From the NCBI GenBank assembly GCA_030549835.1, contig JAUQQR010000014.1, forward strand, positions 1-36,091: 36,091 bases of DNA, in the 5' to 3' direction. Made by a program: the position numbers and the translations under genes. Source of the DNA: Thermoproteota archaeon (GTDB taxonomy: Archaea > Thermoproteota > Thermoprotei_A > Sulfolobales > Acidilobaceae). The notes beneath the pieces were generated by a model that did no database searches, was not told the origin of the DNA, and saw only the letters and a program-made list of their open reading frames with translations. Numbering within the stretch: the first letter of the stretch is position 1; each line of letters begins with the position of its first letter. Of this stretch, positions 1 through 36,091 are shown piece after piece.

Positions 1-146
1 ATATTAAGATATAGTATAAAGTATGATCATTCATTCTTATTCTTGAACATTAGAATATATGAGTATTAGCTATAATATAATCTCATGTTAATAAGCGTTC
101 TAATATATACTATCTCATGGATTACTAGTAGTGTTGATTTAATGTT

Positions 147-1334
147 TTATAGGTTTTCAGTTAGGAGTATTTGTTGTACTGCTCTTAGCCCTGAGCCTAG
201 CTCTATTTTTACTCCCATACTTGCTAGTGTTCTTTCTAGTAGTGCTACTACGGCTACTATGTCGTTATGATTTACTGATCCCATGTGCCCTATTCTGAAG
301 CTTTTTCCCCTTAGTGCTGGGTGTAGTGGTAGTGCTATTATTATATTTCCTCTTGCTAATCTTCTTCTTAATTCTATGGGGTCTACTCCTTGTGGTGTGT
401 ATACTGCTGTTACTGTGTTTGATGCTATTTCTTCTCTCTTAGCTACTACCTCTAAGCCTAATGCTCTTATACCTTCTCTTAGAGCCTTAGCTAGTATGTA
501 GTGTCTTTTGAATCTAGCTTCTAATCCTTCTTCTAGTATTCTTGTTAATGCTCTTTCTAGGGCTACTATTAGGTGTGTTGGTGGGGTTGCATGATATGAT
601 ATCCTACCATCCTCGTAGGCCTCCATAACTTTTCTCCAATCACTGAGTCTCATGTAGAAGCTTCTAACATTCCCGTTATTAGCTTCTAAGGCCTTAACAG
701 CTCTACTAGTACATAGTGCTACTATGGATACGCCAGGCGGGGTCTCTAAAGCTTTCTGACTAGTCGTAACTAGGACATCTACACCCCACCTACTACAATC
801 TAGGGGTTCTGCTGCAACACTAGAAACTCCATCAACGAATATTAGGGTATTATATTTACTAGCTATAGAAGCTAGACTCCTAACATCAGCTCTAACTCCA
901 GTACTAGTCTCAACATGAGTGACCAGTAGAGCATCATAGCCTCCTTTAGAGAGCTCTTCAGCAATAAAACCTAAATCAACAATATCCCCAACATCTGAGT
1001 ACAAAACCTTAACATCATAACCATTAACTCTAGCAATCTCAGCCCATCTATCACCAAAAAAGCCGTGAGATACTACGAGGACCCTAGAGCCAGGCTTAAG
1101 AATATTAATAAGTGAAGCCTCCATAGCTAGAGTTCCAGAGCCAGAGAACATAAAAACTGGAAAGTTACCATTAGCTCCTATAATAGACCTAAACTTCTTA
1201 ATAGCTCTACCATATATCTCAGCAAAATCTATACTAGTATGCTCGTAGACTGTAGATAACATATACCTAAGATTATCTATACTAAAAACAACAGGACCAG
1301 GAGTTAATAGTATCCTACGCTCATCCGGATACAA
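147..1334 (-). CDS. Class V aminotransferase (serine-pyruvate / alanine-glyoxylate type)
   Basis: A 395-residue PLP enzyme of fold type I, in the family that includes alanine-glyoxylate and serine-pyruvate aminotransferases. The start LLTPGPV is the typical opening of this family. The FMFSGSGTLAMEA stretch (about 61-73) forms the cofactor phosphate site, FVDGVSS (about 166-172) holds the PLP-binding Asp, and VTTSQKALETPPG places the Schiff-base lysine at K194. Length is normal. The start is a TTG with a GGTG site nine bases before it and a TATA-like TATTTAAG about 40 bases upstream (near 1368-1376). It is divergent from the CTP synthase gene. Likely cytoplasmic, in glycine/serine/alanine/glyoxylate exchange. 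The exact substrate pair cannot be read from sequence. Third codon positions shift strongly from T to A along the gene (see findings). Confidence 0.9.
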   Translation of the reverse strand: MYPDERRILLTPGPVVFSIDNLRYMLSTVYEHTSIDFAEIYGRAIKKFRSIIGANGNFPVFMFSGSGTLAMEASLINILKPGSRVLVVSHGFFGDRWAEIARVNGYDVKVLYSDVGDIVDLGFIAEELSKGGYDALLVTHVETSTGVRADVRSLASIASKYNTLIFVDGVSSVAAEPLDCSRWGVDVLVTTSQKALETPPGVSIVALCTSRAVKALEANNGNVRSFYMRLSDWRKVMEAYEDGRISYHATPPTHLIVALERALTRILEEGLEARFKRHYILAKALREGIRALGLEVVAKREEIASNTVTAVYTPQGVDPIELRRRLARGNIIIALPLHPALRGKSFRIGHMGSVNHNDIVAVVALLERTLASMGVKIELGSGLRAVQQILLTENL

Positions 1335-1777
1335 GCATAAACACCAATATAGTCTTGGATAGTAAGAACTTAAATATTAGCAGAGAATTCTACTATCTAA
1401 AGCAGGAGATATGAAAGTATAATAGCTACAAATGCGAAGTTAAAGCTACACTAGCTCTCTTAGCAGCTTCATATCTAAACTCCTCATAATACACTATTAT
1501 CTCTATCTTTATACTCAGAGTATCTCCTCAAGATAATATGGTAAATTCCTAATAAACTATTAAGCCTAAGTTTATGGACTATACACTTATCGCTGAATAT
1601 ACTACTACTATTAAGCTTACTATAAGGCTTCTTCCACGATCTTATAAGCTCTCTAAGGATACTATAATGTATGTATGTAACTTTCATTTACGTAATGTAG
1701 TTACAATTGTAACATTTGTAGTATTATGTTTAGCCTTTTATTAGCCTTAACTTATATTAATGTAAAGTGTGTAGTGT
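1335..1777. promoter_or_regulatory. Divergent intergenic region between aminotransferase and pyrG
   Basis: This 443-base gap carries the minus-strand promoter of the aminotransferase near 1368-1376. At its other end is the plus-strand promoter of pyrG: the TATA-like CTTATATTAA at 1751-1760 lies 18-27 bases before the pyrG ATG, so the pyrG message is probably leaderless. A 67-codon open frame on the minus strand (1484-1687) has no recognised motif and no ribosome site, so I do not call it a gene. Confidence 0.5.
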
Positions 1778-3379
1778 ATGGTTAAGTATGTATTTACTAC
1801 TGGTGGTGTTTTATCTAGTGTTGGTAAGGGTATTGTAGCTGCTAGTTTAGGTTTACTACTCTCAGCTAGGGGTTATAGTGTTAGTGCTGTTAAAATAGAT
1901 CCTTATATTAATGTTGATGCTGGAACTATGAATCCGTATGCTCATGGGGAGGTGTTTGTTACAGATGATGGAGGAGAGACAGATCTAGATTTAGGTCATT
2001 ATGAGAGGTTCCTTAATATTAATCTGACTAAGAAGCATAATATAACAACTGGCCAGATATATCTTAGTGTTATTATGAAAGAGAGGAGAGGAGATTATCT
2101 AGGCCAGACTGTTCAAGTCATACCACATATAACAGAGGAGATTAAGAGTAGACTTAGAGAGCTATCACGCGATGTTGACATACTTATAGTTGAAATTGGA
2201 GGAACAGTAGGTGATATTGAGAGTCTTCCATTCTTAGAAGCTGCTAGGCAGATGAGGCTTGAGGAGGGTTATGAGAATACACTATTTATACACGTGGCTC
2301 TAGCTCCAGAGCTCACAGTAACTGGAGAGCAGAAGACTAAGCCAGTACAGCATAGCGTACAAGAGCTTAGAAGGATAGGAATACAGCCTGATATTATCAT
2401 AGTAAGGTCTAGGAGGCCTCTTGAAGCTGAAGCAAGACGTAAGATAGCTCTCCACTCTACACTCCCTGAGAGCCATGTTTTCAGTGATTACGATGTTGAC
2501 ACTATATATAGGTTACCGTTAATACTTGAAGATCAAGGTCTTGGGAGCCTTGTAGTTAAGAGGTTAGAGCTTAGAGATAGCAAGCCTAGATTAGAGGAAT
2601 GGATAGACTTCGTAGATAGGCTTGTATACTCTAGTAGAACCGTGAAGATAGCTATGATCGGGAAATATACTAAGCTTAGAGATAGCTATATTAGTATAAT
2701 TGAAGCACTGAGACATGCTGGAGCTCATCTAGGATTAAAGCCTGAGCTTATATGGTTAGAAGCTACAGATATAGAAGAGGGTAAGCTAAACTTAGAAGAT
2801 GCACTCTCAGGTATAGATGGGGCAATAGTACTACCAGGATTTGGGAAGAGAGGAGTTGAAGGCAAAATTAAAGCTATAAGATTCTTGAGGGAGAATAAGA
2901 TACCAACATTAGGAATATGCTTCGGGCTCCAATTAACAGTTGTAGAGGCTGCAAGAAACATAATTGGACTTGAAGGAGCACATACAACAGAAGTAGATCC
3001 AAACACCTCCCACCCAGTAGTAGATCTACTACCAGAGCAGAAAAACATTGATAAACTAGGTGGGACAATGAGGCTAGGATTAAGCCCAATAGTAGTATAT
3101 AGAGAGACACTAGCATATAAACTATATAAAGCAGACCTAGTATATGAGAGACATAGACATAGGTATGAAGTTAATAATAAGTATATTGATATGCTTGAGA
3201 AGGCAGGGTTAAAAGTTAGTGGCGTAAACCCGGATAACTTAGTAGAGATTATGGAATATGATACGAGAATACACCCATTCTATATAGGTTTACAGTCACA
3301 TCCAGAGTTTAGGAGTAGGCCATTAAAGCCGAGCCCACCGTTCATAGGATTACTAGTAGCTACTGCTAAAATTAAGTAA
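1778..3379 (+). CDS. pyrG: CTP synthase
   Basis: CTP synthase converts UTP, ATP and glutamine to CTP, the last step of pyrimidine nucleotide synthesis, in the cytoplasm. At 533 residues it is full length. The N-terminal amidoligase domain opens with [13 protein letters not shown] (nucleotide-binding loop) and continues with [15 protein letters not shown] and [13 protein letters not shown]. The C-terminal class I glutaminase domain has its nucleophile C381 in GICFGLQ and the rest of the triad as H508 and E510 in SHPEF. The ATG lies just after a TATA box, which suggests a leaderless message. It stands alone between divergent and convergent neighbours. Codons 1-50 end in T 35 times and in A 10 times; codons 359-408 show the reverse (T 10, A 28). 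Confidence 0.98.
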
Positions 3380-3423
3380 TACTTCTAATTTAGCTATATT
3401 ACTCCTTACTAATTGCTATTCTT

Positions 3424-3771
3424 TTATGTCTTCGCTTCTTCTTGTTTTCTTAGTAGTGTAAATACTATCTTGTTTATTCTTAGTTCTACATACTTCTTTA
3501 TTCCTCTTTCTCCAGGCATATATACGCTTGATACTATACCTACTTCTTCTAATCTCCTTATTTGACTACTAATATTTGCTTTACTCTGCTTAATCTCCCT
3601 AGCTATATAATCTAGGTCTTTAGGACCTGTTGCTAGAAGCTCTATTATCTTAGCTCTAGTCTCATTTGCTAATGCTAATGCTAGCCTAGCTATGCTTCTA
3701 GGCCCGCTAACATACATAATATTATCTTTCTCTATAACACCCTCCTTCTCTGGAATAAACTCTTCAGACAC
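3424..3771 (-). CDS. ArsR-like winged-helix transcriptional regulator
   Basis: A 115-residue DNA-binding protein. Residues about 25-95 form a winged helix of ArsR type: ALANETRAKIIELLATGPKD is the first helix pair, YIAREIKQSKANISSQIRRLEE is the helix-turn-helix, and GIVSSVYMPGERGIKKYVEL is the beta wing. No metal-binding Cys cluster is visible, so a metal sensor role is not supported. It starts at GTG, with a GGGGTG site upstream. It lies convergent to pyrG, and its upstream side opens on the long gap 3772-4716, where some of the palindromes could be its operators (inference). Target and ligand are unknown. Confidence 0.8.
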   Translation of the reverse strand: MSEEFIPEKEGVIEKDNIMYVSGPRSIARLALALANETRAKIIELLATGPKDLDYIAREIKQSKANISSQIRRLEEVGIVSSVYMPGERGIKKYVELRINKIVFTLLRKQEEAKT

Positions 3772-4510
3772 CTAGTATACACCCCTAAAATATGCTACCA
3801 CTATTTACTCTTAAAGATCAAAACTTAAAACCTTAACACCTAAATTCAATGCTTAAACCATATATATTCATGTTAAATTACTTACAGTAAGCCCACACAC
3901 TTCCTTAAATTAATATTCGAAATTAACATTAGTTAATCTATAAAACTGTAATTAAAGAATAAGATAATATATCAACATCTACAAACACTAAACACTATTA
4001 GGGGATTGGGAGATAAGACTAGGATGCTATTATAGTAACTGTAAAACCTATAGGCATATAGTTAGTCCTATGAGAGACAGTAACTATAAATTCACCATAC
4101 TGATTTATGGGTCGCACTCAACCTCTATATGAACTATTTAAGCCCATATAACTAATTTGAGAATCTCATCGTTTAACCATAGTTTAAACCTGCGAGAAGT
4201 TAACTATACTTAAACTATATTAGATTAATGTCTCTAGTAGAGTTAACCGCCAGTTAACTCTACCAGCCCTAAACCCGTGAGCTCCCCCATCAATCTCCAT
4301 AACCCCATTATTCAGGAAGTCTGTATATTAAAGTGATACATATCAAGATACTCTGCCTTAGAGCCTCTATAATTTAGCTAGCTACTAGGACTAAAGCAGA
4401 TATGAAACCTCTAAGACACGGAATACCTCAATATAGGTATTTTTCTATCACGAACTTAAAGTAATACCTACAACTTAGGGTAAGGCTATATGCTAGAGCT
4501 TAGAGCTGGA

Positions 4511-4541
4511 TTATATAAGCGATCTGTACATGAACATGTAC
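4511..4541 (+). promoter_or_regulatory. TATA box followed by a palindromic operator-like site
   Basis: TTATATAAG at 4511-4519 is a good archaeal TATA box. The palindrome GTACATGAACATGTAC at 4526-4541 sits between it and the expected transcription start near 4540, where a bound protein would block initiation. It could drive the small open frame at 4546 or give the gene at 4717 a long leader. That this is an operator is inference from symmetry and position. Confidence 0.4.
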
Positions 4542-4545
4542 TTGG

Positions 4546-4635
4546 ATGTATTACTTTATCTTGGAATATCCTAGAGACGTAAACTCTACTTTTACAAGTA
4601 TCTTGCCCGACTTAAATAGTGGGATTACAAGTTAA
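4546..4635 (+). CDS. Possible 29-residue small protein
   Basis: A short frame starts with ATG about where a transcript from the 4511 TATA box would begin, so it could be read as a leaderless message. The product begins MYYFILEYPRDVN and ends NSGITS. It has no family I recognise and codon use gives no support. Position relative to the promoter is the only evidence. Confidence 0.2.
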   Translation: MYYFILEYPRDVNSTFTSILPDLNSGITS

Positions 4636-4716
4636 GCATTTACTAAGGATTCCCCTTTTTTAACTATCATAAGCTTTATAGGCATTATAGATACTCTGTA
4701 GTATTGAGGTGATAGT

Positions 4717-6555
4717 GTGGGCTGGCTAACTATTATAGGATTTGCTCTTATAGGTCTCTTAGTTCTTCAAGTTGGTCAGCCCACATCCATAGATAATCTT
4801 GGTGGTTCTAGTAGTGGGTATGATATTGGAGTTCATTCTCAGAGTGATCCTAGGGCTGGTGTTTCTACTAGAGGTTTCTGGAGTTGGCAGGATTACCCAT
4901 ACTTTGTCCCTGATGTTGAGCCTATAGTCGTGGACTTAGTTAGCAACTATACTGTTTCATGGTTTACTAAGCCTGATAGTTTCATTGTTGATGTTGATTG
5001 GCTTAAAGTTGGGTGGAGCTTCTCTAGGATACTATTAAGAGCTGATGTTTATCTCGTTAGTATTGTCCCAGGTAGGCCTGCTGTCCAGTATGATAGGCCA
5101 TTCTGGGTCTACATTAATGGTGTCCCGGCTCTCCTGGGATCTACTGTTCAGAGGTTTAACCAGACTGTTATTGTTGATGTAACACACCTCTACAATATTA
5201 TAGTTGGGAGGAGTCTTAACATTACTATAGCTTTAAGAAACTGGGCTTTACCAGATTTAGGTTTAACTGGAGCTTTTGTTGTTAATCTTAAACTCCTACT
5301 CTACCCTGGACCTAAGCCTGAGGGGTTACCAGATACTATTATACCATTATTTGCTTATAGCTCTAGGACGTCTTGGCACGGCATTTCTAATGTCTGGCTT
5401 GATAGGGCTAGTCCCATTGCCTGGGAGGTTGTTAGAATACCTGGAGGTGTTAGTAGAGCCTTACTAATACTCTATACTGAAGGCTTCTCTGTAGACGAGT
5501 TCTGGTACTATAATATACCGCCTGACAGGCTCATAGTTATAGCCTCAGATGGTGTACCAATAGCTATAGCTCAGCCACAGCCATGGATCCATACTGGAGG
5601 TTTAAGCCCACTACTATGGAGGCCTGTACCTAATATTAAGACATTAGGCTTCGAGCCTCTAATAATAGATGTTACAGGTATGCTACCACTACTAGTTGGG
5701 ACCCGTAATATAACTATAACAGTATCGAGGTTACAGAACTACTGGACGATTATAGCTGCACTAGCACTATATACTGAGCCTAGGGCTTTAAGCTATACGC
5801 TCCTAAGATATACACCTATTAAGTCTGAAGTCTCCGAGAGTGAGCGCCAAGTTGGTGTGACAGCTGGAGGTGTTAGAATATTCAATTATACAATAGTAGC
5901 TTCGAGGAGTCTATCAGCTATATCAATAATAGGAACGACTGCTGGTAGCTTTATAGCATCAACACATATGAGTAGCTTTATTAGGGCTACACAATTATAT
6001 GATGAGGAGTTTGTATGGACTAATCTAACATTAAAATTAGGCTGGGATTATAGGACTAGTATTACTCCTAGTGAGCGTATCGGCATCTTTAAACCATTTA
6101 AGTTTAGCAAAGAGTGGGTTAGGGATGTTAAATATGGATTCCTAGTATTCCCTGAAGGAGATATATCTAAGGCAACTACAGGGAACCCTGTCCCGGCAAA
6201 CTTCTCACTACGAGTCATAATTGATAGAGAAGAGCTTAGAATAGATACAAGCTTAATGCTAACAGGAATAGAGAGAAGCTATGAGGGAAGCCTTAGAGCC
6301 GTGAGTGAACTTGCAGGTAGGATGATGTTCATAAGCCCAACTTCAGCTATAATAACAGCATTAACTAAAGCAATGGGTGAGACTATAAGAATAGAGCGTG
6401 CTAATGAATGGAGATATAGTAGGCTGGCTAAAACCAACCTACCACTATCAGAATTCTACACTAAGATACATGGATACAATGAATGGCCTAGATGGAGCTA
6501 TAAGAGTATAGAGCTCACTATTAAGCAGAACCCGTCTAATAATATTATAAGCTAA
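4717..6555 (+). CDS. Secreted PNGase A-family peptide-N-glycosidase-like protein
   Basis: A 612-residue protein resembling peptide-N4-(N-acetyl-beta-glucosaminyl)asparagine amidase A, which removes N-glycans from glycopeptides. The N-terminal hydrophobic stretch (about 3-20) is a signal peptide or anchor, so it acts outside the cell. Family landmarks follow in order: QYDRPFWVYINGVP, DVTHLYNIIVG, LTGAFVVNLKLLLYPGPKP, VDEFWYYNIPPDRL, then TGGLSPLLWRPV and DVTGMLPLL. These match the conserved DEFWYSNPP and GGxxPLLWRP segments of the plant, fungal and archaeal family. The start is GTG with GAGGTGATA just before it and a TATA box near 4675-4682. Archaeal surface proteins are heavily N-glycosylated, so deglycosylation of captured proteins or of its own coat is plausible. 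Activity is unproven. Confidence 0.75.
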   Translation: MGWLTIIGFALIGLLVLQVGQPTSIDNLGGSSSGYDIGVHSQSDPRAGVSTRGFWSWQDYPYFVPDVEPIVVDLVSNYTVSWFTKPDSFIVDVDWLKVGWSFSRILLRADVYLVSIVPGRPAVQYDRPFWVYINGVPALLGSTVQRFNQTVIVDVTHLYNIIVGRSLNITIALRNWALPDLGLTGAFVVNLKLLLYPGPKPEGLPDTIIPLFAYSSRTSWHGISNVWLDRASPIAWEVVRIPGGVSRALLILYTEGFSVDEFWYYNIPPDRLIVIASDGVPIAIAQPQPWIHTGGLSPLLWRPVPNIKTLGFEPLIIDVTGMLPLLVGTRNITITVSRLQNYWTIIAALALYTEPRALSYTLLRYTPIKSEVSESERQVGVTAGGVRIFNYTIVASRSLSAISIIGTTAGSFIASTHMSSFIRATQLYDEEFVWTNLTLKLGWDYRTSITPSERIGIFKPFKFSKEWVRDVKYGFLVFPEGDISKATTGNPVPANFSLRVIIDREELRIDTSLMLTGIERSYEGSLRAVSELAGRMMFISPTSAIITALTKAMGETIRIERANEWRYSRLAKTNLPLSEFYTKIHGYNEWPRWSYKSIELTIKQNPSNNIIS

Positions 6556-6596
6556 ACTAGAGATGATACCACTATTCAAACAATATATTTCTCTTA

Positions 6597-7232
6597 CTAA
6601 ATTTTCCTCTTATGTACTGTTATATTAGATGAGTATATTATTACTGTGTAGTATCCTTGTATTAGTGGTCCTGAGTTTACATATACTGTGCCCCCCTTCA
6701 CTACATGTCCTTGCTCTTCATGTACATGCCCGAATAGGTGTAGTTTTGGGTTTACTAGTCCTACTAGTTTTTTGAGATCTTCTAACCCTATATGGTATCC
6801 CGGTCTCGGCTCGTCAAGTATACCTTTTGGTGGGTGGTGTGTTACTAGTATATCTATCTTATTGAATTCTTTAAGCTCTTTCTCTAACCTAGACATGCTC
6901 CCTTTAAAGTCTAATCCTCCAATACCTCCTATGGCTAGATCCTCGTATATGACTATTTTACCATCTATTAGTATACCCATATTATTCAACTTCCTATAAA
7001 TGGCTGGATTATCCATATTACCTGTTACAGCGTAAACTTCTCCTCTAGCCCTTGCCAAGACCTCAGCTGTATCAACACACTCAAAGTCACCTGTAGCTAT
7101 GACAAGATCATACTCTTCCCTCATTAAAACCTTAGCTAGACTATCAGTAGCACAATGCATATCAGATACATGTAGTATCCTTAGAGTACGCTCAACATAA
7201 ACCTTTTTAGGCTTCTCAACTAATACCGACAA
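6597..7232 (-). CDS. Metallophosphoesterase (calcineurin-like phosphodiesterase)
   Basis: A 211-residue two-metal phosphoesterase. The metal ligand motifs appear in order: HVSDMH (D24, H26), ATGDFE, VTGNMDN, VTHHPP and FGHVHE. GNMDN resembles the GNxD form of YfcE/MJ0936-type phosphodiesterases rather than the GNHE of protein phosphatases. The substrate is unknown; small phosphodiesters are likely. Start is TTG with a GGGGT site a few bases upstream and a TATA-like box near 7255-7266. It is convergent to the PNGase A gene and divergent from the gene at 7572. Confidence 0.85.
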   Translation of the reverse strand: MSVLVEKPKKVYVERTLRILHVSDMHCATDSLAKVLMREEYDLVIATGDFECVDTAEVLARARGEVYAVTGNMDNPAIYRKLNNMGILIDGKIVIYEDLAIGGIGGLDFKGSMSRLEKELKEFNKIDILVTHHPPKGILDEPRPGYHIGLEDLKKLVGLVNPKLHLFGHVHEEQGHVVKGGTVYVNSGPLIQGYYTVIIYSSNITVHKRKI

Positions 7233-7571
7233 CTAATACCCCTAATATTAACGTTAAACTTAAACCTAATTAAATAGAGATGTCATAGTTAGAATAGTAT
7301 TTATGGCAAAGATGCTATATATTTTCACAATTAATACTACTATATGCTCAATTATTAGGTTAACATCTAGGGCATAGCAGTCTTTTATATTAAAGCTCTA
7401 TTAATTCTAACTTATGAATTTACTAATTGTAACTTCCATGTTCTTAGAGAATTTCTTAATAGTATATGCTTTAGTTTTACTATGTGAGTTTCAGAGTAAG
7501 TTTATTATGAGAGTTTATGTTTACTTAACTTTTAAGGTCTCTATTTCTAATGCTATTTGGGTGGATAGTTA
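7233..7571. promoter_or_regulatory. Divergent promoter region, 339 bases
   Basis: Holds the minus-strand promoter of the metallophosphoesterase (GGTTTAAG box near 7255-7266). For the gene at 7572 it holds a box CTTTTAAGG near 7527-7536, about 25 bases before a GGGTGGA ribosome site at 7559. The middle is very AT-rich and I see no gene or repeat in it. Confidence 0.45.
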
Positions 7572-8648
7572 TTGGTTGAAGGTGCTTTGACTAAGATATA
7601 TGAGGATAGTGGTGAAGGTTTAGTCTTCTTCTCTTCATCTATGACTACGAGTATTTTAGGGAGTAGTGGTTATGCTTCTAAGAGGGCTGTAGTAAGAGTT
7701 CCTGGTATTAAGCTTAGAGATTGTAGGGTTAAGTCTAGCCTATTATCTATTGGCGTTACTGCGCCACCTACTGTTAGAGTACCTTTTAGGTGGAAGCTTG
7801 AGCTCGGGAACTTCACTATTTCTAGGGAGATGAAGCCTCAATTCTCTATCCTATTAGAAGATTCAATATACTATAAGGTTATCTATGATACTAAACCATT
7901 ATTCTCTACACGTCGATTTGAAGCATTAGAGGATTATACTTTACAAGTATTCTATGACTCAGCACACCCTATAACATTGAGGGAAGCTACAGTGGTCAAC
8001 ACTTATACTAAGAGTAAGCTGGGATACTCTACAACATACATGTCAGGGCTATTAGTACTAGAGCCTGGAGATACTTATGAGCTAAAATTAAACCTCCCAG
8101 ATATTGTAGGAGATGAGACTATATTATATGCAACACTACTAATCCCATCTCCTAGAGCTCTATTAACATTAAACACAAATATTGAGAAGATTGAAGTCGA
8201 AGGTCCAGGGTTTAAAGTAGTAGAGCTTCAAGCACCAAACTCTAAGAGTTTAAATGTAATAATTGAATATTCTAAACCAGAAATAAAAATTTATCCTAAG
8301 AAGGTTTTATTAACAAATTTAATAGTAGTGAATAGAAGGCTACCCGCACCACCTCTAAGTATACATGTTGATGACGTTAAGACTATTAATAATAAGGTTG
8401 TAATAGATTTAACTATAACTAATGATGGTAGTGAGAGGGTTGAGGATATAATTGTATCATTAAGACAGGCTATGGTTAATATTAAGGAAATTAAATTAGA
8501 CCCCCTAGATCCAGGTAGATCAGCTAGGAGTACTATTGATGTAGATATGAGTAAATTGCCATCGAAAACTACTAGGAAGATAACTGTTAATATTAAGTGG
8601 TCTAAAGAGGGGGTTATGGCTTCTAAGAGTATTGATGTTAAGATTTAA
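7572..8648 (+). CDS. Unrecognised beta-rich protein with C-terminal CARDB-like domain
   Basis: A 358-residue protein I do not recognise as a whole. It is rich in beta-strand patterns and has no obvious signal peptide or membrane helix. Residues about 262-355 (TINNKVVIDLTITNDGSERVED, then LDPLDPGRSARSTIDV) look like an immunoglobulin-like adhesion fold of CARDB type. The TTG start is supported by GGGTGGA eight bases upstream and a TATA box about 40 bases upstream. Its 3' end overlaps the convergent nuclease gene by 11 bases. A scaffold or binding role is only a guess. Confidence 0.6.
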   Translation: MVEGALTKIYEDSGEGLVFFSSSMTTSILGSSGYASKRAVVRVPGIKLRDCRVKSSLLSIGVTAPPTVRVPFRWKLELGNFTISREMKPQFSILLEDSIYYKVIYDTKPLFSTRRFEALEDYTLQVFYDSAHPITLREATVVNTYTKSKLGYSTTYMSGLLVLEPGDTYELKLNLPDIVGDETILYATLLIPSPRALLTLNTNIEKIEVEGPGFKVVELQAPNSKSLNVIIEYSKPEIKIYPKKVLLTNLIVVNRRLPAPPLSIHVDDVKTINNKVVIDLTITNDGSERVEDIIVSLRQAMVNIKEIKLDPLDPGRSARSTIDVDMSKLPSKTTRKITVNIKWSKEGVMASKSIDVKI

Positions 8649-9279
8649 TATGGATATAATCCCTAATCCATGATCCAGGCTCTTCTATATTAACTTCTAG
8701 GTCTTCATCTAGCTTAAAGCATATATCTCTATAGATGCATCTATTACACTTAGCTTGAGACCTATTAGGGTATGGTAGTATACCATGTACTTTAACAATA
8801 TTAATCTCATCTAGTATTCTCGCTAGTAGAGCTATATGCTCACTATTAACCTTAATTCTAGCAGTTGATCTCATATACTTAACTTCTACATTAACCTCTC
8901 TAATATTCCTCCTAACCCTAGAGAGTATGAATCCGTATGCTACACCTTGCATATAGTCACTAAACCACGCACCAGTATGCGGGCCCCTACTACTTTTAAC
9001 CTCAACTATAAAAACTTCCCCGTCCTCAACCCTATAGTAGTCTGGCTTACCTCTCATAATATATGGGCCTATATCGACTTCTATGAGCTCTTCAACAGTA
9101 AACCCTTTAAGGCGGGCTATAATTTCTCTAAAATAATGTAGTATTCTCCCTAAGAGCATCCTAATCTTAGACTTTAATGGCTTCCCTAGCTTAACGTGTA
9201 CCTCGAAGAAATATAGTCTAGGGCAGTACGTGTAAGTCCTAACTTCACTTGGAGTTATAACTGGCTTTTTTAAATTCAT
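8638..9279 (-). CDS. Cas4/RecB-like PD-(D/E)XK nuclease with Fe-S cysteines
   Basis: A 213-residue nuclease-fold protein of the Cas4 group, which trims DNA ends. The active site is visible as H49 in GRILHYF, then GKPDYY (Asp), FIVEVKSS (Glu and Lys of the ExK motif) and YMQGVAYG (Gln of the QhxxY motif). Four cysteines that would hold an iron-sulfur cluster are C19 in YCPR and C178, C181 and C187 near the C-terminus. Its ATG overlaps the TGA of IleRS (ATGA), so translation is coupled. No CRISPR array or other cas gene lies in the window, so a general DNA repair or solo Cas4 role is likelier than spacer acquisition (inference). Confidence 0.8.
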
Positions 9280-12200
9280 TCTCTCCTAATACCTATACGT
9301 ATACTCTTATCTTCAATATCCCACTCCTTGACATATACTCCACTCTCTGTTGGGGTGCCATATATTATCTTAGTGGCTCTAACTTCTCCCGCTACATAAT
9401 CCTCATACATTTTAATAGCATCCATTATCTCCTTATCTCCATCTAGCCATACAGCTATCCTATCCTCTATCATTAGCTTAGCTTCTTTCCTCATAAACTG
9501 TATTCTCCTTATAACTTCTTTAGAGTATCCTTCAGCCTCCTCTTCTCTTGTTAATTGCTTATCTACAGCAACTAGCGCTAAGTCTGACTCCTTGACAGAT
9601 AACCATTCTGGGTACTCTGCTATAATCTCTATATGTCTAGGCTCTAGTTTTACTGATTCTCCACTAATAATAGCTTCATAGTACCCCTTCTTTATTATGT
9701 TATCAGCTATTTCTACTCCCCTCTCCTCAACTAATCTTACTATCTCTGGTGTAAGCTTCTTATAGTCTCTCCCAATCTCCCCAATATTGGGTTTAATTGT
9801 ATATACTCTAAGTTTCTCGAAGAATTCTAAGCCTTGGAGCTCTATGGTTTTAGAGTTAACCATTTCAGCTACTACTTCACTAAGCTTCTTAACAGCTTCT
9901 CCTACTTTATCTTTCTTTGCTGCAATTATTACCCTCCTCACAGGCCTCCTCAGCTTGAGTCCAGCCGCTGCTCTAGCAGATAATATTGTCTCTACTATGC
10001 TCCTAGCTATACTCATATGCTCTTCAAGAGTTAGATCTATTAGTTTCGTATTACTCTCAGGTAAGTCTAGTAAGTGAATACTAGCTGGAGTATTTGACTC
10101 ACTTATCTTAAAGAAGTTCTGGTATATGTATTCTGTTAGGAATGGTATAATGGGGGCTGCTAGTATAAGCCATGTCTTCAAAGCATAATATAGTGTAGCG
10201 TAGGCAGCTCTCTTACTAGGTGTATCCCTCTCCTCCCAAACCCTCCTCCTAATGAGCCTAATGTAGAATCTACTAACATCATCTAATATAAATGCTTTAA
10301 GTAATCTAGTAGCATCATGTATCTTGAGGTTACTCATGGCCTCATGATAATCTCTAATTAAGCTATTAGTTCTAGAGATTAACCATTTATCTTCAATCTC
10401 CATACTATCAATAGTATTCTCTATGGTTGTAACCTCTGGGTCAAAGCCATCTAAGCTCATATATGTAGAGGCGAATACGAAAGTATTCCATATTACTGTA
10501 AAGTCTCTAGCAGTATACTCTAAGGCTCTCCAGGAGAACTTTAAATCCTCCCATATAGTATTAGTTGCTAGCCAGAATCTCACAACATCTCTTGGAACCT
10601 TTGCTATGAGCTCGTCGAACTCAACATAATTCCCTAGACTCTTATGCATTTCTCTACCAAACTCGTCTAGGGCAAATCCATGGACTAGAACCCTCCTATA
10701 TGGGGACTTATTAAATCCTATAATACCACTCCTTAATAGGCTAAAGAACCAGCCTCTAATTTGATCATGGCCTTCTACTATGAAGTCTGCTGGCTCTAAG
10801 TTCTCGTATAAGTCTCTCCTCATAGGGTAGCCTAGGCTGGCGTAGAAAGATATACCACTATCAAACCATACGTCTAGAACATCTAGGACTCTCTCCATTA
10901 CACCTCCACAGTTTGGGCATTTGAGTTTAACTCTATCAATCCATGGCCTATGTAAGTCTTCTGGGACTTCTCCACCCATCTCTACTAACTCTCTAGTACT
11001 ACCTACCACGTGGGTATAGCTACAGCTCTTACATACCCATATAGGTAATGGTATACCCCAGAATCTCTGCCTACCAATAGCCCAGTCTCTAATCTCTTCA
11101 AGCATATTCATGAACCTAGTCTTAGCCCACTCTGGTACCCACTCGATTTTATTAGCTTCTCTTATAAGCAATTCTTTAAGCTTAGATACAGATATAAACC
11201 ATTGAGTAGTAGCTCTTAGCGCTAGAGGAGTCTTACACCTCCAGCATACAGGATACCTATGTACTATAGTTGACTCATGGAATATAGCATTTCTAGCTCT
11301 TAAATCCTCTAGTATAGCTTTGTTTGCTTCATCTCTAAAGTATAATCCATGATATTTCCCTGATTCTCTAGTCATTCTACCAACTTCGTCTACTAAAGAG
11401 ACAACAGGAATTCCATGTTTCACTGCAACATCATAGTCTACTGTACCGTGACCTGGCGCTGAGTGTACGAGACCAGTACCCTCATATGCTGAGACTCCTT
11501 CAGGAGCCATTATAACTCTATGATAATTACTGAGTTCTCTTTGAGCATCTACATAATCTTCTAACGGATGCTCATACTCTAACCCCTCGAGAATACTACC
11601 CCTGAAAACATCTATTACCTTATAATCTCTTATATTAGCTTCTCTCATTACATCTTCTAGCCTACTCTTAGCTAATATTAGTATTTCATCATTAACCATG
11701 ACTCTAACATATTCTAGGTCTGGATGAGCCATTATGAATGTATTAGCTGGTAGAGTCCATGGTGTTGTAGTCCATACTAGGAGATATTCTCTATGCCTCC
11801 CCCTAACTGGGAACTTAACGTAGACTGATGGATCCTCCAGCTCTCTATACTCTGAGACTTCATAGTCTGCTAGGACAGTCTCGCATCTAGGACACCAGTG
11901 TAGAACCTTATAGCCTTTGTAGAGAAGTCCTTTCTCGTATGCTTTCTTTATAAGCCACCATCCAGACTCTATGTAGTCATTAGTATATGTCACGTATGGA
12001 TTCTCCCAGTCCATGAAGACTCCTATCTCTATGAATTGCTTACTCATAGCCTCCATATTCTCGTTTACAAAACCTCTACATGCTTCTATAAACTTCTCAA
12101 CTCCAACTTTCTCGTATATATCTTTTTTAACCTTCAATCCTAGCGATTGCTCAATCTTAACCTCTATTGGTAAGCCGTGAGTATCGTATCCAGGCTTATC

Positions 12201-12464
12201 CCATACATTAAATCCTCTCATTCTATGATATCTTAATACTATATCCTTAATAACCTTATTCCAGATTGTACCAATATGTATTGATTTAGCTGAGGCATAG
12301 GGGGGACCGTCTAGGAAGTAGAATTTCCTATTAGAAGCATTAGATTTATCTCTTATAAGGTTATAGACTCTATTTCTTGCCCAGAACTCTTTAACTTCCT
12401 CCTCAATCTTAAACTGGTTATACTGTATTTGTGATAGTCTATCAGCTACCTTCACTTTACTCAC
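9276..12464 (-). CDS. ileS: Isoleucyl-tRNA synthetase
   Basis: Charges tRNA-Ile with isoleucine. At 1062 residues it is a normal length for the archaeal/eukaryotic type. The class I signature HIGT is at 63-66 after [15 protein letters not shown]. The editing domain follows ([12 protein letters not shown] and [17 protein letters not shown]). The tRNA-binding motif near residue 610 reads MHKSLGN, a variant of KMSKS. Several CxxC pairs (CPRCE, CWRCK, CKSC with CPNC) are zinc sites. The GTG start overlaps the stop of the small upstream gene (GTGA) and the stop overlaps the nuclease ATG, giving a three-gene operon. Mupirocin class cannot be judged. Confidence 0.97.
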
Positions 12465-12703
12465 CTACTAGTATCAATCCAGTCGACTTTAACTCTACTA
12501 TTAGTTATTGAGGATACTATACTTCTAATCTCTTCTTCTTTACCTTCCTCCTCGAGTTTAACCTCAATAAACCTAAATTCTGGGACTACAATAGTAGGGT
12601 AATCAATAACCTCCACCCCAAATCTTCTAGTAAGCTCCTCAATTACCCTCCTATGCTCCTCATCACTATATGTATTATAGTAAACCCTATAAAGCTTTTT
12701 CAA
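12461..12703 (-). CDS. Small conserved-looking protein, first in the ileS operon
   Basis: An 80-residue acidic protein (begins [17 protein letters not shown], ends [10 protein letters not shown]) with an alternating beta-helix-beta pattern. I do not recognise the family. The GTGA overlap with IleRS shows translational coupling, so it is very probably real and leads the operon. Its codons are rich in third-position T, as for other promoter-proximal genes here. A link to translation is suggested only by position. Confidence 0.65.
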
Positions 12704-12908
12704 TATAAAAGCACCTAGAGGCTTAATTAGCGAGGGGAACTTTAAAGCTTAACGTATGATAGATAGTAAATAGTGGTTTTCTTGCTTACATAATTCTATA
12801 GTTATAATTAGTTAGAAATATATGTGGGCTTATATTCCTATTATTTTCACACTATTTAGCTTAAAATCTTTGAGTTAACATAGTTTAATTAGGCTAGGGG
12901 TGGTGGAT

Positions 12909-13328
12909 ATGGTTAGAATATCTGAGATTATTAAGGTTGACTCTAAGGGTAGGATAACAATACCCCAGACTATTAGGGAAGCATTAAATGTAGAGCCTGG
13001 AATGCTTATGGCTCTAATAGCTGATTTAGATAAGAAAGAGATTATTGTTAATCCTATAACTACGAGAGGAGAATCTATATATGAGTTTGATCTATACTTG
13101 ATAGATAAGCCTGGATCACTAGCTAAGGTAACTAGTGTAATTGCAAATTATAAGGCTGATATAGTAGCATCTAAGTGTGCAAGTATAGCTAGAGGAGAAG
13201 AGGCTAACTGTGTATTAATAGTTGATATGAGTACTGCTAGTATAGATGCTGAGAGTTTAAAGAAAGAACTCGAGAACTTAGATGTAGTAATTCAGGTAAG
13301 GACTAAGAGGTTTGAGAGTAGATATTAA
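12909..13328 (+). CDS. AbrB/SpoVT-type DNA-binding domain fused to ACT domain
   Basis: About 139 residues. The N-terminal swapped-hairpin AbrB domain reads IIKVDSKGRITIPQTIREAL. The C-terminal half (YEFDLYLIDKPGSLAKVTSV onward) is an ACT domain, a fold that usually binds amino acids or other small ligands. The protein is thus probably a ligand-responsive regulator, perhaps of amino-acid metabolism (inference). I place the start at ATG 12909, because GGGGTGGTGG just upstream makes a good ribosome site; a GTG at 12900 is in frame but lies inside that site. It precedes the DUF72 gene by 55 bases on the same strand. Confidence 0.82.
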   Translation: MVRISEIIKVDSKGRITIPQTIREALNVEPGMLMALIADLDKKEIIVNPITTRGESIYEFDLYLIDKPGSLAKVTSVIANYKADIVASKCASIARGEEANCVLIVDMSTASIDAESLKKELENLDVVIQVRTKRFESRY

Positions 13329-13383
13329 GGTAGAATAGATTATTAGATAAGAGCTATATACAATTAATTTTGGAGACTTATAT

Positions 13384-14133
13384 ATGGGTATACGTATCCT
13401 AGTAGGTACTTGTGGCTTCCAGAGGTCTAGAAGACTACACTATAGTAACCTAGATGTAGTAGAGGTACAGCAAACATTCTACGATCCTAGAGTTCTAGAA
13501 ACATTCTATAACTGGAGGAGAGAGGCTCCTCTAGACTACGAGTTTACAGTAAAAGCTTGGATGCTAGTATCTCATGAGTATGATATAAGGCTATGGTCGA
13601 GAATCAAAGGAGATATCCCCGGCGATAAGAGGAACTATGGTAGCTTAAAGGTAACTAGTGAAACCCTATGGGCTTGGAGTAAGACTATTGAAGTAGTTGA
13701 GGTCCTCAACTCTAAGGTTATAGTTGTTCAGACTCCTCCAAGTTTTAGAGCATCAGAGGAGAATGCTATTAGAGCTACTAAATTCTTTACTACAGTAGAG
13801 AGTAGAGGTAGGATTATAGTCTGGGAGCCTAGAGGTGACTGGTGGGAGAAGCTTGATCTCCTACTAAAAATTGCTCGAGAGACAGGTGTAAAAATTGGAG
13901 GAGATATCCTTAGGGGTCGGGTATTGCCGGAGTGGCAAGATATAGTCTATGCTAGACTCCACGGCTTAGGGGGGAGTGAGGTTAACTATAGGTATAAGTA
14001 TAAGGATGAGGATTTAGTTAAACTTAAAGACCTAATATTTAGACTCAAGCCTAGAGTAGCATACATTCTATTCAATAATGTATACTCTTATGATGATAGT
14101 ATTCAGTTCAAGAAGATACTAAAATCTGAATAG
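13384..14133 (+). CDS. DUF72 (YecE-like) TIM-barrel protein
   Basis: A 249-residue member of the DUF72 family, a TIM-barrel group of unknown biochemical role. Typical segments are LVGTCGF at the start, then VEVQQTFYDP, a FTVKAW strand, VVQTPPSF, WEPRGDWW and the C-terminal YILFNNVYSYDDS. Start is ATG; upstream TTGGAGAC gives a weak ribosome site. It may share a transcript with the AbrB-ACT gene. Its last 15 bases overlap the convergent Hint-domain gene. Confidence 0.85.
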   Translation: MGIRILVGTCGFQRSRRLHYSNLDVVEVQQTFYDPRVLETFYNWRREAPLDYEFTVKAWMLVSHEYDIRLWSRIKGDIPGDKRNYGSLKVTSETLWAWSKTIEVVEVLNSKVIVVQTPPSFRASEENAIRATKFFTTVESRGRIIVWEPRGDWWEKLDLLLKIARETGVKIGGDILRGRVLPEWQDIVYARLHGLGGSEVNYRYKYKDEDLVKLKDLIFRLKPRVAYILFNNVYSYDDSIQFKKILKSE

Positions 14134-15117
14134 GATAGGGTATATACCGGCAAATATAAAACCATTACTTGTTTTAAATGAGTATACATAGCCTATATAG
14201 TCTCCCCTACGGTATCCTGTAACTTTCACCATTACTATATCGCCGAGAGCTAGCTTAACAATATTCTTAAATGTTAGCATTGTATACCCTTCAAAACCTA
14301 GTGGTATACCTCCACATAGCAGGTGTGCTACTACAAGCCTATATATCCTCTTAGAAACGCTACTTCTCCTCATATGGCTATAGATATGCTCTACATAGGC
14401 AGACCTAGCATACCTTCTCATAATATTCTTTAGTTTATGTAGGGGTTTTGTTGGTAGCTTCTCACCCATATCTCTAGCCTTCATACCACTAATAACACTA
14501 ACACTACACTTCTTTAATCCTCTACTAGAAAGTTTAGATGGGTAGCCTAGGAGTCTTGAAGACCATATGGCTTCTGATACTCTAAGTTGATCTTCATAGC
14601 ATTTTACAGATAATTTTCTATGCTCATCTTCTAAGCTGTAATTTAACTCTCTATGCTTTTTAAAGCTTGTAGAGCTAATATCATACCATTCATGAGACCA
14701 GCATACTATGTAGGGTGGAATTTTAACCTTACTCGATTTAGGCTCTGATATTACATTAATCATTTTACGGCTTCTCAGCTTAACAAATGAAACTAGTATA
14801 TCCCCCCTCTTCAAGCTACCAACACTCTTAGCTATAAGTCTACCATAATCATCTATAACTACAACTCTCTGGCTCTCTGGAGCTCTAAAATAGCCGCCTA
14901 TGAAATCAATAGTATAGATGCTATCTACTCTACCCCTACTAGCATCTAGAATTCTGGTAAAGGTTACACGGTAATCTGACGGGTCTAAGCTTAAAACCTC
15001 AATAGAGCTCTCCCCACCAACCATATAGGTGTTATAGAGTTCACCTACATAAACTAATCTCACTAAACCATTAATCCTAGCCATTATAGGAGTATCCTCC
15101 GGCAAACCCAGACTCAA
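14119..15117 (-). CDS. Free-standing intein-like (Hint) protein lacking splicing residues
   Basis: A 332-residue protein whose two ends match an intein while no host protein surrounds it. Residues 4-112 follow the N-terminal Hint blocks: GLPEDTPIMARINGLVRL, VYVGEL, VLSLDP, then GGYFRAPESQRVVVIDDYG and LKRGDILV. The end follows block F/G (GYVYSFKTSNGFIFAGIYP). Catalytic positions are changed: the first residue, normally Cys or Ser, aligns to Gly; the block B TxxH is PxxQ; the terminal His-Asn is Arg-Phe. No LAGLIDADG endonuclease motif is seen in the middle (about 120-270), which is basic and Cys-containing. TTG start behind GGAGGG; a second TTG four codons later is possible. Function unknown; splicing is not expected. 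Confidence 0.75.
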   Translation of the reverse strand: MSLGLPEDTPIMARINGLVRLVYVGELYNTYMVGGESSIEVLSLDPSDYRVTFTRILDASRGRVDSIYTIDFIGGYFRAPESQRVVVIDDYGRLIAKSVGSLKRGDILVSFVKLRSRKMINVISEPKSSKVKIPPYIVCWSHEWYDISSTSFKKHRELNYSLEDEHRKLSVKCYEDQLRVSEAIWSSRLLGYPSKLSSRGLKKCSVSVISGMKARDMGEKLPTKPLHKLKNIMRRYARSAYVEHIYSHMRRSSVSKRIYRLVVAHLLCGGIPLGFEGYTMLTFKNIVKLALGDIVMVKVTGYRRGDYIGYVYSFKTSNGFIFAGIYPILFRF

Positions 15118-15270
15118 AACCCTCCAGCTCCATCCACCTAAATCTTAGAGTTTACAATCTAATATCAGTAGCCCTAATAATTTAAAAGTATAGTATTCAT
15201 GCTAAACTCTAAACATTTTACTTTAAGGTAATACCAATCTAGCAAGTTACTATAGGTAGGATGAGCTTAC

Positions 15271-15513
15271 ATGCTCAACTCTACTACATTCAACCTAGAA
15301 GCTAGACTTAAGAAAATTATAGATAATGTTATCCCAGGGTTATACCATAGACTAAATCTGGTATCCCTCAACACCTACAACACTCCATTCTACAAGCTAG
15401 TACTTACAGATAGATGTGAAGCTATAAAATTAATAATTAAAACTACAGGAAATAATAAATTAGCAAATACAATAATAGATAACACCTTAAACTTAATAAA
15501 AAGAGAAATATGA
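15271..15513 (+). CDS. Small unrecognised protein (80 residues)
   Basis: An 80-residue frame divergent from the Hint-like gene. It is mostly helical by pattern (EARLKKIIDNVIPGL, then AIKLIIKTTGNNKLAN), ends KREI and matches no family I know. ATG start; TAGGTAGGATG just upstream is a fair ribosome site and ACTTTAAGG near 15222-15230 a possible TATA box. The 3' end abuts the structured repeat at 15530. It could be a real small gene or chance. Confidence 0.4.
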   Translation: MLNSTTFNLEARLKKIIDNVIPGLYHRLNLVSLNTYNTPFYKLVLTDRCEAIKLIIKTTGNNKLANTIIDNTLNLIKREI

Positions 15514-15529
15514 GTTCACACCCTTAAAT

Positions 15530-15776
15530 CTTGTATCCTCTCCAGGGGTTCAACATTGTATCATCCTTGTTATCCCGTATCGGTATGGGATTGCATTACC
15601 CTCTGGGAGTCTTAAGGGTGACCCCAGCACCCACGTCCCGAGTAATGCTATCCTCGGGGAGAGCCTTCTAAGCTCTCAATCCCCTACCAGGTAGCTCCAA
15701 TATTGGGAATAGTAGAGGTTCTCTACACTCGGAGAATGATATAAACAGCTATAAAACTCAAAACAGTTGCATTAGG
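15530..15776 (-). repeat. Structured repeat, copy A (candidate RNA), downstream of the liv operon
   Basis: This 356-base gap contains a segment that reappears at 20762-21039 on the same strand. Shared blocks are GGTGACCCC (near 15617), GGGGAGAGC with TAAGCTCTC (15656-15677), ACCAGGTAGCTC (15686-15697), AATGATATAAAC (15735-15746), AGCTATAAAA (15747-15756) and CAGTTGCATTAG (15764-15775). Hairpins: ATCCC/GGGAT around 15572-15591, GGGTG/CACCC at 15616-15632, CCCGAG/CTCGGG around 15637-15658 and GAGAGC/GCTCTC at 15660-15677. Read on the minus strand, the best-conserved block looks like a promoter (TTTTATAGCT), which would start an RNA near 15727. RNA strand and function are uncertain. Confidence 0.5.
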
Positions 15777-15869
15777 CATATCAGGCACTGAATTAATGTT
15801 TAGGTGCTTTTAATAGCTATGACTTGTTGCTTGAAGTTTGTTTATCACATATTTATATTTCTTCTATGT

Positions 15870-16577
15870 TTAGGGTTTTATTTTCACTCCTAGTATCCTT
15901 GCAATATTCTCTGTCTCTAAGGCTTTATCTATACTCCCAGAGTATATTATTTCCCCCCTTTCTATAATGTATGCTTCATCTACGATTCTCTTTGCTAACA
16001 TTACGTTTGACTCTGCTATAAGTATGCCTACTCCTTTACTAGCTATCTCTCTTAGTGCTTTACTTAGTCTCTCTACAACTATTGGAGCTAGCCCTTCTAG
16101 GAGCTCATCTAAGAGCATGTATTTAGGGTTCTGTGCTAGAGCTCTAGCTATTGCTACCATTCTCTTCTCTCCACCACTAAGGTAAAAGCCTTGCCTCTTT
16201 AGGAATCCTCTAATCTCTGGGAATACTCCTAGTGCTATCTCTATAGCTTCATCAACATTCCTACCTGCTAGCTTAGCTGCTAGCTTTATGTTCTCCTCTA
16301 CAGTTAGCCATGGGAATATTCTTAAATCTTCTGGAGCATAAGAAACCCCATACTTTACTCTCTCATGTACACTCTTCGATGTTAATTCCATGTTATCAAT
16401 AGTGACTCTACCCTTTACAGGCTTATAGAATCCCATTATGGTCTTTATAGTTGTCGTCTTACCTGCACCATTCCTGCCGAGTAGGCATACTATAGTGCCT
16501 CTTGCTACTGTTAGAGTAACACCTCTCAGTATTTCAACGCCACTAATAGATACGTGTAATCCCTCAGCTTTAAGCAT
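15870..16577 (-). CDS. livF: Branched-chain amino-acid ABC transporter ATPase (LivF-like)
   Basis: ATP-binding subunit of a high-affinity amino-acid importer, about 235 residues. Walker A is GRNGAGKTT, the Q-loop region runs through VSYAPEDLRIFPWLTVEEN, the signature is LSGGEKRM and Walker B is YMLLDEL. It is last in the minus-strand operon. I prefer ATG 16577, eight bases into the end of the LivG gene, because AGGTGGG lies just before it; a GTG three codons upstream falls in that site. LivF pairs with LivG to drive LivH and LivM. Confidence 0.92.
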   Translation of the reverse strand: MLKAEGLHVSISGVEILRGVTLTVARGTIVCLLGRNGAGKTTTIKTIMGFYKPVKGRVTIDNMELTSKSVHERVKYGVSYAPEDLRIFPWLTVEENIKLAAKLAGRNVDEAIEIALGVFPEIRGFLKRQGFYLSGGEKRMVAIARALAQNPKYMLLDELLEGLAPIVVERLSKALREIASKGVGILIAESNVMLAKRIVDEAYIIERGEIIYSGSIDKALETENIARILGVKIKP

Positions 16578-17334
16578 AGAGCCCACCTAGGAGGACTGCT
16601 CTAACGTCTTCTCTACTCCTTACATCTTCTGGGGGACCGTCAGCTAGTATTCTACCACTATGCATTGCTATTATCCTATTCGCATAGCTGAAAACTATAT
16701 CCATATCGTGCTCTACAATGATACTAGATATGCCTGTAGCTTTTATAGCTGATACTATCCTATCTATTATATCAAACTTATCTCTAGTAGATACACCACT
16801 TGTAGGCTCATCTAGTAATAGTAGTTTAGGTTTTAGAGCTAATGTCATTACAACATCTAATATCTTCCTATCACCTTGTGATACCTCCAAGGGTAGCTTA
16901 TCGAGATTCTTCTCTAGCCCCACGAGCTTAGCTAATTGTATAGCCTCCTCTATCACATCAGTGTGAGACTCGAGAGATCTAAGCATACTCAAATTTATAC
17001 CTCTCCTTGAAGCTATCGCGATAGCAATATTCTCTAGGAGGGAAATACTCCAGGAGACATTTACAAATTGAAAGCTTCTAGCAATACCAAGCTTTACTCT
17101 ACTTGCCATATCTAGCCTACTAATATCTCTACCATTAAAGGCTATTAAGCCCGAGTCTGGCTTAAGGTAGCCACTAACTAGGTTTACTAGAGTTGTCTTC
17201 CCGGCGCCATTAGGCCCTATTAGGAAGATTAGTTCACCCTCATATACTCTGAAAGATACTCCATCTACAGCTCTAACTCCGCCAAAATACTTACGCAGGT
17301 TGGATACTTCTAAGAGGGGAGTTTCAGTATTCAT
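16570..17334 (-). CDS. livG: Branched-chain amino-acid ABC transporter ATPase (LivG-like)
   Basis: The partner ATPase, about 254 residues. Walker A is GPNGAGKTT, Walker B LLLLDEPTSGVS and the switch histidine is in IIVEHDMD. The signature loop reads VSQGDRK, looser than the usual LSGGQ, as is common for LivG. Preferred start is ATG 17334 with AGGTGG five bases before it; the in-frame GTG at 17343 directly follows the LivM stop. Tight spacing on both sides shows cotranscription. Confidence 0.92.
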   Translation of the reverse strand: MNTETPLLEVSNLRKYFGGVRAVDGVSFRVYEGELIFLIGPNGAGKTTLVNLVSGYLKPDSGLIAFNGRDISRLDMASRVKLGIARSFQFVNVSWSISLLENIAIAIASRRGINLSMLRSLESHTDVIEEAIQLAKLVGLEKNLDKLPLEVSQGDRKILDVVMTLALKPKLLLLDEPTSGVSTRDKFDIIDRIVSAIKATGISSIIVEHDMDIVFSYANRIIAMHSGRILADGPPEDVRSREDVRAVLLGGLYA

Positions 17335-17343
17335 AGATACCAC

Positions 17344-18357
17344 CTAGAATTTAAACTGAAGGCGTAGAGCACTAAATAATCTAGCCATCTTCTTGAATCC
17401 TTCTAGCTCAGTTAATCCTAGTAGACCTCTAGGCATGAAAAACATTATAGCTATAATAGTAATACCTAGTATTAAGTACCAGTGGATTGTTATGCGTTGA
17501 GCTATAGTCTCGAGGTAGACGTAGGTAAGAGCACCGATTATAGGACCTAAGAAATACATTGTCCCCCCGAGTATACTCATAAAGACAATTTTACCTGATA
17601 GAGTCCAGTATGCTAGATCTGGTGTGACTAGCCTATTTATTGGCGCGTAGAGAGCGCCAGCTATTCCAGCGTAGATAGCAGATATCACTAGAGCTAGTAG
17701 CCTATACCTATTCACGTTAACACCTAATGCTACAGCTCTAGTCTCAGCATCTTTTATAACTCTTAAAGTATAACCAAATGGTGAGTTGACTATATACCAC
17801 ATAATAATCGCTAATACCGTAAACCATAGTAGAGCATAGTAGTGGTACACCATGTTAAAGGCATGATATCCTAGACCAGTAGTATCGTAGATAAAGAATA
17901 GTGTAGGTCTTGGAATCCTAATTCCATCAGTACCCCCTGTTATATGGTAGAACTTTACGTAGAACCCCCAGAGTATTTGAGCTGTAACGAGCATTAGGAT
18001 AGCGAAGAATATACCCCTATACCTTACGGCAATAAATCCTACTATTAATGCTAGAAGAGCTGATAGTAAGACACCAATGAGTACTTGTACTTCAAGTATT
18101 CTAAGACCAATATATTTTACTGATAAGCCTACAGCATAAGCTCCTAGTCCAACGAATGCAGCGTGGCCAAAGCTTAGGAGGCCAGTATAATTGAATAAGA
18201 GGTTAAAGCCTAGAGCAGCTATAGCTAATATTATACCATATGTTAGCATAACCTCCCAACCTGGCATAATACTACTTATCACTGGATATAGTAGTCCAGC
18301 TATTACCGCCACTATGACTATAGATCTAATATTATTGCCGATCTCTCTTCTCACCAA
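17344..18357 (-). CDS. livM: Branched-chain amino-acid ABC transporter permease (LivM-like)
   Basis: A 337-residue integral membrane permease with about nine to ten hydrophobic segments. The family landmark GLLSFGHAAFVGLGAYAVG sits near residues 60-80, and TGGTDGIRIPRP is the typical TGGxxG loop of LivM. The TTG start (or a GTG one codon later) follows GGAGGGGGTAAGGG and overlaps the LivH stop. It forms the membrane channel with LivH. Confidence 0.92.
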   Translation of the reverse strand: MVRREIGNNIRSIVIVAVIAGLLYPVISSIMPGWEVMLTYGIILAIAALGFNLLFNYTGLLSFGHAAFVGLGAYAVGLSVKYIGLRILEVQVLIGVLLSALLALIVGFIAVRYRGIFFAILMLVTAQILWGFYVKFYHITGGTDGIRIPRPTLFFIYDTTGLGYHAFNMVYHYYALLWFTVLAIIMWYIVNSPFGYTLRVIKDAETRAVALGVNVNRYRLLALVISAIYAGIAGALYAPINRLVTPDLAYWTLSGKIVFMSILGGTMYFLGPIIGALTYVYLETIAQRITIHWYLILGITIIAIMFFMPRGLLGLTELEGFKKMARLFSALRLQFKF

Positions 18358-19250
18358 CCCTTACCCCCTCCAATACCTTCAGGCTTAAAGATTAAGACTA
18401 TGAGGGCTACAGTAAATAGTATGACGAGCTCTAACTCTGGGAAGAAGTATATCGAGAGTGTTCTGAATATGCTCACTATAAGAGCTCCAATGAGAGAGCC
18501 TATAAAACTACCGAGGCCCCCTATGACTAAGCCTACAAAGGCTACAATTAAGACATCTAGTGATAAGCCTAGGGCTACAGATGCTGTAGGGACGTAGAGG
18601 GCACCGCCTAATCCTGCTAGGAGAGAGGCTGTAATTATAGCTACTACTATTAATCTAATAACATTAGCTCCTAGAGCTTGTACCATCTCAGAGTCCATAG
18701 ATGTAGCTCTTAGCAGTAAGCCGAGATAAGTCCTATAAGTTAAAAGCCATAATGCTAGTATTATGAGGAATGCTACAATAATTACGAAGACTTTATATAG
18801 AGGGTAGGGTGAGCCAAATAAGTTAACTGTACCCATAGCGAAGAAAGCATCATTAGCTGCTAGAGGCATCCTCCCCCATACTATTTGGAATAATTCCTCA
18901 AAGATTATTAGCAAGGCGAATGTAACAATTAGTTGGAATGCATCTCCCTTCCCATAGGAGTATCTTAGCAGGGGAGTGACCATGACTAGTGAGACTAGAA
19001 CTGTGACTATAACAGCTATAGTTAGAGGGAGAACTAGTAGAAGTATTAGGTTACTACCAAATATTTTAACAATATAGTTTGCTGTAATCCATGCTACAGT
19101 ATAGGCTCCTAAAGTGAAGAGTGAGGCGTGAGCTAGGTTTACTATCCTCATTACACCATATATTATATTTAAACCTGAAACTATTAGAGATATGAGAGAC
19201 GCGAAGAAAAAAGTATCTAAGATATACCTAGCTAAAGTGTCTAAGCTCAA
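18351..19250 (-). CDS. livH: Branched-chain amino-acid ABC transporter permease (LivH-like)
   Basis: A 299-residue membrane permease with about eight hydrophobic segments. GLNIIYGVMRIVNLAHASLF and TLGAYTV match the N-terminal LivH signature, and VALGLSLDVLIVAFVGLVIGG with GSFIGSLIGAL the conserved coupling region. TTG start with GTGAGGATAG just upstream; 20 bases separate it from the binding-protein gene. It ends in a GTGA-type overlap with livM. Confidence 0.92.
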   Translation of the reverse strand: MSLDTLARYILDTFFFASLISLIVSGLNIIYGVMRIVNLAHASLFTLGAYTVAWITANYIVKIFGSNLILLLVLPLTIAVIVTVLVSLVMVTPLLRYSYGKGDAFQLIVTFALLIIFEELFQIVWGRMPLAANDAFFAMGTVNLFGSPYPLYKVFVIIVAFLIILALWLLTYRTYLGLLLRATSMDSEMVQALGANVIRLIVVAIITASLLAGLGGALYVPTASVALGLSLDVLIVAFVGLVIGGLGSFIGSLIGALIVSIFRTLSIYFFPELELVILFTVALIVLIFKPEGIGGGKGW

Positions 19251-19270
19251 CTATCCTCACTTACATTAAT

Positions 19271-20677
19271 TTATACTGGAAGCTCTCCTTCCCTCCAAGT
19301 CTCTCTAATCCAGTTATAGGCCATGGTAGGATCTTCTCGACCCTCCCAACCTTCTGGGACTGTTATCCTCTCTATAGGTATTCTTAGAGGGTTAGCTAAG
19401 ATATTGAATCCATAACGTGGATCCACTTTACTTATCCCAACTATAGCATTCTTATACCCCTGATGCTTATTTGGTCTCCTAGCTCTAATAGTTAGTATGC
19501 CAGCAGGCCCATATATAGATGCTCCTTCAATAAACTTTATTAGCTCATCAGCCTCAGGCCATCTACCTAAAGCTCCATATGCTCTCTCAACAGCAGCCTT
19601 ATACAGATATACTGCTGTATATGCCCCCTCACTACCATTAGTTGGATACTCTCCCCACCTCTTACGGTAATTCTCAACAAAGATTTTGTTAAGAGGATAG
19701 CTTTCATGTTCTGGATATAGGAAGTAGTAGTTAGCGTGAACACCGGCTACGAATCCTTCAGGATAATCTGACTCTACGAGGTGAGGTGCTATACCATGAC
19801 TAATGGTAGATACCACTTTCGCAACCTTAAAGAGGCCATAGGCTAAAGCTTGCTTATAGAAGTTTATAAAGTCCATAGCCCATAGAGATGTAGCTACGAT
19901 ATCTGTGCGGCCAGCCATCATCTTCGTTATGAATGGTCCAAAGTCTGTTACCCTAAAGAGCCCGGGCCAGAACTCCTCTACTACTTCAACCCTATCTCTA
20001 CCCAGGACTTTCTCGAATACTATCTGCATATGAGCATGAGCATTCCTACCGTACGCGTAGTCTGGATGAATATGTGCAATTCTAACTTTATCCTTCTCCA
20101 TTAAGTTAAAGAATTTTATAGCTCCTAGTGCAGCTGTAACTCCGTCAGCTGACTGTATATTTGTAATCCTAAAGGAAAACTTAGGGTCTGGCACGGTCTT
20201 CTCAAATAGTATATCTGTGCATCCATCTACAAAGAATGATATTATGCCTGCCTCCTCAGCTACAGGAGCTACGGCTGGGGTGTTGGATGAGCTTATCAAA
20301 CCAACATAAAACTCTATCCCCTCACCTATCATCGCCTTATATTCTCTAACAGTCTCATCAGGCGAAGTCTCATCCTTGATCACAGGCTCAATTCTTCTAC
20401 CGAGAATACCGCCAGCAGCATTAATCTCCTCTACAGCTAACATAGCCCCCTTAAATGTAGGATCGCCCCAGGGCGCTCCTCCACCCCTGGTCATGAACTG
20501 TAAGCCAATTTTTAAAGGCCTTGCTGGAACACGCTCTACTTCAGTGACAGGCTTCTCTACAAAACGCCTTCTAAACCATTCAGGAGCTGCGACATATAAG
20601 CCGAGAGCTGTAGCAGCACCACCAAGTATGAGACCACCAATAAGCCCCCTAAGAAAATCTCTTCTAGATACCGACAT
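19271..20677 (-). CDS. livK: Amino-acid/amide-binding protein of the liv transporter, Tat signal
   Basis: The extracellular ligand-binding subunit, about 468 residues and first in the operon. The start SVSRRDFLRG is a twin-arginine signal followed by a glycine/alanine-rich hydrophobic segment (about 12-30). It is therefore probably exported folded and anchored at the membrane. The mature part is a periplasmic-binding fold of LivK type (KIGLQFMTRGGG, AMLAVEEINAAGGILGRRIE, FYVGLISSSNTPAVAPVAEE). I place the start at ATG 20677 with TAGGAGAG upstream; an in-frame GTG nine bases earlier is too close to that site. A TATA-like box lies at 20724-20735. The ligand may be any branched-chain amino acid, amide or peptide breakdown product. 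Confidence 0.9.
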   Translation of the reverse strand: MSVSRRDFLRGLIGGLILGGAATALGLYVAAPEWFRRRFVEKPVTEVERVPARPLKIGLQFMTRGGGAPWGDPTFKGAMLAVEEINAAGGILGRRIEPVIKDETSPDETVREYKAMIGEGIEFYVGLISSSNTPAVAPVAEEAGIISFFVDGCTDILFEKTVPDPKFSFRITNIQSADGVTAALGAIKFFNLMEKDKVRIAHIHPDYAYGRNAHAHMQIVFEKVLGRDRVEVVEEFWPGLFRVTDFGPFITKMMAGRTDIVATSLWAMDFINFYKQALAYGLFKVAKVVSTISHGIAPHLVESDYPEGFVAGVHANYYFLYPEHESYPLNKIFVENYRKRWGEYPTNGSEGAYTAVYLYKAAVERAYGALGRWPEADELIKFIEGASIYGPAGILTIRARRPNKHQGYKNAIVGISKVDPRYGFNILANPLRIPIERITVPEGWEGREDPTMAYNWIRETWREGELPV

Positions 20678-20723
20678 CCGGCTCACTCTCCTAAACTCAC
20701 TACATATTATTTAGATGCCAGGC

Positions 20724-20735
20724 CTTATTAAGTTT
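20724..20735 (-). promoter_or_regulatory. Probable promoter of the liv operon
   Basis: On the minus strand the sequence reads AAACTTAATAAGG, a TATA-like box about 25 bases before the likely transcript start near 20700. It lies between the start of livK and repeat copy B, so the repeat is immediately upstream of the operon promoter. Confidence 0.4.
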
Positions 20736-20761
20736 ATCCACATAAATCTACTCTTACTCGC

Positions 20762-21039
20762 TTTAGGGGGTTCAGCTCTTATATGGCTTCATGCCTCATT
20801 TTTGTTCCCCTGCATCTTATTCGGGTTTTCATCGGGCTTAAGAGCGTTCAGGTGACCCCTAGGCACACCACATTTTGAGTATTCATAGAGAGTCACCCTA
20901 GGGGAGAGCTTCTATTTATAAGCTCTCTACTCTCTCACCAGGTAGCTCTCAGCATTAAGAATAGGTAGATATGGATTATAATCTTCAATGATATAAACTA
21001 ATATAGACAGCTATAAAATTCAAAAACAGTTGCATTAGA
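20762..21039 (-). repeat. Structured repeat, copy B (candidate RNA), upstream of the liv operon
   Basis: Same element as 15530-15776, in the same orientation. Shared blocks: GGGGGTTCA (20765), GGTGACCCC (20851-20859), AGGGGAGAGC with TAAGCTCTC (20899-20926), ACCAGGTAGCTC (20937-20948), AATGATATAAAC (20987-20998), AGCTATAAAA near 21010 and CAGTTGCATTAG (21027-21038). Hairpins are partly different but sit at matching places: CCCCTAGG (20856-20863) with CCTAGGGG (20896-20903), and a perfect GAGAGCTT/AAGCTCTC stem at 20904-20926. The rest diverges, which fits conservation of structure over sequence. Promoter-like block is on the right, reading leftward. Confidence 0.5.
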
Positions 21040-21119
21040 CTACTTCTACTGTTACAGCTATAGAAGCATATACTCCTGTATTAATCTCTGCTTTAATATC
21101 CTAACCTAGGGTTATTGAC

Positions 21120-21698
21120 GTGTCTCTAGTCTTAGAGTATACTATTAAAGGTTTAGGGTCTATTATTGATAGGCTTGCTGGCGGTAGTAGACTCTACTCT
21201 ATGTATATTACTAAGCCTAAACCCGTGATTCTAGAGGCTGCTACAGGTTTCGGCGCTAATCTAGGCATTGTTCTCAGATTTGCTACTAGGCTCGGCGGGA
21301 TTGTTTATAGTGTAGATATTGGTGGTCCCCAGGTTTCTCTAGCTAAGATAGCCTATAGGAGTTATATTGAGAAGGGTGTTTTAGTTATTGAGAGGGGTGA
21401 CTTAAGGAATCTACATTATCCTAATGATTTCTTTGACTATGCCATAAACCATACTACAATGCACCATATTGACCGCGTAGATCTAGCTATTAGTGAGCAT
21501 TGGAGAACACTAAAGAGCAACGGTATACTAATAGTGATTGACTTAAACCCACATATACTAACTAGGGCTATACATAGCTTAAAGCTATTGAGAGAGTCTA
21601 AGGAGAATGTTATAAATGAAACCAGTAAAAGATTTAGAATCCTAGAGAGAGGTGAAGATAAATTATCATATTATATTATAGCAGTTAAAGAAACATAG
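21120..21698 (+). CDS. Class I SAM-dependent methyltransferase
   Basis: A 192-residue methyltransferase of Methyltransf_11 type. Motif I is ILEAATGFGANLGIV (about 38-52), the acidic residue after strand 2 is in VYSVDIG, and motif IV reads DYAINHTTMHHI, with the PxxF proline replaced. The post-IV segment LKSNGILIVIDL is clear. GTG start with weak upstream signals. It stands alone between the repeat and a convergent DUF2175 gene. The substrate is unknown; a small molecule or lipid is typical for this size. Confidence 0.8.
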   Translation: MSLVLEYTIKGLGSIIDRLAGGSRLYSMYITKPKPVILEAATGFGANLGIVLRFATRLGGIVYSVDIGGPQVSLAKIAYRSYIEKGVLVIERGDLRNLHYPNDFFDYAINHTTMHHIDRVDLAISEHWRTLKSNGILIVIDLNPHILTRAIHSLKLLRESKENVINETSKRFRILERGEDKLSYYIIAVKET

Positions 21699-21713
21699 CA
21701 TAGATATATCTCA

Positions 21714-22019
21714 TTACGTACTCAATTGCCCTAGCATTAACGCTATTCTACCAGCTATCTTCTCAATCTCTCTCCTAGCCTCAGACAATATACTTTTAAC
21801 TTCACCACTAGCTATCCTCTCAGCCTCTTTAAACCTAATTATAGCATATAGTAAGACTTCATTAGCATCAAGTAGCGCTATCAAATCCCTCTTATCTAAC
21901 TGTCTAGTATATGACTCTAGTAGACACTCTACATGGACAGCCCCTATACTGCCAATAAACGTAAATCTCTGGCCTTCAACAACATCCTGTCCACATAAGC
22001 CACAATTCCACCTCCTCAC
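21714..22019 (-). CDS. DUF2175-family protein with N-terminal zinc-ribbon-like motif
   Basis: A 101-residue protein matching DUF2175 as found in Crenarchaeota. WNCGLCGQDVVEGQRFTF carries a CxxC pair and GAVHVEC supplies His and Cys, so four ligands for a zinc site are present. The rest (residues about 45-100) is helical. GTG start; GGTGGTGG lies just upstream. Biochemical role unknown. It is convergent to the methyltransferase gene, with 15 bases between. Confidence 0.75.
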   Translation of the reverse strand: MRRWNCGLCGQDVVEGQRFTFIGSIGAVHVECLLESYTRQLDKRDLIALLDANEVLLYAIIRFKEAERIASGEVKSILSEARREIEKIAGRIALMLGQLST

Positions 22020-22240
22020 TATCCACCACCAAGCGTAGAACTAGTCATCTAATGGTTCTAAACATTTCTCAATACTACTAAACTAGTAGAGGATCCGGTA
22101 GAGCCGTACTAGCGAAAGTCACATATATAGGTCAGGTAATAAAGACAGTGTTGTAGAGGGTTGACGGCTGTTTTGGTGAGTTAGGTTTATAAGGGTTTTT
22201 GTAGGATTTTTGGAGAAGTACTACTTTACTAGGGAGGTAA

Positions 22241-22600
22241 TGTTTATAAGATTTATTCTCTCATCCTATCCTAGGAATAAAAACTAGATGTGAACCCTTA
22301 TGCCGTTAAGCTCGAAGAATGTCTACGACCCCCGCGTAGAGTGGCTAGGTAGCCACTGCGAAGTGCGGGGCAGGAGGCACAACCCATCCTAAAAACCTAG
22401 GATGGGAAACGGCTATTTGAGTATCAAATAACCTGGGTGAGAACATAGCGGAGTTAAATAGTAGCGTTGAGTATTTAAGCTACAACTGGTAATTGGTAGA
22501 AAGTACTTGATCTCCCCAATGAAGGGACTTATATATATAAGGCGATGGAGATGTCTCTAGGGGGAACTTAAGATGTGAGAATGAGCTTAAGTATCTTCTT
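22241..22600 (+). ncRNA. Candidate structured RNA gene with at least six hairpins
   Basis: The 643-base gap 22020-22662 holds a TATA box (TTTATAAG, 22243-22250) followed by a run of hairpins with perfect stems: TCTACG/CGTAGA (22322-22340), GTGGCT/AGCCAC (22341-22356), CCCATCCTA/TAGGATGGG (22383-22406), TATTTGA/TCAAATA (22414-22430), GTAGC/GCTAC (22461-22483), ATCTCC/GGAGAT (22510-22552) and ACTTAAG/CTTAAGT (22566-22592). CCCCGC (22330) and GCGGGG (22365) offer an alternative long stem. Part is much more GC-rich than its surroundings, as stable RNAs are in AT-rich hyperthermophiles. I could not match it to RNase P, SRP RNA, tRNA or rRNA. A degenerate TnpB guide-RNA region is one alternative. 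Confidence 0.5.
22300..22392 (+). pseudogene. 30-codon frame inside the candidate RNA, possible TnpB tail remnant
   Basis: An ATG-started frame in the hairpin region encodes a peptide ending GSHCEVRGRRHNPS. From memory, short basic tails ending in NPS are seen at the C-terminus of some archaeal IS200/IS605 TnpB proteins; I cannot verify this here. The overlapping frame gives DVNPYAVKLEECLRPP, which also looks like such a tail, so a frameshifted remnant is possible. No TnpB catalytic domain or insertion-sequence end is visible upstream. Confidence 0.2.
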
Positions 22601-22662
22601 AAAGGGGGTAGGATGGAGATTTATTGGAGAGGTTTGAGTTTCTAGGTGGGTGTTGGTGTTTT

Positions 22663-23751
22663 TCACTTGTTTGGTTTGCATTTATTTACTGTTTCTAGTT
22701 CTACTATCTCTCTTAGTAGTATTGTTGCGTATGCTGATGGTGGGAGGCATATTGTGAATGTTATGGTATTATCTTTAATGGCGGTGCTTCTTAGTTTAAT
22801 GGGGTAGTATATTGGTCTTAGGCTTGGTTCTAGTGTTTTTAGTTGTTTTATGTTAATACCTTCTTCTAAGCATATACTCTTGACTATTTTAGCCCATTGT
22901 GTCTCCTTCTCTACTAGTTCTCTTGATGGGAGTCTAACTGCTGGTATGCTTATGGTTTCGTTGCAGTATCTTATTGTTACTATTGATTCTCTTATTTGGT
23001 CTATTTTTCTACTTCTTAGAGCTCTCGATAAAGCTCTATTGTATAAGTATGCTTGTAGGGCTTCAGTGTATATTCTGGGGCTTTCATCTACTAGTATCCA
23101 CGGGTTTATCTCTGTTCTAGCTTCTTGTAGGAGTTTCTCTTCGATTGATAGTGTATCTATGTCTTCTCCAGGGTATCTGTACTTGAATTCCCTGGCTAGG
23201 AGTCCTGGTTCCATTCTAGCTAGTGCTAATCCATACATGTGTGTTGATGGTCTCTCTACCCCAAATCTCTGTGGGCCATAGAATGATGGTATTAATTTAA
23301 CTCGTGATAAGTTATACGCTACTTTATCTGGATCATCAACCTCTAGTGTTATCCTAAATATGTTGCCAGTATGAGAGCCAGGCCTAATAATTGAGCCTCT
23401 ACCAATAAGCCATGCTCTGACATCTCCTAAATTTATATAGCTAGGCGATACTCTAGGGTTAATAAATGAGACGTACTGATAGCTAATACTATAGGCGTCC
23501 TTTAAGCCAGCATAGCTATACCTCTCAGACTTTAAGACTCTAGATAGCTTAGCTAGAGCATTAAATGTAGATATACAGTACTTCCCCACAAGATATATAC
23601 TCCACTTTGAACCCATAAACCATTCACTAGACTTAACCTCAAAAACTCTAAAATAGCTGGGAGACCTCATGGTAGCTTTTAGAAGCTCAAAATCATACAT
23701 CCTCTCTTCTAAGCCCCATAAGAGTTCAAGAATATCAATAGATAACAGCAC
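22663..23751 (-). CDS. truD: tRNA pseudouridine(13) synthase
   Basis: A 362-residue TruD-family enzyme that isomerises uridine 13 in tRNA, acting in the cytoplasm. The catalytic Asp is D85 in YAGLKDAYS (usually GTKDR), RPGSHTGNIFRITL matches the conserved KxGxHxGNxF segment, and FYGPQRFG is the FGxQRFG motif. The split TRUD domain fills residues about 130-320. Length is at the short end of the family. GTG start with TGGAGAG directly before it. The next gene on the strand, pth, lies 65 bases upstream. Confidence 0.92.
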   Translation of the reverse strand: MLLSIDILELLWGLEERMYDFELLKATMRSPSYFRVFEVKSSEWFMGSKWSIYLVGKYCISTFNALAKLSRVLKSERYSYAGLKDAYSISYQYVSFINPRVSPSYINLGDVRAWLIGRGSIIRPGSHTGNIFRITLEVDDPDKVAYNLSRVKLIPSFYGPQRFGVERPSTHMYGLALARMEPGLLAREFKYRYPGEDIDTLSIEEKLLQEARTEINPWILVDESPRIYTEALQAYLYNRALSRALRSRKIDQIRESIVTIRYCNETISIPAVRLPSRELVEKETQWAKIVKSICLEEGINIKQLKTLEPSLRPIYYPIKLRSTAIKDNTITFTICLPPSAYATILLREIVELETVNKCKPNK

Positions 23752-23815
23752 CTCTCCACATTAATGGTATATAGTGAATCCTAAAATATGAGACTATAGG
23801 CTTACAATATTATCT

Positions 23816-24181
23816 CTAGTATAGCTTGAGGTGTCCTGTAATCTTATCTATTAACTCCTCAGGAGCCGGTCCTATAGCTACAGCTGTTAGAGTCCCTGGT
23901 AGTAGCTGTGTTTTACCTGCATCTCTAATTATTGATGCTGGCATTCCGCTACTAATAGCCTCACTGTATATCTTTACTAGCTCATTCTCAGAGTCTACTC
24001 TTAATACTACCTTCATTTGTCCTTCTCTCAGCCACTCCTCGAGCCAGTGCTTCCACTCTCTCTTCCCAGATCTTACTATTATCATTACCGCCTCGACACT
24101 AGCATGTGCTGCTTGAGCTGCCGCTTTCCCCCTACTCATATTTATATCTCTCCTTAATACTATAACCTGCTTATACCCCAA
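23816..24181 (-). CDS. pth2: Peptidyl-tRNA hydrolase, Pth2 type
   Basis: Releases peptides from stalled peptidyl-tRNA. About 121 residues of the archaeal/eukaryotic Pth2 fold: KQVIVLRRDINMSRGKAAAQ, AAHASVEA with the conserved His, MKVVLRVDSE and the C-terminal TQLLPGTLTAVAIGP. I place the start at TTG 24181, two residues before KQVIV as in relatives. GGAGG lies upstream at 24194-24198. An in-frame TTG at 24205 is at or before the expected transcript start given a TATA-like box near 24221-24232. Confidence 0.92.
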   Translation of the reverse strand: MGYKQVIVLRRDINMSRGKAAAQAAHASVEAVMIIVRSGKREWKHWLEEWLREGQMKVVLRVDSENELVKIYSEAISSGMPASIIRDAGKTQLLPGTLTAVAIGPAPEELIDKITGHLKLY

Positions 24182-24280
24182 TTCTCTTTGAATCCTCCAA
24201 GTCAATTTCTATAATTGAGGTTTATTTTAGTTAAGCTTAATTTCTCCTAAGTATCTCTCTAGTATAGCGGGTGTTGGGTT

Positions 24281-25108
24281 ATGGTCTTCCAGATTATTAA
24301 GCCTGAGGTTAGGGCTCATGTAGGTATTATTGGGGGCTCTGGACTCTATGATCCGGGTATTATAGAGAATCCTGTTGAGGTTAAAATTGATACACCTTAT
24401 GGGCCAACATCAGATTATATTATTGTAGGCGATATTAGTAGTGTTAAGGTAGCATTCTTACCTAGACATGGTAGGGGGCATAGGATACCTCCACACTCTA
24501 TAAACTATAGGGCCAATATATGGGCTTTAAAAGCTCTAGGAGTTAAATGGGTTATAAGTGTTTCTGCTATTGGTAGTTTAAGATGGGATTATAAGCCTGG
24601 TGATTTCGTTGTTCCAGATCAGTTTATTGATATGACTAAGAATAGGAGGAATTATACGTTTTTCGATGGACCAGTCACTGTTCATGTTAGCATGGCAGAC
24701 CCGTTTTGTGAGGATCTAAGAGAGAAGATTATAGGTGTTAGCTCTAAGCTAGGATACACTATACATGCTTCTGGGACATATGTCTGTATTGAGGGGCCTA
24801 GATTCTCTACTAAAGCTGAGAGTAGAGTATGGAAAGATGTGTTCAAAGCAGATATTATAGGTATGACTCTAGTGCCAGAAGTGAATCTAGCTTGTGAAGC
24901 TCAGCTATGCTACGCTACTCTAGCAATGGTAACAGATTATGATGTTTGGGCTGAGAGACCTGTAACTGCCGAGGAGGTATCTAGGGTAATGGCTAGTAAT
25001 ATTGAGAGAGCTCGTAAACTACTATATGAGCTCATACCCCACCTAAGAGGAGAGCCAGATACTTCTAAATGTAGCTGCTGTAAGGCGCTAGAATATGCTA
25101 TCGTCTAG
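24281..25108 (+). CDS. mtnP: S-methyl-5'-thioadenosine phosphorylase
   Basis: Phosphorolyses methylthioadenosine, the by-product of polyamine synthesis, to adenine and methylthioribose-1-phosphate. The 275-residue chain has IGGSGLYDP at the phosphate site, [20 protein letters not shown], then [18 protein letters not shown] and the base-site [10 protein letters not shown]. It ends with CSCC, matching the C-terminal cysteine motif that stabilises hyperthermophilic archaeal MTAP by disulfides. ATG start behind GGGTGTTGGG. It overlaps the next gene by 14 bases, and SpeD further down fits the same pathway. Confidence 0.95.
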
Positions 25109-25922
25109 TCTACAAGCAGAATATATTGAGGTCTTAAAGAGTACTGAAAATATAAGTATTGAGGTATCAGATGATGATCTAATAGTATACTCTAGGGGAG
25201 CGGAGCCTCCAGCATATATATCCTATATTGGAGCACTGCACTCAGGTTATAAGGTTAGAATAGCATCTACTACTGAAGCCTCAATACACATCCTACCATA
25301 TGTTGAGCATAATAAGGTCATAGTATTTTCTATCGAGCATAGAGATGTAAGAGCATTAAATACTGTTATAACTGCATCCCTACTAGGAGTTAGATCTATA
25401 CTAGTAGCTCCCCAGCAACATGAAGCTTATGAGGAGAGAGCTAAGTTGAGAGGTGTAGAGAGAGTAGTAGTACCATCTAGGTACCCTCTACTAGCTTCAT
25501 CAGTAATAGCTTTAAAGAGTATCCCTAAGCTTATGGGGCTTAGAGATGAGAGGATTAGGAGAGAGATTAGAGAGTTGAGTGACGCTTTAAAATGGATATA
25601 TGAGAGATACTCTGATATAATAGGGGAGAGTAGGGTATATGATGTTATAGCTTATACTCCATCAACTAAGCCTGGAGCATACTACTGTAAAGCTTCTAAT
25701 AATATTCAACCTATACCATTAGAGGCTATTCTAGACCTCCCGAGGGGGGTTAAAGCCTTAGTTTTTACAACTACTGTTGAAGAGCAGGAGTTTAAAGACG
25801 TAATACTATCATCTAAGGTTAAAGGTATTGAGCTCTATACTATTACATTAAATACTGATCCTGTAACAGCAGGCTTCTACTCTATCCTAGTAGCTATAGC
25901 ATTGTCTGGGAAGATAATTTAA
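25095..25922 (+). CDS. SIS-like (sugar-isomerase fold) protein of unknown role
   Basis: A 275-residue protein that looks like two SIS-type Rossmann-like halves: [20 protein letters not shown] and [19 protein letters not shown] in the first, then [16 protein letters not shown] and the closing [17 protein letters not shown] in the second. The usual SIS phosphosugar-binding Ser/Thr loops are weak, so the assignment is tentative. It overlaps the MTAP gene by 14 bases, so the two are surely cotranscribed. A function in using the methylthioribose-1-phosphate made next door is possible but unproven. Confidence 0.6.
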
Positions 25923-25959
25923 TTAACTCTTAGCCTCTATTATTAAATGGTAAACTATA

Positions 25960-26442
25960 ATGATTAGATTAGCTCTAATTATTACAAGTGACTCTGTCTA
26001 TAGGGGGGAGAAGAGAGACGAGATTACTGGCCTAGTAGAAGAGAAAGTTAAAGGATTATTCCATATTGTAGCCTCAAGAATAGTACCCAATAGTATTAGT
26101 GAGATTAGGGCTACTGTTCTAGAAGCAGTAAGAGAAGCAGATATAGTACTAGTTACGGGAGGGACTGGTGTTAGCAGAAGAGATATTACAATTGAGGCTC
26201 TAAAACCAATAGCGTCAAAAACTGTGCCTGGATTAGGAGAAGAGCATAGGAGGAGGAGTTATGCTAAGATAGGGGCTAGAGCCCTCTTGAGTAGAACAGA
26301 GGCTTTCATAATAGGTAATACACTAGTATATGCATGCCCAGGTAATCCTGACGCTGTCTCTACAGCCTTAGATATATTAACTGAAATTGGAGATCATTGT
26401 ATAGCTGAAATAAGAGGAGAAGGACATAGAGAGAGACATTAG
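25960..26442 (+). CDS. moaB: MoaB/Mog-type molybdopterin-binding protein
   Basis: A 160-residue member of the MoaB/MogA family, which adenylylates molybdopterin in molybdenum/tungsten cofactor synthesis. The start LIITSDSVYRGEKRDEITG and the core VLVTGGTGVSRRDITIEA are the family signature, with PGNPDAVSTAL near the C-terminus. ATG start. It lies 37 bases after the SIS-like gene in the same direction. Tungsten or molybdenum cofactor use fits an anaerobic or sulfur-respiring archaeon. Confidence 0.9.
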   Translation: MIRLALIITSDSVYRGEKRDEITGLVEEKVKGLFHIVASRIVPNSISEIRATVLEAVREADIVLVTGGTGVSRRDITIEALKPIASKTVPGLGEEHRRRSYAKIGARALLSRTEAFIIGNTLVYACPGNPDAVSTALDILTEIGDHCIAEIRGEGHRERH

Positions 26443-26511
26443 ATGTAACTTCAAGTAAAGGACTTACGCTTATTAACCTAAGACTTCAAGATTCTAGCAT
26501 AGAGAGAGGGT

Positions 26512-26913
26512 TTGAACCTGGAGATGACGGGAGAGGAGGAACAAAATAGAAAAGATGTAATTATTGGGAAACACGTATATGGAAACTTCTATGGAATAAA
26601 CTTAGATATTGCTAGCAATGAAGAAGCTTTAAAATCAATAATTGTGAAGGCAGTTAAAGAATCTGGAGCAACACTACATGAAATACATTCTTGGAAGTTC
26701 CAGGGAAGAAAGGGTGGTGTATCAGTCTTAGCCTTAATATTAGAGAGTCATATAGCTATCCACACATGGCTCGAATATAACTATGCTACAGTAGATATTT
26801 ATACATGTGGGGCTCATACTGATCCATGGAAAGCATTTAATATTATAAAAGAGGCTTTAAACCCCAAGTATTATACTGTACACTACGCTGATAGAAGCCA
26901 GCTACCATTATAG
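26512..26913 (+). CDS. speD: SpeD-family pyruvoyl decarboxylase (AdoMet or arginine decarboxylase)
   Basis: A 133-residue proenzyme that cleaves itself to give a pyruvoyl cofactor. The cleavage site is E78-S79 in LESHIAIHTW; H84 and C99 (YTCG) are the known processing and catalytic residues. GKHVYGNFYGIN and KGGVSVLALILESH are standard. In Crenarchaeota this family includes both S-adenosylmethionine decarboxylase and a recruited arginine decarboxylase, and I cannot separate them here. TTG start behind GAGAGGG (an ATG at 26524 is in frame). It is 69 bases after moaB, in the same orientation as MTAP. Confidence 0.9.
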   Translation: MNLEMTGEEEQNRKDVIIGKHVYGNFYGINLDIASNEEALKSIIVKAVKESGATLHEIHSWKFQGRKGGVSVLALILESHIAIHTWLEYNYATVDIYTCGAHTDPWKAFNIIKEALNPKYYTVHYADRSQLPL

Positions 26914-27102
26914 CCCTTCCACCCTCTCAATATTTCTTATTATCTCTAGGCTTCTAGATAATCCGTAAACCTTTTAAAGCACTATTGACGTATAAACGAT
27001 AAGCTACCATCTACCTTAGACTGAAGAGGATAGGTGTCAATTTCATCGCAGCCTAGAATTTATAACGTTAAACTCTATGAGCGTCTAGGAGGAGTGGAGA
27101 AT

Positions 27103-27741
27103 TTATCTTGGTAGTTTATATGCTGATATTACGTAGTATCTTTCATTATAATTACCCATTATTAGTATGAGAGGCCACTCGCTATACTCGAGGGGTTTAT
27201 TAATTTTTACATATAGTAGCTTTGACTCTCTACTATTTAATTCTATTCTCTTAAATCCTTTAAGTTTCACTTTTGTCTGTGTTCCTAGCTCAGTTAGTTT
27301 TATTTCATCAGGAGTGTATACGTTATTAGAGTCTAGTAATCCTAGTATCTGGGTACACACTATAGGGTTACCTGGGCACTCATTTAAGTCTATTATGCCA
27401 TTATATGATTTGATAGTATAAACTTCTATATTATCAGTACTAGTTACTACCGGTACTCCAGGATCTCTAATACCACCTACTCCAAAGGCTACCCAGAATG
27501 TTAACCTGCTAGGCCCTATATTTAGGATGTTTAATACATAGCTATAACTGTCTCGGCTAGAGTTACTATATACTACTATGACGTCTAGACTTGTTTTGAC
27601 ACTATTAATGTACTCTAGTTTACCTCTTTCACTACTAACCTTAATATAGCTTGAGTTAAAGAATGAAAGAAGTAAGAGTCCTAAGATAATGGTTAAGCCA
27701 ACCATCATAATAACAGCTATAGGCTCTGATGCCCCCCTCAA
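27103..27741 (-). CDS. Pilin-like surface protein with class III signal peptide
   Basis: A 212-residue protein starting MRGASEPIAVIMMVGLTIIL, a short basic leader followed by a hydrophobic helix, as in archaeal type IV pilins processed by PibD. The rest (about 33-212) is predicted extracellular and beta-rich, with a possible disulfide pair (C118, C124). TTG start, preceded by GGAGGATT; the TATA box lies inside an inverted repeat (27763-27801). It is divergent from a second protein with the same kind of signal. It could be a pilus, archaellum-like or adhesion subunit. Confidence 0.65.
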   Translation of the reverse strand: MRGASEPIAVIMMVGLTIILGLLLLSFFNSSYIKVSSERGKLEYINSVKTSLDVIVVYSNSSRDSYSYVLNILNIGPSRLTFWVAFGVGGIRDPGVPVVTSTDNIEVYTIKSYNGIIDLNECPGNPIVCTQILGLLDSNNVYTPDEIKLTELGTQTKVKLKGFKRIELNSRESKLLYVKINKPLEYSEWPLILIMGNYNERYYVISAYKLPR

Positions 27742-27762
27742 GGCTTAATCCTCCAATATAGT

Positions 27763-27801
27763 ATGCCTGGGATAACAATATTATAATAGTTATTCAGGCA
27801 T
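27763..27801. promoter_or_regulatory. Inverted repeat flanking the TATA box of the pilin-like gene
   Basis: Left arm ATGCCTGGGATAAC (27763-27776) and right arm GTTATTCAGGCAT (27789-27801) are near-perfect inverted copies, 12 of 13 positions matching with one extra base. The 12 bases between contain the minus-strand TATA box (ATTATAATATT) of the gene starting at 27741, about 25 bases before its likely transcript start. A dimeric regulator bound here would cover the TATA box. Repressor or activator role is inference. Confidence 0.5.
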
Positions 27802-27865
27802 GCAGTATTAGACTTTAATAGACATTACAATAGCCTTAAAGACAATATACCTATTAGGGTTAGGG

Positions 27866-29494
27866 TTGAAGCTTAGGAGAGGCCAGGCTGAGATTATTGG
27901 AGGACTCATAGTACTACTAGTTATACTCATAATACTCATACCCCTCGTACTACAATTAATAGCTACACAGGGTAGCCTAGCTAGGAGGCAGATAGATATA
28001 GGGTCATTCCAGGCTGAGAGGCTAGCTGAGAAGATTATAGTATCATGGCTATCACCATTCGATCCTAGATTCCCAGGATTCTGGGCTAATAATACTGGTA
28101 CAGTATCAGTAACTATAAGGTTAATAGGCATAGTAGACACTAAGAGTAATACTCTACAATTCATGGTAAACCTAACAGACTATACTCCAGGTAGTGGTAA
28201 GCCTATAACAGCTATTATAAGATATCCTGGTAGTATACTGGTTGAAGAGGAGCCGCTAATACTAAACCCTGGAGAATCAGCATTAGTACTATTGAATCCA
28301 GATTTAATCCCTAACTATATGAGAGTAGCTCCTATAATGCTGTCAGATAGAGGAGTAGTACATCCAGTCATCGGGAGGAGTAGCCTAGAGGATACCGTAA
28401 TTAAGGCTATTACAGTAATGCAGAGGATAGTATTCCTAGAGGATATTCTAAACTCTGAATACTTTGAGCCGAGATTTCCAGACTACTTTAACAATAATTA
28501 CCCTCAAGTTGGAGTAAGCTCCTATGATGGTAGAAACCGGTACTACTACCGGCTCGTAGACTTGGATTTTATAGGTAAATCTCTATCATTTAGTAATGCT
28601 ATTATAGGGTTCAAGCCTGGCGATAAAAGTAAGTTTAACATGCTATTAACAGTATTTTCTGATAACAAATTTTATAGAGTTAAGATAGAAGGCTTCCAGC
28701 CAGCTCAAGACTTCGAATTTAGATATACTAGTAGAGATAGAGCTATTAGTGTATATGCTACGCATAGTAATCTAAGTGACGCTATAGGCATGTACTACTA
28801 TGGTGATATTAGATCATCAAAAATAGATCTCAAAGGCTCTGCTGAGAGCATTAAGGTCTTTGAGCGTACTCCATCAAATTCAAGGATATCAAGCTATGAT
28901 CCATTCGTTATAGTAGCTGATACTGATGGGAATGGGGTTGGAGAGCTTATATTTAGCACTGAAGACTACAACTATGGCTCATATAATCCTCCCCAAGTTC
29001 AATGCTTTGTTGATGAGGATGGAGGGAGGCTAGGAGTGTTTCTCGACTACTCAGCTATCATTAGCTCAAATCAGATAATTAGGGATACTGAGTGGGGTTT
29101 CGCATTTAAGTTACGTAATGTGAAGCTCGATCCTAAAATTTATGCCGGCATGCAGGTTTTCTTGAGAATATATTTCCATGATAGTGAAGGTGGAGATTTT
29201 TACTGTACAGATGAGGTTCAACTCCCTCTACTAAGAGTTATGGCTATTAGGGAAGACTGGAGTATTGTGGATTCCAAAGACGTCCTGTATTTTGAGCTTG
29301 CATCTCTAGAAGATACATGGCTACCTAAGAAGGGATATACAAGTATAAGTTTAGCCTTATTCATACCACCAGGGGAAACACGTGAGGTTTACTTAGCGAT
29401 AGCTATAATAGACCCCTACTATGGAGTAGGGAGAAATGATTTAGACTTTACAATGGCTATAGAGATTCTAGGAATAACAGTCTATAGTAGGTAA
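27866..29494 (+). CDS. Large secreted protein with pilin-type (class III) signal
   Basis: A 542-residue protein starting KLRRGQAEIIGGLIVLLVIL, a basic leader with RRG followed by a long hydrophobic helix (about 11-33), the hallmark of archaeal type IV pilin-like and related surface proteins. Beyond it is a long, Tyr/Asp-rich beta-type ectodomain with several NxS/T sites for N-glycosylation. VADTDGNGVGE (about 350-360) resembles a calcium-binding Asp loop. TTG start after TTAGGG. Unlike most genes here its first codons are A-rich at the third position. Probably an adhesin or minor pilin; I know no close family. Confidence 0.6.
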   Translation: MKLRRGQAEIIGGLIVLLVILIILIPLVLQLIATQGSLARRQIDIGSFQAERLAEKIIVSWLSPFDPRFPGFWANNTGTVSVTIRLIGIVDTKSNTLQFMVNLTDYTPGSGKPITAIIRYPGSILVEEEPLILNPGESALVLLNPDLIPNYMRVAPIMLSDRGVVHPVIGRSSLEDTVIKAITVMQRIVFLEDILNSEYFEPRFPDYFNNNYPQVGVSSYDGRNRYYYRLVDLDFIGKSLSFSNAIIGFKPGDKSKFNMLLTVFSDNKFYRVKIEGFQPAQDFEFRYTSRDRAISVYATHSNLSDAIGMYYYGDIRSSKIDLKGSAESIKVFERTPSNSRISSYDPFVIVADTDGNGVGELIFSTEDYNYGSYNPPQVQCFVDEDGGRLGVFLDYSAIISSNQIIRDTEWGFAFKLRNVKLDPKIYAGMQVFLRIYFHDSEGGDFYCTDEVQLPLLRVMAIREDWSIVDSKDVLYFELASLEDTWLPKKGYTSISLALFIPPGETREVYLAIAIIDPYYGVGRNDLDFTMAIEILGITVYSR

Positions 29495-29633
29495 TGAGTG
29501 GACTTATTATTCTATGTGTTTCTCTATGATTCAGAGTATACTTAACACTTCATTAAAGATACGTGTTGCTGATTAATCCTAGATATAGTTATTCTTAGAA
29601 AGCTTCTAGGAAGCGGTATAATCACGTGATAGA

Positions 29634-30254
29634 TTACTTCACGGAGGATAGCTGGGATTCTATTAGTTTCTTGATTGCTCTCCTCAATATCTCGTCTAGA
29701 GTTGAGGGTTTTATGCCTAGAAATTTAGATAAATCTTCTAAGTTTGCTTTCTTTGGTACTTCAAAGAATCCCATTTTATAAGCTACTAGTAGTACTCTTA
29801 CTTGTTTTGTGGTTAGGTTTCTCATATTTGAATATGATTGCATGCATATCACCTCGAAGTCTATGTTATTCTCTCTAAGCTGAGCAGTTAACTTGTTAAC
29901 TCTCACTTTATATGGTGCTAGTATAGCGTATACCGGGTTGAGGTCATCGCTTAGTTTAAAGCTTAAAATCATGAACTTTAGTTTATCAATAGTTCTACAG
30001 ACTGTGCAAGGACTTGAATTCTCAATCCAGACTAGTCCTCTACGCTTATCTACAAGTTTGAATGCTAAGCCGTTAACCTTAGCATATCTAGCTATGATCT
30101 TGCTACTCTCGCCAACTTCAAGAAAGTGTCTAGTACCAGTTGAGCTAACATATACATTATAAAACTCTACCTTAATACGATTACTTTTGAGAAACCGGAT
30201 TAAAGGACAGTCACTATTATAAACCTTAATGCAGACTTCGATAGCACCAGGCAT
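29634..30254 (-). CDS. HTH-10 (bacterioopsin-activator type) transcriptional regulator
   Basis: A 206-residue regulator. The C-terminus (TKQVRVLLVAYKMGFFEVPKKA, then LEDLSKFLGIKPSTLDEILRRAIKKL) is the HTH-10 domain typical of archaeal Bat-like regulators. The N-terminal 140 residues are a sensor-like domain with a CTVC pair (about 88-91) and further cysteines, which might bind metal. ATG start; TATA-like TTTTAAAGG near 30285. Its nearness to the pilin-like pair, 139 bases away, makes them possible targets (inference). Confidence 0.8.
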   Translation of the reverse strand: MPGAIEVCIKVYNSDCPLIRFLKSNRIKVEFYNVYVSSTGTRHFLEVGESSKIIARYAKVNGLAFKLVDKRRGLVWIENSSPCTVCRTIDKLKFMILSFKLSDDLNPVYAILAPYKVRVNKLTAQLRENNIDFEVICMQSYSNMRNLTTKQVRVLLVAYKMGFFEVPKKANLEDLSKFLGIKPSTLDEILRRAIKKLIESQLSSVK

Positions 30255-30360
30255 AAATATATCCTGCTAGCATATCAATGCCTTTAAAACTATTAAAGAC
30301 TAATATAAATTTATATTTTTCTAGACATGCTAAGTTAAGGTGGTACTATGATCTATCTAC

Positions 30361-30370
30361 CTTTATAAAT
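30361..30370 (+). promoter_or_regulatory. TATA box of the tiny ORF at 30406
   Basis: CTTTATAAAT is a strong archaeal TATA box. Transcription would start near 30390, leaving a short leader with GGTGGTGATG before a TTG at 30406. The other 300-base parts of the gap 30255-30558 hold the minus promoter of the HTH-10 gene (near 30285) and a TTTTTATCAT box near 30532 that suits the helicase. Confidence 0.45.
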
Positions 30371-30405
30371 CTAGGTATAATTTAGAACTTCATGGTGGTG
30401 ATGAG

Positions 30406-30480
30406 TTGAGTCAAGAGTCTAAGAGTGGAGTAAAAGAGAAGGAGAAGAAGTGTGGTAGGAAGGCTAAAGCTTCGAAATAA
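30406..30480 (+). CDS. Tiny lysine-rich protein (24 residues)
   Basis: A 24-codon frame starting with TTG. The product opens SQESKSGVKEKEKKCG and ends KAKASK, highly basic with one Cys. Support comes from a full set of expression signals: a strong TATA box 36-45 bases upstream, a GGTGGTG ribosome site six bases before the start, and a clean stop. I recognise no family. It could be a short nucleic-acid-binding protein or the 5' part of a regulatory RNA. Confidence 0.35.
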   Translation: MSQESKSGVKEKEKKCGRKAKASK

Positions 30481-30570
30481 GTGAAATCGCTAGTTGAATA
30501 CTTTAGTTATGATTAATTATCATGGATGAATTTTTATCATTCGCTATGTATGCTTTAATTGGGGGGTTTC

Positions 30571-32442
30571 TTGGATTCTATATTCCCTTATAGTAGTTTC
30601 CGTAGGGGACAGAGGGAGCTTGCTGAGGCTGTTTCTAGTACTGTTAGGAGTGGTGGTGTTCTTATTATTAAAGCTCCTACTGGTTATGGTAAGACTGCTG
30701 CAGTTATATATGGTCTTCTTCTTGGTGGGGCTGAGCGTGTATTATATGCTGTTAGGACTGTTAATGAGATTGACCCGGTTATTAGAGAGTTGAGGTTGTT
30801 TAAGGCTAGGCTTACATTCTTATTCTCTGCTAGGAGATCTTGCCCTCTAATGTATAAGCCTAGTCAGCCACCATTATCTCATGAGGATTTCTGGAGTAAT
30901 TGTGCTATCCTAAGGATTAGAAGGCTCTGCAAGTACTATATGAGCCTCGGTAGTGTTAATGGTGGTGATGTAGAGAGATTCATCTCAAACTACCCTTTAC
31001 CGCATGCTGTGAGAATATCTATTGATTTAGCTAAGTATTTCGGCATATGCCCTTTCTTTACTCTACTCTCTAGGGTCTCAGACTCGCAGTTTATTATTAC
31101 GACTTATCCCTACGTTTTCCGTAAGGATATATTCTCAGAGGTTTTCCCTGAATTCTCGTACAGGGACTTTATTATTGTAGTAGATGAGGCTCATAGTCTT
31201 CTAGGAGCTCACAGTATGCTAGAGTCTAGAGTTACAATTCAAGATATACAGTCTTCTATCCAGGAGATTAAAAAGTATGTATCTAGTGGTGATAGTGTAG
31301 CCGAAATTCTCGAAGATTTAGTTAGAGACCTCGGAGAATATAGGAGGTTTAAGTGGAAAGGTTTTAGAGTTATTGATAAGTTTAGGATATTAAAAGTACT
31401 AGGGGATCCTAAAATTCTAGCTGATATCGAGCGTGTAATTAGAGAGAGGCTTATACTTGAAGCTTTAGTTAGTGGTAATATTAGAGTTAGCCTAGCATTA
31501 AGTAAGGTTGTAAGATGGGCTCAAACACTAGTAGATCAGAATTATACATTGTTCGCTATAAGAGAAGGTGATGATATAACACTAGTATCTACACCTCTAG
31601 ATCCAGCATTAACTGTTAAAGATCCTCTATCTGAGGCTAAGGCTGTAATTATGCTTAGTGGTACTATACCTCCAGGAGATTTTCTAGGCGTACATTTAGG
31701 TGTTAAAAGAGAATCTACATCAGTTGATATAGAACTCCTCTACGGACCAGTAATGCCTAAATCAAATATATATACAATAGTAGCATCTGATGTTACAACA
31801 AGATATGTTGAGAGAGGTGTACTAACATATAGTAAAATAGCAGAGTATATTGTGGAAATAGCTAGAGCACTAGAGGGGGTTAAGTTAGTAGTATATCCTA
31901 GCTATGAAGTTATGAATAGTATAGTAGAGAGAGTGCCTAAAGACTTAAACATAATAATTGAGGGTCCAGGCACCAGTTTAGGTGAGGTAGAGGCTAGTAT
32001 AATGGAGGAGAAGAATCTCCTAGTAAATGCTGTTGCAGGAGGAAAGCTAGTTGAAGGTGTTGAATTTATAGACTATGAAGGTGAGAATGTACTCCATACT
32101 GTAATAGTAGTAGGATTACCTTTTCCACAACCTGACGATTACACTAAGAAACACTTAGAAGTACTACTTAATAGAATGAAGGAGAAAGATGCTAGAGAAT
32201 TAGTCTACCTAATATCAACAATAATTAGAGTAAAACAAGCATTAGGAAGAGCTATTAGATCACCAGAAGATAAGGCAGTATATATACTATTAGATTATAG
32301 ATATCTAAGGAGAGATATAAAAGAGCTACTACAATTAAAGTATAATGATGTAGTAACTAGTATCGTAGATTTTAGGAGAAAGCTTGCTACTCTAAGAAAG
32401 CATCTAGAGGAGGATAAAACATCACCTACCACAAATACTTGA
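30571..32442 (+). CDS. xpd: XPD/Rad3-family Fe-S DNA helicase
   Basis: A superfamily 2 helicase that unwinds DNA 5' to 3', of about 623 residues. Walker A is APTGYGKT, Walker B VVDEAH, motif III region MLSGTIPPG and motif VI QALGRAIRSPED. Four cysteines between motifs I and II (C95, C115, C124 and C164, counted from the upstream TTG at 30559) would hold the 4Fe-4S cluster typical of XPD. I choose TTG 30571, five bases after GGGGGG; the in-frame TTG at 30559 overlaps that site. Role in nucleotide excision or other DNA repair is known for the family. Codon third positions go from T-rich (32 of the first 50) to A-rich. Confidence 0.93.
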   Translation: MDSIFPYSSFRRGQRELAEAVSSTVRSGGVLIIKAPTGYGKTAAVIYGLLLGGAERVLYAVRTVNEIDPVIRELRLFKARLTFLFSARRSCPLMYKPSQPPLSHEDFWSNCAILRIRRLCKYYMSLGSVNGGDVERFISNYPLPHAVRISIDLAKYFGICPFFTLLSRVSDSQFIITTYPYVFRKDIFSEVFPEFSYRDFIIVVDEAHSLLGAHSMLESRVTIQDIQSSIQEIKKYVSSGDSVAEILEDLVRDLGEYRRFKWKGFRVIDKFRILKVLGDPKILADIERVIRERLILEALVSGNIRVSLALSKVVRWAQTLVDQNYTLFAIREGDDITLVSTPLDPALTVKDPLSEAKAVIMLSGTIPPGDFLGVHLGVKRESTSVDIELLYGPVMPKSNIYTIVASDVTTRYVERGVLTYSKIAEYIVEIARALEGVKLVVYPSYEVMNSIVERVPKDLNIIIEGPGTSLGEVEASIMEEKNLLVNAVAGGKLVEGVEFIDYEGENVLHTVIVVGLPFPQPDDYTKKHLEVLLNRMKEKDARELVYLISTIIRVKQALGRAIRSPEDKAVYILLDYRYLRRDIKELLQLKYNDVVTSIVDFRRKLATLRKHLEEDKTSPTTNT

Positions 32443-32456
32443 ATTTTAGACTGGAT

Positions 32457-33116
32457 TCATGCCTTTATTGTTTTAGGTCTTAGAACCTTATATGCTAGAT
32501 GAACCCATCCTGGACACACCTCTTTATAACTTATAAGTGCAAGCTCTACTCTACTAGTTTCTCCATCAAATGCCTTACATGATGCTAGTGAAACACCCGA
32601 CCCGAAAATATAAGGGGCTATAGTAATGTGAACTTCATCAACTAGACCTTCAGCTAGTAATGTACAGTTAAGTATACCGCCTCCCTCTACTAACAATCTC
32701 TTAACTCCAAGCTTGTGCAGCTCTACTAAGGCTTTTCTCAAATCTAATCTATCTAATCCAGCTTTAACTACTATAACCCCACGTATAATATAATCTCTAA
32801 GATTCTCTAAACTCCACGTCTCAAGAGTAACTAAGACTCCGCGGCCTGGAGTATCAAATATTTTAGAATTAGGAGGAACCCTAAGACTAGGATCAACAAC
32901 AATCCTAAAAGAGCTAGAGCCGTGGGAAAACCTGACAGTAAGACTAGGATTATCTAGGATAACCGTATTAGCACCAACCATAACCCCATCGCTATGAGCT
33001 CTAAAAGAGTGAAGAAGCTTGAGATCCTCAAAACAGCTCAGCTTAGAATACCCAGTCCTACTAGCAATCCTACCATCAATAGTCTCAGTAGAGAATATTA
33101 TAACATAAGGTCTCAA
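32457..33116 (-). CDS. RibD C-terminal-type pyrimidine reductase (riboflavin pathway)
   Basis: About 219 residues of the 2,5-diamino-6-ribosylamino-4(3H)-pyrimidinone 5'-phosphate reductase family, which reduces the ribose side chain in archaeal riboflavin synthesis with NAD(P)H. Landmarks are STETIDGRIA, the SDGVMVGANTVILDNPSLTVR segment with its conserved Thr, Asp and Pro, and RLLVEGGGILN at the dinucleotide site. Start TTG 33116 has AGGGT seven bases before it; a TTG at 33122 is in frame but too close. Folate-reductase-like relatives exist, so the pathway call is likely but not certain. Convergent to the helicase with 14 bases between. Confidence 0.85.
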   Translation of the reverse strand: MRPYVIIFSTETIDGRIASRTGYSKLSCFEDLKLLHSFRAHSDGVMVGANTVILDNPSLTVRFSHGSSSFRIVVDPSLRVPPNSKIFDTPGRGVLVTLETWSLENLRDYIIRGVIVVKAGLDRLDLRKALVELHKLGVKRLLVEGGGILNCTLLAEGLVDEVHITIAPYIFGSGVSLASCKAFDGETSRVELALISYKEVCPGWVHLAYKVLRPKTIKA

Positions 33117-33258
33117 GCACAAACCCTAAATCTATATAGAAGAGAAGCCAAAATAATAATTATAGTTACGTAGAAGATGTAGATCTTAGAGTTTGAATTA
33201 TTAGTTAGTATTAAAAACTTAGAGAAATATTCTCTAATTTAGTGAAGTCGTGGTTATA

Positions 33259-34896
33259 CTATATGGTTATTGTTCCAATTCCTATAATCTCAATTATATC
33301 GCTTTGTTTAAGTCTTGGTATGGGTTTTTTATCTATCATACGATCTAATATTACTTTAGCTATGTTACTATACCTTCTCTCTCCTATATGTGAGGCTAGG
33401 TTTTCTAGGAGGATTACAGATATTGCATACCCAAGAGTGTCTAGGGTGTCTTTAGCCTCATATTCTACTAAGCTTGGATCTTTAAATGCTAGCGATGATA
33501 TTGTCTCTTCTATAGCTTTTAAAGCTCTCCTAGATACTTCAGGGTCTATAGTATCCTTAACTTTCTCTCTCATATCACTTATAAGAGTCTCATGTGCTCC
33601 TTTCTTAGCTATAACTTCTAGCATATCTAGAGCTTGTATATTAGATGTTCCCTCCCATATAGGGGTTATTAATGCTTCTCTATGCCATCTCTCTACTGGA
33701 TACTCGCTTAAGAATCCTACTCCCCCAAAGAGCTCCATTGCAAGCTGTGTTACTCTACTAGCTATTTCAGCTGTTATATTCTTTGCTATATGTGTTAGTA
33801 GTCTTGCGTAATGGTATGTGCTTGTATATGGAGGTGTATCATTCTTAGATTCTTCAAACTCTCTAGTAGCTTTATGTACTAGAATAAGTCCAGCCTCTAT
33901 GAGAGACTCCATTTCTAATAAATCTCTCTGAACTAGTAGATGGTCTACGAGTCTTTTACCGAAAGCTTTTCTCTCTAATGCATATAGTAGAGCTTCAAAG
34001 TATGCCTTTCTACTTATACCAATAGCCCCATGAGAGTTACTTAGCCTAGATACCATTAGGCTTTCAAGAGCATAATATATACCTTTACTGGGCTCTCCAA
34101 TAATATAACCATCACTATCAATAAGCTCAACCTCACCTGTAGGAACACTTACAGTCCCACTTTTAACCTTAAGCCTCCTAACATAGAAATTAAGCTTCCC
34201 ATCACTTCTAAGTCTTGGTACTGCGAAGAGTGATATCCCTTTTGCTCCTTTAGGAGCCCCTGGACTACGTGCTGTTACTAGTGCAATATCAGCTAATCCT
34301 GCTCCACTAGCAAAATACTTATAGCCGTTAAGCCTCCAAACCCCATTAACTCGATCAGCTATAGTAGTGTTAGCTCCAAGATCACTCCCACCTTGTATTT
34401 CTGTAAACCATGTAGCTCCTATCATTAATGGCTTAGAGAGGCCAGATAAATTCCTATAATACCCCCTAATAGGATCTCCACCATACTTATAAAGTGTATA
34501 TGCTGTTTGAATACTTATAGTCAATATACAGCCTACTCCAGGATCTCCTATTAGATTTATAGAGGCGAAGTGTTCATGCCAACTCCCACCATTAAATGGG
34601 AATCTATTAGCTCCATAGTCTAATATTAGTTTTTCAATAATAATTCTTTCAAAAGAATCAAGCCATACAGTATCAACTCTATCACCTTTAATACTCCACG
34701 TTATAAGAGCGGGTTTACTAAGCTGATCAACTCTATAAGCAGCCTCATAGATATCCGTTCCGCTAAAAGCACCAATATAGTATAAATCTGGTTCTCTTCC
34801 AATATAAAATCTTAAAACGTCTCTCAAAGGTTTATCAATAGAGTAAAAGTTTAATCCATAGGCTAGAGATATATCTTTAATAGTAGATAGGGGCAT
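33259..34896 (-). CDS. Acyl-CoA dehydrogenase, AidB-like
   Basis: A flavoprotein of about 545 residues, longer than the usual 380-residue acyl-CoA dehydrogenases, with an N-terminal extension like the AidB branch. The FAD/substrate motif reads WFTEIQGGSDLGANTT, followed by GYKYFASGAGLADIALV. The C-terminal motif PIWEGTSNIQALD carries the catalytic-type Glu. QLAMELFGGVGFLSEYPVERWHRE is the FAD-binding helix. ATG 34896 has GAGGTGG seven bases upstream; a TTG two codons earlier is in frame. The substrate may be a branched or odd acyl-CoA, fitting the amino-acid transporter (inference). Confidence 0.88.
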   Translation of the reverse strand: MPLSTIKDISLAYGLNFYSIDKPLRDVLRFYIGREPDLYYIGAFSGTDIYEAAYRVDQLSKPALITWSIKGDRVDTVWLDSFERIIIEKLILDYGANRFPFNGGSWHEHFASINLIGDPGVGCILTISIQTAYTLYKYGGDPIRGYYRNLSGLSKPLMIGATWFTEIQGGSDLGANTTIADRVNGVWRLNGYKYFASGAGLADIALVTARSPGAPKGAKGISLFAVPRLRSDGKLNFYVRRLKVKSGTVSVPTGEVELIDSDGYIIGEPSKGIYYALESLMVSRLSNSHGAIGISRKAYFEALLYALERKAFGKRLVDHLLVQRDLLEMESLIEAGLILVHKATREFEESKNDTPPYTSTYHYARLLTHIAKNITAEIASRVTQLAMELFGGVGFLSEYPVERWHREALITPIWEGTSNIQALDMLEVIAKKGAHETLISDMREKVKDTIDPEVSRRALKAIEETISSLAFKDPSLVEYEAKDTLDTLGYAISVILLENLASHIGERRYSNIAKVILDRMIDKKPIPRLKQSDIIEIIGIGTITI

Positions 34897-34934
34897 AAAC
34901 AACCACCTCTACATATTGAATTATTAATACTTAA

Positions 34935-34952
34935 ACCTATATTTAAATAGGT
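34935..34952 (-). promoter_or_regulatory. Palindromic TATA region of the acyl-CoA dehydrogenase gene
   Basis: ACCTAT and ATAGGT arms surround ATTTAA, which on the minus strand forms the TATA box (TATTTAAAT) about 25 bases before the expected transcript start near 34918. The symmetry could mark a regulator site, but TATA boxes are themselves near-palindromic, so only the six-base arms count as evidence. Confidence 0.35.
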
Positions 34953-35007
34953 CTCAGAGCAGTAATTATTATACCCTAGCATCTGGGAAATTTGTAAATT
35001 ATAGTAT

Positions 35008-35937
35008 TTACTCCTCAGAAACTTCTCTTATTACCGGGTTTGTTAGAACTCCGATTTTTGCTATTTCTGCATCAATTACATCGCCTTCCTTTAGATATAA
35101 ACGTTTAGTATGACCTACTCCTGCCGGTGTTCCAGTTGCTATTAGATCTCCCGGTAGTATTCTTATGCCTTGCGATATAGCTTCAATAATCTCTTCAATA
35201 GTAAATATCATTTCTGAAGTGTATCCTCTCTGTCTAGTTTCTCCATTGACTTTAAGGGTAAGCTCGAGAGAGTATGGATCTTTTATTTCATCCTTAGTTA
35301 CTAAATACGGCCCTACAGGGGTAGATGAATCTAAACTCTTAGCGTGAAGCCAATCAATTCCAAGTCCTTGATGATATTTCATTTGCCAATCTCTAAAGCT
35401 AACATCATTGAATATAGTATATCCTGCAACATACTCTAAGGCATTTCTCCTACTTAAGTATTTACCTTTCTTACCAATTACAACTCCAAGCTCTACTTCA
35501 TGATCTGGAGCTGTAGATATTCTAGGTATTATGATAGGACTCTTATGACCTATTAGAGCACTCTTAAGCTTTAAAAATATGTAAGGTTTCTCAGGTGGAG
35601 GCCTCCCAACCTCCTCAACATGAGATTTATAGTTTAAAGCAATACAGAAAATTCTTTGATCTCTAGATGTTATAGGATGATATATTATATTTTGAGAATC
35701 GTATATCTCACCTATGCTACTACGAGCTGATTTAGAGTACGTAGAGAGGATTTCTTCAGCAATTCTAAAACTATACTTTTCATTAGCTAAAAATTCTCCT
35801 AAATCATAAAACCAGTGAGGAGCTTCTACACCATAAAGCCTCCTATAGCTCTCAACAAGATCAACAACCACACCATTAACATACAACCCTAAACGAGGAA
35901 TCTCCCGGTTTAGAGGAGTAAAGTAGACTATCCTCAC
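35008..35937 (-). CDS. Fumarylacetoacetate hydrolase-family protein
   Basis: About 309 residues of the FAH fold, enzymes that cleave or decarboxylate beta-diketo acids using a divalent metal. IFCIALNYKSHVEE and the metal-binding EVELGVVIG (two Glu) are clear; GYTIFNDVSFRD supplies the Asp ligand, and LIATGTPAGVG is the conserved loop near the C-terminus. Likely an acylpyruvase/oxaloacetate decarboxylase type or an aromatic degradation enzyme. Start GTG 35937 gives MRIVYF and has GAGGTG six bases before it; an in-frame GTG at 35946 is part of that site. It lies 106 bases upstream of the dehydrogenase gene on the same strand. Confidence 0.88.
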   Translation of the reverse strand: MRIVYFTPLNREIPRLGLYVNGVVVDLVESYRRLYGVEAPHWFYDLGEFLANEKYSFRIAEEILSTYSKSARSSIGEIYDSQNIIYHPITSRDQRIFCIALNYKSHVEEVGRPPPEKPYIFLKLKSALIGHKSPIIIPRISTAPDHEVELGVVIGKKGKYLSRRNALEYVAGYTIFNDVSFRDWQMKYHQGLGIDWLHAKSLDSSTPVGPYLVTKDEIKDPYSLELTLKVNGETRQRGYTSEMIFTIEEIIEAISQGIRILPGDLIATGTPAGVGHTKRLYLKEGDVIDAEIAKIGVLTNPVIREVSEE

Positions 35938-36091
35938 AAATAACACCTCAACTTAACAAACTCTACTAAAAGCCTTAATATCTTACTATACCATACCTAT
36001 ATATCTAGAACTACATCCACCTCATATAATTCTAATCTACATTTATCAACGATCATTAAAGAATTAACGAGAGGTGAATTAAAGACTAAAC

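Follow-up and report, generated by a model that had tools for sequence, protein, structure and literature searches.

A Free-Standing, Intein-Derived Protein Without Splicing Residues in a Genus of Acidilobaceae

Introduction

Inteins are usually seen as parasites that persist only through splicing or homing. The textbook domesticated intein is yeast HO, which still cuts DNA. The locus described here raises the question of what an intein-like protein is doing in an archaeon as a gene of its own, with no host protein around it. The stretch of DNA analysed, referred to as the window, is 36,091 nucleotides long and is a single contig (JAUQQR010000014.1) within a 1.42-Mb archaeal draft genome (assembly GCA_030549835.1; Sulfolobales, Acidilobaceae). 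The gene is located at 14119-15117 on the minus strand. A first-pass annotation made from the sequence alone had described its product as a 332-residue, free-standing Hint-type protein in which the splicing residues are replaced.

The Gene and Its Homology to Inteins

The open reading frame is intact over 332 codons and is initiated by TTG. It lies in a stop-to-stop frame of only 341 codons, too short to hold an extein as well, and ends at the Hint borders as had been described. The first-pass annotation also gave the gene its own ribosome site. GGAGG is present at 15121-15125 but the spacing to the TTG is poor at only 3 nt. An alternative ATG start (Met12) is located at 15082-15084 on the minus strand, where GGAGG precedes it by about 11 nt, and translation may begin at either the TTG or the ATG.

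Profiles were needed to detect the intein match because single-sequence searches are weak. The window protein matched Pfam Intein_splicing below the cut-off in a single-sequence search (E = 0.023) and gave only sub-threshold, meaningless matches to NCBIfam. It scored 100 bits when compared to a profile of inteins alone. An alignment of the protein with its two orthologs (see below) matched an intein-only alignment of 24 inteins over essentially the whole length (hhalign, probability 99.9%, E = 1e-31), and the profile of the three orthologs reached solved inteins in the PDB, namely TFIIB mini-inteins (E = 1.5e-6). By profile comparison the homology to Hint is therefore far beyond chance, and the proposed relationship to inteins is borne out.

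Structure prediction gave a mixed result. When intein rows were included in its alignment, AlphaFold returned a Hint model of pLDDT 82 and pTM 0.82 in which residues 118-166 were of low confidence. All of the top Foldseek matches to this model were inteins, with 2cw7 and 1dq3, both archaeal intein endonucleases, in the lead. The best structural match was PI-PkoII/PI-TkoII (PDB 2cw7; TMq 0.66), which also combines Hint, endonuclease and accessory domain but differs in being a splicing intein of 537 aa with a two-LAGLIDADG endonuclease. From the three orthologs alone AlphaFold reached only pLDDT 42 and pTM 0.34, with a secondary-structure string similar to that of the intein-row model. The model with pTM 0.82 is thus not independent proof of the fold, and it is homology that supports a Hint fold.

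Orthologs and Other Relatives

The search for relatives covered 48 genomes from the family, 214 from the order and 229 sampled from across the class. Full-length matches were found in just three genomes of one genus, the window genome, G024 (36% identity) and G023 (35% identity), all three of which are draft genomes. Scanning 84,980 genomes with one protein as the query returned one ortholog only, and a search of IMG/VR with the window protein returned none. All three proteins are free-standing and 332 to 361 aa in length. Their stop-to-stop frames are 341, 360 and 368 codons, and none is inserted in frame in a host gene. Free-standing orthologs thus occur in two further species, and the window gene is not an isolated case. 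A hidden extein or host gene was also looked for and none was found, as the frames stop at the Hint borders in all three genomes.

All other relatives examined, whether from the family, the order or the class, were ordinary inteins, mostly in the RFC small subunit or in GspE-like secretion ATPases. Those examined in detail lie within long host proteins, either the RFC small subunit (LNA/S...HN/SDERG) or a GspE/VirB11-like secretion ATPase (A/S...HN/TGHGG). Sulfolobales RFC small subunit inteins (such as L055 and L069) are homologous to the window protein over the N-terminal Hint part, the second endonuclease half, the accessory domain and the C-terminal Hint part. They differ in being inserted in frame in a host and in having kept Ser1, TxxH, HN and Ser+1. 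The GspE/VirB11-like ATPase inteins (such as L053, L058 and the same-genus L072) show the same homology and are the best matches to the C-terminal half but likewise lie within a host gene with the catalytic splicing residues intact. Canonical inteins (PF14890) occur in G020, G023 and G024, and none was found in the window genome.

Two of the ATPase loci have features of their own. At L053 (contig C39 of genome G066, positions 164-4765) the ATPase contains two inteins about 6 residues apart (HN-TGHGGL-C). At L072 (contig C10 of G024, positions 592-3297) the intein is splicing-competent by sequence and its endonuclease is degenerate.

In the phylogenetic tree the three free-standing proteins form one clade with 100% support, which indicates a single origin. 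A long branch separates this clade from both the RFC and the ATPase inteins, and for this reason the parent intein family is not assignable to either.

Loss of Splicing Residues

The three orthologs were aligned with 27 inteins, in all of which the block A Ser, the block B Thr and His, the block F Asp and the terminal His-Asn are invariant. The position of the block A nucleophile is Gly in all three orthologs (Gly4 in the window protein, codon 15106-15108, minus strand), in place of the Ser of the 27 inteins; neither Cys nor Ser, nor the Ala of class 2 inteins, was found there. The block B TxxH is replaced by PxxQ in the window protein (P80..Q83; 14869-14880, minus strand) and by AxxY and SxxQ in the orthologs. 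The column of the block F Asp contains Ser, Arg and Glu, the window residue being Ser313. At the C-terminus, where His followed by Asn or Gln and then Cys, Ser or Thr would be expected, the window protein ends in R331-F332 and a stop codon, and the orthologs have E-S and A-P in the corresponding alignment columns.

In this alignment every tested splicing position was lost in all three proteins, and the replacements named in the first-pass annotation were found as given. With the exteins and the required residues both absent, the known mechanism makes no splicing possible.

Domain Layout and Endonuclease Remnant

All parts of the protein are encoded on the minus strand. The N-terminal Hint part (residues 1-117; 14767-15117) carries blocks A and B, scored 60 bits against the intein-only profile and was modelled with pLDDT mostly 85-98 when inteins were aligned. 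It is followed by a linker (residues 118-166; 14620-14766; pLDDT <50) that replaces the first LAGLIDADG half and contains a C139xxH142EW motif (CWSHEWYD), of which C139, H142, E143 and W144, together with D146, are invariant in all three orthologs. A remnant of the second LAGLIDADG half (residues 167-222; 14452-14619) is arranged as strand-helix-strand-strand and keeps W185, R188, G191 and P222 from inteins. Next is a helical part (residues 223-291; 14245-14451) resembling the accessory domain, named after PMC8966425, with the motifs S255-K256-R257 and H265-L-L-C268-G-G. The C-terminal Hint part (residues 292-332; 14122-14244) holds blocks F/G and ends in Arg-Phe at the place of the His-Asn of inteins.

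The central region had been put forward as a novel insert of 150 residues. This did not hold, as the region can be aligned with the second LAGLIDADG half and the accessory domain of the inteins. Residues 118-291 alone scored 21, 17 and 22 bits against the intein profile in the three proteins, compared to a maximum of 2.4 bits for shuffled controls (300 made, 215 giving any score). In the orthologs the match begins just past the second LAGLIDADG motif and extends through the accessory domain that lies between endonuclease and Hint. The insert is therefore a truncated endonuclease remnant. The alignments show the first LAGLIDADG half to be deleted in the free-standing proteins; the second motif is not conserved, and neither catalytic motif is left.

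Cys139, His142, Cys173, Cys204, His265 and Cys268 are shared without exception by the three proteins and are not conserved in inteins. The window protein has four cysteines and all four are invariant among the orthologs. The CxxH and HxxC residues are internal, and the protein terminates at the Hint border with no C-terminal zinc finger of multiple Cys-X-X-Cys units.

The protein could also be a free-standing endonuclease of the homing or programmed type, an archaeal counterpart of the yeast proteins HO and WHO. It would then cut at a specific site, perhaps in the form of a homodimer and by means of a metal-dependent active site rebuilt from Cys and His. The logic of HO and WHO is the same, being intein-like proteins without exteins in a gene of their own (PMC7282813), and both the gain of invariant Cys and His residues and the retention of the DNA-facing endonuclease half would suit such an enzyme. 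A LAGLIDADG endonuclease has two helices that carry catalytic acidic residues, or a single such helix if it works as a dimer. In the present proteins the first half is deleted, the region of the second helix is not conserved as LAGLIDADG and the three share no aligned acidic residue there. The gene also shows no sign of mobility, being single copy, syntenic and vertically inherited. An active endonuclease is improbable on these grounds.

All three proteins have a strongly basic insert (pI 9.9-10.6, net charge +15 to +20). In a published pair of inteins the active one has a pI of 10.23 and the degenerate one, for which DNA binding was not detectable, a pI of 5.45 (PMC8966425). Some degenerate inteins are also basic (for example L072, pI 9.8), which makes charge weak evidence for DNA binding. 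A basic module with Cys/His motifs could also serve an RNA-binding or other nucleic-acid role that does not involve DNA sequence recognition. The progenitor modules bind DNA, and such a role is improbable.

Genomic Neighborhood

The gene is convergent with a DUF72 gene (PF01904; 13384-14133, plus strand), which it overlaps by 15 bp, and the same arrangement is found at both orthologous loci. A conserved AbrB/MazE-ACT regulator-like gene (12900-13328, plus strand) lies upstream of DUF72. The order and orientation of AbrB-ACT, DUF72 and the Hint gene are the same in the window and in G024. The contig of G023 begins inside the 3' end of DUF72 and the convergent overlap is the same. On the other side is a divergent gene for a small 80-aa protein (15271-15513, plus strand), which has no Pfam match and is 33% identical to an 86-aa ORF in the same place in G024. 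In G023 the Hint gene is directly flanked by a divergent class I methyltransferase gene, which is next but one in G024. In the window it is located at 21120-21698 on the plus strand, separated from the Hint gene by an ABC-transporter block. This block (15870-20686, minus strand) is of the branched-chain type and encodes two ATPases, two permeases and a binding protein. Elsewhere in the window a 612-aa protein (4717-6555, plus strand) has a PNGase A domain (PF12222, E = 3e-23), which is unexpected in an archaeon.

AbrB-ACT is found near DUF72 without the Hint gene in another genus of the family (g12), and the pairing of these two is therefore older than the Hint gene. AbrB-ACT is present in the genomes G021 and G022, with another gene in the place of DUF72 and the Hint gene, which are both absent. 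This suggests that the Hint gene arrived beside DUF72 in the ancestor of the genus and was then inherited vertically.

The joint absence of the two genes despite the presence of AbrB-ACT, and their convergence in all three genomes with the Hint gene, would fit a role in protein contacts, with the Hint part as a binding platform and the protein acting as partner or inhibitor of DUF72 or of other host proteins. Convergent genes do not share a transcript, and the highly basic charge suggests nucleic acid as the target. DUF72 is moreover widespread in the family without the Hint gene, so that the functional tie between the two is weak. A role in protein contacts is rather unlikely. DUF72 barrels resemble UV-damage endonuclease (PMC11791011), which is a lead only.

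Selection or Decay

Among the three species the Hint gene had dN values of 0.67-0.70 and dS values of 2.0, 3.3 and saturated. These are simple estimates from Nei-Gojobori-style counts and not a codon-model test. The dN of neighboring genes in the same species was 0.35 for DUF72 and 0.18-0.19 for AbrB-ACT.

The gene could be a decaying fossil in which a fragment of an intein or endonuclease gene is still open by chance. It evolves faster than its neighbors (dN of 0.69 compared to 0.35 for DUF72 and 0.19 for AbrB-ACT), and the former catalytic positions vary between orthologs (R/E/A and F/S/P), as expected once released. Against this, pN is well below pS, and new motifs are common to the orthologs (CxSHEW, HLLCGG). 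Since synonymous sites are saturated and the frames are nevertheless open over 332-361 codons in three species, the gene is under selection and not decaying. Decay was rejected on this basis, and the earlier proposal that the gene is kept by selection stands. The Hint gene evolves fast yet is constrained, and a fossil is very unlikely.

Discussion

The gene at 14119-15117 on the minus strand encodes a splicing-dead, free-standing, intein-derived protein that is conserved in three species. We interpret it as a domesticated intein, probably non-cutting, kept as a basic and probably DNA-binding protein, a reading held with moderate confidence. An intein of the type found in the RFC small subunit or secretion ATPases of Sulfolobales would have left its host gene in the ancestor of the genus and settled as a separate gene beside DUF72. 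It would then have lost all residues required for splicing, together with the first LAGLIDADG half and its catalytic motifs, and retained the Hint scaffold, half of the DNA-facing part of the endonuclease and the basic accessory domain. Four invariant cysteines would have been gained and purifying selection would maintain the protein.

Non-cleaving DNA binding is the most economical mode of action because the Hint part, half a LAGLIDADG unit and a basic accessory domain remain. We infer it as the most likely mode, and the role of the cysteines likewise. The protein would be a DNA-associated factor or a regulator, in which Hint would provide the structural platform and the Cys/His residues would form either a metal site or disulfides. 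The accessory domains of some archaeal inteins are helix-turn-helix-like and modulate DNA recognition, but an isolated accessory domain gave no added DNA affinity, which counts against DNA binding (PMC8966425). The more specific proposal, a host DNA-binding protein without splicing or nuclease activity and with a metal site in the old endonuclease (C139xxH142, C173, C204, H265xxC268), is possible but tentative.

The closest known counterparts are HO and WHO of yeast. These are stand-alone, intein-derived and non-splicing; HO and one tested WHO protein still cut DNA, and they are described as the sole intein-zinc finger fusions in any organism (PMC7282813). The three archaeal proteins resemble them as intein-derived genes of their own that lack exteins and splicing, have lost the C-terminal splicing motif, keep an intein-like region and have an additional Cys-rich feature. 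HO and at least one tested WHO protein retain an active LAGLIDADG endonuclease, whereas the archaeal protein has lost half of the endonuclease along with both catalytic motifs. The Cys-X-X-Cys zinc finger of HO and WHO is C-terminal, and the archaeal Cys/His residues are found within what used to be the endonuclease. The origins are separate. The Pyrococcus horikoshii VMA intein shares a degenerate endonuclease with lost active-site aspartates but is still in its host, has a pI of 5.45 and showed no detectable DNA binding (PMC8966425).

A literature search for domesticated or stand-alone prokaryotic inteins found no described case in the papers covered, which is not proof of absence. Passages located in a review on recruited prokaryotic mobile elements name inteins only as splicing switches (PMC8987985). 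If a descendant of an archaeal intein neither splices nor cuts, then the Hint-plus-endonuclease scaffold can turn into an ordinary host protein, and this small protein of a thermophile would be a test case for the recruitment of selfish elements.
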